From Nitrosomonadales bacterium (GTDB lineage Bacteria; Pseudomonadota; Gammaproteobacteria; Burkholderiales; Gallionellaceae), in NCBI GenBank assembly GCA_016214695.1, contig JACRNY010000002.1:1-64000 (forward strand): DNA of 64,000 nt. The letters are read 5' to 3'. Below, in pieces: positions 1 to 64,000 of this stretch (positions are counted from its first letter, which is position 1; each line of letters opens with the position of its first letter). A program made the position numbers and the translations under genes. The notes under the pieces are model-generated. The model was not told the DNA's origin and ran no database searches. It was given only the letters and a program-made list of their open reading frames with translations.

Positions 1-128
1 GTCTTGAGTCGACTCACTCACCTAAGCAAGCTCGTCCGCCTCGACACAAGCACCCACACTAATCGGTTGTTTCTTCTATCTTTTAAAGAGCTGACTTGAA
101 ACTTTTTTCGCTGCCTCAGCGGCGAAGA
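1..128 (-). other. 5' leader of an rRNA operon (16S gene lies beyond the left edge)
   Basis: Read on the minus strand, this stretch holds a boxA-like antiterminator core (CTCTTTAAAA, about 82-91) followed by CGATTAGTGTGGGTGCTTG, a pattern typical of the leader just upstream of 16S rRNA in betaproteobacteria. It lies immediately downstream of a strong stringent-type promoter. The mature 16S start is not in the window, so only the leader is claimed. The boxA would recruit the Nus antitermination complex; that role is family knowledge. Confidence 0.75.
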
Positions 129-135
129 GGTGCGC

Positions 136-163
136 ATTATATAGAGCGAAAGACTTTCGTCAA
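136..163 (-). promoter_or_regulatory. rRNA operon promoter (sigma-70)
   Basis: On the minus strand there is TTGACG (158-163), a 16-bp spacer and a perfect TATAAT (136-141), followed by the GC-rich discriminator GCGCACC. The near-consensus hexamers and GC discriminator are typical of growth-rate and ppGpp-controlled stable RNA promoters. Transcription would start near 128 and run left into the 16S leader. Confidence 0.85.
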
Positions 164-193
164 CTCATTTTTTGCGACTTGCTTCTCAGCGTT

Positions 194-270
<77 letters not shown>

Positions 271-286
271 TCTGAGAAGGGGGCGA

Positions 287-315
287 ACTGTACAGAAGTC
301 GGGCGGCGGCGTCAA
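287..315 (-). promoter_or_regulatory. promoter of the initiator tRNA gene
   Basis: On the minus strand TTGACG (310-315), a 17-bp spacer and TACAGT (287-292) lie just upstream of the tRNA 5' end at 270. Spacing and the C-rich discriminator fit a sigma-70 stable-RNA promoter. Confidence 0.7.
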
Positions 316-412
316 CTTAAAGATTGGGTCGGATTGCATGTTTCACCGATATCGCCCCCGCCCACCTATATATTCAGAACAGAGCGCCCTGCTTCAACGC
401 CCCGAAAAGGAT

Positions 413-441
413 TTGCCCAAGCCTCTCTTTTTATGGATAAT
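413..441 (+). promoter_or_regulatory. possible rpmE promoter
   Basis: TTGCCC (413-418), a 17-bp spacer and GATAAT (436-441) stand about 65 bp before the rpmE start. The match is reasonable but not proven. The rest of 271-506 shows nothing else recognisable. Confidence 0.45.
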
Positions 442-506
442 GCGCGCCCTTAATCGGTATCCGTGCGCGTACAAATGCCGCGCCCAACTTTAGCTAGGAA
501 GACAAA

Positions 507-728
507 ATGAAAGCCGCCATTCACCCTGAGTACAAAGAGATCGCAGTGACATGCAGCTGCGGCAACAAATTCAACACCCGCTCCACCATGAGCAAATCGG
601 AATTGCACGTTGAAGTCTGCTCCGAGTGCCACCCTTTCTACACCGGCACACAGAAGATCGTGGACACCGCTGGCCGCATCGAGAAGTTCCGCAGCAAGTA
701 TGGTTCCAGCACAAAAGCTTCTGCTTGA
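507..728 (+). CDS. rpmE: 50S ribosomal protein L31 (zinc-binding form)
   Basis: A 73-residue protein of the usual L31 length. It carries the cysteine pairs of the zinc-binding C+ type: C-S-C at residues 16-18 and C-S-E-C at 37-40. It would sit on the large ribosomal subunit near the central protuberance. The start is supported by an AGGAAG Shine-Dalgarno 7 bases upstream. A strong terminator follows, so the gene is probably monocistronic. C+ forms are often replaced by a zinc-free paralogue under zinc starvation; no such paralogue or Zur box was seen here. Confidence 0.95.
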
Positions 729-753
729 TTGAACTTCATTAAGCACAAAGATC

Positions 754-785
754 AAAAGGCAGCGTAGGCTGCCTTTTTCTTTTCC
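754..785 (+). terminator. rho-independent terminator of rpmE
   Basis: Stem AGGCAGC (757-763) pairs with GCTGCCT (768-774) around a 4-nt loop, flanked by A-rich sequence before and TTTTTCTTTT after. Confidence 0.9.
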
Positions 786-796
786 GGGTCGACATC

Positions 797-2224
797 ATGC
801 GTAATCTCTGCACAATCACGATCGTCATCACCGCTTTGCTGCTGGGCGGATGCGCAACCAATCCAGTCAGCGGTGAAAAAGATTTTGTCATGATGTCGGA
901 GTCGCAGGAGATTGCGCTGGGACGTGCATCAGACGCGGAGGTACGCAAGCAATACAAGGTCTACGTCAATCCGGCCCTGCAGAGTTACGTCAACGGCGTA
1001 GGCCAGCAAATCGCAGTTCACAGCCACCGCCCCAATATCCGTTACCGCTTCACCGTACTCGACTCGCCGGAGATCAATGCTTTCGCGTTGCCCGGCGGCT
1101 ACGTCTACATCACGCGCGGCATCCTGGCCTATCTGAATTCAGAGGCCGAGATGGCGGCAGTACTTGGACATGAGGTCGGGCATGTCACCGCGCGCCACGG
1201 CGTGCGCCAGCAAAGTGCGGCACAAGCCGCGAACATCGGCATCTCCATCGCCTCCATCTTTCTGCCTGAACTCAATACCCAACTCGGACAGGATCTGACC
1301 AACCTGTTCGGCGGCGCATTGCTCTCGGGTTACGGGCGCGAACATGAGCTCGAATCCGACCGCCTCGGCGCACAGTATCTCGCCCGCACCGCATACGATC
1401 CGCAAGCAATGATCCGCGTGGTCGGCGTTCTGAAAAATCAGGAACTGTTCGATGCCGAGGTCGCCAAGCAGGAAGGCCGCGAACCGCGCCGCTATCACGG
1501 CACCTTCGCCACCCACCCCGACAACGATACCCGTTTGCAACAGGTGGTCGGCGAGGCAGGCAACCTGACCGTCGCCAATCCTGCCGAAGGCCGGAGCGAA
1601 TTCCTGAAGCAGGCCGAGGGCATGGTATTCGGTGACAGTGTCGAGGAGGGTATCGTGCGCGACAACCGCTTCATGCATAAAGACCTCGGCATCGCGCTTA
1701 CCTTTCCGCCGGGCTGGAGCGTGAAAAACTCGACCACGCAACTCGTCGCCCTCAGCCCCAAGGTCGATGCCGCGATCCAGCTGAAGATCGACGACAAGCC
1801 GACCGGCAACGTCACCGAATATACCCGTCGCGTGCTTGGCAAAGATGCCAGCATCGAAACACTGGAAATCGAAAAACTGCATGCCGCCATCGGCGACACC
1901 GGCAAGGTCGTGCTCGGCATCGTCTATTTTGACCGCAAGGCGTTCCATATCGTGGGCAACGCCAAGACACCCGCGACACTGGAGGCACAGCGCAGCGCGA
2001 TGAAGGAAACGATACGCAGCTTCCATGTGATGAGCGACGACGAAAAGAAATCAATCAAACCGCTGACCATCCGGCTAGTTACCGCGCAGAAGGGCGACAG
2101 CTACGCAAAACTGGCGCAACGCTCGCCATTAGGTAAGAATGCGGAAAGTTATCTGCGCCTCATCAACGCGCAGTACCCCACAGGCGAACCCATAGTCGGA
2201 CAGACACTCAAGATCATCGAATAA
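797..2224 (+). CDS. M48-family zinc metalloprotease lipoprotein, BepA/LoiP-like
   Basis: A 475-residue protein with a lipoprotein signal ending in LLLGGC, so Cys19 should be lipidated. The M48 zinc site is HEVGH at 125-129, with a downstream glutamate-rich ligand region EHELESD at 182-188. The last 50 or so residues resemble a LysM-like module (VTAQKGDSYAKLA), giving a possible peptidoglycan contact. BepA-type proteases act at the inner face of the outer membrane on stalled outer-membrane proteins. That role is family knowledge, and the exact subfamily is inferred. It is followed after 7 bp by a membrane glycosyltransferase, probably on one transcript. No strong Shine-Dalgarno precedes the start. 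Confidence 0.88.
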   Translation: MRNLCTITIVITALLLGGCATNPVSGEKDFVMMSESQEIALGRASDAEVRKQYKVYVNPALQSYVNGVGQQIAVHSHRPNIRYRFTVLDSPEINAFALPGGYVYITRGILAYLNSEAEMAAVLGHEVGHVTARHGVRQQSAAQAANIGISIASIFLPELNTQLGQDLTNLFGGALLSGYGREHELESDRLGAQYLARTAYDPQAMIRVVGVLKNQELFDAEVAKQEGREPRRYHGTFATHPDNDTRLQQVVGEAGNLTVANPAEGRSEFLKQAEGMVFGDSVEEGIVRDNRFMHKDLGIALTFPPGWSVKNSTTQLVALSPKVDAAIQLKIDDKPTGNVTEYTRRVLGKDASIETLEIEKLHAAIGDTGKVVLGIVYFDRKAFHIVGNAKTPATLEAQRSAMKETIRSFHVMSDDEKKSIKPLTIRLVTAQKGDSYAKLAQRSPLGKNAESYLRLINAQYPTGEPIVGQTLKIIE

Positions 2225-2231
2225 CAAACGG

Positions 2232-3875
2232 ATGTACGCCTACTACACGAAACTGAAAGAACCCGAGATCACCCCGATCAAGGCAGGATTCCTGTTCCTG
2301 CTGTGCGCGGTGTGGCTGCTCACCGGCCTAGTCGGCCACGACCCATGGAAGCCCGATGAAGCTTACAGCTTCGGTCTGATATACCACATCATCCAGAACC
2401 ACGACTGGATCGTCCCCACACTGGCAGGCGAACCTTACATGGACAAACCGCCGCTGTTCTACTGGACAGCCGCGCTCTTTGCCAAACTCTTTGCCCCCAT
2501 CCTGCCGCTGCATGACGGCGCCCGCTTGGCGAGTGGTTTCTACACCGCTCTAACCCTGCTTTTCACCGGACTCAGCGGACGCGAGCTGTTCGGCAACAAT
2601 CGCGGCTGGCCTGCAGCCATCATCCTCGTCGGCTGTCTGGGCATGCTGGTGCGCGCGCACGAGATCATCACCGACACCGCGCTGCTCACCGGCTGCGCCA
2701 TGATGCTTTATGCGTATGCGCTCAGCCTGCGCCGCCCGAAACTCGCCGGAGTTGTGATGGGCATCGGCATCGGCATCGGCTTCCTCAGCAAAGGCTTCAT
2801 CGCCCCAATTCTGTTCCTGCTCATCAGCCTCACGCTGATGAGTTTCCGCGAATGGCGCACGCGCGCCTTCCTCACCACTGTCGGTATCGCCATCGTCTGT
2901 GCGCTTCCGCTGCTGACGATATGGCCGTGGCTGCTGTTCCAGCGCTCGCCGCAACTCTTCGTCGAATGGATGTGGACGCTCAACATCGGACGTTGGCTGG
3001 GTTTCGTCAAAGGCGGCGATTACAGCGATATCTTCTACTACGTGAAGATATTGCCGTGGCTGGCCTGGCCCGCCCTGCCGCTCGCCGCTTGGGCGGTGTG
3101 GGAAGCGCGCAGGAAAGTGTGGCAACAGGCCGAGTTCCAGCTGCTGCTGGTCAGCTTCCTGGTCATGCTCGTCACCCTGAGCATCGTGCCGGACATCAAG
3201 GAGGTGTTCGCACTACCCATGCTGCTGCCGATCGCGCTGCTCGCCACCGCATCACTCTCCACGCTCCGCCGCGGTGCCGCCAACGCACTCGACTGGTTCG
3301 GTATCATGACCTTCGCCCTGCTGGCCATCGCGCTGTGGTGGGGCTGGGCCGGCCTGCTGCTCGACAACAACGCCAAGATCACCCATTGGCTAAAGGACTA
3401 CCAACCAGGATTCGAGCCGACCTTCCATGCCGCTCCGTTCTGGATCGCTGCCATCACCACCACACTGTGGATCGTGCTGGTATGGCGCGTCGGCCGCTCC
3501 GTGCGCCGTTCGCTCATCAACTGGGCCGCCAGCGTCACCCTGCTGTGGATACTGCTGATGACCATCTGGCTGCCCTGGCTCGACACCGGCAAGAGCTACC
3601 GCCACATGGTGGACGACCTGAAAGAGAACCTGCCGAAGAAATACAAATGCATCGCCGGCGTACGCATCGGCGACAGCCAGCGTGCCATGCTGCAATACTT
3701 CGGCGACCTGAATCCGAAACGCAATGCTTCGAACGTGTGCGACCTGCTGCTGGTACAGGGCGACCGCATTGCCAAACCGATCGAGGATGAGATCGGCTGG
3801 GAGAAGATGTGGGAAGGCGGGCGTAAGGGCGATACGAAGGAGAGGTTCAGGTTGTATCGGAGGGTGAAGGAGTAA
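2232..3875 (+). CDS. GT39/ArnT-like membrane glycosyltransferase
   Basis: A 547-residue polytopic membrane protein. Its first periplasmic loop carries the acidic pair of GT-C transferases (DPWKPDEAYSFG, about residues 38-49), followed by MDKPPLFYW, a signature of the ArnT/PMT family. About a dozen hydrophobic segments precede a soluble C-terminal tail. Enzymes of this fold move a sugar from a polyprenyl-phosphate carrier onto lipid A, protein or another acceptor in the periplasm. No aminoarabinose genes lie nearby, so the acceptor cannot be named. It starts 7 bp after the M48 protease gene and is followed by a repeat region. Confidence 0.85.
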   Translation: MYAYYTKLKEPEITPIKAGFLFLLCAVWLLTGLVGHDPWKPDEAYSFGLIYHIIQNHDWIVPTLAGEPYMDKPPLFYWTAALFAKLFAPILPLHDGARLASGFYTALTLLFTGLSGRELFGNNRGWPAAIILVGCLGMLVRAHEIITDTALLTGCAMMLYAYALSLRRPKLAGVVMGIGIGIGFLSKGFIAPILFLLISLTLMSFREWRTRAFLTTVGIAIVCALPLLTIWPWLLFQRSPQLFVEWMWTLNIGRWLGFVKGGDYSDIFYYVKILPWLAWPALPLAAWAVWEARRKVWQQAEFQLLLVSFLVMLVTLSIVPDIKEVFALPMLLPIALLATASLSTLRRGAANALDWFGIMTFALLAIALWWGWAGLLLDNNAKITHWLKDYQPGFEPTFHAAPFWIAAITTTLWIVLVWRVGRSVRRSLINWAASVTLLWILLMTIWLPWLDTGKSYRHMVDDLKENLPKKYKCIAGVRIGDSQRAMLQYFGDLNPKRNASNVCDLLLVQGDRIAKPIEDEIGWEKMWEGGRKGDTKERFRLYRRVKE

Positions 3876-3895
3876 CTCTTTTCTTATCCACTGCA

Positions 3896-3922
3896 CCGTT
3901 CGCCCTGAGCCTGTCGAAGGGT
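3896..3922. repeat. 27-bp REP-like repeat, copy 1
   Basis: The 27-bp sequence starting CCGTTCGCCCTGAGCC is identical to 26133-26159. It contains the TTCGnnCTGAGCCTGTCGAA imperfect palindrome common as an intergenic repeat in proteobacteria. It lies just after the stop of the glycosyltransferase gene. Confidence 0.85.
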
Positions 3923-3972
3923 CGCCGCAAAGCGGCGTGCTGAATGTGCGGATGGCTAAAATCAAAAGCAAC

Positions 3973-4541
3973 ACCGTCGGGGGTAGCCCGACAGCTAGTT
4001 ACTTTCTTTTGCTTCGCCAAAAAGAAAGTAACCAAAGAAAAGGCGACCCCAATCCGCCACCTCTTCGAGGTTCCCTGCGTTGCTCGGCAGGTCAGGCTTC
4101 CTCATAAACTCGCACGATCCGCTGCGCGTCCACGTGCTCAAACATATTCGTCAGAATTCCCTGACCCGCCTCCGCTACTCGGTGGCGGAACAGGGGAGGG
4201 AAAAGCGAAAATCAAAACCCCAAACCGTAGGTGGGCGCAAAGCGCCCACCTACTCACAAACAAAAAGCGTGGGCTATGCCCACACAAAATCGCCGTTGAT
4301 TTTCCATCCCCTGTGCGCCGCCTCGATATTTCGCAAACAAGCGGAGGTTTAGGCGAGCACTGTTCGAGCTCCGCGGTGGGGCACGTTTTGTGTGCCCCGC
4401 TAGGGCAAGTTGCGCAGCCCCGCTTGTTTGCGAAATATCGAGGGAACCCCGAAGGGGCGGCACACCGGGGGCGCCTTCTTTGGGTTACCTTTCTTGGCAA
4501 GACAAGATAAGGTAACTAGCTGTCGGGCTACCCCCGACGGT
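3973..4541. repeat. 569-bp composite palindromic element, gene-free
   Basis: The ends are a perfect 30-bp inverted repeat (3973-4002 and 4512-4541, starting ACCGTCGGGGGTAGCCC). Pairing continues imperfectly inwards for roughly another 80-100 bp through the GAAAGTAACC(A)AAAGAA motif. Nested inside are a 12-bp-stem hairpin (4227-4253), a perfect 24-bp inverted repeat (4321-4344 and 4420-4443, CCTCGATATTTCGC...) and smaller stems around GTGGGC and GGGGCAC. No open frame in it looks like a protein. The GAAAGTAACCAAAGAAAAGG motif is a widespread genomic repeat in beta- and gammaproteobacteria. This accounts for most of the 3876-4633 gap; the remaining bases show nothing else. Confidence 0.85.
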
Positions 4542-4633
4542 TTTCTTTGAACCCATACAGCGCAATGCCCGTTGGTTATCGGGCCCTATGCATGCTACGC
4601 TTGCCGTTATTATTTATTCGAGAGGGATATGAA

Positions 4634-4786
4634 ATGGACGATGACACAAAGAAGAAGCTGATTCTGGTTGGCGTTGTTGCCGTTGCTATATTGGCTATTT
4701 ATTATGTAGTTTCACCATATCAGAATTGTGTAAGAAGCAAAGGCAACGGCTTTGCCGGTTGGTGCACGATGCATACAGGCTGGTAA
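4634..4786 (+). CDS. small single-span membrane protein, unknown function
   Basis: A 50-residue product: a charged N-terminus (MDDDTKKK), one hydrophobic helix (about residues 9-26) and a C-terminal tail with two cysteines (C32 and C44) and aromatic residues. The start was chosen because AGAGGGA lies 7 bases upstream; in-frame codons further upstream run into the palindromic element. It is AT-richer than its neighbours and belongs to no family I recognise. The two cysteines on the presumed periplasmic side could form a disulfide, which is speculative. A lysine-rich N-terminus before the helix suggests an N-in orientation. Confidence 0.55.
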   Translation: MDDDTKKKLILVGVVAVAILAIYYVVSPYQNCVRSKGNGFAGWCTMHTGW

Positions 4787-4850
4787 TGTTTTGAGCAAGA
4801 AATTGCAGTAAGGTGACGAGGAGAAGAATCCTGATTGCACTTGCTTGTTG

Positions 4851-5051
4851 TCACTCGTCACAGTAAATAATCGTCCACTTTCTTACCCCTTCAAAAGAAG
4901 CAGATGTACCGGAATGAGATCGTTTGAAGTACTCCTTCGGCTTCAGAGCCTTCTCGTCAGTTTTATTTGTCTGTCGGAATCCTTGTTGCTTTAATTGCTC
5001 TTCGAAACGAGGCAAATCGGCTTCAGAACAACCACGTGTATTAATGGCCAC
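4851..5051 (-). CDS. hypothetical 66-residue protein
   Basis: The reading frame starts at a GTG preceded by AAGGAGAG with 6-base spacing, which argues for real translation. The product is soluble and charged, with no signal peptide or membrane segment; an N-terminal part (SEADLPRFEEQLKQQGF) looks helical. It begins 14 bp after the aroC stop on the same strand, so it is probably the last gene of an aroC transcript. I do not recognise the family. Like the small gene at 4634, it is AT-richer than the surrounding housekeeping genes. Confidence 0.6.
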   Translation of the reverse strand: MAINTRGCSEADLPRFEEQLKQQGFRQTNKTDEKALKPKEYFKRSHSGTSASFEGVRKWTIIYCDE

Positions 5052-5065
5052 CGATACTCTCCTTT

Positions 5066-6160
5066 TTAACGTAATTTCACCGTCTCACAAACCACATCCC
5101 CACACTGCCCCCGATTCCTCATCGCATGATCCATCAACACCAACGCCACCATCGCCTCCGCGATCGGCGTAGCCCGGATGCCCACGCAGGGATCATGCCG
5201 CCCCTCGGTTGAAACCTTCACCGCCTCACCCGCCTTGTTGATCGAGTTGCGCTCGATACGGATACTCGAAGTCGGCTTGATGGCGTAACGCGCGACGATG
5301 TCTTGCCCGGTGGAGATGCCGCCGAGGATGCCGCCCGCGTGGTTGGTCTTGAAGCCTTGCGGGGTGAGTTCGTCGCCGTGCTCGCTGCCGCGCTGCGTGA
5401 CGCAGTTGAAACCCGCGCCGATCTCCACACCCTTCACCGCATTGATGCCCATCAGCGCATGCGCGATATCGGCATCGAGGCGGTCGAACACCGGCTCGCC
5501 CCAGCCCACCGGCACGTTGTGCGCCACCACGGCGAGTTTGGCGCCGATGGAGTCGCCGCTCTTGCGCAATGCATCCATGTAATCTTCGAGCTGGCCGATG
5601 TAGCTGGCGTCGGCCACGAAGAAGCTGTTGCCCTCTTCGTGCAGGTCGCCCCAGCTCTTGAACGGGATGACGATCTCGCCTAGCTGTTCAAGATAACCGC
5701 GCACTTCGACGCCGTAGGTCTCGTGCAGCCATTTCTTGGCGATAGCGCCGGCCGCCACACGGCCTGCCGTCTCGCGCGCCGAGGCACGGCCGCCGCCGCG
5801 ATAGTCGCGGATGCCGTATTTTTGCCAGTAGGTGTAATCGGCGTGGCCGGGGCGGAAGGTGTCGGCGATGTTGCCGTAGTCCTTGCTGCGCTGATCTTCG
5901 TTGCGGATCAGCAGCGCAATAGGGGTGCCGGTGGTCTTGCCCTCGAACACGCCGGACAGGATCTCCACGGTGTCCGATTCGCGGCGCTGGGTGACATGGC
6001 GCGAGGTGCCAGGTTTGCGGCGATCGAGGTCGGTCTGGATGTATTCCGCGCTCAGCTCCATTCCCGGAGGGCAACCGTCCACAATGCAGCCGATGGCCGC
6101 GCCGTGCGATTCGCCGAAGGAGGTGACAGTGAACAGGGTGCCGAATGTGTTTCCAGACAT
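5066..6160 (-). CDS. aroC: chorismate synthase
   Basis: The 364-residue enzyme makes chorismate from 5-enolpyruvylshikimate-3-phosphate using reduced FMN, the last common step to aromatic amino acids, folate and quinones. Family motifs are intact: GESHG at residues 16-20, the RRPG-type segment [10 protein letters not shown] near 45-54, and [10 protein letters not shown] near 125. Longer upstream open frame was rejected because family members begin at MSGNTFG. GAGG lies 8 bases before this ATG. It is divergent from tatD with 45 bp between them. Confidence 0.97.
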
Positions 6161-6205
6161 GATGTTGCCTCGCATAAACAGTGCATGGAGTTTAACATAG
6201 GCCCC

Positions 6206-6988
6206 ATGCATTTCATCGACACCCACTGCCATCTGGACGCCGCCGAGTTCGGCGATGCACAGGCCGACATCGTGCAGGCCGCTGTGGCTGCGGGTGTGGG
6301 ACGCATGGTCGTGCCTGGGGTCGCGCGCGGTAATTTCGAGGCGGTGCTCCAGTTGTGCGAACGCTTCCCTGCCTGCCTGCCCGCCTATGGCATCCACCCG
6401 ATGTACACCGACGCTGCACATCCCGACGACCTCAAGGTGCTGCGCGACTACCTCGCCCTGCCCGGCACGGTCGCCGTCGGCGAGATCGGGCTGGATTTCT
6501 TCATCGACCACTATGATCGCGAGCGACAGGAATATTTCTTCGTCGAACAACTCAAGCTGGCGCGCGAATTCGACCTGCCCGTGCTGCTGCACATCCGCCG
6601 CGCGCAGGACACCATCCTCAAGCACCTGCGCCAGATCAAGGTGAAGTCGGGCATCGCCCACGCCTTCAACGGCAGCCGCCAGCAGGCGGACGAATTCATC
6701 AAACTGGGATTCAAACTCGGCTTCGGCGGCGCGATGACCTACCCGCGCGCCACCCGCCTGCGCGAACTTGCCGCCACCTTGCCGCTGGAAAGTATCGTTC
6801 TCGAAACCGACGCACCCGACATCGCACCTGATTTTCTGGAACGTGGCTTGCCGAATGAGCCCAAGTACCTGCCTCAGATCGCGCAGACCCTTGCAGGGTT
6901 GCGCAACAAGCCCCTGGAAGAGATCGCCCGGGCGGCCACAGCGAATGCTCTGGCAGTAATGCCCGCCTTGCACCCATGGCCCTTATAA
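6206..6988 (+). CDS. tatD: TatD-family metal-dependent DNase
   Basis: A 260-residue TIM-barrel hydrolase. The metal ligands of the family are visible: T-H-C-H at 6-9, the glutamate of GEIGLDF near 92, histidines in LLHIRRA near 129 and IAHAFNG near 154, and the aspartate of ETDAPD near 204. TatD proteins are Mg-dependent 3'-5' exonucleases or deoxyribonucleases. The conserved N-terminus [10 protein letters not shown] fixes the start, although no good Shine-Dalgarno precedes it. It is divergent from aroC, and its 3' end runs to the start of tcdA. Confidence 0.93.
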
Positions 6989-6996
6989 TCCGCACC

Positions 6997-7728
6997 ATGC
7001 AAAACACCACCCCACCCCAATTCACCCGCACCCACATCCTGCTCGGCGACGAAGGCATCGAGAAACTCAAGAGCAAGCATATCTTTGTCGCCGGCATGGG
7101 CGGCGTCGGCTCTTATTGCACCGAAGCCTTGGCTCGTGCCGGCATCGGCAGACTGACGCTGCTCGACCACGACGTGGTGGTGGCCAGCAACATCAACCGC
7201 CAGTTGCCCGCTTTGCTCTCCACGGTCGGGCAGTCCAAGGCCGAGCTGATGGGCGCGCGCATCGCCGACATCAACCCGGATTGCCGGGTGACGCTGCTGC
7301 GCACCTTCCTCAGCACCGAGAATGTGAACGAACTGGTTCCTGCCGATTGCGATTACGTGATCGACTGCATCGATTCGCTGACCTGCAAGGAGGCCCTGGT
7401 GGCGGAGAGTTTCAAACGCGGATTGAAGGTGGCTTCCAGCATGGGCGCTGGCAACCGCCGCGATCCGACGCGGATCAGGATCGCCGACATCAGCAAAACG
7501 AACATGTGCGCGCTGGCGGCGCAGATGCGGACGCGTTTGCGCAAACATCACGGGATCAACAAAGGCGTGCTGACGGTGTTCTCGGACGAGCAGCCAAGCG
7601 AGCCGTTGCCGCCGCAACCCACCGACCGCGGCCGGCCGCGCGCGGTGAACGGCACCATCAGTTACATGCCGCCGTTGTTCGGCCTCATGCTGGCAGGGGC
7701 GGTGCTGAAGCAGTTGCTGGAAGAGTGA
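6997..7728 (+). CDS. tcdA: tRNA threonylcarbamoyladenosine dehydratase (TcdA/CsdL)
   Basis: An E1/ThiF-fold protein of 243 residues with the nucleotide-binding GMGGVGS motif near residue 33 and a NINRQ segment typical of the family. TcdA uses ATP to cyclise t6A37 of ANN-decoding tRNAs into ct6A. A start at 6976 is also open (7 residues longer, overlapping tatD by 13 bp), but neither ATG has a Shine-Dalgarno. A TATAAT hexamer ends 7 bases before the 6997 ATG, hinting at a leaderless message; no clear -35 was found. The stop abuts that of the convergent glycosylase gene. Confidence 0.9.
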   Translation: MQNTTPPQFTRTHILLGDEGIEKLKSKHIFVAGMGGVGSYCTEALARAGIGRLTLLDHDVVVASNINRQLPALLSTVGQSKAELMGARIADINPDCRVTLLRTFLSTENVNELVPADCDYVIDCIDSLTCKEALVAESFKRGLKVASSMGAGNRRDPTRIRIADISKTNMCALAAQMRTRLRKHHGINKGVLTVFSDEQPSEPLPPQPTDRGRPRAVNGTISYMPPLFGLMLAGAVLKQLLEE

Positions 7729-8157
7729 TCACAGGACTTCCCACTCCTCGATCCCGCCGTTGACCACGACGAACAAGGGGTGAACGGCCGGACGTTCGAC
7801 ATGCTCCAGCTTTTCATAGGCGCCGCGATCGCGCACTTTCAGCTTCGCTCTGAGATGCGACAGTTCGTAAGCGACCTGCCCTTCGGTCACATGTATCCTG
7901 GTCGTCGTGGCCGTCTGCACGATCTTGCTCACGTCGAATCGATAACCGCGCCGTTCGGCCTCGCGCTGCACCTCGTGCAGATAGGCCGCGATGGCTTCAA
8001 GCGGCTCCGCATGGCGCCTGAAGCGTTCCAGCTGGGGATGGTTGCGATAGCCTTTGGTCCCGCCAAGCAACACCTGCTGCGCCAGCAAAGTCTCGCGCCA
8101 CAGCGCCACCAGTCCTTTGGCGTCAAGATGCTGCGGGTGCAATGACCAGATGCGCAT
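7729..8157 (-). CDS. pyrimidine dimer DNA glycosylase family protein
   Basis: A 142-residue protein beginning MRIWSLHPQHLDAKGLVALWRE, cut here as M-R-I-W-S-L-H-P, the characteristic start of the Pyr_excise family related to T4 endonuclease V. The first residues carry the catalytic N-terminal region; GTKGYRNHPQL (about 33-43) is also conserved. Such enzymes cleave the glycosyl bond of UV-induced cyclobutane pyrimidine dimers. Its start lies 2 bases after the corA stop, so the two genes are likely co-transcribed. Activity is inferred from family membership only. Confidence 0.85.
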   Translation of the reverse strand: MRIWSLHPQHLDAKGLVALWRETLLAQQVLLGGTKGYRNHPQLERFRRHAEPLEAIAAYLHEVQREAERRGYRFDVSKIVQTATTTRIHVTEGQVAYELSHLRAKLKVRDRGAYEKLEHVERPAVHPLFVVVNGGIEEWEVL

Positions 8158-8159
8158 GG

Positions 8160-9119
8160 CTACTTCAACCAGCCTTTGCGCCAGAAGAACCAGAACGGGA
8201 CCGCCACCGTCAGCAACATCAGCAGCAGCGCGAACGGATAGCCCAGCTTCCAGCCCAGTTCCGGCATGAACTGGAAGTTCATGCCGTAGATGGACGCGAT
8301 CAGCGTGGGCGGCAGCAGAGCCACCGACACCACCGAGAACAGGCGCACGATGCGGTTCTGGTTGATGTTGATGAAACCCACCGTGGTGTCCATCAGGAAG
8401 TTGATCTTGTCGAACAGGAAGGCAGTGTGGCCGTCCAGCGACTCGATGTCCTGCTGGATCTGGTGCACCTCATCGATCTGCGCCGCGCTGAGGCGCTTGC
8501 CGCGAATCAGAAAGGACAGCGCGCGCTGGGTATCCATCACATTGCGACGGATGCGACCGTTCACATGTTCGGCATGCGCGATCTCGGCCAGCGTCTTCAC
8601 CGCCTGTTTGTCACTCAGTGGAGTGCCGAGCACGTTCTGGCTCACGGCACCGAGGTCGGCATACACCTCTTCCAGCGTGTCGGCGGAGAACTCGATGTCC
8701 ATGCCGTACAGGTCGACCAGCACATCGCGCGCATCAAGGATGTCTCCCGACTCGGCATGCAACCGCATGCGCAGCAGACGGAAGATGGGCAGGTCTTCTT
8801 CATGCACACTGATGAGCGTCTCGCCGGACAGCACGAAAGCCACGGCCACGCTGTGCGAATGGCTCTCGGTGCCGGAGAGGAAATCGGAACGCAGGTGCAA
8901 ATCGCCTTCGTGCTCGAAGAAACGCGCACTGGCCTCGATGTCGCGCAGATGCTCCGGGCGCGGCAGGTGCAGGTCGAAGATGCCTTCCACCCACTCCACC
9001 TCCTGCGGCGTGGCGGCGACCATGTCCAGCCAGACCGGCTGGTCGTTGCTCAGGTCGGCACCGACTTCGACAGCGATGCGGTTGAGGCGTCCGTTCTTCA
9101 GTGTGAAAGCATGCAGCAT
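8160..9119 (-). CDS. corA: CorA-type magnesium/cobalt transporter
   Basis: A 319-residue protein with a long acidic cytoplasmic domain followed by two C-terminal transmembrane helices. The hallmark YGMNF motif lies at the end of the first helix (about residue 278), and the protein ends in a basic tail (FFWRKGWLK). It should form a pentameric inner-membrane channel for Mg2+ (or Co2+/Ni2+). The start is preceded by GGGGACGCC. It is followed directly by the dimer glycosylase gene. No Mg-sensing leader was recognised. Confidence 0.93.
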   Translation of the reverse strand: MLHAFTLKNGRLNRIAVEVGADLSNDQPVWLDMVAATPQEVEWVEGIFDLHLPRPEHLRDIEASARFFEHEGDLHLRSDFLSGTESHSHSVAVAFVLSGETLISVHEEDLPIFRLLRMRLHAESGDILDARDVLVDLYGMDIEFSADTLEEVYADLGAVSQNVLGTPLSDKQAVKTLAEIAHAEHVNGRIRRNVMDTQRALSFLIRGKRLSAAQIDEVHQIQQDIESLDGHTAFLFDKINFLMDTTVGFININQNRIVRLFSVVSVALLPPTLIASIYGMNFQFMPELGWKLGYPFALLLMLLTVAVPFWFFWRKGWLK

Positions 9120-9141
9120 GGCGTCCCCTGTCCAGTGAGGC

Positions 9142-9693
9142 TCATTCTAATTCCGATGCGGCGAAACGCGCCAACACTTCGTAGTGCGCGCCCCGCTCGT
9201 CATCCAGCGATTGCACCAGCACGAAATCCGCGACCGCCCAGCGCACGACGGACATGGCCGGCAGCGGCTCATCCGACCACTTGGCATGGCGCAGCAAGGT
9301 GACGTGCGGTTTGTAGGGCCGGCCTTCAAAATGGAAACGGTGTCTGCGCAAGTTGCGCTCCAGGTCGCGTACCAGCTCGGCCAGCACCGGCGGTGTCGCT
9401 GCCGGCGCCGCATAAACGATATGGTTATGTCCCCAGTAATGCGCGGCCGCCAGTTTCAACTCAAAGCGGCGGGCTGCCGTTTCCTGTGCCGCCAGCAGCA
9501 GAGACTCCAGCCGGTGCTCCGCGACAGCCCCCAGGAATACCAGCGTGGCATGCAAGGTGTCCGCCCGCATCGTGCTGCCGCCGCAGAGCTCGTGCAGCGG
9601 CGGCTGCCATGCCGCCAGGGCGGTACGCCCGGCAGCATCGGGCCACAGCGCAAAGAACAAGCGCCGCGTCGGCTCTTTCGTGGTCGCTTCCAT
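9142..9693 (-). CDS. thpR: RNA 2',3'-cyclic phosphodiesterase (LigT/ThpR)
   Basis: The 183-residue protein has the two HxTx catalytic motifs of the 2H phosphoesterase superfamily, H48-A-T50 and H130-V-T132, at normal spacing. ThpR hydrolyses 2',3'-cyclic phosphates to 2'-phosphates, and historically was described as a reversible 2'-5' RNA ligase. It is 22 bp upstream of corA on the same strand, with no functional link apparent. Divergent from the giant dehydrogenase gene, with a 92-bp gap that probably holds both promoters. Confidence 0.9.
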   Translation of the reverse strand: MEATTKEPTRRLFFALWPDAAGRTALAAWQPPLHELCGGSTMRADTLHATLVFLGAVAEHRLESLLLAAQETAARRFELKLAAAHYWGHNHIVYAAPAATPPVLAELVRDLERNLRRHRFHFEGRPYKPHVTLLRHAKWSDEPLPAMSVVRWAVADFVLVQSLDDERGAHYEVLARFAASELE

Positions 9694-9785
9694 GTTTTCA
9701 GCTTATCAGTTCGGCACAGTCACGTCAGGGTCGAGTGACGGCGCGGGATGCGGTAGAATGCGCGCCTTGTTGATCGGCAAAGACC

Positions 9786-12700
9786 ATGACCGTACGTTTG
9801 CGCGAAATACCCTACAACTACACTTCATTCTCGGACCGCGAGATCGTGTTGCGGCTGCTCGGCGAGGAAGCGTGGGAGATCATCAACACCCTGCGCGAGG
9901 AGCGCCGCACCGGCCGCTCGGCACAGATGCTGTACGAAGTGCTGGGCGACATCTGGGTGCTCACGCGCAACCCCTACCTGGAAGACGACCTGCTCGCCAA
10001 CAGCAAGCGGCGCGAGGCACTGATCGGCGCGCTGCACCATCGCCTCAATGCCATCGAGGCGCGGCGCGTGGCCGCCGAAGGCGCCGTCGATACGGAAAAA
10101 GATCATAACCACAAGGTCAAGCGCCTGCTCGAACTCGCCGGGGCCGCCGTCAACCGTTTCGCCGCCGAATTCGAGCATACCCTGCAATTGCGCAAGCGCA
10201 CCCTGCGCGCACTCAGCCGCATCACCCGCAAGGACAACATCCAGTTCGACGGACTGGCGCGCGTCTCGCATGTGACCGACGCCACCGACTGGCGCGTGGA
10301 ATATCCCTTCGTGGTGCTGCACCCGGACAGCGAAGAAGAGGTCGCGCCGCTGGTGCGCGCCTGCATCGAACTGGGGCTCACCCTCATTCCGCGCGGCGGC
10401 GGCACCGGCTACACCGGCGGCGCCATTCCGCTGACGAAATATTCGGCCGTCATCAACACCGAAAAGCTGGATGCGATCTCGCCCGTGGAACACCGCGTGC
10501 TGCCGGGCCTGAGCGACCCGTATGCCACCATCCACTGCGGCGCGGGTGTGGTGACACGGCGCGTGATGGAAGCAGCGGAGAACAACGGCCTGGTGTTCGC
10601 GGTCGACCCGACCTCTGCCGATGCCTCCTGCATCGGCGGCAACGTGGCCATGAACGCGGGCGGCAAGAAAGCCGTGCTGTGGGGCACGGCGCTCGACAAT
10701 CTGGCCTCGTGGAAGATGGTGACCCCGGACGGCCTGTGGATGACGGTGGAACGCCTCGACCACAATCTCGGCAAGATCCACGATGCACCTGAAGCGCGCT
10801 TTCTGGTTTCGCGTTTCGAGACGGACGGCAGGACCCAACATGGCCAGCCGGAGATTTTGACCATCCCCGGCAGCAGCTTCCGCAAGGCGGGACTGGGCAA
10901 GGATGTCACCGACAAGTTCCTCTCCGGCCTGCCCGGCATCCAGAAGGAAGGCTGCGACGGCATCATCACTTCGGCGCGCTTCATCCTGCACCGCGAGCAC
11001 AAGTTCACCCGCACCGTGTGTCTGGAGTTCTTCGGTCAGGTGCGCGAAGCCGTGCCCGCGATCGTCGAGATCACCGGCTATTTCGACCGCCGCAACGGCA
11101 ACCCGGTTGCTCTGCTCGCAGGCCTTGAACATCTGGACGAGCGTTACCTGAAGGCGGTCGGCTATGCCACCAAGTCCAAGCGCGGCACGCGCCCGAAGAT
11201 GGTGCTGGTCGCCGATGTGGTGGGCGACGATGAGCGCGCCGTGGGCGAAGCCGCTTCCGAGATCGTGCGCATGGCCAACCTGCGCCACGGCGAAGGGTTC
11301 ATCGCCGTTACCGCCGAGGCGCGCAAGAAATTCTGGCTGGACCGGGCACGCACTGCCGCCATCGCCAAACACACCAACGCCTTCAAGGTCAACGAGGACG
11401 TGGTCATCCCGCTGCCGCGCATGGGCGATTATTGCGACGGCATCGAGCGCATCAACATCGAGCTGTCGCTCTCCAACAAGATCAGGCTGCTGGATGCACT
11501 GGACGAGCTGTTCGCGGGCGAGCTGCCCCTGCGCTATCAGGACGACGCGCAACTGGGCGACGAGGAATTGCTGGGCAACCGCCCGCAGGCGGCACAACAG
11601 CTGCTCGCCGACGTGCGCCAGCGCTGGACCTGGCTGCTGGAGCATCTCGACGCAAGCGTCGAGAGTGCTGAGTTCCGAATGCTGAGTGCCGAGCAGACGA
11701 CTCAGAACCCAGCACTCAGCGCTCGGAACCTGACTGTCTTTCATGCCCTGCAAGACCATAGTATTCGCGCGTCGTGGAAGCGCGAACTGCGCGAGCCGCT
11801 GCGCCACATCTTCAGCGGCAGCACCTATCTGCCCATCCTGGAGCAGTGTGACGCCACCCACCAACGCGTGCTGAAGAGCCGTGTGTTCGTGGCACTGCAC
11901 ATGCACGCGGGCGACGGCAACGTGCACACCAATATCCCGGTCAACTCCGATGACTACGCCATGCTGCAGCAGGCCTACGGTGCGGTGGACCGTATCATGA
12001 AGCTGGCCAAGGATCTCGGCGGCGTGATCTCGGGCGAGCACGGCATCGGCATCACCAAATTCGACTTCCTCGAAGAACAGGAGATCGCCCCCTTCATCGC
12101 CTACAAGCAGAAGGTCGATCCCGAAGGCCGTTTCAACAAGGGCAAACTGCTCAAGGGCAGCAACCTCGAACACGCCTACACGCCCAGCTTCAACCTGATG
12201 GAGCTGGAGAGCCTGATCCTCGAAAAGAGCGAGCTGGGCGAGATATCGGATTCGATCAAGGACTGCCTGCGCTGCGGCAAGTGCAAGCCGGTGTGCAACA
12301 CCCATGTTCCGCGCGCCAACCTGCTGTATTCGCCGCGCAACAAGATCCTCGCCACCTCGCTGCTCATCGAAGCGTTCCTGTATGAGGAGCAGACGCGGCG
12401 CGGCGTCTCCATCCAGCATTTCGCCGAGTTCGGCGATGTGGCCGACCATTGCACGGTCTGCCACAAGTGCGTCAAACCCTGCCCGGTGGACATCGACTTC
12501 GGCGATGTGTCGGTGGCGATGCGCAATTTCCTGCGCAAGCAGGGCAAGAAGAAGTTCAGCCCGGTGACCGCGCTGTCCATGTTCTACCTCAGCGCGACCG
12601 ACCCGACCACCACCAGACTGCTGCGCACGGTGATGTTCAAATGGAGTTATGCGGCACAGCGCCTGGGTTACAAGTTCGCCAAACACCTGGGATTGTTCCG

Positions 12701-13673
12701 CCGGCAGGTGGCCCATCCGCCGGCCACCGTGGGCAAGCCGCCCATCCAGGCCAAGGTGATCCACTTCATCAACAAACCGATGCCGGGCAACCTGCCCAAG
12801 AAGACGGCACGCGCACTGCTCGACATCGAGGACAACACCATCGTGCCGGTGATCCGCAACCCGGCCAAAGTGAACGAAGAATCGGAAGCGGTGTTCTACT
12901 TCCCCGGCTGCGGTTCCGAGCGCATGTATTCGCCGGTCGCGCTGGCGACCCAGGCGATGCTGTACGAGGTCGGCGCCATCACCGTGCTGCCGCCCGGCTA
13001 CCTGTGCTGCGGCTACCCGCAGGCTGCCGCCGGCTTCGACGACAAGGGCAGCCAGATCACCACCGACAACCGCGTGCTGTTCCACCGCGTGGCGAACACG
13101 CTGAACTACCTCGATATCAAGACGGTGATCGTGTCCTGCGGTACCTGCATGGACCAGTTGCTGAAGTACCAGTTCGAGAAGATCTTCCCCGGTTGCCGCT
13201 TGCTCGACATCCACGAATACCTGCTGGAGAAGGGTGTGAAGCTGGAGCCCGCCACCGGCAAACGCTACATGTACCACGATCCCTGCCATTCGCCGATGAA
13301 GACCTATGCGCCCCTCAAGGTGGCGAGCGAATTGATGGCAGCGCCGATCCCGCTCAGCGACCGCTGCTGCGGCGAGGCGGGCACCTTCGGTCTGGCTGTC
13401 CCGCACATCGCCACCCAGGTGCGCTTCCGCAAGGAAGAGGAGATATGCAAGGTTGCAGACAGCCTGCGCAGCGACGGTTATTCCGGAGAGGTGAAGATAC
13501 TGACATCCTGTCCGGCCTGCTTCCAGGGCCTGAGCCGTTACGCCGATGATGCCGGCGGCACCAGCACCGACTACATCGTGGTGGAGATGGCCAAATATCT
13601 GCTGGGGCCGACCTGGATGGAAGACTATGTCGCCAAGGCCAATGACGGCGGCATCGAACGCGTGTTGCTATAG
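9786..13673 (+). CDS. giant fused FAD-linked oxidase / Fe-S oxidoreductase
   Basis: A 1295-residue fusion. In order: an N-terminal segment of the DUF3683 type (1-140), an FAD-binding PCMH domain (about 165-350, with [11 protein letters not shown] near 201), an FAD-oxidase C domain ([10 protein letters not shown] near 704, [10 protein letters not shown] near 750), two ferredoxin clusters ([11 protein letters not shown] near 825, [12 protein letters not shown] near 888) and two CCG heterodisulfide-reductase-like modules (PGCGSER...CCGYP from 1038, DPCHSP...CCGEAG from 1164). It resembles GlcD plus GlcF or a D-lactate/2-hydroxyacid dehydrogenase in one chain, feeding electrons to the quinone pool. 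The substrate is unknown. A repeat element is inserted in frame around residues 621-649. Confidence 0.9.
11646..11732. repeat. CTGAGTGC-type palindromic repeat inside the giant dehydrogenase gene
   Basis: A perfect 8-bp hairpin CTCGACGC-AA-GCGTCGAG (11646-11663) is followed by two imperfectly inverted arms built on GAGTTCCGAATGCTGAGTGC (about 11670-11689) and its complement CAGCACTCAGCGCTCGGAAC (about 11710-11729). The same repeat family occurs at 56752-56836. The insertion keeps the frame and adds about 24 low-conservation residues ([15 protein letters not shown]...). Confidence 0.75.
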
Positions 13674-13682
13674 GAGCTGAAG

Positions 13683-15299
13683 ATGCTGTCCCTGGAACCG
13701 ACCGACGATCTGGCCAAACCCGCATTCAAGGATGCGGCCTCCTGCGCGAAGTGGCTTGGGCAATTGCAGCTGACCAACCTCAACCTGGCACAGGGCACCC
13801 TGCGCGCCCAGCTGGATGAATTCAACCGCTATCCTCTGCGCGGCAAGGAACGTTTGCAGACGCTGGAGACACTGCGCGAGACCGTGGGGATCGTACAGGG
13901 CGACTACGCCAAGAAGCTGGCCGGCAAGAAACTCCCTTTCTCGGACGACGAATTCAAGTCGATCATCGCGCTCTCCAGCCTGTGGCAAAGCATGCTCAAC
14001 GGCTATCTGCGCTGCCTGCAATCGCTCTCCAGCGGCGACTCCTCGCTTACCCCCGAAGCAGCGCTGGTCACCCAGCGCTGTCAGTTGTACAGCAGCATGC
14101 AATTGGGCGAATTCCTGCGCCTGGGCTGCGAACCGGACGGCAGATCATGGCAGCGTTTCCATGCCATCTATGCCCATGCCGAAGAACAGGGCCTGCACCT
14201 GCAGCCGGTTGCCGACAAATTCAACCGTGCCGGTATCCCGATCTCCTGCCGCACACTGTATGCCAAGATGCTGTTGCTGCATCGTGCACGGCTGCTTGGC
14301 CTCACACGCACCCAATGGCATCTTATCGATCACTGGCTGGATCACTGGGGCGACGCCTTCTCCATCGAGCCGCGCTGCAGCATGAGCAGGGGAGATGCAC
14401 CACCGCTTGCGGTCGATCTCGCCGGGATGCACGGCTTCGTCCCGATACAGCACGCCACTTCCGCCCCGACCATGCGCTTCATGGCCATGGTGCCGCTGTC
14501 CAAGCAGATACGGGTGACGACCATCCTGCTGCAGCAGGGACAGTCTCCCAAACAGCTGGAGCTCGGCGAGGAACTGAGCAGCAAGGATTGCGTCGACCTG
14601 CTCAACCGGCTGCATGCCTGCTGGTGCGAACAGCGCGCCGAGTCGCTGGCAGATGAACCGCGCGACGCTCCGCTGGTGCGTATGTGCCAGGGAATCGAGA
14701 ATATCTACGCCCACATCGCGCGCAAACCGTTCCGGCAGGCAAGTGCTTCCGGCATCGCAGACAAAGAAGCACAGAAGCAGATCGAGACCTTCGGCCGCGT
14801 GCTGGATCAGACCGATCGTCATGATCTGGCGCAACTCGGTTTCCTGGCCGAGGAGTGGCTGGTCGAAGAGGATGGGCTGTTGCATGCCCGTCTGCTGCGC
14901 AAGACGAGTACCGGCGAACGGATGGGAACAGGCCAGATCGTCTGCGTGCACAAGCCCGAAGCAACGACATACCGGGTCGGTGTTACCACGCTGGTCAGCG
15001 TGACACGCAGCGGACAACTGTATATCGGCGTGCGCTATCTGCCGGGCACCCCGCAAGCTGCGACGCTTCGCGGCAGCACCAGCGGCAATCTGCTGTCCGG
15101 CGCCGCCGCAGCCCTGGCACTGCCGGAGATGAGCAATCTGCGCATCCCGGCAAGCATCGTGATGCCGCGCGACTGGTTCCAGGCAGGACGCACGCTTGAG
15201 CTCGCCTTGCACGATGGCGAAAAACAGAGCGTGACGCTGGGCATCAGCGTGGAAAAAGGCAACGACTTCGAACGCGTGAGTTTTACCGCTAAGAGCTAG
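13683..15299 (+). CDS. large conserved-type hypothetical protein, unrecognised
   Basis: A 538-residue soluble-looking protein with no signal peptide or membrane span. The first 230 residues are predicted mostly helical. The last 150 or so contain alternating hydrophobic beta-type segments (TGQIVCVHK, YRVGVTTLVSVTRSGQLYIGVRYL), vaguely like a small beta-barrel, but the RxxxR and D/NxSxxG motifs of PilZ are not present. It starts 9 bp after the giant dehydrogenase stop, with AGGAGCTGAAG as Shine-Dalgarno, so the two are co-transcribed. Its 3' end overlaps the convergent phoR by 11 bp. Function unknown. Confidence 0.75.
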   Translation: MLSLEPTDDLAKPAFKDAASCAKWLGQLQLTNLNLAQGTLRAQLDEFNRYPLRGKERLQTLETLRETVGIVQGDYAKKLAGKKLPFSDDEFKSIIALSSLWQSMLNGYLRCLQSLSSGDSSLTPEAALVTQRCQLYSSMQLGEFLRLGCEPDGRSWQRFHAIYAHAEEQGLHLQPVADKFNRAGIPISCRTLYAKMLLLHRARLLGLTRTQWHLIDHWLDHWGDAFSIEPRCSMSRGDAPPLAVDLAGMHGFVPIQHATSAPTMRFMAMVPLSKQIRVTTILLQQGQSPKQLELGEELSSKDCVDLLNRLHACWCEQRAESLADEPRDAPLVRMCQGIENIYAHIARKPFRQASASGIADKEAQKQIETFGRVLDQTDRHDLAQLGFLAEEWLVEEDGLLHARLLRKTSTGERMGTGQIVCVHKPEATTYRVGVTTLVSVTRSGQLYIGVRYLPGTPQAATLRGSTSGNLLSGAAAALALPEMSNLRIPASIVMPRDWFQAGRTLELALHDGEKQSVTLGISVEKGNDFERVSFTAKS

Positions 15300-16605
15300 C
15301 TTCCGCCCATCTGCGCTTCAGCGGAAAGACGATGCTGAATGTGCTGCCGCTGCCCTCCTCGCTGACGATCTCGAGTTGCGCCTGATGACGCAGGGCGATG
15401 TGCTTGACGATGGCCAGCCCCAGCCCGGTGCCGCCTGTCTCGCGTGAACGGCTGCGGTCCACCCGGTAGAAACGCTCGGTCAGGCGCGGGATATGTTGCG
15501 GCGCGATGCCGATGCCGCTGTCCTTGACGCTGAACCTCAAGTGGCCATCAGCCATCTGATCCCAGGCCAGCACGATCTCGCCGCCTTGCGGCGTGTAGCG
15601 GATGGCATTGGTGACCAGGTTACCGAAAGCACTGTGCAGTTCGTTGGCGCTACCGCTGAGCGGCTCCTGGCATCCGATCTCCACTCGCAACTGATGCTGC
15701 CCCTTGCTCAATGAGCGCCCTTCCTCAAGCAATATCTTCAGCAACTCCGGCACATCGACCTTTTCTTCCTGCAGGACGTTCTGCTCGTTCTCCAGCCGCG
15801 ACAGGGTCAACAGGTCATCGACAAGATTTTCCATGCGGCTGGTCTGCTCGCCCATCAGCGCCAGGGCCCGTCGCGCCATGTCGTTCTCCAGATTCGGCAT
15901 GTCCTGAAGGGTCTCCACGAATCCGTTGACCACCGTGAGCGGCGTGCGCAGTTCGTGGGATACGTTGGCGACGAAGTCGCGACGCATGGTCTCGATACGC
16001 TCCAGATGGGTGATGTCGCGACTGATGAGCAGGCGCTTGTTGTCGCCGTAGGCGATCAGCTTCACGGACAGCACCAGATCGCCGTGACGCGTATCGCGCA
16101 GTATCAGCGGCTCCCTGAAATTGTTCATCGCAAGGTATTGCACGAACTCCGGCTGGCGTGCGAGGTAAGTGATCTGCTGACCGACGTCGCGCCCGGTATC
16201 CAGGCCGAAATGGCGTTCTGCCAGCGGGTTGCACCATTCGATGCGGTCTGCCTCGTCCAGTATCACCACCCCTTCGGGCAATGCGGAGGTGGCCTGTTTC
16301 ATCTGCAGCAGGGCAGCGGCATGCTGCTGACGCTCCTGACGGCGACGTTTCGTCAGCTTGTTGAGTTCGGAAAAGACGTCTTCCCACATTCCGGTGCCGT
16401 CCGGCACATCCCGCGTGTCGGGATCGGCCAGCCAACGATCGAATGCGGCGAGATTGCGCAGATGGAGGTACAGGCGCACCGATACCCCGATGCCGAAGAA
16501 CAGCGCTGCAGGCAAGGCGCCAACCAATGCCCACACCAGCGCCACAAGGGCGAACAAGAACAAAAAGAACGGATGGACGATGGCGCGCTGCCAGAAATCG
16601 TTCAC
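15289..16605 (-). CDS. phoR: phosphate regulon sensor histidine kinase PhoR
   Basis: A 438-residue kinase: two N-terminal hydrophobic helices (about 10-45) without a large periplasmic loop, a linker, a PAS domain (about 100-200), the HisKA box SHELRTPL with the phosphorylated histidine near 219, and HATPase motifs (NAIRYTP, DSGIGIAP, GTGLGLAI). The lack of a periplasmic sensor is normal for PhoR, which reads phosphate status through PhoU and the Pst transporter. It lies 60 bp after phoB on the same strand. No pst or phoU genes are in the window. Confidence 0.93.
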   Translation of the reverse strand: MNDFWQRAIVHPFFLFLFALVALVWALVGALPAALFFGIGVSVRLYLHLRNLAAFDRWLADPDTRDVPDGTGMWEDVFSELNKLTKRRRQERQQHAAALLQMKQATSALPEGVVILDEADRIEWCNPLAERHFGLDTGRDVGQQITYLARQPEFVQYLAMNNFREPLILRDTRHGDLVLSVKLIAYGDNKRLLISRDITHLERIETMRRDFVANVSHELRTPLTVVNGFVETLQDMPNLENDMARRALALMGEQTSRMENLVDDLLTLSRLENEQNVLQEEKVDVPELLKILLEEGRSLSKGQHQLRVEIGCQEPLSGSANELHSAFGNLVTNAIRYTPQGGEIVLAWDQMADGHLRFSVKDSGIGIAPQHIPRLTERFYRVDRSRSRETGGTGLGLAIVKHIALRHQAQLEIVSEEGSGSTFSIVFPLKRRWAEASS

Positions 16606-16665
16606 TGCTGACCCTCAAGAATAGACCGGCGGCATTATACGGGGCGGCGGCTCTCCGCCAAGGGG

Positions 16666-17355
16666 CTATTCCCTGGAGAAGCGATAACCGCTACCGCGCA
16701 CGGTCTGCACCAGCGCATCCTTGCCGGACGGCTCCAGTGCCTGACGCAGGCGGCGGATATGGACATCGACCGTGCGTTCCTCGACGAAGACATGGTCGCC
16801 CCATACTTGATCGAGCAGTTGTGCGCGGCTGTAGACGCGCTCGACATGGGTCATGAAGAAATGCAACAGGCGGAACTCGGTCGGCCCCAGATCTATGTTG
16901 CTGCCGTTGGCGCTGACCCGGTGCGTGGTCGGCGACAACTCCAGCCCCTCGACCCTTACCGTCTCCTCGCTCATCTGCGGCGCGCGGCGGCGCAGCACGG
17001 CACGGATGCGCGCCATCAGCTCGCGCGGCGAGAACGGTTTGGTGATGTAGTCGTCAGCCCCGGACTCGAGGCCCAGTATCTTGTCGCGCTCGTCGGTGCG
17101 CGCGGTCAGCATGATGATGGGAATATCGCGGGTGCGCTGGTCGGCGCGCAGGCGGCGCGCCATCTCGATGCCGGAGGCGCCGGGCAGCATCCAGTCGAGC
17201 AGGATGAGGTCGGGCAAGGCACGGTTGATCTCGGCCAGGGCACTGGGCACGTCATAGGCCTGGATGGCCCTGAAACCGCACTGCGCCACGTTGAAAGCCA
17301 GCAGTTCCTGGATCGCCGGCTCGTCTTCCACCAGCAGAATATTCGCTGTCGTCAT
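16666..17355 (-). CDS. phoB: phosphate regulon response regulator PhoB
   Basis: A 229-residue OmpR/PhoB-family regulator: receiver domain with acidic pocket E10-D11 and phospho-acceptor D54 ([10 protein letters not shown]), then a winged-helix DNA-binding domain ending RGSGYRFS. An ATG 12 bases further upstream is open, but the chosen ATG has GGAGAAG immediately before it, while the upstream one would bury that site inside the gene. A Pho box about 50 bp upstream indicates positive autoregulation. It is transcribed with phoR. Confidence 0.96.
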
Positions 17356-17406
17356 CTTCTTCTCCATCGTTCGTCTTTAACTTGCCGGTGATGGTATGAA
17401 AGAATT

Positions 17407-17424
17407 ATGACAGTAACATGACAG
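17407..17424 (-). promoter_or_regulatory. Pho box (PhoB operator) upstream of phoBR
   Basis: On the minus strand two perfect CTGTCAT half-sites (17418-17424 and 17407-17413) repeat with an 11-bp period, matching the tandem half-site structure of Pho boxes. It lies about 52 bp before the phoB start and just after the stop of the symporter gene. Confidence 0.88.
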
Positions 17425-17432
17425 AAGCGCTT

Positions 17433-18917
17433 TTAATCTCCGATACCCATTTCACCCGGGGAGGTCTGGTCTCGCGGTTTGCGGTGCGTATCGGCGTGTC
17501 TGTCGGTGAAATTCGTCAGCAACGAGCCCGCCACCATGCCAAAGACGCTCATCAGGAAGCCCGCGAATTGCGGCGGGATATCGGCTTCCGGCGCAAGGAA
17601 CTCCAGCGGCAGCCAGGTCGCCACACCCATGCCCATCGCCAGATAGGCGCCGAGCGTCGTGGCGCGTTTCCAGTACAGCCCCGCCACCAGCGGCGTGAAG
17701 GCCAGCACCAGCGTCACCTTGTAGGCGTTCTCCACCATCTGGTGGATACCGGTTGCATGTTCCAACGCCCACAGCGCGTAGAGCGTGACGCACACCGAGA
17801 AGATGCCCACCACCCAGCGCGTCATCAGCAACATCCTCTGGTCGGACACATTCTTGCGCGTGACCCAGCCCTTGAGCACGTTCTCGGCCAGCGTGACCGA
17901 GGGTGCCAGCAGCGTACCGGAAGCAGTGCTCATGATCACCGACAGCAACGCGCCGTAGAAAATGATCTGCGCCAACAAAGGCAGATGCCCCTTGACCAGT
18001 TCCGGCAAGAGTTTCTGGCTGTCCTCTGCCATCCACCGGGTCACCAGTTCCGGGTCGATCAGATTGGCCGAGTAGGCAAGGAAGATCGGCACGGCGGAAA
18101 AGGCGAAGTAGGCCAGCCCGCCCAACACCGTGCCCCACACCGCGATGTTTTCGTTCTTCGAGGAGTTGGCGCGCTGGAACACGTCCTGCTGCGGGATGGA
18201 GCCGAAGCCCATGGTCAGCAGCCCCGAGATGAAAGCGACCATGGCGACCGCGTTCAGTTCGGGCCAGAAATGGAACTTCTTGTTCTGCACCGCATGTTCA
18301 ATCACGGGCGCCACACCGCCGGTCATATCCGTCACCAGCCAAGTGATATAGAGCAGGCCGAGCACAATGATGATCATCTGGAAGAACGTGGTCAGCGCCA
18401 CTGACCACATGCCGCCGTACAAGGTGTAGAGCAACACCACAGCCGCGCCGATCATGATGCCCTGCGCCTGCGTGATCTGACCGTCGGAGAGCACGTTGAA
18501 CACCAGCCCCAGCGCGGTGACCTGGGCCGACACCCAGCCCAGATAGGACAATGCGATGGCGATACTCGCGATGACCTCGACCTTGTGGCCGAAACGCTGG
18601 CGGTAGTAGTCGCCGATGGTGAGCAGGTTCATGCGGTAGAGCTTGCGCGCGAAGAACAGACCAAACAGCACCAGACACAGCGAGGCACCGAACGGGTCAG
18701 TGATCAGTCCGCCCATGTCCTCTTTGAGGAAGATGGCCGGGTTGCCGAGCACGGTCTCGGAGCCGAACCAGGTGGCGAACACCATGGCCAGCACGATGTA
18801 GATCGGCAACGAGCGTCCGGCGGAGATGTAGTCGCGCGCGTTGTGCACCTTGGTGGCCGCATACATGCCGATGCCGATGGAAATAACCAGATACAGGAAG
18901 ACAAAACCGATCAACAT
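17433..18917 (-). CDS. sodium:solute symporter (SSS family)
   Basis: A 494-residue protein with about 13 hydrophobic segments and the SSS-type core (YISAGRSLP near 35, FATWFGSETVLGNPA near 50, GGMWSVALTTFFQ near 160). The start at MLIGFVFLYLV begins directly at the first helix; 30 further upstream residues are open but look unlike a protein N-terminus. SSS proteins use the sodium gradient to import sugars, amino acids, acetate or similar compounds. The substrate cannot be told from sequence alone. A terminator lies just upstream, so it has its own promoter; the Shine-Dalgarno is weak. Confidence 0.87.
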   Translation of the reverse strand: MLIGFVFLYLVISIGIGMYAATKVHNARDYISAGRSLPIYIVLAMVFATWFGSETVLGNPAIFLKEDMGGLITDPFGASLCLVLFGLFFARKLYRMNLLTIGDYYRQRFGHKVEVIASIAIALSYLGWVSAQVTALGLVFNVLSDGQITQAQGIMIGAAVVLLYTLYGGMWSVALTTFFQMIIIVLGLLYITWLVTDMTGGVAPVIEHAVQNKKFHFWPELNAVAMVAFISGLLTMGFGSIPQQDVFQRANSSKNENIAVWGTVLGGLAYFAFSAVPIFLAYSANLIDPELVTRWMAEDSQKLLPELVKGHLPLLAQIIFYGALLSVIMSTASGTLLAPSVTLAENVLKGWVTRKNVSDQRMLLMTRWVVGIFSVCVTLYALWALEHATGIHQMVENAYKVTLVLAFTPLVAGLYWKRATTLGAYLAMGMGVATWLPLEFLAPEADIPPQFAGFLMSVFGMVAGSLLTNFTDRHADTHRKPRDQTSPGEMGIGD

Positions 18918-18974
18918 GATGGAGGCTCGCTCAATTTCGGACGGCGTGGATTCTAGCAGTCTTGGCACCAATAC

Positions 18975-18996
18975 AAAAAGGCTCCCGCAGGAGCCT
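18975..18996 (-). terminator. rho-independent terminator of the small membrane protein gene
   Basis: On the minus strand AGGCTCC-TGCG-GGAGCCT is followed by TTTTTG. It lies 24 bp after the stop at 19020. The stem sequence is identical to the terminator at 19428-19453. Confidence 0.85.
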
Positions 18997-19019
18997 GTGC
19001 CATACATTGAAAATGTTTC

Positions 19020-19256
19020 TTATGCTTCGCCGGGCACTTGCTGCTCTATCGTCTCTGGCGCCTGGTCCAGTTGTTGCAGCGCCGCCTTGGACAGTCTGAG
19101 AGAGAGGAGCGTCAACAAGCCGGAAAGGGAACTGGCGATCAGCAACTGATCCGCATTGATCAGCCCCAGCATGAGCGCGACCAGCTCGGCACCAAGGGTG
19201 CCTATCACCAGCACATTGACGAACAACGGCAGCCTGCGCATCTGGAGCGACCTCAT
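19020..19256 (-). CDS. small two-helix membrane protein, unknown function
   Basis: A 78-residue product with two hydrophobic helices (about 10-31 and 37-56) and an acidic, glutamine-rich tail (QQLDQAPETIEQQ). A dedicated terminator just downstream supports real transcription. ATG codons at residues 1 and 6 are both possible starts. No family is recognised. It sits alone between the peroxiredoxin and the symporter. Confidence 0.65.
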   Translation of the reverse strand: MRSLQMRRLPLFVNVLVIGTLGAELVALMLGLINADQLLIASSLSGLLTLLSLRLSKAALQQLDQAPETIEQQVPGEA

Positions 19257-19427
19257 GATCTATGGATTCTGACAGTGCGGGAATCTAACAAGGAAGCCCG
19301 ATGTCAGCAATATGCCAATCGGCCTAGATAGCCGTATATATCTCCTCTGCAAAAACACCGGCCATTGCCCATTTCGCAAGGGCGGGTATTCGGAATTCAC
19401 CCCGCCCCTCTGCCTGCCGCACCAATG

Positions 19428-19453
19428 AAAAAGGCTCCCGCAGGAGCCTTTTT
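19428..19453 (-). terminator. bidirectional-type terminator of the peroxiredoxin gene
   Basis: AAAAAGGCTCC-CGC-AGGAGCCTTTTT forms a stem with U-tracts in both directions, 20 bp after the peroxiredoxin stop. The rest of 19257-19473 shows nothing else. Confidence 0.9.
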
Positions 19454-19473
19454 CAGCGCAGAACCGGGAACGC

Positions 19474-20076
19474 TTACAGTTCTTTGGCGTGTGCTGCCAG
19501 GTACTTCGCAACACCTTCGGTCGATGCGCCCATACCCGCCTTGCCCTTGCTCCAGCCGGCCGGGCAGACTTCGCCGTGCTCTTCGGTGAATTGCAGCGCG
19601 TCGACCATGCGCAGCATCTCGTCGATGTTGCGACCCAGCGGCAGGTTGTTCACGACCTGGTGCTGCACCACGCCGCTCTTGTCGATCAGGAAGGAGCCGC
19701 GATAAGCCACACCGCCTTCGGCTTCGACGTCGTAGGCCTTGCAGATCTCGTGCTTGATGTCGGCGACCAGCGTGTAGCGCACTTGGCCGATGCCGCCCTT
19801 TTCCACCGGGGTGTTCTTCCAGGCCAGGTGGGTGAAGTGGGAGTCGATGGACACGCCGATGACTTCGACGTTGCGCTTCTTGAACTCGTCCAGACGGTGA
19901 TCGAAAGCGATGATCTCGGACGGGCACACGAAAGTGAAGTCCAGCGGGTAGAAATACACCACGGCGTACTTTCCTGCAGCGGCTTTCTTCAGATTGAAGG
20001 ATTCATTGATTTCGTTGTTGCCCATGACGGCAACAGCGCTGAAATCGGGAGCTTGCTTACCTACGAGTACGGCCAT
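19474..20076 (-). CDS. typical 2-Cys peroxiredoxin (AhpC/Prx1 type)
   Basis: The 200-residue enzyme has the peroxidatic cysteine in FTFVCPSE (C51) and the resolving cysteine in EVCPAGW (C171), plus the C-terminal extension of Prx1-type enzymes. It reduces hydrogen peroxide and organic hydroperoxides, with thioredoxin or AhpF as reductant; no ahpF is adjacent. The start follows AAGGAGATCAAC. The open frame extends 60 codons upstream without sense. The gene is followed by a strong terminator. No OxyR site was identified. Confidence 0.95.
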   Translation of the reverse strand: MAVLVGKQAPDFSAVAVMGNNEINESFNLKKAAAGKYAVVYFYPLDFTFVCPSEIIAFDHRLDEFKKRNVEVIGVSIDSHFTHLAWKNTPVEKGGIGQVRYTLVADIKHEICKAYDVEAEGGVAYRGSFLIDKSGVVQHQVVNNLPLGRNIDEMLRMVDALQFTEEHGEVCPAGWSKGKAGMGASTEGVAKYLAAHAKEL

Positions 20077-20170
20077 GTTGATCTCCTTGAGTGGGGTTGA
20101 TAATTTGGTTGACTGAATTGCTTGGGTATCCAATTTACCAGATATGCCAATAGTGTCAACCGGCAAATGG

Positions 20171-21922
20171 TTAATTTTCTTTGAGGGTCTCTTTCCAGTC
20201 GAACTGGATGCGGTGCAACTGGGAATATACGCCGCCTTTGGCCAGCAACTCGGCATGTGTGCCGGTCTCGACGATCCTGCCTTTTTGCATGACCACGATG
20301 CGGTCGGCCTTCTCGATGGTGGAGAGGCGGTGCGCGATGACCAGCGTAGTACGGCCCTGCATCAGCGTCTCCAGCGCGGCCTGAACATGGCGCTCGGACT
20401 CGCTGTCCAGCGCCGAGGTGGCCTCGTCCAGGATCAATATCGGAGCGTCCTTGAGGATTGCGCGCGCGATGGCGATACGCTGGCGCTGTCCGCCCGACAG
20501 ACGCACACCCTTCTCGCCGACCAGCGTATCCAGCCCCTGCGGCAGGTCGCGGATGAATTCCATCGCATGCGCCGCGGTCGCCGCTGCGACGATCTCGCTT
20601 TCCGGCACTTCGCGCATCTGGCCATAGGCGATATTGGCGGAGATGGTGTCGTTGAACAGCACCACTTCCTGGCTCACCAGCGCGATGTTGGCGCGCAAAC
20701 TTGCCAGCGTGAGGTCGCGGATATCCTGCCCGTCCAGCGTGATGCGCCCGGCCGTGGGCGTGTAGAAGCGCGGCACCAGATTGGCCATGGTGCTCTTGCC
20801 GCTGCCGGATGCGCCGACCAGCGCCACCGACATCCCCGCGGGGATATCCAGATTGACGTCGTCCAGCGCCAGACGATCGTCCGACTGGTAGGACAGGCTG
20901 ACATGCTCGAAAGCCAATGCGCCCGTGGCGCGGTCCATCACCGTCTTGCCCTCATCCGTCTCGCCCGCCGTGTCGATCAGTTCGAACACGCTCTCCGACG
21001 CTGCCAGCCCGCGCTGCAGGAACTCGGTGACGCTGGTGAGGCGCTTCAGCGGCGCGGTCAGCATCAGCATGGCCGCGACGAAGGAAAGGAAACTGCCGAC
21101 CGTGGTCGTATCGGTCTTGGTCTGCGCGATGGCAAGATAGACGATGACCGCCAGCGCGATCGCCGCCACCATCTGCACGATGGGCACGTTGGCTGCCGCT
21201 GCGGCCGCCTGCTTCATGGCATGGCGGCGCACCCAGTTGGTCTCTTCGTTGAAGCGCTGCTGCTCGTAGCTCTGGCCGCCGAACAGCTTGACCACCTTGT
21301 GCGCGGTCACGCTCTCTTCGATCACCTGGGTGATGCTGCCCATGGCGCGCTGCGAGTCGCGGCTGGATTCGCGCAGGCGGCGGTTGATGACGCTGATGAC
21401 CACCGCCACGATGGGCGCGATCACCAGCGTCAGCATGGTCAGCTTCCAGTCGAGATAGAGCAGCCAGCCGAGCAGGCCGATGATGATGATGGTGTCGCGG
21501 ATGACGATGGTGACCACGCTGGTGGCAGCAGCGGTGACCTGCGTGACGTCGAAGGTCAGCTTGGAGATCAGCGAACCGGTGGCATGGTCGTCGTAGAAAC
21601 GTGTCGGCAGCGACATCAGCTTGCGGAACATCTCTGCGCGCAGGTCCATCACCAGCTTGTTGCCCACCCAGTTGATGGCGTAGGTGCCGATGAATCCGGC
21701 CACGCCGCGCACGAAGAAGATGGCAAGGATGAAGACCGGCGCCCAGCGGATGACGCTGTCATCCTTGTGGATGAAGGTGCCGTCCAGAAACGGCTTGAGC
21801 AGTGCGGGAAGCAGCGGTTCAGTGGCGGCGGTGATCGCCATGCAGGCGATGGAGATGGCGAACACCCGCCAGTAGGGCCGGACGTAAGTGAGCAGACGCA
21901 GGTAAAGCTGGGTAGAGGTCAT
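20171..21922 (-). CDS. msbA: lipid A exporter MsbA (ABC transporter, fused TMD-NBD)
   Basis: A 583-residue half-transporter with six transmembrane helices (about 15-320) and a C-terminal ATPase: Walker A GASGSGKST near 375, signature LSGGQRQR near 475, Walker B ILILDEATSALD near 498, H-loop AHRLST near 533. MsbA dimers flip lipid A-core across the inner membrane. The start MTSTQLYLRLLTYVRPYW matches the family. It follows btuM by 33 bp on the same strand, so it could be partly driven by the B12-controlled transcript. Confidence 0.93.
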   Translation of the reverse strand: MTSTQLYLRLLTYVRPYWRVFAISIACMAITAATEPLLPALLKPFLDGTFIHKDDSVIRWAPVFILAIFFVRGVAGFIGTYAINWVGNKLVMDLRAEMFRKLMSLPTRFYDDHATGSLISKLTFDVTQVTAAATSVVTIVIRDTIIIIGLLGWLLYLDWKLTMLTLVIAPIVAVVISVINRRLRESSRDSQRAMGSITQVIEESVTAHKVVKLFGGQSYEQQRFNEETNWVRRHAMKQAAAAAANVPIVQMVAAIALAVIVYLAIAQTKTDTTTVGSFLSFVAAMLMLTAPLKRLTSVTEFLQRGLAASESVFELIDTAGETDEGKTVMDRATGALAFEHVSLSYQSDDRLALDDVNLDIPAGMSVALVGASGSGKSTMANLVPRFYTPTAGRITLDGQDIRDLTLASLRANIALVSQEVVLFNDTISANIAYGQMREVPESEIVAAATAAHAMEFIRDLPQGLDTLVGEKGVRLSGGQRQRIAIARAILKDAPILILDEATSALDSESERHVQAALETLMQGRTTLVIAHRLSTIEKADRIVVMQKGRIVETGTHAELLAKGGVYSQLHRIQFDWKETLKEN

Positions 21923-21955
21923 CTGGGGACTGCTGCGTCCGTCACGTTGCGGCCA

Positions 21956-22543
21956 TCAAACAGCCTTGCTATCGCCTTGTGTCTTGCCGGTGAGCATCGC
22001 ATGCAGCATCTGCACCACGACCGCACAACCGATGTAGATCACTGCCACGGTCACATAGGAACCGTAGTACTGCGCGACGCTCGCGGTGAAATCGGCGACG
22101 CCCATGCTGCCGAAATAGCCGGCCAGCAGATAGAAGCTCACGTTGGCGATGACGAAGGCCAGGCTGCCCGCCGCCACGGCGGCCGCGAACAGACCGAGCA
22201 TGCCTTTGCCGCTCAGGTCATGACGCGGCGCGTACCAGCGACCGACATACCACAGTGCCGAGTAGGCGAAGACCAGGAAACCATAGGCCTGGGTCACGCA
22301 CCAGCCGCTGACACCGGCAAAGTTGATTGCGTAGTAATCGACCATTGCAGCCCCGACCAGCAGCATTGCCAGGATCGCCAGCGCAGCGCGTACGCGACCG
22401 AGGAACAGGCCGCCCAGGAAGAACACGGCATACGATGCATCGGGCAAGGCCACCGACGAACCGAAGTGGTTGAAACGCGTCATCGCCATCAGCGCGACCA
22501 GCGCCGTTGCGATCCACAGGGTTTTGTTTTGCAGGACTTTCAT
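21956..22543 (-). CDS. btuM: BtuM-type cobalamin transporter (solitary ECF S-component)
   Basis: A 195-residue protein of about six hydrophobic helices lying directly downstream of a B12-riboswitch-controlled btuB. The N-terminal MTRFNHFG and PDASYAVFFL segments and a cysteine at position 82 (GVSGWC) match what is known of BtuM, whose invariant cysteine contacts the cobalt of cobalamin; this would be the inner-membrane step of uptake without a classic BtuCDF. The identity is from memory of the family plus context. AAGGAGACATC precedes the ATG. The other gene product such a position could hold is a generic vitamin-linked membrane protein. Confidence 0.75.
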   Translation of the reverse strand: MKVLQNKTLWIATALVALMAMTRFNHFGSSVALPDASYAVFFLGGLFLGRVRAALAILAMLLVGAAMVDYYAINFAGVSGWCVTQAYGFLVFAYSALWYVGRWYAPRHDLSGKGMLGLFAAAVAAGSLAFVIANVSFYLLAGYFGSMGVADFTASVAQYYGSYVTVAVIYIGCAVVVQMLHAMLTGKTQGDSKAV

Positions 22544-22558
22544 GATGTCTCCTTGTAA

Positions 22559-22587
22559 GTTCGCGCCAATACCGAATTGGCGCGAAC
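22559..22587 (-). other. btuB–btuM intercistronic hairpin
   Basis: A perfect 12-bp inverted repeat GTTCGCGCCAAT / ATTGGCGCGAAC with a 5-nt loop stands between btuB and btuM, 16 bp before the btuM start. There is no U-run, so it is unlikely to be a terminator. It may be an mRNA-stability or processing element. Confidence 0.7.
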
Positions 22588-22635
22588 TTTAACAGAAAAG
22601 GCAGGGGCAGGCGACAAGCGCCCCCTGCCCAGCCG

Positions 22636-24495
22636 TCAGCGGTAACTCAGTCCGACGAACACGGTGCGGCCCGGAGTGTTGTAACCATGTGCCAGCATAT
22701 AGTCCCTGTTGAACAGGTTATCCACCCGTGCCGAGAGTTCAAGATGCTCGCTCATCGCGTAGCCCGCCGTGAGGTTGGCCACGTCATAGGGCGCGAGTCG
22801 GGTGCGTGCAAAAGTATTGATGTCAATATCGGTGCGCACACCGCTGTATTGCCACTCGCCACCAACTCTCAACGCGCCGTAGCGCTTCACGACCCCCAGG
22901 CTGGCAAAGTTCCTGGCTCGACGCAGCAAAATCTGGCCGGTATTGGCATCCCGCGGGTTCTGCCGCGTCACCGACAATCTCACTGCAGCTTCGCCGATCT
23001 GTTCGTTAAGGCTCAACTCCGCGCCTTCGATGCGCGCTTCGTTAAGGTTGACCATGGTGGAAGCCGGCAAGGTATTGATGACGATCAGATCGTGGATGCG
23101 ATTTTCAAAATACACCAGATCCAGTTTCTGTCCGGCTTTGGCGTAATGCAATCCCAACTCCTTGTTGCGCGAGTGTTCCGGCTTCAGGTTGGGGTTGCCG
23201 ACGTATGAATAGCCGAAACCCCAATCCACGAAGGGATAGAACAGATCGTTCAGCGTGGGCGCCTTGAAAGCGGTCGCCATGCTTGCAGTGAGACGCCACG
23301 ATTCGGCGATGTTGCCACCGTACCCCAGCAACCAGGTCTTGGCTGTACCGAAGTCGGAATATTTGTCCTTGCGATAGTTGAACTGCAATTGCTCCGCGCC
23401 AAAATTGAAGGTGTAACCGGCGAACAGGCTGTCGTCGGTGCGGCTGGTGCGCGTGAACAATGTGCTGCTGGCCACCTGCTGTTTCAGCTTTTCCCAGCCC
23501 ACGACCAGGACATCGTTACCACCGGCACGTATGGTGTGTTGCCACGAAAACAGGTCACTGGTGGTTTTGAACTGTGCGCCCAAATTGGCATCCGGTGCAC
23601 CGTTAAGATAGTTCTGGGTGCCATCCGTCCCGCGCGCAACTTGCAGCTTGCTCAACCAGCCCTCGCTCAAGAGGTTGTCGGATGCCGCCGCGTACTTCTG
23701 GATATGCGACTTGCTGCTGTTCGCATCTGTACTCGAACCGAATGCATTGTCGTTCTGGCTGGTCGCCTTGCTGTCGAACAACGATACCGACATGCTGTGC
23801 GCTCTGCCAAAGGCATGGCGCACGTTCGCCGACACGCTGGTGTTGTCGTAACCATCCTTGTCCGGGTTCACGCCGGGAACCAGACTCGTTTTGACTGCCG
23901 AAACGCCATCGGTCTTGTACTTCGAGACCTGCACATTGAAAGTGTCGTTTTCCGCTCCTCCGCCAAAGCCCGCGGAAACGCGTCTGGTCCCATACGAACC
24001 CGCGCCCAGACCGCCATTGAATGACGGAACGCCCTTGCCGCGCCGGGTGAATATCTGGATCACGCCGCCGATGGCTTCCGAGCCATACAGACTGCTGACA
24101 TTGCCGCGCACGACTTCGATACGTTCGATCTGGTCCAGCATCAACTGGTCGATCTGTGTCGTACCTGCCGTCGCGGAATTGATACGCACACCGTCCAGCA
24201 ACACCAGCGTGTGGCTGGAATTGGTACCGCGCATGAACAGGCTGCTCTGCTTGCCGATACCGCCGTTCTGATAAACCTCCACCCCGGCCAGATTCCGCAA
24301 CAGTGCGGGCACATCGGCCGCCTGCGAAGTCTCGATATCCTTGCGGGTGATCACGGTGGCATGCGACAGCGTCTGTGCCAATGCCTGCTCTGTACGCGTG
24401 GCGGTGACCACCACTTCGTCCAGACTGTCGGTTGCGGCTTGCGCCAGGGGAGTTGCCGCGAGCAGTATCGCGGCGAGTGAGAGTTTTCGTTTCAT
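22636..24495 (-). CDS. btuB: TonB-dependent cobalamin receptor BtuB
   Basis: A 619-residue outer-membrane receptor: signal peptide ending LAQA (about residue 21), TonB box DEVVVTATR just after it, plug domain to about 150 (LRNLAGVEVYQNGGIG, VLLDGVRINSATAG), then a beta-barrel that ends with aromatic FVGLSYR as expected for BamA recognition. The start was chosen at MKRKLSLAA, preceded by AGGAAGCATC; eight further upstream codons are open but lack a Shine-Dalgarno. A cobalamin riboswitch upstream sets the substrate as B12 or a related corrinoid. Confidence 0.93.
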   Translation of the reverse strand: MKRKLSLAAILLAATPLAQAATDSLDEVVVTATRTEQALAQTLSHATVITRKDIETSQAADVPALLRNLAGVEVYQNGGIGKQSSLFMRGTNSSHTLVLLDGVRINSATAGTTQIDQLMLDQIERIEVVRGNVSSLYGSEAIGGVIQIFTRRGKGVPSFNGGLGAGSYGTRRVSAGFGGGAENDTFNVQVSKYKTDGVSAVKTSLVPGVNPDKDGYDNTSVSANVRHAFGRAHSMSVSLFDSKATSQNDNAFGSSTDANSSKSHIQKYAAASDNLLSEGWLSKLQVARGTDGTQNYLNGAPDANLGAQFKTTSDLFSWQHTIRAGGNDVLVVGWEKLKQQVASSTLFTRTSRTDDSLFAGYTFNFGAEQLQFNYRKDKYSDFGTAKTWLLGYGGNIAESWRLTASMATAFKAPTLNDLFYPFVDWGFGYSYVGNPNLKPEHSRNKELGLHYAKAGQKLDLVYFENRIHDLIVINTLPASTMVNLNEARIEGAELSLNEQIGEAAVRLSVTRQNPRDANTGQILLRRARNFASLGVVKRYGALRVGGEWQYSGVRTDIDINTFARTRLAPYDVANLTAGYAMSEHLELSARVDNLFNRDYMLAHGYNTPGRTVFVGLSYR

Positions 24496-24627
24496 GATGC
24501 TTCCTGAATTAAGTTCCAAGCGACCCCGTTGGAACGTTGAACAAAATCAGGAATATGGCGGGAAGCGAGAATGAACCTTGAAATACGGGCATCCATGCGC
24601 CCCACGCGCATTTCCTGAACCTCGCCC

Positions 24628-24792
24628 AAGGCCGGTATCCGGGCTCGCAAGATATATTTGCCGCCTTCCCATGCTTGCGCACAGTGGCCGATTGGCAGAT
24701 CCACACTTGCTTACCGTTGCGGGGGCAGCACAGGCATCGGAGTTAACGCTTCCTCACCTGTTTCCCGTTTAACTGAAAGGCTCGCACCTTTC
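24628..24792 (-). promoter_or_regulatory. cobalamin (B12) riboswitch
   Basis: On the minus strand the conserved blocks occur in order: GGTGCGAGCC-like P1 start, GGGAAACAGGTGAGG, CTGCCCCCGCAACGGTAA, the B12 box core GGCCACTG, CATGGGAAGGC, and AGCCCGGATACCGGCC. Between it and the btuB ATG (24496-24627) lies a 7-bp-stem hairpin (24513-24519 with 24529-24535, GTTCCAA...TTGGAAC) next to the ribosome binding site. That hairpin could be part of the expression platform. High B12 should switch btuB-btuM off. Confidence 0.95.
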
Positions 24793-24883
24793 TGCACCTT
24801 GAAGCAGAACGGATTCTATCAGAGCTTTTACCGAGGGTTGCCGGTCAAAATTCCAAAGCACTTGCAAAACACTCTGTTACCGA

Positions 24884-24913
24884 TTGACTTAACAAGGTTT
24901 TTAAATTTATAGT
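24884..24913 (+). promoter_or_regulatory. promoter of the zapB-like–zapA operon
   Basis: TTGACT (24884-24889), an 18-bp spacer and TATAGT (24908-24913) end 6 bases before the ATG at 24920. The predicted start of transcription therefore falls on or next to the start codon. The bases between this promoter and the riboswitch presumably hold the divergent btuB promoter, which I could not place confidently. Confidence 0.65.
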
Positions 24914-24919
24914 TCGCCC

Positions 24920-25120
24920 ATGCATAGCGAACTCGACGCCCTCGACCAAAAACTGTCCAGCCTGGTGGAACTCACCCAGCGCCTGCGCGCCGAGAATCTG
25001 CAATTGCGCCAGGAAGTCGCCTCGGCACTGAGCCAGCAGCGCAAGAGCCAGGACAAAGTCGAAGCAGCCGCCCAGCGGCTCGAGAAACTCATCTCGCAAC
25101 TTCCAGAGGACGCACAATGA
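24920..25120 (+). CDS. ZapB-like coiled-coil protein (TIGR02449 type)
   Basis: A 66-residue almost wholly coiled-coil protein with leucine heptads (LDALDQKLSSLVELTQRL, AENLQLRQEVASAL). Such small coiled coils are commonly found just upstream of zapA in beta- and gammaproteobacteria and resemble the division factor ZapB. The stop overlaps the zapA start in ATGA, so the two are translationally coupled. No Shine-Dalgarno is visible. The promoter position suggests a leaderless start. Confidence 0.85.
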   Translation: MHSELDALDQKLSSLVELTQRLRAENLQLRQEVASALSQQRKSQDKVEAAAQRLEKLISQLPEDAQ

Positions 25121-25431
25121 ACGCCCCCAAAGTCAGTTCGCTGGACGTCACCATCCTCGACCGCGAGTTGCGCGTCGCCTGCCCCGATGACGAACGCGCC
25201 GAACTGCTGGATGCCGTTGCTTATCTGGACAAAAAGATGCGCGAGATACGCGATGCCGGCAAGATCGCCTCGGTCGAGCGTATCGCCATCATGGCAGCAC
25301 TCAACATCACCCACGAACTCCTCACCACACGTCTCGGCGGCGGGTTTGACCTCGCCGAATTCAAGCGTAGAATGCAATCCATGCAGGCGACCATCGATAC
25401 TGCGTTAGCAGAACAGGATGAGTTGTTCTAG
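25117..25431 (+). CDS. zapA: cell division protein ZapA
   Basis: A 104-residue ZapA: N-terminal globular part (VTILDRELRVACPDDERAEL) and a C-terminal coiled coil (residues 65-100). ZapA bundles FtsZ filaments and stabilises the Z-ring. It overlaps the upstream coiled-coil gene by 4 bp and is followed directly by 6S RNA, the conserved zapA–ssrS order in proteobacteria. Confidence 0.93.
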   Translation: MNAPKVSSLDVTILDRELRVACPDDERAELLDAVAYLDKKMREIRDAGKIASVERIAIMAALNITHELLTTRLGGGFDLAEFKRRMQSMQATIDTALAEQDELF

Positions 25432-25434
25432 TTT

Positions 25435-25617
25435 GTTCCCTGCGGTGTTCGTCAGGTTCATAACTTCTTAGAACCAATGAGCTTAATGCTATGGTTGTGC
25501 CCCATCAAAGCCACTGTTGTGATCGTCCCCCGGGGATGAACCTGATGTGGCCGGGAATCGACCCATCTTGAACCCCGGTTCAAGAACATTGAACCAACGG
25601 CACAGGCGGGGAACTCC
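25435..25617 (+). ncRNA. ssrS: 6S RNA
   Basis: The sequence between zapA and the terminator closes on itself (GTTCCCTGC at 25435-25443 with GCGGGGAAC near 25606-25614). It contains the conserved 3' block CATCTTGAACC...GGTTCAAGAACATTGAACC that resembles the matching part of enterobacterial 6S RNA. The internal region would form the large open bubble that mimics a melted promoter and binds sigma-70 RNA polymerase. Location right after zapA is the standard synteny. The exact ends are approximate by a few bases. Confidence 0.88.
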
Positions 25618-25621
25618 ATTC

Positions 25622-25650
25622 AAAATGCGGCTTAGGCCGCATTTTCTTTT
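25622..25650 (+). terminator. rho-independent terminator after 6S RNA
   Basis: AAAATGCGGC-TTAG-GCCGCATTTT followed by CTTTT. Confidence 0.9.
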
Positions 25651-25663
25651 CCGGAGTTGAAGC

Positions 25664-26128
25664 ATGCGTTACTGGCTGATGAAATCTGAACCTTCCGATT
25701 GCAGCATCGACGATCTCGCGGCGATGAAAGACCAGACCGTCGCTTGGTACGGCGTGCGCAATTACCAGGCGCGCAACTTCATGCGCGACCAGATGAGTGT
25801 CGGCGATGGCGTGCTGTTCTACCACTCCAACTGCAAGGAGCCCGGCATCGCGGGCATCGCCGAAGTGGCTAGCCACGCCTACCCAGACGCCACGCAGTTC
25901 GACAAGAAGAGCAAATACTTCGACGAAAAAGCCACGCAGGAGACACCGCGCTGGATGAACGTGGACGTGAAACTGGTAAAGAAGATCGCGCTCATCTCCA
26001 TCGAGGAACTGAAACGCCATCCCGAGCTGGAGAACATGCGCACGCTGCAACGCGGCAATCGCCTCTCCATCACCCCGCTCGATCCGGCGGAGTGGAAGTT
26101 CATCACGACGAAGCTGGTCCGCAATTAA
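25664..26128 (+). CDS. EVE-domain protein
   Basis: A 154-residue single-domain protein of the EVE family, beginning MRYWLMKSEPS with the conserved W-YGVRNYQARNFMR segment at about 28-42 and WMNVDVK near 98. EVE domains are PUA-like folds thought to bind modified DNA or RNA bases such as 5-methylcytosine. Here it is a stand-alone copy next to ssrS, a common housekeeping setting rather than a defence island. CCGGAGTTGAAGC precedes the ATG. Confidence 0.92.
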   Translation: MRYWLMKSEPSDCSIDDLAAMKDQTVAWYGVRNYQARNFMRDQMSVGDGVLFYHSNCKEPGIAGIAEVASHAYPDATQFDKKSKYFDEKATQETPRWMNVDVKLVKKIALISIEELKRHPELENMRTLQRGNRLSITPLDPAEWKFITTKLVRN

Positions 26129-26132
26129 CACG

Positions 26133-26215
26133 CCGTTCGCCCTGAGCCTGTCGAAGGGTGCTTTGAATACCGTTCATGGCTCGACTTGCCTTTAGTCCTG
26201 AGCGAAGTCGAAGGA
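26133..26215. repeat. REP-like repeats upstream of the TauE gene
   Basis: Bases 26133-26159 are identical over 27 bp to 3896-3922. A diverged relative of the same motif (TAGTCCTGAGCGAAGTCGAAGGA) follows at 26193-26215. Together they fill most of the space between the EVE and TauE genes. Confidence 0.85.
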
Positions 26216-26248
26216 TCACCACGAACAACTGGAGAGAGACTTTTTACA

Positions 26249-27046
26249 ATGGAATGGTACTTGGCCTATCTGATCCTCGGCGCCCTCACCGGCTTCCTCG
26301 CCGGCCTCTTCGGCGTCGGCGGCGGACTGGTGCTGGTGCCCGTGCTGCTGATGCTGTTCGACGCACAGCACTTCTCCTCCGAACACACCCTGCACCTCGC
26401 CCTTGGCACCTCGATGGCGACCATCATCTTCACCTCGCTCTCCAGCCTGCGCAAACACCACCAGCACGGCGCGGTGAACTGGCAAGTCGTGCGCCGTATC
26501 ACCCCCGGAATTTTATTCGGCACCGCCATCGGCGCATTGACGGCCTCCCTCGTCCCGGCACGCGGACTCGGCATCTTCTTCGCCCTGTTCGTCTTCTTCA
26601 TCGCCGCGCAGATCCTGTTGGGCCGCGACCCGCACCCGTCGCGCCAGTTGCCCGGCCCGGCAGGCATGACGCTCACCGGCACCTTCACCGGTTGGATCAG
26701 CAGCCTCGTCTCCATCGGCGGCGGCGCCATCGTCGTGCCTTTCCTCGTCTGGTGCAACGTGCCGATCCGCCACGCCATCGGCACCGCCTCCGCCATCGGC
26801 TTTCCTATCGCCATCGGCGGCACGCTCGGCTACATCGCCGTCGGATTGGACATCGAAGCATTGCCCGAGATGCACCTCGGCTATGTTTACCTGCCCGCCC
26901 TGTTCTGGGTCTCGGTCGCCACCGTACTCACCGCGCCGTTCGGCGCCAAGGCGGCGCATCGCATGAAGGTGGTGTTGCTGCGCAAGTTGTTTGCGGTGAT
27001 GCTGATTGGGTTGGCGACGAAGTTGTTATTGAAGGTGTTGGCTTGA
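26249..27046 (+). CDS. TauE/SafE-family membrane exporter
   Basis: A 265-residue protein with about eight hydrophobic segments and the family's glycine-rich repeats GVGGGLVLVPVLL (about 22-34) and SIGGGAIVVPFLVW (about 154-167) in its two halves. TauE/SafE proteins export sulfite or organosulfur anions, and related ones export other organic anions. The substrate is unknown here. The open frame continues 21 codons upstream into the REP repeat, but family proteins start at the first helix; GGAGAG lies upstream of the chosen ATG with longish spacing. Confidence 0.87.
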   Translation: MEWYLAYLILGALTGFLAGLFGVGGGLVLVPVLLMLFDAQHFSSEHTLHLALGTSMATIIFTSLSSLRKHHQHGAVNWQVVRRITPGILFGTAIGALTASLVPARGLGIFFALFVFFIAAQILLGRDPHPSRQLPGPAGMTLTGTFTGWISSLVSIGGGAIVVPFLVWCNVPIRHAIGTASAIGFPIAIGGTLGYIAVGLDIEALPEMHLGYVYLPALFWVSVATVLTAPFGAKAAHRMKVVLLRKLFAVMLIGLATKLLLKVLA

Positions 27047-27093
27047 CTGACTGTATCCGCAGTTGGAAAGAAACGCGTTAGCAGCTAAGGAAG

Positions 27094-27810
27094 CTAAGCG
27101 CCAAGATACGCCCGCTGCACCGCATCACTCCCCAGCAACTCACTCGCCGCACCCGATAGTGTGATCGCGCCGCTCTCCAGCACATAGCCGCGTTGCGCGG
27201 CCTCCAGCGCCAGTTTGGCGTTCTGCTCGACCAGCAGGATGGTGACGCCCTGCACTGAAATATCGCGAATGGTCTCGAAAATCTTTTCCACCATCAGCGG
27301 CGCGAGGCCCATGCTGGGTTCGTCGAGCATGAGCAGGGTGGGATGGCTCATCAGCGCGCGCGCCATGGCGACCATTTGCTGTTCGCCGCCGGAGAGAGTG
27401 CCCGCGAGTTGGGTGCGGCGTTCGGCCAGGCGCGGGAACAGGGCGTATTGGCGTTCAAGGTCGGCGGCGGTCTCGGCCCTGTCGCTGCGCACGTAGGCGC
27501 CCATCAGCAGGTTCTCTTCCACCGTGAGGCGCGCGAAGATGCCGCGGCCTTCCGGCACCAGCGAGATGCCGTTGGCGACACGCTGGTGCGCAGGGATGTG
27601 CAGCAGCGATTGTTCTTGATAGTGAAGTTTGCCGGAAGTTGGATGCAGCAAGCCCGCTAGCGCCTTGAGCGTGGTGGTCTTGCCCGCGCCGTTGCTGCCA
27701 ATGAGGGTGACGAGTTCGCCCTGGGCGATGGTGAGGCTGATGCCTTTGAGCGCCTGGATGCCGCCGTAGGAGACTTTGAGGTCGAGAACTTCGAGAAGTG
27801 TATTCGCCAT
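27094..27810 (-). CDS. livF: branched-chain amino acid ABC transporter ATPase LivF
   Basis: The 238-residue ATPase has Walker A GSNGAGKTT (about 37-45), signature LSGGEQQM near 140, Walker B LLMLDEPSMGLAP near 160 and the LivF-type ending RAYLGA. It is the last gene of a liv cluster on the minus strand. A REP element separates it from livG, and its GGGGAGAGGG arm lies just upstream of the ATG, where it looks like the Shine-Dalgarno. Confidence 0.93.
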   Translation of the reverse strand: MANTLLEVLDLKVSYGGIQALKGISLTIAQGELVTLIGSNGAGKTTTLKALAGLLHPTSGKLHYQEQSLLHIPAHQRVANGISLVPEGRGIFARLTVEENLLMGAYVRSDRAETAADLERQYALFPRLAERRTQLAGTLSGGEQQMVAMARALMSHPTLLMLDEPSMGLAPLMVEKIFETIRDISVQGVTILLVEQNAKLALEAAQRGYVLESGAITLSGAASELLGSDAVQRAYLGA

Positions 27811-27816
27811 ACGGCT

Positions 27817-27855
27817 ACCCTCTCCCCTGCCCCTCTCCCGCTTGCGGGAGAGGGG
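27817..27855. repeat. REP element (CCCTCTCCC type) upstream of livF
   Basis: CCCTCTCCCCTGCCCCTCTC followed by CCGCTTGCGGGAGAGGGG: a palindrome around CTCTCCCGC/GCGGGAGAG. Related copies are at 54911-54950 and 63940-63974, and a reduced one (CTCCCGCGCGGGAG) is at 44597-44610. Confidence 0.85.
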
Positions 27856-27867
27856 AAATGAGTAGTT

Positions 27868-27945
27868 GTAGGGTGGGCACGTTTTTGTGCCCACGCGGTT
27901 GGTGGCCGATGAACAGCGTGGGCACAAGGAACGTGCCCACCCTAC
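27868..27945. repeat. nested GTAGGGTGGGCACG inverted-repeat element between livG and livF
   Basis: Outer arms of 15 bp (27868-27882 GTAGGGTGGGCACGT and 27931-27945) are perfectly inverted. Inside them a second perfect 10-bp pair (27887-27896 GTGCCCACGC and 27916-27925) forms an inner stem. The motif is a known type of dispersed repeat in betaproteobacteria. No gene lies in 27811-27963. Confidence 0.85.
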
Positions 27946-27963
27946 GCTTTTGGCTTTTATTTT

Positions 27964-28726
<763 letters not shown>

Positions 28727-28743
<17 letters not shown>

Positions 28744-29827
28744 AGACCGTCTCCTGCTCCTGCTGCAACACACTGTCATCAGCATTGAATTCGCGGCGGC
28801 GCTGCGTGGACGGCCACAGCCCGGCAGGACGCCACAACATGACCAGAATCAACGCCAGACCGAACATCAGCATGCGCAGACTTTCCGGATCGACCACGAC
28901 CTTGCCCAGCAGTGCCTGCTGCACCGGCCCCGCTGCATGGCGGAACAGCTCCGGCAGCGCCACCAGCAGCACACCGCCCAGCACCACGCCGCCGACGTTG
29001 CCCATGCCGCCCAGCACCACCATGCACAGCACCATGATGGATTCCATGAGACTGAAACTCTCCGGGCTGACGAAGCCCTGGAAACCCGCGAACAGACCGC
29101 CGGAGATGCCGCCGAAGGTGGCGCCCATGGCGAAGGCGAGCAGCTTGATGTTGCGCGTGTTGATGCCCATCGCCGACGCGGCGACTTCGTCTTCGCGTAT
29201 CGCCACCCAGGCGCGGCCGATGCGCGAATCTTCGAGGCGGCGCGAGATGAAGATCACCAGCAGCGTGAAGCCGAGGAACAGGTAGTAATGCAGGTGTACA
29301 TCATCCACGCGCAGCCCCATCCACTCGTGCGAGCCGCCGAAGGAAAATCCGCCGACCTGCAGCGGGTCGATGGCGCTGATGCCTTGCGGGCCGTTGGTGA
29401 TGTTGACCGGCGCGTTCAGGTTGTTGAGGAAGATGCGGATGATCTCGCCGAAACCGAGTGTGACGATGGCGAGGTAGTCGCCGCGCAACTTGAGCGTGGG
29501 CGCGCCGAGCAGCACGCCGAAGCCGCAGGCGATCAGCGCGCCCAGCGGCAGCACCACGTACATGGGCCAGTGCAGGCCGAATTGCGGCGAGCCGAGCAAA
29601 GCATAAGTGTAGGCGCCCACCGCGAAGAACGCGATGTAACCCAGGTCGAGCAGGCCAGCGTAACCGACCACGATGTTGAGGCCGAGCGCGAGCATGATGT
29701 AGAGCAAGGCGAAATCGGCGATGCGCACCCAGCCGTGGCCGAACAGCGCGTCGATGATGAAGGGCAGCGCCAGCAAGGCGATGGCGATTGGCGCGTTAAA
29801 CAATTTGGAGTTGAGGTTGATCTTCAT
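28727..29827 (-). CDS. livM: branched-chain amino acid ABC permease LivM
   Basis: A 366-residue permease with about nine membrane segments. It carries the LivM-type GYAGLLDLGYIAFFAVGAY motif near 60-78 and the EAA-like loop RAWVAIREDEVAASAMGIN near 215-233. The start MKINLNSKLF was chosen over a frame extending 22 codons into the repeat-rich spacer upstream. It overlaps livG downstream, and 189 bp containing a palindromic repeat separate it from livH. Confidence 0.92.
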
Positions 29828-29844
29828 TTTAGAAAAACCTTTTT

Positions 29845-29996
29845 GCCACAGAGAACACAGAGGGCACAGAGATGACTGGTGGCACTCCCGCAATTCGAGT
29901 GTGTCGATTCTGAAGTTGCAGAGTCACAAGCGTTGATGAACAAGCCGCTCGTTCCCACGCCACAACATTCTCTGTGGACTCTGTGTTCTCTGTGGC
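29845..29996. repeat. CCACAGAGAACACAGAG inverted-repeat element between livH and livM
   Basis: Perfect 18-bp inverted arms (29845-29862 GCCACAGAGAACACAGAG and 29979-29996) extend imperfectly inwards (GGCACAGAGATG against CATTCTCTGTGG). This palindrome occupies almost all of the 189-bp livH–livM gap; no gene is visible in it. The motif is a known dispersed repeat type in many bacterial genomes. Confidence 0.85.
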
Positions 29997-30016
29997 TAAT
30001 TTTTTGGTTTTGACTT

Positions 30017-30940
30017 TCATGCCCGCTCCGCCAGTTTCTCGCCGAGCAATCCGGAGGGACGGAACACCAGCACCGCGATCAACACGAAGAAGGCGAACAC
30101 GTCCTGGTAATGGCTGCCGAGGAAACCGCCTGTGAGGTCGCCGATATAGCCCGCGCCGAGACTCTCGATCAGGCCCAGCAGCACTCCGCCCACCATCGCA
30201 CCGCGCAGATTGCCGATGCCGCCAAGCACCGCTGCGGTGAAGGCCTTGAGACCGAGCATAAAGCCCATGTAGTAATGCACGATGCCGTAGTTGGCGCTGA
30301 CCATGAAACCGGCGATGGCGGCGAGTGCGGAGCCGAGCATGAAGGTGACCGAGATGACGCGGTTGATGTCCACGCCCATCAGCGTGGCGGCGGCGGGATT
30401 CTCGGCCACGGCGCGCATGGCGCGGCCGGTGCGGGTGTGGTGCACCAGCCACATCAGGCCGGCCATGATGAGAAGCGCGACGATGACGATGACGATCTGC
30501 ACGTCATTCATCACCGCGCCGCCGAGATGGTGCGAATCATTGGTGAACGGCAGCGTGAAGGAATGGTATTCGCGCCCCCAGATCATCATCGCCAGGTTCT
30601 GCAGCACGATGGAGACGCCGATCGCGGTGATGAGCGGGGCGAGACGCGGTGCATTGCGCAGCGGGCGATAGGCGATACGTTCGATGCCGTAGCCCAGCGC
30701 CATGCACACGGCAACGGCCGCCATCAGGCTGAGCAGCACCGCCAGAACGGGCGCTATCGCCGCCGCCAGCAAGGCTTGCAAGGCGGCAAGCGCGACCATC
30801 GCGCCTATCATCACCACTTCACCGTGGGCGAAATTGATGAGACCAAGGATGCCGTACACCATGGTGTAGCCCAGCGCCACCAGCGCATACACGCTGCCCT
30901 GCACCAGGCCGTTGATGATCTGCTGAAAGAATATTTCCAC
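30017..30940 (-). CDS. livH: branched-chain amino acid ABC permease LivH
   Basis: A 307-residue permease with about eight membrane helices, starting MEIFFQQIINGLVQGSVYAL (typical LivH) and containing GLINFAHGEVVMIGA near 32-46 and the EAA loop RAMRAVAENPAAATLMGVD near 182-200. With LivM it forms the channel. A terminator-like hairpin separates it from the binding-protein gene upstream, so it is likely expressed at a lower level than livK. Confidence 0.93.
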   Translation of the reverse strand: MEIFFQQIINGLVQGSVYALVALGYTMVYGILGLINFAHGEVVMIGAMVALAALQALLAAAIAPVLAVLLSLMAAVAVCMALGYGIERIAYRPLRNAPRLAPLITAIGVSIVLQNLAMMIWGREYHSFTLPFTNDSHHLGGAVMNDVQIVIVIVALLIMAGLMWLVHHTRTGRAMRAVAENPAAATLMGVDINRVISVTFMLGSALAAIAGFMVSANYGIVHYYMGFMLGLKAFTAAVLGGIGNLRGAMVGGVLLGLIESLGAGYIGDLTGGFLGSHYQDVFAFFVLIAVLVFRPSGLLGEKLAERA

Positions 30941-30960
30941 GGTTACTTGCGCGATCCATA

Positions 30961-30992
30961 CAAAGAAAAAGCGACACGCTCGGTGTCGCTTT
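30961..30992 (-). terminator. intra-operon terminator/attenuator between livK and livH
   Basis: On the minus strand AAAGCGACAC-CGAGC-GTGTCGCTTT is followed by a T-rich run TTTCTTTG. It lies 19 bp after the livK stop and 20 bp before the livH start, so partial read-through would explain a higher binding-protein to permease ratio. Confidence 0.8.
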
Positions 30993-31010
30993 CGATCACT
31001 GCCAACAACA

Positions 31011-32186
31011 TCACGGCTTGGCCGCGGACGCGCCGCCCATCGTCTGCACTACTTGCCATTTGCCCTGGCGCGCCTGGTACAGGGTCACTGCACCGCCCTT
31101 GATGTCGCCCTTCTCGTCGAACGCGATCTTCGCGGTCACGCCGTCGAGTTCGACCTTGCCGATCTCCGGCAGATATTTTGCAGCTTCGACAGAACCGGCT
31201 TTCTGCATCGCGGCGATCATCACGTTGACCGCATCGTAGCAATACGGCGCATACAACTGGATGGGCTGCTTGAAGCGCTCTTCATAGCGTTTGGCAAAAT
31301 CGCGCCCGTTCGGCATTTTGTCCAGCGGCACACCGGGCAACGAGGCATAGGTGCCTTCCACGGCCGCGCCGGCCAGATCGATCAGCTTGGGTGTATAACC
31401 GCCGTCGCCCATCATGAACTGCGTCTTCATGCCCAGCGAACGTAATTGCTTGACCATCGGCACGCCCTGCGGGTCCATGCCGCCGAAGAACAGCAGCTCC
31501 GGCTGCTTGCCCTTGATCGAGGTCAGCACAGCGGTGAAGTCGACCGCCTTGTCGGTGGTGTACTCACGCGCGATGATCTGCGCGCCGTTGGCCTCGGCCG
31601 ATTTCACGAACTCGTCCGCCAGCCCCTGGCCGTAGGCGGTGCGGTCGTCGATCACCGCGATCTTCTTCAGTCCCAGCACCTTCACGGCGAATTCGCCCAG
31701 CGCCTTGCCCTGCTGCGCGTCGTTGGTCATCACGCGGAACGCGGTGTTGTAACCCTGCGCGGTGAACTTGACGGCGGTGGCGGAGGGCGAGATCTGCGGG
31801 ATGCCGTTCTTGAAGTAGATGGAGGATGCTGGGATGCTGGTGCCGGAATTGAGATGACCGATGACGCCGTTCACCCTGGCATCGACCAGTTTCTGCGCCA
31901 CGATGGTCGCAGTCTTGGGATCGGTCTGGTCGTCTTCGCTCAGCAGCTCGAAGCGCGCTTTTTTGCCTCCGATCATCACGCCCTTGGCGTTGGCGTCGTC
32001 GATGGCCATGCGCGTGCCGTATTCATTGTCCTTGCCGATGTGTGCCTGCGGGCCGGTGAGCGGACCGGCTGCACCGATCTTGATGACCAGTTCATCGGAG
32101 GCCGCGGTAGATGCGGTCTCGGTCTTGCCGCATCCGGCAAAGGCGACGACAAGCGCCGCCAGCAGTGCAAATCTGGTCATCGACAT
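31011..32186 (-). CDS. branched-chain amino acid ABC substrate-binding lipoprotein LivK-like
   Basis: A 391-residue periplasmic binding protein with a signal ending VAFAGC (lipid on Cys19) and the type I fold of Leu/Ile/Val-binding proteins (IGAAGPLTGPQAHIGKDNEYG near 38, NGVIGHLNSGTSIPAS near 110). In Gram-negative bacteria LivK is usually a free periplasmic protein; the lipobox here suggests tethering. It is first in the liv cluster. Exact ligand specificity (Leu/Ile/Val or another small amide) is not determined. Confidence 0.88.
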   Translation of the reverse strand: MSMTRFALLAALVVAFAGCGKTETASTAASDELVIKIGAAGPLTGPQAHIGKDNEYGTRMAIDDANAKGVMIGGKKARFELLSEDDQTDPKTATIVAQKLVDARVNGVIGHLNSGTSIPASSIYFKNGIPQISPSATAVKFTAQGYNTAFRVMTNDAQQGKALGEFAVKVLGLKKIAVIDDRTAYGQGLADEFVKSAEANGAQIIAREYTTDKAVDFTAVLTSIKGKQPELLFFGGMDPQGVPMVKQLRSLGMKTQFMMGDGGYTPKLIDLAGAAVEGTYASLPGVPLDKMPNGRDFAKRYEERFKQPIQLYAPYCYDAVNVMIAAMQKAGSVEAAKYLPEIGKVELDGVTAKIAFDEKGDIKGGAVTLYQARQGKWQVVQTMGGASAAKP

Positions 32187-32264
32187 AGTGAAATCCGGTG
32201 GATATAAAGGATGGCCGGATTATGCGTAGCCCCCTATCCCTTGTCAATTAAGCCTTCCAGGACA

Positions 32265-32298
32265 ACAAAAAAGCCGACTTGCGCCGGCTTTTTCGGAC
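32265..32298 (-). terminator. rho-independent terminator of the cytochrome c gene
   Basis: AAAAAGCCG (32268-32276) pairs with CGGCTTTTT (32285-32293) over an 8-nt loop. The T-run in the minus direction follows the cytochrome stop at 32315 by about 20 bp. Confidence 0.85.
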
Positions 32299-32314
32299 TG
32301 CTTGCGAACCTGGA

Positions 32315-32632
32315 TTACAGGCTCAGGATCCACTTGACCAGCTCCTTGATGTCGCCTTCCGGAACCTTGGGAGCGTTAGGAGGCATCGGCATCGCGCCCC
32401 AAACGCCAGAACCACCCTTGGCAACCTTGGCTTCCAGCTTGGCGGCTGCGCCAGCGTCGCCCTTGTACTTCTTGGCAACGTCTTGATAAGACGGGCCCAC
32501 CAGCTTCTTGTCCATTGTGTGGCAAGCAGTGCAGCCGTTCTTCTTGGCCAGCGGATTCATCTCTGCGGCAGAAGCGGAACCGGCGACCATCAGGCCAGCG
32601 GCAGCGATCATGCTGATAACGATAGATTTCAT
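32315..32632 (-). CDS. periplasmic monohaem cytochrome c (class I, c551/c552-like)
   Basis: A 105-residue cytochrome: signal peptide to about residue 22 (GSASA), haem site C34-TA-C37-H38, and a methionine-proline segment GAMPMPPN near 79-86 that supplies the axial Met. The mature length of about 83 residues fits small electron carriers that pass electrons to terminal or nitrite reductases. AATGGAGAGAAA precedes the ATG, and a terminator follows. It is a paralogue of the neighbouring lipoprotein cytochrome. Confidence 0.92.
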   Translation of the reverse strand: MKSIVISMIAAAGLMVAGSASAAEMNPLAKKNGCTACHTMDKKLVGPSYQDVAKKYKGDAGAAAKLEAKVAKGGSGVWGAMPMPPNAPKVPEGDIKELVKWILSL

Positions 32633-32783
32633 TTTCTCTCCATTTATAGGTTTAACTACTTTTGAAACGAGCGGAGCACTAACCCCGCCCGCATTCTAAA
32701 CAACCCCGCGTGAATTGCAAACCGGCGGTCTGCCAGCCAATAACGCATTCTCCCGTGCTTGCGTTGACAGCCGGGGCTGTCGA

Positions 32784-33224
32784 TCATTTGAGGCTCAGGA
32801 TATAACGCACCAGAGTCTTGATATCAGCCTGGCTGACCTGGACATTCGGCGGCATGGGAACGGTGCCCCATGCCCCGCTGCCGCCCTTGGCGACTTTCTC
32901 GATCAACTTCGCTTCGGCGCCCTTCTGGCCGCGATATTTGGCAGCGATATCCTTCCATGCCGGCCCGACCAGCTTGCGATCGATGGCGTGGCAGGAGAAA
33001 CACCTGCTCGCTTCGGCCAATTGCATTGCTGTCATGGGTGTGGCCGCCCGGGTGACTACAGGCGCTGCCGACGCAACCGGTACCGGCGCGGCGACCGGCA
33101 CCGGCGTGGCGGCCACCGCGGCTGAAGCGGCCACCATGCGTTCGATCGGCGGAGAATCCGGCTCGCAGCCGGACAGCGCTGCAAGGGACAACATGATCAA
33201 TATCGAGCGATGTCTCTTGTTCAT
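32784..33224 (-). CDS. membrane-anchored monohaem cytochrome c lipoprotein
   Basis: A 146-residue protein whose signal ends LAALSGC (lipid on Cys20). An Ala/Pro/Val-rich linker (about 30-63, AATPVPVAAPVPVAS) acts as a tether. The cytochrome domain has C75-FS-C78-H79 and the GTVPMPPN Met segment near 121, and shares KLVGPxWxD and KVAKGGSGxWG motifs with the cytochrome downstream. It is likely a duplicated, anchored version of that carrier. GAGAGGAGAAACTGAT precedes the ATG. Confidence 0.9.
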   Translation of the reverse strand: MNKRHRSILIMLSLAALSGCEPDSPPIERMVAASAAVAATPVPVAAPVPVASAAPVVTRAATPMTAMQLAEASRCFSCHAIDRKLVGPAWKDIAAKYRGQKGAEAKLIEKVAKGGSGAWGTVPMPPNVQVSQADIKTLVRYILSLK

Positions 33225-33238
33225 ATCAGTTTCTCCTC

Positions 33239-33868
33239 TCAGGGCTCATCACGGTCGGCGTGTTCCAGCCAGTTGAGCAAATAGGACCACTGCTCCAGCT
33301 CGCGCTGCGCCAGCGATGGCGGCAGGTCGAACAAGGTCTTGCCCTCGAATGCGGCGTTCACATAGACCTGCGCCTCGCGCAGGTAGGCCAATACGGGCAG
33401 ATCGAGGCCTTTCAGGAACTGCTCCAGCGTCAGTGCGGCACGGGTACGCGGGTCCATGCGCATGCCGACGACGCCGACGAAAACCTTGCCTTTGCGCACA
33501 TTCTTCTCGTGATGCAGCACTTCGAGAAAATCGCGGCTGGCCTGGATATCGAATGCCGAAGGCGCGATGGGAACGATCACCCGGTGCACCAGCTTGAGCG
33601 CGTGGTCGAGGTTCTTGCCGTGCAGGCCGGCGGGGGAGTCGATCACCAGACTTTCGAGTGGAGCGTTCCGCTCGCCATCGGATTGCATCAGTTCGATGGC
33701 AGGGAGTTGCGGGGGACGGGTCGCCAGCCATTGCGTCGCCGATTTCTGGCGATCCAGATCGAGCATCGCGACGCGCTGGCCGCGCGCGGCGAGGTAGCCA
33801 GCGATGTTGGTGGACAGCGTGGTCTTGCCGCTGCCGCCTTTGGGATTCGCAATCAATATGGCTTTCAT
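33239..33868 (-). CDS. orphan ParA/MinD-family ATPase
   Basis: A 209-residue P-loop ATPase with deviant Walker A PKGGSGKTT at residues 9-17 (both lysines of ParA present), DLDRQKSATQW near 42-52 and switch region VIDSPAGL near 78. No parB or centromere-like repeats lie beside it; it is flanked by ilvD and a cytochrome. Such orphan ParA proteins can position chemoreceptors, flagella or other cargo, but nothing here identifies the cargo. The start MKAILIANPK was preferred to one five codons upstream. Confidence 0.85.
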   Translation of the reverse strand: MKAILIANPKGGSGKTTLSTNIAGYLAARGQRVAMLDLDRQKSATQWLATRPPQLPAIELMQSDGERNAPLESLVIDSPAGLHGKNLDHALKLVHRVIVPIAPSAFDIQASRDFLEVLHHEKNVRKGKVFVGVVGMRMDPRTRAALTLEQFLKGLDLPVLAYLREAQVYVNAAFEGKTLFDLPPSLAQRELEQWSYLLNWLEHADRDEP

Positions 33869-33898
33869 GCAACCGCCCCTCACACTTTGTGTTGCCGC

Positions 33899-35749
33899 TT
33901 ATTTCTCCACTTGCGAAACATCGCGCACCGCGCCCTTGTCGGCGCTGGTCACCATCGCCGCATAGGCGCGCAATGCCGCCGACACCTTGCGCGGACGCTC
34001 GGCGGCAGGCTTCCATGCCTGCTTGCCTTTGGCTTCCATCGCCGCACGGCGCTTGTCCAGCTCTGCATCGCTGACTGCCAGGTTGATGGTGCGATTCGGG
34101 ATGTCGATCTCGATGCGGTCGCCTTCCTGCACCAGGCCGATGGCGCCGCCGCTGGCCGCTTCCGGCGAGGCGTGGCCGATGCTCAAGCCCGAGGTACCGC
34201 CGGAGAAGCGCCCGTCGGTGAGCAGCGCGCAGGCTTTGCCCAGGCCTTTCGATTTCAGGTACGAGGTCGGATACAGCATCTCCTGCATGCCCGGACCGCC
34301 CTTGGGGCCTTCGTAACGGATGATGACCACATCGCCCGCAACGATCTGGTCGGCGAGGATGCCCGCGGTCGCCGCGTCCTGGCTTTCGAACACGCGTGCA
34401 CGGCCAGTGAATTTCAGGATGCTCTCGTCCACACCCGCGGTCTTGACGATGCAGCCGTCCAGCGCGATGTTGCCGTGCAACACGGCGAGGCCGCCGTCCT
34501 GCGAGTAAGCATGGGCCTTGTCGCGGATGCAGCCCTTGGCGCGGTCGGCATCCAGTTCGGGATAGAGCATGGATTGCGAGAAGGCGATGGTGGTGACGAT
34601 ACCGCCGGGCGCGGCACGGTAGAACTTCTTCACTTCCTCGTCTTTGGTCAGCGCGATGTCCCACTGCTTGAGGCCTTCGCGCAGGTTCTTGCTGTGCACG
34701 GAACCCACTTCGCCATGCAGCAAGCCTGCGCGATCCAGTTCGCCGAGGATGGCGACGATGCCGCCGGCACGGTGCACGTCTTCCATGTGGTATTCGCTCG
34801 AAGGCGCGACCTTGCACAAGGTGGGCACATGGCGCGAGAGGCGGTCCATGTCCTTCATGGTGAAATCCACTTCGGCTTCGCGCGCGATGGCCAGCAGGTG
34901 CAGCACCGTGTTGGTCGAGCCGCCCATGGCGATGTCCAGCGTCATCGCGTTCTCGAACGCGTCGAAGGTGGCGATGCTGCGCGGCAGGATGGATGCGTCG
35001 TCCTGCTCGTAATAGCGCTTGCACAGATCAACGATCAGGCGGCCGGCGCGCAGGAACAGCTGCTTGCGCTCGGCATGCGTCGCCACCAGCGAACCGTTGC
35101 CTGGCAACGACAGACCCAACGCTTCCGTCAGACAGTTCATCGAATTGGCGGTGAACATGCCGGAGCAGGAACCGCAGGTGGGGCAGGCGGAACGCTCGAT
35201 GGCTTCCACCTCTTCGTCGCTCACGCGGCTGTCGGCGGCGGCGACCATGGCATCGACCAGATCGAGGCCTTTCACCTTGCCCTGCCAGTTGACCTTGCCC
35301 GCCTCCATCGGCCCGCCGGAGACGAACACCACCGGAATGTTCAGACGCATCGCGGCCATCAGCATGCCGGGCGTGATCTTGTCGCAGTTGGAGATGCACA
35401 CCAGCGCATCGGCGCAGTGCGCGTTGACCATGTATTCCACGCTGTCGGCGATCAGGTCGCGGCTGGGCAGCGAATACAGCATGCCGTCGTGACCCATGGC
35501 AATGCCGTCGTCGATGGCGATGGTATTGAACTCCTTGGCGATGCCGCCCGCCTTTTCGATCTCGCGCGCAACCAGTTGGCCCATGTCTTTGAGATGGACG
35601 TGGCCCGGAACGAACTGGGTGAAGGAGTTGGCGATGGCGATGATGGGCTTGCCGAAGTCGCCTTCGGTCATGCCGGTGGCGCGCCACAACGAACGGGCGC
35701 CGGCCATGTTGCGACCGTGGGTGGAGGTGCGGGAGCGGTATTGAGGCAT
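33899..35749 (-). CDS. ilvD: dihydroxy-acid dehydratase
   Basis: The 616-residue enzyme converts 2,3-dihydroxy-isovalerate or -methylvalerate to the 2-keto acids in valine, leucine and isoleucine synthesis. Its Fe-S cluster cysteines are visible in [11 protein letters not shown] (about 122) and [11 protein letters not shown] (about 193), and length and sequence fit the 4Fe-4S form. ACAACATG start with GAGAGA upstream. It is divergent from lgt. No ilvBN or leu attenuator was seen nearby. Confidence 0.96.
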
Positions 35750-35814
35750 GTTGTCTCTCTAATGTAAAAATGAAGCACGTATAATCAGGCCACCAATTCT
35801 AACCGATTCGACCT

Positions 35815-36600
35815 ATGCTCGTTCATCCGCAGTTCGACCCTGTCGCCCTCCATCTCGGCCCGTTCGGTATCCACTGGTACGGGCTGATGTACCTGCTCGG
35901 CTTCGCCGCGTTCATCTGGTTGGGCCGGATGCGGCTGCGCAAGCTGAGCCAGCCCGGTTGGGACAATCAATTTCTCGACGATCTGCTGTTCTATGGCGTG
36001 CTCGGCGTGGTGCTGGGCGGTCGCTTGGGCGAGGTACTGTTCTACAACCCGGATTATTACTTCTCGCATCCGTTGAAGATACTCGCGGTGTGGGAAGGCG
36101 GCATGTCCTTCCACGGCGGATTCCTCGGCGTGCTGGCGGCGATGGCGTTGTTCGCGAAGAAGCGTGGCGTCCAATGGCTGGCGCTGATGGACTTCACCGC
36201 ACCACTGACGCCGCCGGGACTGGCCTTCGGACGCATCGGCAATTTCATCAACGGCGAGCTGTGGGGACGCCCGACCGATCTGCCCTGGGGCATGGTGTTC
36301 CCGCAGGTGGACGATGTGCCGCGCCACCCTTCACAGCTGTATGAGTTCGCCATGGAAGGCGTCGCGCTGTTCATAGTGCTGTGGCTGTATTCGCGCAAGC
36401 CGCGCCCGGCAGGTGCGGTATTGGGCCTTTCCATCGCCGCCTACGGTTGCTTCCGCTTCCTCGGCGAGTTCACGCGCAACCCGGACGACGGCATCTTCGG
36501 TTACATGACGCTCGGTATCAGCATGGGGCAATGGCTGAGTGTGCCGATGGTGCTCATCGGCGGCGGCCTGATGGTGTGGGCTCATCGCCGCGGCCGCTAG
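35815..36600 (+). CDS. lgt: prolipoprotein diacylglyceryl transferase
   Basis: The 261-residue inner-membrane enzyme transfers diacylglyceryl from phosphatidylglycerol to the lipobox cysteine of prolipoproteins. It has about seven helices, the motif HGGFLGV near 101, the Lgt signature [19 protein letters not shown] near 141-159 and the conserved HPSQLYE near 173. The start has no clear Shine-Dalgarno; a TATAAT hexamer lies about 30 bp upstream without a good -35. It is followed after 10 bp by pldA. Confidence 0.95.
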
Positions 36601-36610
36601 GGAACAGCCC

Positions 36611-37591
36611 ATGCACCGCCTTGTCCTCGTCCCTCTGCTCTGCATTTGCCTCCCGCGGCTCGCGCTTGCCGAGACCCCGGCCATGGAGGCCTGCTCCGGC
36701 ATCGTGAACAAACAGGACCGGCTGGAATGTTACGACCGTGCCGCCACCGTGAAGCCTTTGCCGCGCAGCTTCATGACCCGCGCCTGGGACCTGGACGGCC
36801 AGGGCAACCCCGATGCGGGCGGCATCCGCCGCCTGGAACCCTATCGCAAGAACTATGCGCTGATCCGCTATACCTCGAACACCAACGTTTCGCCGGCCTC
36901 GCCCTCACCCAACCACTCCGTGACGACGCCCTATCCCTACATGAAGGTCGAGACGAAATTCCAGTTCAGCGCCAAATCGGAGGTGGGCAATTACCGCGAC
37001 CTTGAATTTCTCGGCTTCAGGAACTTCCGTCTGTGGGGCGCATTCACCCAGCAGGCATGGTGGCAGGCATTCAATGTCGGCAACTCCTCGCCCTTCCGCG
37101 AATCGAACTATGAGCCGGAACTCATAGGCACCTTCGGCACCGGCAATGCGCAGGGGTGGAAACTGCTCAATCTCGGCTTCTCGCACCAGTCGAACGGGCG
37201 CAGCGAGCCCGCTTCGCGCAGCTGGAACCGCCTCTATCTGCAAGGCGGCTGGGAATGGGACGACATCTGCGTGATGGGCCGCGGCTGGTGGCGTCTGCCC
37301 GAGAAGGCCTCCAAGGACGACAACCCCGACCTGACCCGCTACCTGGGCCGCGCCGAGATGGTCGTGCATTGGCTGCCCGAGCGGGACGACGAGATCATCC
37401 TGCTGCTGCGCAGCAATCTCAACGCACACGGACACAAGGGGTTCGTGCAGCTCGACTGGGCGAGTCCGTTCAAGATCGGGCGCTCATCCCAACTCAACTT
37501 CCAGCTCACTTCCGGCTATGGCGACAGCCTGATCGACTACAACCACTACCAGACAACGATCAGTATCGGTATCGTGTTCAAGGAATGGTGA
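36611..37591 (+). CDS. pldA: outer membrane phospholipase A (OMPLA)
   Basis: A 326-residue outer-membrane protein with a signal peptide ending ALAE (about residue 20). The catalytic triad is intact with the family spacing: H192 and S194 in GFSHQSNG and N206 in SRSWN. The C-terminus ends in an aromatic residue (FKEW), as expected for a beta-barrel. OMPLA hydrolyses phospholipids that stray to the outer leaflet. The N-terminal domain with a Cys pair (C30, C41) is common in betaproteobacterial homologues. It lies 10 bp after lgt and is probably co-transcribed. Confidence 0.93.
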   Translation: MHRLVLVPLLCICLPRLALAETPAMEACSGIVNKQDRLECYDRAATVKPLPRSFMTRAWDLDGQGNPDAGGIRRLEPYRKNYALIRYTSNTNVSPASPSPNHSVTTPYPYMKVETKFQFSAKSEVGNYRDLEFLGFRNFRLWGAFTQQAWWQAFNVGNSSPFRESNYEPELIGTFGTGNAQGWKLLNLGFSHQSNGRSEPASRSWNRLYLQGGWEWDDICVMGRGWWRLPEKASKDDNPDLTRYLGRAEMVVHWLPERDDEIILLLRSNLNAHGHKGFVQLDWASPFKIGRSSQLNFQLTSGYGDSLIDYNHYQTTISIGIVFKEW

Positions 37592-37661
37592 CCCCGCGCT
37601 CGATTGACACTGCCTGCCCCCGCACCGATACTCCGCCCATCGCATCACTCAAGGCTGCATT

Positions 37662-38951
37662 TTGGACGACCTCTCATTAAACGCCCTGCTCGGCATCCTG
37701 CTTCTGCTGTTGGTGTTCGGCGCATGGTTCTCGGCCGCCGAGACCAGCATGATGGCGATCAACCGCTACCGCCTGAACCACCTGGTTCGCAAGGGTAACC
37801 GCAGTGCAAAACTGACCGCACGACTGCTTTCCAAGGTGGACAAGCTGCTGGGCTCCATCCTGTTCGGCAACACGCTGCTCAATGTCGCCGCTGCCGCCGT
37901 CACCAACATTCTCATCCTGCGCCTGTTCGGCGCCAGCGAAATGGCCATCCTGCTCGGCACGCTGGCAATCACTTTCGTGTTGCTGGTGTTCAGCGAGATC
38001 ATGCCCAAGGTGGTCGCCGCGACCTATCCGGAACGCGTCGCACTGCCTTCCAGCTATCTGCTCGCCCCGCTCATCACCCTGTTCCATCCGGTGGTCTCCG
38101 TTGCCACCGGACTGGTAAAAGGCATCCTGAGGCTGTTACGCATCAACATCCAGACCGACCAGAGCAAACACCAGATCACGATGGAGGAACTGCGCGGACT
38201 GGTGCTGGAAGCAGGACATTTTCTGCCGCGCAAACACCAGAAGATGCTGCTGAACCTGGTCGATCTGGAACGCATCACCGTCAACGATGTGATGATCCCG
38301 CGCAACCAGATCGAGGCCCTGGACATCGGCGCCGACCCGGCAGAGTTGCGCCAGCAGATCATCACCTGTCACCACACCCTGCTTCCGGTGTATGCCGACA
38401 CCCCCGGCAACGTCATCGGCATCCTGCACATCAAACGTGTACTGTCCCTGTTGCAGGAAACCGAGTTCGATGCGGCGCAACTGCACGAGATCCTGCATGA
38501 TCCGTACTTCATCCCCTCCGACACACCGCTGCTCAAACAGTTGCAGCAATTCCAGGAACGCCAGACGCGCATGGGCCTGGTGGTGGACGAGTACGGCGAA
38601 TTGCTCGGACTGGTCACGCTGGAGAACATCCTGGAAGAGATCGTCGGCGATTTCACCACCCAGTCGCCCTCGGCGACCGGCAAGTTCCTGCGCCACGACG
38701 ACGGCAGCCTGCTGCTCGAAGGCAGCAGCAGCTTGCGCGAGCTGAACCGCAAGCTGGGGTTGCATCTGCCGCTGGGAGAAGCCAAAACACTCAACGGGCT
38801 GATCCTCGAACACCTGCAGGACATTCCCGAAGCCGGAACCAGCCTGAAGATCGGCGATTACCCGATCGAGATCATCCAGACGCAGGACCGCGCCGTGAAG
38901 GTCGCCAGGCTGTTCCCGCCAACGCCGCCCTCGCCTTTACAAAGGAACTAA
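37662..38951 (+). CDS. CorC/HlyC-family CNNM-domain transporter (DUF21-CBS)
   Basis: A 429-residue protein: DUF21/CNNM membrane domain with four helices (1-150, including AAETSMMAINRYRL), a pair of CBS domains (about 205-330, MIPRNQIEALD and GLVVDEYGELLGLVT) and a C-terminal CorC_HlyC domain (about 345-420). Relatives export or balance Mg2+ and Co2+ or act in ion homeostasis. The frame begins at TTG, since no ATG precedes the first helix; AAGGCTGCA is the nearest Shine-Dalgarno candidate. It is 70 bp after pldA. Confidence 0.88.
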   Translation: MDDLSLNALLGILLLLLVFGAWFSAAETSMMAINRYRLNHLVRKGNRSAKLTARLLSKVDKLLGSILFGNTLLNVAAAAVTNILILRLFGASEMAILLGTLAITFVLLVFSEIMPKVVAATYPERVALPSSYLLAPLITLFHPVVSVATGLVKGILRLLRINIQTDQSKHQITMEELRGLVLEAGHFLPRKHQKMLLNLVDLERITVNDVMIPRNQIEALDIGADPAELRQQIITCHHTLLPVYADTPGNVIGILHIKRVLSLLQETEFDAAQLHEILHDPYFIPSDTPLLKQLQQFQERQTRMGLVVDEYGELLGLVTLENILEEIVGDFTTQSPSATGKFLRHDDGSLLLEGSSSLRELNRKLGLHLPLGEAKTLNGLILEHLQDIPEAGTSLKIGDYPIEIIQTQDRAVKVARLFPPTPPSPLQRN

Positions 38952-39054
38952 AGCCATGCATCATGCAAAAGGCCTTTATAATCTGGCGCATCGGCGATTA
39001 CATTAATGAATGGCGAGCAGTCGACTATGACGGCACCCAAATCGAGGTTACATG

Positions 39055-40269
39055 ATGGCAACCCAGAAACCTGAAAAAACCAAAGAGTACCAATACAGCT
39101 GGGAAGGCAAGGACAAGACAGGAAAAGTCGTCAAAGGGGAGATGCGCGGCGCCGGCGAGGCCAGCGTATCCGCGCATTTGCGTCGCCAGGGCATCAATGT
39201 CACCAAGATCAAGAAAAGCGCTTCCGGCGGAGGCAAGGTCACTGAAAAGGACATCGCGCTGTTCACGCGCCAGCTCGCCACCATGTTGAAATCGGGCGTT
39301 CCCCTGTTGCAGGCATTCGACATCGTCGGTAAAGGCCACGACAAACCAGCCGTTTCGCGCCTGCTGTTCGACATCAAGACCGATGTGGAAACCGGTAGCA
39401 GTCTGGAGCAGGCTTTCCGCAAGTTCCCGCTTTACTTCGACGATCTGTACTGCAACCTGCTGGGAGCGGGTGAAGCCGCGGGTATTCTGGACACCTTGCT
39501 GGACCGTCTGGCGAGCTACAAGGAAAAAATCCTTTCCATCAAGAGCAAGATCAAATCCGCTCTGTTCTACCCGGTGGCCATTCTGGCCGTCGCATTCATC
39601 ATCACCGCGGTCATCATGATCTTCGTGATTCCGGCGTTCAAGGAGCTGTTCTCCAATTTCGGCGCTGAACTGCCCACACCCACTTTGGTCGTGATGGCGA
39701 TCTCCGATTTCTTCGTGGCTTGGTGGTGGGCGATCTTCTCAGTCATCGGCGGTTCCATATACGGCTTCATGTACGCATGGAAACGCAACAAGACCATACA
39801 GCGGCGCATGGATCAATTGATGCTCAAGATCCCGGTATTCGGCCCGCTGGTGCGTAAAGCCTCCATTGCACGCTGGTCGCGCACCTTGTCCACCATGTTC
39901 GCAGCTGGTGTGCCGCTGGTGGAAGCCTTCGATTCCGTGGCCGGCGCGGCAGGCAATGCGGTGTATTACGATGCCACCAAAGCCATCCAGCGCGAAGTGA
40001 CCAGCGGTAGCAGCCTGACCGTGGCGATGCAGAATACCGCCGTATTCCCCAGCATGGTGCTGCAAATGGTCGCCATCGGCGAAGAGTCCGGCGCCCTCGA
40101 CAGCATGTTGTCCAAAGTGGCCGACTTCTTCGAGGCCGAAGTGGATGATGCGGTGGATGCGCTGTCCAGCCTGATGGAGCCACTCATCATGGTGGTGCTG
40201 GGTACGCTCATCGGCGGCATGGTGATAGCGATGTACCTGCCGATCTTCAAGATGGGACAGGCGACTTAA
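39055..40269 (+). CDS. pilC: type IV pilus assembly platform protein PilC
   Basis: The 404-residue inner-membrane protein has two T2SSF domains (about 68-190 and 270-395) and three to four hydrophobic segments, with an N-terminal basic region typical of PilC/GspF. It anchors the PilB and PilT ATPases at the base of the pilus machine. ATG codons at 39052 and 39055 are both possible; GAGG at 39044 is better spaced for the second. pilB is not directly upstream here (a CorC protein is), and only pilD follows. Confidence 0.93.
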   Translation: MATQKPEKTKEYQYSWEGKDKTGKVVKGEMRGAGEASVSAHLRRQGINVTKIKKSASGGGKVTEKDIALFTRQLATMLKSGVPLLQAFDIVGKGHDKPAVSRLLFDIKTDVETGSSLEQAFRKFPLYFDDLYCNLLGAGEAAGILDTLLDRLASYKEKILSIKSKIKSALFYPVAILAVAFIITAVIMIFVIPAFKELFSNFGAELPTPTLVVMAISDFFVAWWWAIFSVIGGSIYGFMYAWKRNKTIQRRMDQLMLKIPVFGPLVRKASIARWSRTLSTMFAAGVPLVEAFDSVAGAAGNAVYYDATKAIQREVTSGSSLTVAMQNTAVFPSMVLQMVAIGEESGALDSMLSKVADFFEAEVDDAVDALSSLMEPLIMVVLGTLIGGMVIAMYLPIFKMGQAT

Positions 40270-40287
40270 GTTCCCATCCCGTACCAG

Positions 40288-40315
40288 GGCGCGGCATCTG
40301 CCGCGCCTTTTTTAT
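40288..40315 (+). terminator. rho-independent terminator after pilC
   Basis: GGCGCGGC-ATCT-GCCGCGCC followed by TTTTTTAT. It sits only 18 bp before pilD, so pilD needs read-through or its own promoter. Confidence 0.88.
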
Positions 40316-40332
40316 ATATTCAAGGTGATTCG

Positions 40333-41193
40333 ATGCTGCTCCTGCTCCAAACCTCGCCGCTTGCCTTTGCCGTGCTCGCCGGCGTCCTTGGTCTGCTCGT
40401 CGGCAGTTTCCTCAATGTCGTCATCCATCGCCTGCCCAAGATGATGGAGCGCGACTGGCATGCGCAGTGCGCCGAACTGAACGGTCAGACACCGGCTCCC
40501 GCGGCGCGTTACAACCTGCTGGTGCCGCGCTCCGCGTGTCCGCAATGCGGACACGCGATCGCTGCCATGGAAAATGTTCCAGTGTTGAGCTATCTCTTCC
40601 TGAAAGGAAAATGCAAGGGTTGCGGTGCCGCCATCTCGCCGCGTTACCCCATCGTGGAAGCGGTCAGCGGCATCCTGAGTGCCTATGCTGCCTGGCATTT
40701 CGGTTTCGGTGCCGCCGGAATCGCTGCCATCGTTTTCGTCTGGGCGCTGCTCGTGCTCACCTTCATCGATTTCGACACCCAGCTGCTGCCGGACGACATC
40801 ACCCTGCCGCTGCTTTGGCTGGGACTGCTGCTCAATCTCAACGGCGTGTTCACCTCACTGCCGAACGCCGTCATCGGTGCGGTGGCAGGCTACCTCGTGT
40901 TGTGGAGTGTGTACTGGGCATTCAAGCTTACAACCGGCAAGGAAGGCATGGGCTTCGGCGACTTCAAGCTGCTGGCTGCGATCGGCGCCTGGTTCGGCTG
41001 GTCGATGCTGCCGCTGGTCATACTGCTTTCCTCGCTGGTCGGCGCCGTGGTCGGCATCACGCTCATTGTCTTCACAAAACATGGCCGCAACATACCCATC
41101 CCGTTCGGCCCTTACCTCGCCGGCGGGGGACTGATCGCGCTGTTCTGGGGACAGACGCTGACGCAAAACTATCTGCAACTGCTGGCTCCGTGA
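40333..41193 (+). CDS. pilD: type IV prepilin peptidase / N-methyltransferase
   Basis: A 286-residue bifunctional membrane enzyme that cleaves prepilin leaders and N-methylates the new terminus. Catalytic aspartates are present in FIDFD (D146, D148) and GFGD (D210). The zinc-binding cysteines of the cytoplasmic loop are also present (C69-xx-C72 and C94-xx-C97). AAGGTGA precedes the ATG. The stop overlaps coaE in GTGA, so the two genes are translationally coupled. Confidence 0.96.
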   Translation: MLLLLQTSPLAFAVLAGVLGLLVGSFLNVVIHRLPKMMERDWHAQCAELNGQTPAPAARYNLLVPRSACPQCGHAIAAMENVPVLSYLFLKGKCKGCGAAISPRYPIVEAVSGILSAYAAWHFGFGAAGIAAIVFVWALLVLTFIDFDTQLLPDDITLPLLWLGLLLNLNGVFTSLPNAVIGAVAGYLVLWSVYWAFKLTTGKEGMGFGDFKLLAAIGAWFGWSMLPLVILLSSLVGAVVGITLIVFTKHGRNIPIPFGPYLAGGGLIALFWGQTLTQNYLQLLAP

Positions 41194-41801
41194 ACTTTCT
41201 GGTCGGACTGACAGGCGGCATCGGCAGCGGCAAGAGCACCGTAGCCCGGCTGTTCTCCGAGCTGGGTGTTCGCACCATCGATACCGATCTGATCTCCCAT
41301 CAGCTCACCCAGGCAGGCGGAGCCGCCATCCCCGCGATACGCAAAAGTTTTGGTGACGCCCTTGTCGATGACAAAGGGGCGCTGGACCGCGATGCGATGC
41401 GCCGGCTGGTATTCGCCGATCCTGCCGAAAAACGGAAACTGGAAGCCATCCTCCACCCGCTCATCCTCGCCCTGACCAAAGAGCAGGCAGCGCTCCCAAG
41501 TGAGTCCCCCTACACTCTGATCGTCGTTCCCTTGTTGTTCGAGAGCGGCAATTATGCCGACTGGCTGGACCGCACCATTACCGTGGACTGCCCGGATGAG
41601 ACCCAGATCGCCCGCACCACGCAGCGCAGCAAGCTGAGCGAAGCCGGTGTACGGGCCATCATGGCACAGCAGCTCCCTAGGGACGAGCGGCTCAGGCTGG
41701 CCGACGAAGTGATCCGCAACGACGGCCCCCTGGAGGAGCTGAAATCGCAGGTCGTCGGATTGCACCGCCGCCTGTCGGTTCTGGCCGCCGAAAGCGATTG
41801 A
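41190..41801 (+). CDS. coaE: dephospho-CoA kinase
   Basis: The 203-residue kinase performs the last step of coenzyme A synthesis. P-loop GGIGSGKS lies at residues 9-16, followed by DTDLISHQL and the LVFADP region. It starts at GTG, overlapping the pilD stop by 4 bp; family members start precisely at this FLVGLTGG. pilD–coaE–zapD–yacG is a conserved proteobacterial order. Confidence 0.96.
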   Translation: MNFLVGLTGGIGSGKSTVARLFSELGVRTIDTDLISHQLTQAGGAAIPAIRKSFGDALVDDKGALDRDAMRRLVFADPAEKRKLEAILHPLILALTKEQAALPSESPYTLIVVPLLFESGNYADWLDRTITVDCPDETQIARTTQRSKLSEAGVRAIMAQQLPRDERLRLADEVIRNDGPLEELKSQVVGLHRRLSVLAAESD

Positions 41802-41862
41802 CGCCATGCAAGGCTGCCTATATCTTTCGCAACCAATAAAACCCCTTCCCCGCTAGGCAATT

Positions 41863-42621
41863 GTGATCAGTTACGAGTTTCCTCTTAACGAACGAGTGCG
41901 CACCATGTTGCGCCTGGAGGATCTCTTCTTTCGCATCGCCCGTTTCATCGAAAGCGATGAAAGCCCCGACCACCACGCCGCACTCGGCATCCTGTTCGAG
42001 ATCCTGGAAGTCGCCTGCCGCGCCGATCTCAAATCCGAGCTGTTGCAGGAACTGGAACGGCAGAAGAAGGTACTCAACGGCCTGCACAACAATCCCGAGA
42101 TCTCCGAAAGCGCCCTGGATTCGCTGATCGCCGACATCGAAACCACCAGTGCCGCGCTATTGAAGATGACAGGCAAGATCGGCCAGCACTTGCGCGACAA
42201 CGAATGGCTGATGGGCATCAAGCAGCGCGCCGTCATCCCGGGAGGCGTATGTGAATTCGACTTGCCCTCTTATCACTACTGGCAGCACCAGAGCAGCGAA
42301 TTCCGGCAGGACAACCTGAATGGATGGCTGGAGCCCATGCTGCCCCTGCGTGACGGCATCACCATCCTGCTCAAGCTGCTGCGCGAGAGCGGTCGCACAC
42401 ATCATTTCACCGCCTTCCACGGCAGCTTCCAGCAGATGCAGGGCGGACGCGTCGCACAGATGCTGCGCATCACGCTGGATGCCGAGCTCCCCTGCATCCC
42501 CGAGATCAGCGCCAACAAATACGCTCTCAACATCCGCTTCGTCGAGGCAAAGTACACCGCCAAGACCGCCATCTACGATCAGGATGTCGCCTTCGACCTG
42601 ACCTTCTGTTCCCTGCAATGA
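41863..42621 (+). CDS. zapD: cell division protein ZapD
   Basis: A 252-residue mainly helical protein starting at GTG ([21 protein letters not shown]). ZapD cross-links FtsZ filaments at the septum. The conserved E-R-R-T-M-L-R-L-E segment near 10-18 and the C-terminal beta domain with FVEAKYTAK near 228 are present. It is directly coupled to yacG by an ATGA overlap. A weak AGG precedes the start. Confidence 0.94.
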
Positions 42622-42803
42622 GCAAGCCGCCTGTCGTCGCCTGCCCGACTTGCGGCAAGGAACATGTATGGGACAGCAACAATCGCTTCCGCCCCTTCTG
42701 CTGCGAACGCTGCAAACTCATCGATCTGGGAAAATGGGCGAACGAGGAATATCGCGTCGAGCAGCGCGAACGTGATGCCGGCGATCAGGAGACCCAGGCC
42801 TGA
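42618..42803 (+). CDS. yacG: DNA gyrase inhibitor YacG
   Basis: The 61-residue zinc-finger protein has four cysteines C9-xx-C12 and C28-xxx-C32 as in YacG, which binds GyrB and inhibits gyrase. It overlaps zapD by 4 bp. Its 3' end overlaps the convergent Nudix gene by 19 bp. Confidence 0.94.
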
Positions 42804-43729
42804 CGCAGCAATGCGATGCCGTGCGCGCCATGCCGCCACGCGATCTGCATGTCATCCGCGGTTAACCCGCCCAGCGCATACACCGGAATGGACGAACCCT
42901 GCGTCATCGCGGCGAACTTCTCCCAGCCCAGATGCGGCGCACCCGGATGGGATCTCGTTGGCAGTACCGGAGAGAGCAAAGCGAAATCGCAACCCAACGC
43001 TTCCGCGCGGCGCAGCTCCGCCTCGTCATGACAGGAAGCTGCGCACCAATCCACGGCGGGGCGCTCCGGCAATTCCGCAAGCTGGGATGATGTCAGTTGC
43101 ACACCGTCGGCACCCACCTCCCGCGCCAGGACCGCATCGCCGTTGAGCAGCACTTTGGCTCCGCGTGCATGGGCCAGCTTTACCACCTGTGACGCCAACT
43201 CGCGCAATTCGTCTTGCCCAAGGTCCTTCTCGCGCAACTGCACCAGCCGCACCCCGTCATCCAGTCTGGCTTGCAACCTCTGCAGGAACGGCCCAACTCC
43301 CAGTTCGGCGGCATTGCTGATGGCATACAAGGTCGGCAATTCCAGTGCACGCAGGATGGGCGCGTTGGCGGGAAGCACAGGCTCGACCAAGACCCCGGCC
43401 GGGTGCTGCCAGGAGAATTGCTGGCCTTCGTGCGGATGCAGCTCGCCGCTCCATGCCGTCACGCGAAAGAAGTTCAGGCGTACTGTGGCATGCGGATAGG
43501 TGAAGATGCGAGTGAGCCAGGGATAGGCTGTCTCCACGGTGATGCCGAGCTCCTCGCGCAACTCGCGTATCAGGGCATGGTACGCAGTCTCGCCCGGCTC
43601 GACCTTGCCGCCGGGGAACTCCCAATACCCGGCCCATATCTTGTCGGGAGGACGTTGGGCAAGAAGGAAGGTGCCGTCTGCGCGCTGCAGGACCGCGGCA
43701 GAGACCTCGATGTATTTATCTTTCGACAT
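42785..43729 (-). CDS. Nudix hydrolase fused to a ThiE-like domain (MutT-type)
   Basis: A 314-residue fusion. The Nudix box occupies residues 40-62 (GGKVEPGET...REEL), so the N-terminal half should be an 8-oxo-dGTP or related pyrophosphatase. Residues about 135-314 resemble thiamine-phosphate synthase ([31 protein letters not shown]), but the usual NDR at the metal/pyrophosphate site reads NGD, so synthase activity is doubtful. Similar fusions are known in proteobacteria. The start MSKDKYIEV follows TGACGTC with weak Shine-Dalgarno; 90 open upstream codons lie inside the ATPase gene. Confidence 0.9.
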
Positions 43730-44579
43730 GACGTCCGCACCAGTCACGCGCAAACTGTCCCGCCACCCGCCCACTGCGGGATCCCCGCAGCAACGACCAT
43801 TGCAGCGCTGCGGCGCGCACCTCATCGGTAAAGCCACTCTTCCAGCCGTGGCGCTCCAGCCAGTGTGCAGCCACCGCCAGATACTCGTCCTGCGTGAAGG
43901 GATAGAACGATATCCACAGGCCGAAGCGTTCGGACAAGGAGACCTTCTCTTCCACGCTTTCCGCCGGATGCACCTCATCGCCGGCATGTCTGGTGGCAAG
44001 ATTGTCCTGCATGTAGTCGGGCATCAGATGGCGACGGTTGGAAGTCGCATAGATGAGCAGGTTATCGGAGAGTGCCACCAGATCTCCGTCCAGCGCGGCC
44101 TTGAGCGCCTGGTAACCGGGCTCGTCCGCATTGAAAGAGAGATCATCGCAATACAGGATGAAGCGCTCACTGCGCCCCTGCACCAGCCCGATGATGTGCG
44201 ACAAGTCGATCAGCCCCTGCTTGTCGATCTGGATCACGCGCAGGCCTTGCCCGGCATATTCGTTGAGCAGGGCTTTCACCAGCGATGACTTTCCGGTACC
44301 GCGCGCACCGGAAAGCAGCACATTGTTCGCCGTGCCGCCGCGCACGAATTGCAGGGTGTTCTGGCGGATGCGCTGTTTCTGGTCGGCTATGCCGAACAGA
44401 TCGGAAAGTGCGATGCGCTGAAAATTGGGAACGGGATGCAACGTGCGCTGCTGGTGGTCCCAGCGAAAGGCGGCAGCGGACTGCCAATCAGGCGTTCCCG
44501 GTTTAGCTGCGGGGAGGATGCTCTCCAGGCGGGCGAGCAGTCCTTCTGCACGGGTGAGGAATTTGTCCAGCTTGTCCAT
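43716..44579 (-). CDS. AAA-type ATPase (DUF815 family)
   Basis: A 287-residue ATPase with Walker [10 protein letters not shown] at 91-99, Walker [11 protein letters not shown] near 133 and a sensor-like ATSNRRHL near 170. DUF815 proteins are uncharacterised AAA+-like ATPases common in betaproteobacteria next to mutT and argJ. GAAGGGGGGCTT precedes the ATG at MDKLDKF. The 3' end overlaps the Nudix gene by 14 bp, so translation is likely coupled. Role unknown. Confidence 0.87.
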
Positions 44580-44617
44580 AAGCCCCCCTTCATCCTCTCC
44601 CGCGCGGGAGTCGCGGA

Positions 44618-45835
44618 TCAACTTCTATAGCTGGCGTTGATCTTCACGTAATCGTAAGAGAAGTCGCATGTCCACAGCATGGCGTTCACCGCACCCCGGT
44701 TTAACACCACACGGATGGTGATATCGCTTTGCTTCATCACGCGTTGACCATCTTCTTCCTGATAGCTCACGGCACGGCCACCGTTCTCGGCCACCAGCAC
44801 ATCGTCCAGATACAGCTTCAGCCTGGTGACATCAAGATCGCCCACGCCCGCATAACCGATAGCGGCAAGGATGCGCCCGAGGTTGGGATCGGAAGCGAAG
44901 AAAGCGGTCTTGACCAGCGGCGAGTGGGCGATGGCGTAACCGATCTTTTTGCACTCGGCATCATCCTTGCCACCCTCGACCTTGATGGTGATGAATTTGG
45001 TTGCGCCCTCGCCGTCGCGCACGATGGCTTGCGCCAGCACGGTGGCGACTTCGGTGATGACGGTTTGCATCGCCGCAACATTGGCCGCATCCACTACAGC
45101 CCCGCTCTTGCCGGAGGCGATCAACATCAGCGCATCGTTGGTGGAAGTGTCGCCGTCCACGGTGATGCAATTGAACGAGCGGTTAGCCGCCTCGCTCACC
45201 ATCTGCTGCAGCAGCGGCTGTGCGATGGCGGCATCGGTGGCGATGTAACCCAGCATGGTGGCCATGTTCGGGTGGATCATGCCGGAACCTTTGGAGATGC
45301 CGGTGACGGTGACGGTCTTGCCGCCGATCTGCAACTGCTTGCTCACCGCCTTGGCGACGATATCCGTGGTCATGATGGCCTGCGCCGCGTCGAACCAGTT
45401 GTCGGCCTTCAGGTTGCCTATGGCTTTCGGCATGCCGGCGACGATCTTGTCGACCGGCAGGGGCTCCATGATGACGCCGGTGGAATACGGCAGCACTTGT
45501 TCCGGCGTACAACCCAGCAGCCTGGCCAGCTCGGCGCAGGTAGTGCGTGCGGCATTCATGCCCTGCTCGCCGGTACCGGCGTTGGCGTTGCCGGTGTTGA
45601 CCACCAGCGCACGTATGCCCTTGTTCGCCGCGAGATGTTGCTTGGCAACAGTGACCGGGGCGGCACAGAAGCGGTTGGTGGTGAACACCCCCGCGACAGT
45701 CGCACCCTCATCGAGCCTGATGACCAGCAGGTCCTTGCGGTCGGCGCGCTTGATACCCGCTTCCGCGATACCCAAAGAAACGCCCGCAACGGGCAACAGT
45801 TGTGCCGCGACGGGCGCAGATAGATTCACCGGCAT
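44618..45835 (-). CDS. argJ: bifunctional glutamate N-acetyltransferase / amino-acid N-acetyltransferase
   Basis: The 405-residue ArgJ is a self-cleaving Ntn-type protein. The nucleophile threonine T193 lies in [12 protein letters not shown], the autoproteolysis site that gives alpha and beta subunits. It recycles the acetyl group between N-acetylornithine and glutamate in the arginine pathway, and may also make acetylglutamate from acetyl-CoA. It sits 10 bp after the cNMP-binding gene and before the DUF815 ATPase, with GGAAC near the start. Confidence 0.96.
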
Positions 45836-45845
45836 TGAAGTTCCT

Positions 45846-46343
45846 TTAGTAGCGGCCGTGGGTGCGGTGGATATAGTTGGTCATCTCGACCGACTGGGCA
45901 TTCATGCGGCGCACGATGCCATGGGTATGGCGCACGATGCCGCGCATCACGTAATAGACGATGGCGGGTTGTGTGTTCAGCAATGATTCGAACTTGGAGC
46001 GTTCCAGCAGCAGCACCTGGCAATCGGTCTTTGCAACCACCGTGGCGCTGATCTGCGAAACATTGCCGCCCGCGAAGGTGATGATTCCGGCCAGATCGCC
46101 GGGTTGCAACAGATGCAGGGTCGCCTGCTCGCCCCCCAATGTCGCGGTCGCCTCCACCTCGCCACTGGCCAGCACGATCAGGGAGTTCTTCAGCCGCTCT
46201 TCTCCCGGGCGCAGCAGGCTTTCGCCTGCCTTGTATTCCCTGACTTCGAACAAGCGCCCCAGTGATTCGATCTCTGCATCGCGCAACTCCTCGGTCAAGG
46301 TGGAGTTGTGCAGGGTTTGCAAAATCAGGTCGTTTGTCGGCAT
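45846..46343 (-). CDS. cyclic-nucleotide-binding-domain protein without DNA-binding domain
   Basis: A 165-residue protein made of one CRP/cAMP-type beta-roll (about 10-130, [30 protein letters not shown]) plus a short helical tail. The effector-loop signature RxA(V) of a true cAMP site is not obvious, and no helix-turn-helix follows, so it is unlikely to be a transcription factor on its own. GAGAAGAAG precedes the ATG. It is between secA and argJ on the same strand. The function is unknown. Confidence 0.85.
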
Positions 46344-46371
46344 CTTCTTCTCCCCAGAATAGTTGGTTGCA

Positions 46372-49086
46372 TCAATTCAATCTGCCATGGCACTGCTTGT
46401 ATTTTTTTCCCGAACCGCAAGGACAGGGGTCGTTGCGACCGACTTTTTCGCCAGCGCGTACGAAAGGCTTCTGATCGGTCTCCTGCTCGTCGGTCGATGC
46501 CAGCGCCTCCTCGTAGTCGGCGTGATGATACTGCACATTTTCCGGAGTGTGGGGCGCTTCCGCGGCGGCCACATCCGCTTCGCTGCGGATCTGCACATTC
46601 AACAGAGTCTGTGTCACATCCCGCTTGATCGCCTCCAGCATGGTGGAGAAAAGCTCGAAGGCCTCGCGCTTGTATTCCTGCTTGGGGTTCTTCTGTGCGT
46701 AGCCGCGCAGATGGATGCCCTGGCGCAGATGATCGAGCGCGGCCAGATGTTCGCGCCAGTGCTGGTCCAGGCTCTGCAGCATGACGATACGTTCGTAACC
46801 GTGCATCACGTCGCCGCCGACCTGGTCGACCTTGGCCTGGTACTGCTGCTGCGCCATCTCAGCCACCCTGATGCGCACTCCGCTTTCATCCAGCCGCTTG
46901 TCCTGCTCCAGCCATTGAGCCACCGGCAGATGCAACTGGAATTCCGCAGCCAGCGCCTTTTCCAGACCCGGAGCGTCCCACTGCTCTTCCATGCTGCCGG
47001 GCGGTATGTACTCGGCGACCATGTCAGACAGCACACCTTCGCGCATCGCGGAAATGGTATCGGAGATATCGGTGCTTTCCAGCAATTCGGCGCGTTGCTG
47101 GTAGATCACTTTGCGCTGGTCGTTGGCGACGTCGTCGTACTCGAGGATCTGTTTGCGCATATCGAAGTTGCGCGCCTCCACCTTGCGCTGGGCGTTCTCG
47201 ATGGCACGCGTCACCCAGCTATGCTCGATGGCCTCACCCTCGGGCAGCTTGAACTTGTTCATGATCGCAGCCACGCGGTCGGAAGCGAAGATACGCAACA
47301 GCGGGTCTTCCAGCGACAGGTAGAAGCGGCTGGAACCCGGGTCGCCCTGACGCCCGGAGCGGCCGCGCAACTGGTTGTCCACGCGACGCGATTCGTGGCG
47401 TTCGGTGCCGACGATGTGCAAACCGCCGCTGGCGATGACCTGCTCGTGGACCGGCTGCCACTCGGCGCGCAATTGCGCGATGCGCTGTTCCTTGGTCGCC
47501 GCATCCAGGCTGTCGTCCATGCGCACCAGCTCGATCGGCTTCTCGACGTTGCCGCCCAGCACGATGTCGGTACCGCGGCCCGCCATGTTGGTGGCGATGG
47601 TGATCATTTTCGGCCGGCCCGCCTGCGCCACGATCTCGGCCTCGCGTGCATGCTGCTTGGCATTCAGCACCTGGTGCGGCAACTTTTGCTTGTCCAGCAG
47701 GCTAGACAGCAGTTCCGAGGTCTCGATGGAGGTCGTGCCCACCAGCACCGGCTGGCCGCGCTCGTAGCAGTCGCGCACATCGGCGATGACTGCGGCGTAT
47801 TTTTCCTGTGCGCTCAGGTAGACCTTGTCCATCATGTCGTTGCGTACGGTCGGTCGGTGCGGCGGGATGATGACGGTTTCCAGGTTGTAGATGGTCTGGA
47901 ACTCATAGGCTTCGGTATCCGCCGTGCCGGTCATGCCGGCCAACTTCTGGTACATGCGGAAATAGTTCTGGAAGGTGATGGAGGCCAGCGTCTGGTTCTC
48001 CTTCTGGATCGCCACGCCTTCTTTGGCTTCCACTGCCTGGTGCAGGCCGTCGGACCAGCGCCGACCGGACATCAGGCGACCGGTGAACTCGTCCACGATG
48101 ACCACTTCGCCGTTCTGCACCACATAGTGCTGGTCGCGCAGGAAGAGGTTGTGCGCCTTCAGCGCGGCATACAGATGGTGGATCAGTGTGATGTTGGCGG
48201 GATCGTACAGACTGCCGCCGACCGGGAGCATGCCTGCCTGTGCCAGCAGATGCTCAGCGTGTTCATGCCCGCTCTCGCTCAGCAATATCTGGTGATTCTT
48301 CTCGTCGACGTGGTAATCGCCGGGGGCATTCTCGTCGGCCTGGCGCTTCAGGCTCGGAGCCAGTTTGTCCATCGCCAGATACACATCGAGGTTGTCTTCC
48401 GCCTGTCCGGAGATGATCAGCGGAGTGCGCGCCTCGTCGATCAGGATGGAGTCGACCTCGTCCACGATGGCAAAATTCAGGCCGCGCTGGAAGCGCTCGC
48501 CGGCACTGGCCGCCATGTTGTCGCGCAGGTAATCGAAGCCGAATTCGTTGTTGGTGCCGTAGGTGATATCGGCTCCGTAAGCAGCCTGCTTGTCTGCATG
48601 CTCCATGCTGGTCAGGATGACACCAACCGACAGTCCGAGGAACTGGTACAGCTTGCCCATCCACTCCGCGTCGCGCGCAGCCAGATAGTCATTCACCGTG
48701 ACCACATGCACACCCTTGCCGGACAGCGCATTCAGATAGGCCGGCAGGGTCGCCATCAGCGTCTTGCCCTCGCCGGTGCGCATCTCGGCGATCTTGCCAT
48801 AGTGCAACACCATGCCGCCGATCAGCTGCACATCGAAATGGCGCATCTGCAGGGCGCGCTTGCCGCCCTCGCGCACCACTGCAAAAGCCTCCGGCAGCAG
48901 CGCATCCAGCGACTCCCCGTTTTGCACGCGCTGCCTGAATTCCGCCGTCTTGCCGCGCAATCCCTCGTCGGAAAGGGCGGACATCCCAGCCTCCAGGGCA
49001 TTGATGCGAACAACGGTTTGGCGATATTGCTTGAGCAAGCGGTCGTTACGACTGCCGAATACGGACTTCAACAATTTGGAGATCAT
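46372..49086 (-). CDS. secA: protein translocase ATPase SecA
   Basis: The 904-residue motor drives preproteins through SecYEG. Walker A GEGKT lies at 105-109 (MRTGEGKTL); [13 protein letters not shown] follows near 207, then the [12 protein letters not shown] region near 575, and the C-terminal SecB/zinc motif C888-P-C890...C899-H900 is intact. An upstream ATG ten codons earlier was rejected because family members begin MISKLL. It lies between the M23 peptidase and a cNMP-binding gene. Confidence 0.98.
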
Positions 49087-49111
49087 GCTGTCTTTTCTTG
49101 CTTCTGTTACC

Positions 49112-49148
49112 AACAAATAAAAAAGGGTGAGGCAGACACCTCACCCTT
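49112..49148 (-). terminator. rho-independent terminator of the M23 peptidase gene
   Basis: AAGGGTGAGG (49123-49132) pairs with CCTCACCCTT (49139-49148) over a 6-nt loop. On the minus strand it is followed by TTTTTTATTT. It separates the peptidase gene from secA. Confidence 0.9.
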
Positions 49149-49165
49149 CGACCAAGCCTGTCGCA

Positions 49166-50089
49166 TCAACTGGCTGCTTTTTCCAGGAAACGCACGGGGT
49201 TCTGGGCCATGCCCTTGTATCTGACTTCAAAGTGCAGGTGGGGACCGGTGGACCGCCCCGTACTCCCGGACAAGGCGATCTCTTTTCCGCGCCGCACCAT
49301 CTGTCCGACCTTGACCAGCAACTTGGATGCATGCGCATAGCGCGTGATGACCTGGTTGCCGTGATCTATCTCGACCATATTACCATATTGAGGATGGGTG
49401 TCCGCATACACCACCATGCCGCCCGCAGAAGCATGGATCGAAGTACCCGAGGGAACCATGTAGTCGACACCTTCGTGCATGGCGTTGTTGCCGGTGAAGG
49501 GGTCGATACGCCAGCCGAAATTGGAGGAATACCAGCCGTCGTTTATAGGCGGCACAGACGGCAACAACTTCTTGCTCAGTTTGTCCTGCATCAGCAGGGT
49601 CTCCAGTGCCACCAGCTTGTCGCTGCGGTCACTCAGCAAAGTGTTCAGTTCCGCCATCTGCTGCTCCATGCCGCTCAGGGTCATCTCCTGCTGGATGGAA
49701 GCCGGTATATAGGGCCCCCCCTGCGCGGGCGTCTGTCCGAACGAGAACTCCTGCGGCTTCATGCCGGTCAATTTGGCGAGCTTGGCACCCAAACCATCCA
49801 GACGCAGCAATTGCGCCTGCATCTGCCCGAGGCGCATCGCCAGGGTGTCCATGCTCTTGCGCAGATAAGCCTGTTGTTTCTGCTGCTCGTCCTGTTGCGC
49901 ACTGGCCAGCCAGGTCCGCAACTCGTTACCCATCAGGCCGGGCTGGAAACGCACGATGGCGTATTGTGCGGACAACACGGCCGCGACGAACAAGACCGAG
50001 GCCAGTATCGCCAACACCGCCAGGTGCATCCTCGTCAGCGTGATACTGCGAGCTTTTGCAAATCGATTGGAAACTAGAATAATATTCAC
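49166..50089 (-). CDS. M23/LytM-family peptidoglycan endopeptidase or division activator
   Basis: A 307-residue protein: cytoplasmic start, one transmembrane helix (about 21-43), a coiled coil (about 60-170) and a C-terminal LytM domain with a complete active site: H205-xxx-D209 (MHEGVDY), H253 (YAHAS) and HLH at 284-286. This is unlike degenerate EnvC-type activators. It begins at GTG with AAGGGGATTGC upstream, divergent from dciA with only 36 bp between. It is followed by its own terminator, then secA. Confidence 0.92.
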   Translation of the reverse strand: MNIILVSNRFAKARSITLTRMHLAVLAILASVLFVAAVLSAQYAIVRFQPGLMGNELRTWLASAQQDEQQKQQAYLRKSMDTLAMRLGQMQAQLLRLDGLGAKLAKLTGMKPQEFSFGQTPAQGGPYIPASIQQEMTLSGMEQQMAELNTLLSDRSDKLVALETLLMQDKLSKKLLPSVPPINDGWYSSNFGWRIDPFTGNNAMHEGVDYMVPSGTSIHASAGGMVVYADTHPQYGNMVEIDHGNQVITRYAHASKLLVKVGQMVRRGKEIALSGSTGRSTGPHLHFEVRYKGMAQNPVRFLEKAAS

Positions 50090-50125
50090 GCAATCCCCTT
50101 AAGTCGTGACTTCTGTGAACACATC

Positions 50126-50545
50126 GTGCCGCATCGTCTGAACGCCATTCTGGCCTCCAATCAAGAACTGCGGCGACTTTCCGGCAAAGCCGGCCAACTC
50201 TCGGCCCTGCAACGGCATTACGAAGCTATCGCCCCACCCAGTCTCAAGCTTGGCAGCCAAATATTACAACTGCATCAACAGACTGTGGTCATCGCAGCGT
50301 ACAGCGGCGCGGTAGCCGCCAAACTGCGTCAAATGACCACGGAACTCATTTCCCTTTTTCAAGCAAGGGGATGCGAGGTTACTGGAATTCAAATCAAGGT
50401 GCAAGTCAGGGTATCACCCCGCATTCAGGTAACCGCACCTCGCAAACTGGGCAAAGCTGCACGCAAGGCGCTGGGCGAGCTGCAGGACGACTTGGCCGAT
50501 TCCCCGCTCAAGGCCGCTCTCGGGCGTTTGATCAGGCGCAGCTAG
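50126..50545 (+). CDS. dciA: DciA-like protein (DUF721)
   Basis: A 139-residue protein starting at GTG. The N-terminal KH-like DUF721 region (VVIAAYSGAVAAKLRQM, near 53-69) and a basic tail fit the DciA family, which loads the replicative helicase DnaB in bacteria lacking DnaC. The position beside lpxC, secA and the M23 gene is standard. It is divergent from the peptidase with a 36-bp spacer that must hold both promoters. Confidence 0.85.
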   Translation: MPHRLNAILASNQELRRLSGKAGQLSALQRHYEAIAPPSLKLGSQILQLHQQTVVIAAYSGAVAAKLRQMTTELISLFQARGCEVTGIQIKVQVRVSPRIQVTAPRKLGKAARKALGELQDDLADSPLKAALGRLIRRS

Positions 50546-50739
50546 GCCCACACCCGCCAGGCCACCAAGCCATAGCGCTCCAGCAGGAACAGCGCGGCGA
50601 AGACCAGCAAGGTATAAAACATGAAACGCACCACTTGCCAGGCGAATCCGGCATAGCGCGGATCGCGCGTCAGCATATACATCACCGCAGAAGATACGAT
50701 CAGCAGCAGGGAGATGAGCAGCGCGAGGCGGATGAGCAT
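50542..50739 (-). CDS. small two-helix membrane protein next to lpxC
   Basis: A 65-residue protein with two hydrophobic helices (about 3-22 and 36-56) separated by a short charged loop (TRDPRYAG). A longer frame of 45 further residues overlaps lpxC and is unlike protein. It begins 13 bp after the lpxC stop and overlaps the convergent dciA 3' end by 4 bp. No family is recognised. Confidence 0.65.
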   Translation of the reverse strand: MLIRLALLISLLLIVSSAVMYMLTRDPRYAGFAWQVVRFMFYTLLVFAALFLLERYGLVAWRVWA

Positions 50740-50752
50740 CGCCGCACCCCGC

Positions 50753-51664
50753 TCAGGCTGCCTGCAGCTGCAGGCGCAGGAAATCCGGCGCCTCTTCCGG
50801 TTTGTCGAAGGTAGTGAACTCCCATGCTGTCTCATCCTCGAGCAAGGCACGGCACAGGGCGTTGTTAAGGGCATGGCCGGACTTGTAGCCGGAGAAAGCG
50901 CCGATCAGCGGATGACCGAGCAGATACAGGTCACCGATGGCGTCCAGCACCTTGTGTTTAACGAACTCATCCTCGAAGCGCAGGCCGTCCGGGTTGATGA
51001 CACGATATTCGTCCATCACGATGGCGTTATCGAGGCTGCCGCCCAGCGCCAATCCCTGCGAACGCATGTATTCGACCTCCTGCATGAAGCCGAAGGTACG
51101 TGCGCGGCTGACTTCTTTTATATAGGAGTGTTCGCCGAGGTCGACAGTGACGTTCTGCTTGGTGTTGGCGAATACAGGATGGGCGAAATTGATGGTGAAA
51201 TTCAGCTTATATCCGTTATATGGCTCGAAACGCACCCATTTGTCACCATCCTTCACCTCAACGACCTTCTTGATGCGGATGAATTTCTTCGCCGCGGCTT
51301 GTTCGGCGATGCCGGCCGATTGCAGCAGAAAGATGAAGGTACCCGCACTGCCGTCCATTATCGGCAGTTCCGGGCTGGTCAGTTCGATGATAGCGTTGTC
51401 GATGCCCAACCCTGCCAGCGCCGACATCAGATGTTCCACCGTGGCCACGCGTGCGCCGTTGGCCTCCAGACAGGTGGAGAGGCGCGTGTCATTGACCGCA
51501 TGGGCTTCGGCCCGGATATCCACCGGATGGGCAAGGTCGACGCGACGGAAGACGATGCCACTGTCGATGGCGGCCGGGCGCAAGGTCAGATAGACCTTCT
51601 CGCCAGTGTGCAGTCCGACGCCCGTCGCCTGCACTGTCGTCTTCAATGTGCGCTGCTTGACCAT
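50753..51664 (-). CDS. lpxC: UDP-3-O-acyl-N-acetylglucosamine deacetylase
   Basis: The 303-residue zinc enzyme catalyses the committed step of lipid A synthesis. The zinc ligands H78 (TVEHLMSA), H237 and D241 ([10 protein letters not shown]), and the general base/acid H264 (SGHALNN) sit at the same residue numbers as in the E. coli enzyme. It is downstream of ftsZ on the same strand, the usual dcw order. Post-translational control by FtsH in other bacteria depends on the C-terminal tail; here it ends LQLQAA. Confidence 0.97.
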
Positions 51665-51749
51665 TTCGTATTACCTGACTATTCAGGTGCGAAGTTTAGC
51701 ATAGGCTGACGGCAAGCCCGTCGCCACCTGCCACACCTCCGCCCTGCGA

Positions 51750-52904
<1,155 letters not shown>

Positions 52905-52948
52905 AGTTTTTCTCCTTTTCTAAAATACCAAGCGACCCTGAACCCGAA

Positions 52949-54184
52949 CTAAAAATTGCGTTGGAACCACGTCTTCATGCTCTCCAGCACATCACTGAAC
53001 GACCCCGAATTGACCCGCGACACCTCTTCGCGCTGGTGCTGATCCAGCCCGTACAACAACAGCCCCACCCCGGTGGCGAAGCGCGGCGTCTTCACCACGT
53101 CCGACAGCCCCCCGATGTTGCGCGGCACACCCATGCGCACCGGCATATGGAATATCTCCTCGCCCAACTCGACCATGCCCTGCATGGCGCTGCTGCCGCC
53201 GGTGAGCACAATGCCGGAGGACAGCAGATCCTCGAAGCCGCTGCGGCGGATCTCCTGTTGCACTAGCGAGTACAGCTCTTCCACGCGCGGCTCGATCACC
53301 TCGGCCAGCGTGTGGCGCGACAGCATGCGCGAACCGCGCTCGCCCACGCCGGGCACCTCGATCGGCGCATCGTTGGCCAGCTGCCGCAAAGCGCAGCCGT
53401 ACTTGATCTTGATGTCCTCGGCATCCTTCGTCGGCGTGCGCAAGGCCATGGCGATGTCGTTGGTGATCTGGTCGCCCGCGATCGGGATCACCGCGGTGTG
53501 GCGGATCGCCCCGTTGGTGAAGATCGCCACGTCGGTGGTACCGCCGCCGATGTCCACCAGGCACACACCCAACTCCTTCTCGTCGTCGGCCAATACCGCC
53601 TTGCTCGACGCCAGCGGCTGCAGGATCATCTCGTTCACTTCCAGCCCGCAACGGTGGATACACTTCAAAATATTCTGCACCGCCGACACCGCACCGGTGA
53701 CGATGTGGATCTCCACTTCCAGGCGCATGCCGCTCATGCCCAGCGGCTTCTTGATGCCTTCCTGACCGTCGATGCTGAACTCCTGTTCGAGGATATGCAG
53801 GATCTGCTGGTCGCCCGGCAGGCTGATCGAACTGGCCGTTTCCACCGCGCGCATGATGTCGGTGTGCGCCACTTCCTTGTCCTTGATCTTGATCATGCCG
53901 TTGGCATTGGAGCTCTTGATGTGGCCTCCTGCGATCCCCGTGTACACATCGCGTATCTTGCAGTCGGCCATCAGCTCGGCCTCCTCCAGCGCGCGCTGGA
54001 TCGCCGCCACGGTGGCGTCGATGTTCACCACCATGCCCTTCTTCATGCCGGAAGACTGGTGCATGCCCGCACCGATCACCTCCAGCGTGCCCTCCGGCCT
54101 GATCTCGGCGACGATGCACGCGATCTTGGACGTGCCGATGTCCAGCCCCACGATCAGATTCTTGCTTTCCCTGTTCTTGCTCAT
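52949..54184 (-). CDS. ftsA: cell division protein FtsA
   Basis: The 411-residue actin-like ATPase tethers FtsZ to the membrane through its C-terminal amphipathic helix (ESMKTWFQRNF). The actin-fold phosphate loops VGLDIGTSKIACIV (about 12-25) and GVCLVDIGGGTTDVAIF (about 204-220) are clear. AAGGGGACAGCG precedes the ATG. It is 21 bp after ftsQ and 44 bp before ftsZ. Confidence 0.97.
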   Translation of the reverse strand: MSKNRESKNLIVGLDIGTSKIACIVAEIRPEGTLEVIGAGMHQSSGMKKGMVVNIDATVAAIQRALEEAELMADCKIRDVYTGIAGGHIKSSNANGMIKIKDKEVAHTDIMRAVETASSISLPGDQQILHILEQEFSIDGQEGIKKPLGMSGMRLEVEIHIVTGAVSAVQNILKCIHRCGLEVNEMILQPLASSKAVLADDEKELGVCLVDIGGGTTDVAIFTNGAIRHTAVIPIAGDQITNDIAMALRTPTKDAEDIKIKYGCALRQLANDAPIEVPGVGERGSRMLSRHTLAEVIEPRVEELYSLVQQEIRRSGFEDLLSSGIVLTGGSSAMQGMVELGEEIFHMPVRMGVPRNIGGLSDVVKTPRFATGVGLLLYGLDQHQREEVSRVNSGSFSDVLESMKTWFQRNF

Positions 54185-54205
54185 CGCTGTCCCCTTGCTA
54201 CTTCC

Positions 54206-54910
54206 TCAAACATCGCTACCCGGCAGATAAGCCGCGAACCCGTTGCGATAACGCAGATCCACGTGATTCACCGGACGCGCCGTCGCAGCCAGGCTGTACG
54301 GATAAACAGCCACGAAGCGCGCCAGGCGCTGCTGCATATCTTCGCGTCCCAATTCGAGCACCATGCCGCCATCCAGCTTCACCTGCCAGGCGAAGCGCGG
54401 CGACAGGCTGAGCTGCACGATCTGCTGCTGCAGCGGCTGCAATATCGCGTTCAATTCACCGTACATCTGCGTCACCAGCTGCGAGGTTTCGGGCTGGCCG
54501 ATGAAGGCAGGCAACACCTGCTCCACCTTGCCGACGAACACCTCGCCATATGTGTTCACCAATTCCGTCCCGTTCCAGCGCGCCAGTACCACCTGCTCTT
54601 CCACTTCCACTTCCAGCGTCCACGGGAACTTGCGCCGCACACTCACCTTGCGCACCCAGGGCAGCTGCTCGAACGCCTGCCGCGTCTGCTCCAGATTCAC
54701 AGTGAAGAAGTTCCCGCTCACCTTCTCGCGCACCACTTTCTCCAACGCTTCTACCGAGACGCGCTGCGGCGGGGCGGTCAGCTCCACCGCGCGCAAGGGG
54801 AACACCGGCAGCTGCAACACGTAACGCGCTGCGCCGTACAGCACCAGCACCAGGCTGAGGCCGAACAAGCCGTTGGCGATACTGCGCAGCAGCGGCGCGT
54901 TATCCCACAC
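54206..54910 (-). CDS. ftsQ: cell division protein FtsQ
   Basis: A 234-residue bitopic protein: short cytoplasmic N-terminus, one helix (about 12-33), a POTRA domain (about 38-108, FPLRAVELTAPPQRVS...) and a beta domain to the end. FtsQ scaffolds the divisome with FtsB and FtsL. Translation starts at GTG. The bases just upstream (GGGGAGAGGGTA) belong to a REP element and provide the only Shine-Dalgarno in reach. This is the gene's notable oddity. Confidence 0.95.
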   Translation of the reverse strand: MWDNAPLLRSIANGLFGLSLVLVLYGAARYVLQLPVFPLRAVELTAPPQRVSVEALEKVVREKVSGNFFTVNLEQTRQAFEQLPWVRKVSVRRKFPWTLEVEVEEQVVLARWNGTELVNTYGEVFVGKVEQVLPAFIGQPETSQLVTQMYGELNAILQPLQQQIVQLSLSPRFAWQVKLDGGMVLELGREDMQQRLARFVAVYPYSLAATARPVNHVDLRYRNGFAAYLPGSDV

Positions 54911-54950
54911 TACCCTCTCCCCAACCCTCTCCCGGAAGCGGGCGAGGGAG
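54911..54950. repeat. REP element (CCCTCTCCC type) between ddl and ftsQ
   Basis: CCCTCTCCCCAACCCTCTCC followed by CGGAAGCGGGCGAGGGAG: the same family as 27817-27855 and 63940-63974. It fills 40 of the 54 bases between the ddl stop and ftsQ start; the arm nearest ftsQ reads GGGGAGAGGG on the coding strand. Confidence 0.85.
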
Positions 54951-54964
54951 CAATCGTGATAAAT

Positions 54965-55876
54965 CTATTTTCCAATTCCGGCCCCCTCCAGTATCTGCAC
55001 CACCAGCTGCTCGAAACTGATGCCCGCCTGGCGTGCCGCCATCGGCACCAGGCTGTGGTCGGTCATGCCGGGCGAGGTGTTGATCTCCAGCAGGTAGGGT
55101 TTGCCGTCCTCGCCGCGCAGGAAGTCCACCCGCCCCCAGCCCTGGCAACCCACCAGCTGGAACGCGAGCTGCGCAAGGTGCTGCATCTCCGCTTCCTGCT
55201 CGGCGCCCAATCCGCACGGGCACAGGTAACGCGTGTCGTCGCGCAGGTATTTCGCCTCGTAATCGTAGAACTCGTTGGCCGGCTCGATCTTGATCACCGG
55301 CAGGGCGCTGCCGTTGAGGATCGCCACCGTGTACTCGCCGCCGCTCATGTAACTCTCGGCGATCACCACCTTGTCATGTTTCGCCGCCTCGGCGTACGCC
55401 GCCGGCAGCTCCTCCACCGTCTTCACCTTCACCACGCCGACGCTGCTGCCTTCGCTGGCGGGCTTCACGAACAGCGGCAGATCGAGATGGTCGGCCACCG
55501 CGTTCCAGTCCGTCGGTCCGGTCAGCGCCTCGTACTCGGGGATGGGCAAGCCGGCCGCCTGCCACACCAGCTTGGTGCGCCACTTGTCCATGGCGATGGC
55601 CGAAGCCATCACGCCGCTGCCGGTGTAGGGAATACCCAGCAATTCCAGCGCACCCTGCACCGTGCCGTCTTCGCCGAAGCGGCCATGCAGCGCGATGAAC
55701 ACGCGCTCGAACTCCTCTTTCTTCAGATCGGACAGATCCCGTTCCGCTGGGTCGAAGGCATGCGCATCCACGCCGCTCCTCTGCAGCGCAGCCAGTACCG
55801 CACTGCCGCTCTTCAACGACACCTCGCGCTCCGCCGAGCGTCCGCCGAACAACACCGCCACTTTGCCAAATTTCAT
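54965..55876 (-). CDS. ddl: D-alanine–D-alanine ligase
   Basis: The 303-residue ATP-grasp ligase makes the D-Ala-D-Ala dipeptide of peptidoglycan. The start [21 protein letters not shown] is family-typical, with catalytic segments [12 protein letters not shown] near 64 and [14 protein letters not shown] near 270. Its ATG overlaps the murB stop in TGATG, giving coupling. Length is normal for the DdlB type. Confidence 0.97.
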
Positions 55877-56811
55877 CAAGCTCTTTCTCCTGCGATACGA
55901 ACCTCGGGATGCAGTTCGACACCTGTCTGCTGCAATACCACTGCCTGCACTTCCCTGATCAGATCCTCGATATCCGTCGCCGTCGCACCGCCAACATTGA
56001 CGATGAAGTTGGCGTGTTTCTGCGAAACTTCGGCGCCGCCGATCCTGCGACCCTTTAATCCACAACCTTCAATAATCTTTGCCGCATGCCCGCCCTCCGG
56101 GTTGCGAAACACCGAGCCCGCGTTCGGCTGTTGCAGGGGCTGGCTGGCGCTGCGTTTCTCCATCAGCGCCTTGATGTCCTGACGCGCCTTTTCCACATCG
56201 CCCGCTTCCAGCTTCAGCCACGCACCGACGAAGAACTCGTCGCTCGCCTTGCGCAACGCCACATGGCGGTAGCCGATGTCGTATTCCTGCGGCGTGCGTT
56301 CCCGCAGTTCGCCGCTGCGCGTCAGCACCTGCACGCGCTGCACCACCTTCCAGGTCTCGCCGCCATAGCAGCCCGCATTCATCGCCAGCATGCCGCCCAG
56401 CGTGCCGGGGATGCCGACGAAGAACTCCGCACCGCACAGACCGTTGCTTGCAGCAAAGCGTGCCAGCTTGGCGCCCGGCACGCCGGCCTGCGCGTAGATC
56501 AGATCGCCATCCATGCGCAGTTCTGTCAGTGCGCCCACCATCTGCAGCACCGTGCCGCGATAGCCCCCGTCGCGCACCAGCAGGTTGCTGCCCAGACCCA
56601 CGGCCAGCAGCGGCTCGGTCAGCGGCGTCTGCCGCAGGAAGTCCTGCAGGTCCGCAAGGTCGGCCGGACGATACAGCCGCTGCGCGACACCGCCCGCACG
56701 CCAGCTCACGTGACGCGACATGGGCTCGTCATGGAACATTTCTCCACGCAGACTCAGTTCTGAGTGCTGAGTACCGAGTTCCGAGGTGGATATTTTCGGA
56801 TTTGCGCACAT
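55876..56811 (-). CDS. murB: UDP-N-acetylenolpyruvoylglucosamine reductase
   Basis: A 311-residue FAD enzyme that reduces enolpyruvyl-GlcNAc to UDP-MurNAc. The FAD site region [16 protein letters not shown] is near 60-75 and the catalytic serine segment [10 protein letters not shown] near 228. Residues 1 to about 24 ([20 protein letters not shown]) are encoded by a repeat element; conserved sequence starts at [18 protein letters not shown] three codons upstream is an alternative start overlapping the murC stop; the ATG just after that stop was chosen. Confidence 0.93.
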
Positions 56812-56836
56812 ACTCAGCACTCAGCACCCAGCACTA
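56752..56836. repeat. CTGAGTGC-type palindromic repeat across the murC–murB junction
   Basis: Arms built on GAGTGCTGAGTACCGAGTTC (about 56762-56781) and TACTCAGCACTCAGCACCCA (about 56811-56830) form a long imperfect palindrome, of the same family as 11646-11732. On the coding strand the element supplies the last codons and stop of murC and the first roughly 20 codons of murB. Confidence 0.8.
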
Positions 56837-58232
56837 GTTTTCCCGGCACGCCGCCGATGGAGCCTGCGCCCATGGTCAGCACCACATCGCCGTCCTTCGC
56901 CATCTGCATGATGGTCTGGGGCATGTCGGCGATGTTCTCCACGAACACCGCTTCGCTCTGTCCCGCCACACGCAGCGCATGCATCAATGCGCGGCCGTCA
57001 GCCGCCACGAGGGGCGCTTCGCCGGCGGCATACACCTCCGCCAGGGCCAGCGCATCCACGCCGCTCAGCACTTTCACGAAATCCTCGAACAGGTCGCGTG
57101 TGCGCGTGTAGCGATGCGGCTGGAAGGCCAGCAGCAGGCGTTTGTCGGGAAAGGCACCGCGCACGGCGGCGAGCGTGGCTTTCATCTCGACCGGGTGATG
57201 GCCGTAATCGTCGATCAGCGTGAACGAACCGCCGGATGCCAGCGGGACCTCGCCGTAGCGCTGCATGCGGCGCCCTACTCCCTCGAACTCCGCCAGTGCC
57301 GCGACGATGGCGGCCGGCGCCACGCCGACTTCCAGGCCGACAGCGATGGCGGCCAGGGCGTTGAGCACGTTGTGCTCGCCCGCGAGGTTCAGCGAGACCT
57401 CCAGATCGAGCGGCTTGCCGTCGAACAGACATTTCTCGTCATGGCGGCATTGTGCTGTGAAGCGCATCCGGCCTCCCTCGTGGCGCACGTTCACGGCGCG
57501 GATCTGCGCCTCTGCGCTGAAGCCATAGGTGGTGGTCGGCTTGCTGATGCGCGGCAGAATGTCGCGCACGTTCTCGTCATCCACACACAGCATGGCGCGG
57601 CCGTAGAACGGCAGGCGCTCGATGAAATCGACGAAGGCCTGCTTCAGCTTGTTGAAGTCGTGGCCGTAGGTCTCCATGTGGTCCGCATCGATGTTGGTGA
57701 CCACCGCCAGGATCGGCGTGAGATACAGGAAGGATGCATCCGACTCGTCTGCCTCGGCCACGATGTACTCGCCGGTACCCAGCCGCGCATTGGCCCCGCT
57801 GCTGTTGAGGCGTCCGCCGATGACGAAGGTGGGGTCGTAGCCACCCTTGGCCAGCACGCTGGTCACCAGCGAAGTGGTGGTGGTCTTGCCGTGCGTCCCG
57901 GCGATGGCGATGCCCTGGCGCAGGCGCATCAGTTCGGCCAGCATCACCGCGCGCGGCACGATGGGGATGTGGCGTTCGCGCGCCGCGACCACCTCGGGGT
58001 TGTCCGCCTTCACCGCGGTGGAAGTCACCACCGCATCGGCATCGCGCAGGTTCTTCGCGTCGTGGCCGTGATGGATCTCGGCGCCGAGCTGTTGCAGGCG
58101 CAGCGTGACCGCACTCTCCGCCAGATCGGAACCGCTCACCTTGAAGCCGAGATTGAGCAGCACCTCGGCGATTCCGTTCATGCCGGAGCCGCCGATGCCG
58201 ACGAAGTGGATGTTCTTGATCTTGTGTTTCAT
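56814..58232 (-). CDS. murC: UDP-N-acetylmuramate–L-alanine ligase
   Basis: A 472-residue Mur ligase with N-terminal [12 protein letters not shown], the ATP loop [10 protein letters not shown] near 114-123, and the central NxxxH region [13 protein letters not shown] near 346. It adds the first amino acid to UDP-MurNAc. AGGACAAAC precedes the ATG. The stop codon and last few residues (about LVLGAEC) come from the palindromic repeat at the murB junction; the true original C-terminus may have differed. Confidence 0.96.
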
Positions 58233-58240
58233 GTTTGTCC

Positions 58241-59305
58241 TTATCCAGCCAGTGCCACGCACACTTGCGCCACTTGTTGTGTCGCATCCGGTTTTGCCAA
58301 TCCGCGGGCGGCTTGTGCCATCGCCAGCAGTTTTTCACGATTCAGTTCGCGCAACAGTTGTGCCAGTTTCTCCGCACTCAATTCCTTCTGCGGCAGCAGC
58401 AGCGCCGCACCATGTTCGCTGAGAAAGCGCGCGTTATGCGTCTGGTGGTCGTCCACCGCGAACGGGAACGGCACCAGCACACTCGCGGCACCTGCTGCCG
58501 CCAGCTCGGCGATGGTCAATGCACCCGCGCGGCAGATCACCACATCGGCCTGTGCATACTGGTTCGCCATGTCGTCGAGGAAGGCGCGGATATCGGCGCT
58601 GACGTTCGACTGTGCATACTGTTTTTGCACGGCTTCAAAATTCTTCTTGCCGGTCTGGTGCAGCACATGCGGGCGCTCCTGCTCACCCAGCATCGCCAAA
58701 GCTTTGGGCAACGCTTCGTTCAGTGCCTGCGCACCGAGACTGCCGCCCACCACCAGCACGTTCAACTTACCGCTGCGACCGGCGAAGCGCGCCTGCGGTT
58801 CGGGCAGCGCGGCGATGTCGGCGCGCACCGGGTTGCCGCACCACTGTGTGCCTTTCAGCACATCGGGGAAGCCGCTCAGCACACGCGTGGCGAGTTTCGC
58901 CAGCACCTTGTTGCTCAGTCCGGCGATGGAATTCTGTTCATGGATCACCAGCGGACGGCGCAGGAAGGCCGCCGTCAGTCCGCCCGGCATGGTGATGTAA
59001 CCGCCCATGCCCAGCACCACGTCGGGGCGATGGCGGAAGATGGCATCCGCGCTCTGCCACAACGCGCGCAGCAGCGTGAACGGCAGGGTCAGCAGGCGCA
59101 GCAGCCCCTTGCCGCGTACGCCGGAGAAATTCACCCACGCCACCGGGTAGCCGTGTCTGGGCACCAGCTCAGCTTCCATGCTGTTCGGCGCACCCAGCCA
59201 TACGATGTTCCAGCCCTGCGCGCGCAGCGCATCGGCAACAGCCAGCCCCGGGTAGATGTGTCCGCCGGTGCCGCCCGCCATGATCATGATCGTGCGCGCG
59301 CTCAT
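58241..59305 (-). CDS. murG: undecaprenyldiphospho-muramoylpentapeptide GlcNAc transferase
   Basis: The 354-residue GT28 enzyme turns lipid I into lipid II at the cytoplasmic membrane face. The N-terminal glycine loop [11 protein letters not shown] (about 11-21) and the [10 protein letters not shown] motif near 187 are clear. The start overlaps the ftsW stop by 4 bp (ATGA), and it ends 8 bp before the murC start. Sixty upstream open codons inside ftsW were not used. Confidence 0.97.
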
Positions 59306-60465
59306 ATCGGCAGCCCCCGCGCTACACGCCTGTTCTCGTAGTCGATCCTGAGCAGCACCGCGATGGCGACCAGGTTCACCACCACGCCGCTGCCGCCGAA
59401 ACTCAGGAACGGCAGGGTCAGTCCTTTGGTCGGCAGCACACCCATGTTCACGCCGATGTTGATCATCGCCTGCACGCCCAGCCACACCGCGATACCCTGC
59501 GCCACCAGTGCGGCGAACAGGCGATCAGCCATCGCTGCCTGACGACCGATGGCGAAAGCGCGCACGATGAGCCAGCCGAACAGCAGGATGACGGCACACA
59601 CACCGATCAGCCCCAGTTCCTCCGCGATCACCGCAAGCAAAAAGTCCGTATGCGCTTCCGGCAGGTAGAACAGTTTCTCCACGCTGCCACCGAGGCCGAC
59701 GCCCAGCCATTCGCCGCGGCCGAAGGCGATCAGTGCGTGGCTGAGCTGGTAGCCCTTGCCATAGGGATCGGACCACGGATCCATGAAGCCGATGACGCGC
59801 TGCATGCGGTACTCGGAGGAGAAGATCAGTGCCGCGAACGCCAGCGGCAGCAACACCACCAGCCCGCCGAAGATCTTGAGATTGAAACCGCCCAGCCACA
59901 GCGTGCCCATCGCTATCGCACAGATCACGACGAATGCTCCCATGTCCGGTTCCAGCAGCAACAGCGCGCCGACCAATGCCATCACGCCGAACATCGGCAG
60001 GAAGGGTTCGAGCAGGTGATCCTTCACCGCACCTTTGCGCACTGCGTAGTCGGCGGCGTACAGCACGGCGAACAGTTTCATCAGTTCGGACGGCTGCATG
60101 TTGAACACGATCAGCGAGATCCAGCGGCGGCTGCCGTTCACCGCCTTGCCGATACCGGGAACAAGCACCAACACCAGCAGCACCACACCGAAAAGGAACA
60201 GCCAGGGCGCGTACTTCTGCCAGATCTGCGTCGGCACCTGGAAGGCGATGATGCCCGCCGCAATGCCGATGGCGATGAACAAACCATGGCGCATCAGGTA
60301 GTAGCTCGCCTGATGCCCCGTGTACTTGCCCGCTTCGGCGGTGGCGATGGAAGCGGAATAGACCATCACCAGCCCGATGGCGAGCAGTGCCGTGATGATC
60401 CATACCAGTACGCTGTCGTACTCGTCCACGGTGCGGCGCGGTGCGTTCAGTGTCGCGCTCAGCAT
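59302..60465 (-). CDS. ftsW: lipid II polymerase/flippase-associated FtsW
   Basis: The 387-residue SEDS-family membrane protein has ten hydrophobic segments and the family motifs NGSRRWI near 110 and [10 protein letters not shown] near 353, as in septal peptidoglycan polymerase FtsW. GGTGGAGGCGAC precedes the ATG. It overlaps murD upstream by 7 bp and murG downstream by 4 bp. Confidence 0.97.
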
Positions 60466-61838
60466 GTCGCCTCCACCTTCTTCACCGCCGCGATGAACAC
60501 TTCCGCCCGGTGCAGGTAATTCCTGAACATGTCGAAACTGGCGCAGGCGGGCGACATCAGCACCGCGTCGCCGCGCTGCGCAGTCGCGGCGGAGATGCGC
60601 ACCGCATCATCCATGTCGTGCGCCCTCAATATCGGTTTGCCGCAGCCGGCGAGGGCCAGTTCGATCAGCGGCGCATCGCGCCCGATCAGCACCGCTGCGC
60701 GCGCATGCCGCGCCACGGCGCCCTTCAGCGGCGAGAAATCCTGTCCCTTGCCGTCGCCGCCGAGGATCACGACTGCAGGCTTGCCCAATCCTTTCAGTGC
60801 AGCCTCGGTCGCTCCGACGTTGGTACCCTTGGAATCGTCGTACCAGGTGACGCCAGCGATCTCGGCGACCTTCTCCACGCGGTGCGGCAGCCCCTTGAAG
60901 TTGCGCAGCGCCTGCACCAGCGGCGCAAGCGGGATGTTCAACGAACGGCACAACGCCAGCGCGGCCAGCGCGTTCGCCACATTGTGCAGGCCGCTCACCT
61001 GCAACTCGTCGGCACGCATGATCTTCTGCGCGCCCTGCATCAGCCAGGTTGTCGCACCATCGCGCGTGATGCCCCAATCGACGTCGTTCTTCGGTGGGTT
61101 GAGGCCGAAGCTCACCTGCCTGCGCCCCTTGAGCTGCATCGCCATGCTGCGCTCGTCGTCGCGATTCAGCACCTGCACTCCGTCGCCCTGGAAGATGCGC
61201 GCCTTGGCGGCGGCATAGGCATCCATGCTCCCCGCGTAGCGGTCGAGGTGGTCCTCGGTCACGTTGAGCACCGCAGCCGCATCGGCGGCCAGCGTGCAAG
61301 TTGTTTCGAGCTGGAAGCTGGACAGCTCCAGCACCCACACTTGCGGCTGCCGGTCGCGCGCGCGCAACGCATCCAGCACCGCGGGCGATATGTTGCCGGC
61401 CACTTGCGCATCCAGCCCGGAGGCCTTGCACATCGCGCCGACCATGCTGGTGACGGTGGTCTTGCCGTTGGCGCCGGTGATGGCGATGACTCTGGTGTTG
61501 CGGCGGTAGTCGTTGCTCGCCAACTGCTGCGCCAGCAGTTCGATATCACCTTCGACCGGGATGCCGCGTGCGATGGCGTGCTGCACCAGCGGTTCGGCCA
61601 CCGGCACCCCCGGACTGATGGCGATGCGGTCTACGCCTTGCAGCAGTTCGTCATCGAACGGACCGCAATGCACTTCGGCCTGCGGCAGTTCGCTCCGCAG
61701 CGTGGCGATGCCCGGTGGGTCCATGCGGCTGTCGGCGACAGTCAACCGCGCGCCTTGCGCATGCAGGTAGCGGGCGAGCGACAGCCCGGTCTCACCGAGA
61801 CCGAGTACCAGCACCGATTGTCCGCGCAGTCGTTTCAT
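60459..61838 (-). CDS. murD: UDP-N-acetylmuramoylalanine–D-glutamate ligase
   Basis: The 459-residue Mur ligase adds D-Glu. N-terminal [15 protein letters not shown] (about 11-25), ATP loop [12 protein letters not shown] near 121 and [13 protein letters not shown] near 330 are intact. It starts 3 bp after the mraY stop and overlaps ftsW, consistent with coupled expression. A weak GATAAAGA precedes the ATG. Confidence 0.97.
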
Positions 61839-61841
61839 TCT

Positions 61842-62945
61842 TTATCTGAGTTTCAGTGTTGCCAATCCAATGAGCACCAACAACATAGTGATGATCCAGA
61901 ACCTCACCACCACTTGGGTCTCTTTCCAGCCCTTCTGCTCGAAGTGGTGGTGCAGCGGTGCCATCAGCAGGATGCGCTGACCGGTGCCGTACTTGCGCTT
62001 GGTGTACTTGAACCACGACACCTGCAGCATCACCGACACCGCCTCCACCACGAACACGCCGCCCATGATGAACAGCACCAGTTCCTGGCGGATGATCACC
62101 GCCACCGCGCCCAGTGCCGCGCCCAAAGCCAGCGCGCCGACATCGCCCATGAATACTTCCGCGGGATAGGCGTTGAACCAGAGGAAAGCCAGACCGGAGC
62201 CGGCGATGGCGGCGCAGAAGATCGCCAGTTCGCCAGCACCCGGGATATACGGCTCGCCCAGGTATTTGGAAAACTCGGCATGGCCGGCGACATAGGCGAA
62301 GATCGCCAGCGCCGCCGCCACCATCACCGTCGGCATGATGGCGAGGCCGTCGAGACCGTCGGTCAGGTTCACCGCGTTGCTGCTGCCGACGATGACCAGA
62401 TACACCAGCACGACGAAACCGACCGCCCCCAGCGGGAACACCACGTTCTTGAAGAACGGCACAATGAGCTCGGTCTGCGCCGGCAACGTGGCGTGCTGCA
62501 CCAGATAGATGCCGACCGCCAGCGCGATCAGCGATTGCCAGAACATCTTGGCGCGTGCGGACAATCCGTCCGGATTGCGATGCACCACCTTGCGGTAATC
62601 GTCCACCCAGCCGATGGCACCCACGCCCAGCGTGGTCAGCAGCACCACCCAGATGTAGGGGTTGTGCAGATCGCCCCACAACAGCGTGGTGATGGCGACC
62701 GAAGCCAGAATCAGCGCGCCGCCCATGGTCGGCGTGCCCGCCTTGACCAGGTGAGTCTGCGGACCGTCGCTGCGCACCGACTGGCCGATCTTCATCGCGG
62801 TCAGTTTGCGTATCATCCACGGTCCCAGCATGAAGGAGATGACCAATGCGGTCATCGCCGCCATCACCGCGCGCAGCGTGATGTAGTTGAAAACGCTGAA
62901 TGTGCGCACGTCCTGCGCCAGCCATTGGCTCAATGCGAGCAGCAT
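61842..62945 (-). CDS. mraY: phospho-N-acetylmuramoyl-pentapeptide transferase
   Basis: The 367-residue polytopic enzyme (about ten helices) links phospho-MurNAc-pentapeptide to undecaprenyl phosphate, giving lipid I. The catalytic segments GTPTMGG near 71, [10 protein letters not shown] near 196 and [11 protein letters not shown] near 330 are present. ACAAGGAGGAAAC is a strong Shine-Dalgarno. It overlaps the murF 3' end by 16 bp. Confidence 0.98.
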
Positions 62946-64000
62946 GTTTCCTCCTTGTATAGCGCGCAGAATTGCACGACCCTCTCCATCTTCATGAAGC
63001 GCGAACCTTTCACCAGCACGGTGGTTTGCGCGTCCATCTCTTTATCCAGCACCGCGCAGAGTTCTTCGATGCTGTCGAAATGTTTTGCAGCGGCACCGAA
63101 CTCCTGCACTGCGCCTTTGCTCAGCGCGCCCAGCGCGAACACCTGTTCGATCCCCAGTTCGCGCGCTGCGATGCCGATCTCGCGATGGAATTGCGCCGCG
63201 TCATCGCCCAGTTCGCCCATGTCGCCGAGCACGAAGATCCGTTTCCCCTTCGTTTGCGCCAGCACTTCCAGTGCCGCGTGCATGGAGGCGGGGTTGGCGT
63301 TGTAGGTGTCGTCGATCAGCAGCGCGCCGTGCAGCGCCTTTTTTCGCTGCAGGCGTCCGGCCACTCCGCCGAACGCTTCCAGTCCGTTGATGATGGCCTC
63401 GGGCGACACCTGCAGTGTCAGCGCTGCCGTAGCGGCTGCCAGAGCGTTGCGGGCGTTATGCTCGCCCGGTACCTGCAGCGTCACCTTCAGTCCGCAGAAG
63501 GGGGAATGGATCAGCAACGTACCGCCATAGCCCTGCGCCACCCACTCGCCCTTTACCGCGGCCTCGCGCTCCAGCGCAAAATCGAGCACGCGATGCTGGC
63601 CAGCCAGCTCCCGCCACAGTGCCGCATGCGCATCGTCGGCATTGATGACCGCGGTGCCGTCGCTTTTCAATCCGGCGAAGATCTCGCCCTTGGCACGTGC
63701 CACACCTTCCACCGAACCGAGCCCCTGCAGATGAGCCCCGGTCGCGTTGTTGACCAGCGCCACATCTGGCCTTGCGAGACGGGTGAGATAGTCGATCTCG
63801 CCGGGATGGTTCATGCCCATCTCGATCACCGCATAGCGATGGGTCGCATTCATGCGCAGCAGGGTGAGCGGCATGCCGATGTCGTTGTTGAAGTTGCCCT
63901 TTGTTGCCAATACAAATCCGTCGGCATCTTCGGAGTGTTCCCTCTCCCCAACCCCCTCCCGGGGGGAGGGGGAGCCATCGCGAAGATCGTCTTTGATTTT
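62930..64000 (-). CDS. murF: UDP-MurNAc-tripeptide–D-Ala-D-Ala ligase, N-terminus beyond window
   Basis: The window holds the last 356 codons and stop; the start and the P-loop lie past the right edge. Visible family features: [44 protein letters not shown], and [11 protein letters not shown]. Upstream of GNFNND, a REP element is read through in frame, giving the peptide [18 protein letters not shown] between the expected P-loop region and the ATKGNFNND motif. The frame stays open to base 64000, so this is not a frameshift. Confidence 0.95.
63940..63974. repeat. REP element (CCCTCTCCC type) in frame inside murF
   Basis: CCCTCTCCCCAACCCCCTCC followed by CGGGGGGAGGGGGAG, of the same family as 27817-27855 and 54911-54950. 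It is translated on the minus strand as part of murF ([12 protein letters not shown]). Confidence 0.85.

Follow-up and report, generated by a model that had tools for sequence, protein, structure and literature searches.

A palindromic repeat inserted in frame within murF, and unrelated palindromes at the same protein sites across a genus of Gallionellaceae

Results

The stretch of DNA under study (the window) comprises the first 64,000 nucleotides of a contig from a gallionellaceal genome, i.e. positions 1-64000 of contig C1 of G000, a 2.66 Mb assembly of 9 contigs. At its end lies murF, which encodes UDP-MurNAc-tripeptide--D-Ala-D-Ala ligase on the minus strand; recognised from its open frame and from Pfam matches, the gene occupies positions 62930-64000 and continues to contig position 64399. 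Extension of the sequence past position 64000, which the initial annotation had recommended, yielded a complete MurF of 489 aa, in which the Mur_ligase, Mur_ligase_M and Mur_ligase_C domains all score above the Pfam cut-off, and showed murE and mraY to be its neighbours, one on each side. Within murF lies R1, a 63-nt palindromic repeat that is read in frame at contig positions 63940-64002 (minus strand) and was delimited as an insert by MAFFT and by a covariance model (E = 1.3e-16), this copy being one of the 8 from which the 63-position model was built. It had been claimed in the initial annotation that the murF frame stays open through a CCCTCTCCC-type element at 63911-64000, and the stop-free translation on the minus strand is confirmed. 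The position given there was right and the extent is revised here, as R1 runs 2 nt past the window and forms the core of a larger imperfect palindrome of about 63906-64005 (minus strand), recognised from RNA folding, the sequences of the site and the alignment. The 3' arm of this outer palindrome encodes EDADGFVL and is common to the congener G011 and, less closely, to G028.

The sequence CCCTCTCCC is found 6 times in the window as compared with 0.57 expected, and none of 100 shuffles reached 6. A 107-nt context of the murF copy folds at -43 kcal/mol, with 9 of 200 shuffles folding as well, and in this fold the 3' flank (GAAGATGCCGACGGATTTGTATTGG in G000) pairs with the 5' arm. In the protein, the insert amounts to 22 aa relative to congeners (MAFFT) and follows directly after the P-loop helix; residues 137-157 have no counterpart in the solved Pseudomonas aeruginosa homologue 4cvk, and fall between its residues 129 and 130. 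In an AlphaFold2 model of MurF the mean pLDDT is 91, with residues 141-160 at 56-57, and in that of NnrD, another protein of G000 with an R1 insert, it is 82, with residues 103-117 below 50; in both proteins the insert has the look of a disordered loop in a model that is confident elsewhere.

A second R1 copy in the window is located at 54913-54978 (minus strand; covariance-model E = 1.8e-13), where the ddl stop meets the ftsQ start, the gene names being taken from the flanking frames. This copy is identical in G010 at 65 of 66 nt, the flanks being about 85% identical. Other repeats were also seen, including a GC-rich palindrome, CCCTCTCCCCTGCCCCTCTCCCGCTTGCGGGAGAGGGG, at 27818-27854, just upstream of a minus-strand ABC ATPase-like gene that we take to be LivF-like; a pair of 54-nt inverted repeats at 3970-4023 and 4491-4544 (85% complementary, 467 nt between them); and an identical 27-nt repeat, CCGTTCGCCCTGAGCCTGTCGAAGGGT, at 3896-3922 and 26133-26159. 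Moreover, several of the eight loci L039-L046 contain a further, longer family of repeats, GCCCCTCTCCCGCAAGCGGGAGAGGGGTTGGGG...CCCTCATCCCCAGCCC.

We have compared the murF genes of 30 genomes of the genus, that of G000 included, which were obtained from 28 of the 30 loci first read together with L309 and L310. The MurF loci L023 and L037 belong to other genera and stand outside this count, as do L050, L058, L061 and L094 (a stop in the translated stretch) and L309 (partial) outside the structure alignment. The segment from the P-loop to the DIG motif measures 37-38 aa in the 27 insert-free genomes, all with a clean short loop, as against 60 aa in G000, 57 aa in G028 and 60 aa in G011. That the segment is an insertion relative to relatives, which the initial annotation had argued from knowledge of the family, is shown by the gap against 4cvk and by its absence from 27 of the 30 MurF proteins of the genus. 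In named genomes the same segment is 34-47 aa long, and none of the 73 readable MurF loci, among at least 80 of which 7 lacked a pattern match, exceeds 47 aa. The named records closest to G000 are Gallionella and Nitrosomonadales MAGs, which makes it a probable member of Gallionellaceae. G011 and G028 are distant congeners, and carry the same murF insert as G000 in a diverged form with the frame kept; the three inserts are 78-83% identical, and the flanking gene 75-80% over 400 nt. Since they share both the repeat and a 3' flank (GAAGATGCCGACGGATTTGTATTGG in its G000 form) that is absent from the empty relatives shown, the insertion into murF most likely arose once. The murF palindrome is a genuine and old in-frame insert that seems to be tolerated. 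Separately, a C-terminal stretch of the MurF of a named Gallionella MAG (L047, 3001-4473), LGVGSGKTASDSPLPTSHFPG, also looks palindrome-encoded.

R1 is a multi-copy family. The model gave at least 95 hits at E<=1 and at least 41 at E<=1e-4 in G000, the best 24 all being full length at E<=1.5e-7, and it scored at E<=1e-4 once or more in 31 of the 34 genomes of the genus (0 to 47 hits per genome), all these counts being lower bounds, as at most 150 candidates were scored per genome (of about 400 in G000). Both orientations occur. The best 30 R1 loci of G000 were translated, and for 20 of these a Pfam scan was made of the likely frames. In ten of the 30 copies R1 is read in frame within a conserved domain, or in the gap between the two halves of one: R1 falls inside the Pfam match in eight proteins (MurF, NnrD, UvrD, NifN, a CobB-like protein, an HI0933-like flavoprotein, a GDPD enzyme and BioH); in an APH-fold kinase and in FolC it separates two aligned domain halves. 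Ten further copies sit in open frames without being covered by the matched domain, most of them near one end, with the start codon uncertain there, and the remaining ten, outside the Pfam scan, look intergenic or unclear. The label REP, i.e. an extragenic element, which had been given to the murF palindrome, is misleading for R1. At R1, the UvrD, FolC and BioH proteins of G000 have extra residues relative to solved homologues, and the phmmer alignments of NnrD, NifN, the APH-fold kinase and the HI0933-like protein to their homologues are less clean. Several R1 copies were also noticed in the nif genes of G000 (L131, L134, L150 and L151), nifN having two, one internal and one C-terminal, and one copy each lies ahead of the conserved domains in NifQ and in a NifB-like protein.

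In an alignment of 61 R1 copies from 50 chosen loci, which was fitted to the model, 20 cells of the hairpin had changed on both sides as compared with 5.7 in shuffles, a modest signal of covariation. Of six R1 folds tested, two stood out, weakly: the 107-nt murF context and the copy in folC, which 8 of 200 shuffles matched. The remaining four, among them the 63-nt murF copy by itself, were no better than shuffles (27 to 64 of 200).

The uvrD, folC, nnrD and bioH orthologues were taken from the genus and aligned, and inserts of at least 10 aa were counted; many of the genomes are incomplete assemblies. L215 (uvrD of G022, partial), the nnrD of G030 and the folC of G009 lie outside the alignments, and match coordinates in the latter two suggest further inserts. 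Inserts at one site were found in 7 of 29 genomes for uvrD, 15 of 30 for nnrD, 9 of 29 for bioH and 3 of 30 for murF, and folC has two such sites, filled in 9 and 7 of 30 genomes, respectively. All the aligned inserts are in frame by construction, since all were read from open frames. By the same rule, no insert of at least 10 aa was found in two control genes, mraY (28 genomes, with a short row for G018) and murE (30 genomes, in the portion within the fetched loci, with a short row for G009). These rates of reuse are biased upward because the five genes were chosen for having R1 in G000, a choice that does not explain the unrelated families met in other genomes. Away from the main uvrD site, an 11-aa insert is common to G016 and G020. 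Furthermore, among 37 sampled R1 loci of relatives (the best hit of each of 27 genomes and ten other high scorers), 16 are at sites already known from G000, as judged by eye from the flanking peptides.

The family names used here for the palindromes are our own. The first folC site is occupied by R1-like sequences in G000, G015, G018 and G033, by the GTAGGTCGGG type (GTAGG) in G002, G014 and G016, by the form CTGGATTCCCGC..GCGGGAATGACG in G011, and by a double GC-rich palindrome in G020. At folC site 2, near residue 268 of the G000 protein (loci L216-L245), the inserts are 34-59 aa long and consist of paired GC-rich palindromes. The nnrD site holds R1-like sequences in eight genomes (with model hits in all eight), the GC-rich variant CCCTCACCCTGCCC or similar in G009, G019 and G020, a CATTCCGGC-type element in G013 and G027, a GTAGG-type element in G016 and a TAGGAGCG-type element in G010. 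The bioH site is filled by R1-like sequences in G000 and G029, by GTAGG in G014, by a GGGTATCGC palindrome in G005 and G030, by a double GC-rich palindrome in G010, and by unclassifiable sequences in G011, G020 and G022. Unrelated palindromes are thus present at one site in folC, nnrD and bioH. In uvrD the inserts differ in reading frame, giving PSPQPSP-like peptides in four genomes and PHPNPLP-like peptides in three, and in cobB the frame likewise differs at one site.

For GTAGG and ATTCC, two of the fills, the copies in the genomes were counted. The exact GTAGGTCGGG repeat is present in 18 to 162 copies in 5 of the 12 genomes searched and absent from the other 7, and all five GTAGG inserts (in folC, nnrD and bioH) sit in three genomes in which the repeat is multi-copy. 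The ATTCC repeat turned up in all but one of the 13 genomes searched (12 of 13), and its inserts are therefore no test of whether the fill of a site follows the repeats of its genome.

The history of the sites was followed through the copies themselves and through their occupancy. Among 73 R1 copies, 44 are at shared sites, and for 31 of these 44 the nearest neighbour is at the same site in another genome, as compared with a mean of 2.1 and a maximum of 8 in 500 label shuffles; as same-site copies are mostly nearest neighbours, many of them share descent. On a tree of 34 genomes built from five concatenated proteins, occupancy needs 3 changes for murF, 6 for uvrD, 7 for folC site 1, 4 for folC site 2, 7 for nnrD and 7 for bioH. 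It is about as scattered as shuffled labels for murF, uvrD, folC site 1 and bioH, and somewhat clumped for folC site 2 (4 of 500 shuffles as low) and nnrD (14 of 500).

G007 and G027 are the closest pair on the tree and are not alike at nnrD, where G027 has a 41-aa insert. Counted per 80 nt, 8 and 6 mismatches lie to the left of the insert and 9 to the right (23 in total). Downstream of the adjoining window there are none over the next 560 nt, and upstream there are 0-3 per window except for one window, away from the insert, with 10; farther away than about 800 nt upstream or 640 nt downstream, the differences climb again. This pattern suggests that the insert was carried by a short recombination tract, more distant pairs being uninformative. 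In 12 of 21 same-site pairs, the identity of the insert is above that of both 400-nt flanks. Some insert alleles seem to be short of a few host codons (folC of G002, nnrD of G013 and G027, and uvrD), and in folC of G000 most host codons beside the insert are kept. At the murF, uvrD, folC and nnrD sites shown, neither a target duplication nor TA-ended terminal inverted repeats were recognised by eye, and this, together with the apparent replacement of host codons, seems unlike classical transposition.

Discussion

Short palindromes that are read in frame inside genes have been described in several bacterial groups. The palindromic elements of Rickettsia (RPE-1 to RPE-7) and Wolbachia lie in frame in unrelated conserved genes; their positions coincide between orthologues, and in the proteins they fall in exposed regions (PMC3767692, PMC2229807), an RPE unit being 105-146 bp (PMC2229807). 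R1, compared with RPE by description, resembles them in that 10 of its 30 best copies in G000 are also in frame in conserved protein genes. It differs in its 63 positions, below the RPE unit even if the murF copy reaches about 100 nt with its outer arms, in the clean empty sites of most congeners and the clearly unrelated families at one site, and in a host that looks like a free-living betaproteobacterium. Moreover, intragenic GTAG- and CGTC-tagged REPs have been found translated inside genes of several species, the UvrD/REP helicase gene included, and in the recB genes of two Xanthomonas different REPs lie at about one site, according to a 2013 report (PMC3733652). Neither tag is present within the 68 aligned columns of 8 R1 copies, and the reuse described here, unlike that case, extends over four or more genes in some 30 congeners. 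Inserts of the GTAGGTCGGG type in G002, G014 and G016, on the other hand, look like REPs of the GTAG kind, judged by their letters. G000 has three Y1_Tnp (RAYT) loci of 3.3 kb, each with one or two 9-mers that resemble the core at up to one mismatch (no control), and no support for mobilisation of R1 by a RAYT was found at them. Bacterial MITEs with open frames, namely Correia/NEMIS (107-bp), ERIC and YPAL, are palindromic, lack autonomy and have been joined to genes without loss of frame (PMC2229807, PMC10969869); R1 is likewise multi-copy, short and hairpin-forming by covariation, and is shorter.

The reading that explains the data best as a whole, to which we give a probability of about 0.8, is that a non-autonomous palindrome occupies a permissive loop of MurF, as one case of a genus-wide reuse of sites. 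A MITE- or REP-like palindromic repeat, probably non-autonomous to judge from its size, would have entered a predicted exposed loop of MurF, most likely once and by a putative insertion enzyme or other route, and would since have persisted there with the frame intact, translated into a probably disordered and roughly neutral loop of 22 aa. A few permissive loops of housekeeping enzymes would have been filled repeatedly in frame by whichever palindromic families a lineage has, and filled and empty alleles would then have been swapped between congeners by short-tract recombination, which is suggested by the one informative pair. The proposal of the initial annotation that a palindrome had entered murF near its ATP domain with the frame unbroken is supported by the relatives, by the solved homologue 4cvk and by the genome-wide family, and its observation stands confirmed. 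As unrelated families are found at one site and empty sites are clean, repeated filling is favoured, with common descent and exchange on top. A stronger version, which in our judgement has an even chance of being correct, would make the loops recurrent docking sites that are refilled independently by active palindromes, with alleles hopping between species by short-tract recombination and the loops evolving by palindrome swapping.

The main rival holds that each site received one ancient insertion, which descended vertically and then diverged, became nested with other repeats or disappeared from most lineages, so that there is no hotspot and the different families stem from later nesting or divergence. 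It accounts for the nearest-neighbour relations of same-site copies, for the 3' flank shared by the three murF copies and lacking in the empty relatives shown, for the clumping at folC site 2 and nnrD, and for a GGATTC-like stretch by R1 in the folC of G000, G015, G033 and G018 that resembles, by eye, the ATTCC element of G011. The scatter of occupancy at murF, uvrD, folC site 1 and bioH speaks against it, as do the GTAGG inserts, which occur only where that repeat is multi-copy when 7 of 12 genomes lack it, and the empty sites that retain host codons missing from insert alleles. We consider it unlikely on the whole, and divergence of one ancestral insert is unlikely as the sole cause, since the GTAGG inserts track the repeat content of their genomes.

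Less probable still, and in our view improbable, is that the inserts are held by selection, e.g. as an mRNA hairpin that tunes expression or as a useful loop peptide. The identity of inserts above both flanks in just over half of the same-site pairs and the covariation of hairpin pairs could be read in this way, but the covariation may be older than the insertion, the murF genes of 27 of 30 genomes do without the insert, one site is served by several unrelated peptides, and the insert loop is predicted to be disordered. Finally, an ordinary variable linker, a low-complexity indel or an assembly error is highly improbable: the segment does vary among the named MurF loci, but the 63-nt repeat recurs through the genome and the genus, two other assemblies have the insert in frame at the same murF site, the intact frame over three Mur domains and these two congeners lead us to reject a sequencing error or pseudogene, and the gap against 4cvk together with the congener alignment leads us to reject an ordinary linker.

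Conclusions

In-frame palindromes are known already, and what is new here is the genus-wide reuse of sites by unrelated families. In the open-licence PMC literature, we found no report of an in-frame palindrome in Gallionellaceae, nor of sites, in more than one gene, that are each occupied by several unrelated palindromes. Whether different palindromes at one protein site reflect a hotspot or one old, diverged insert was left open in the work on Rickettsia, the R. japonica authors favouring one diverged origin for RPE-4, -6 and -7 without excluding hotspots (PMC3767692). The genus described here provides 34 genomes, of which 29-30 were compared for each gene, and among them a given site may be empty, filled, or filled by another palindrome; in one unrelated family, GTAGG, the inserts match the repeat content of the genomes that carry them; the question of hotspot versus single origin thus becomes directly testable in this genus. 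The same sites also map natural loops of MurF, UvrD, FolC, NnrD and BioH that tolerate roughly 10-60 foreign residues.
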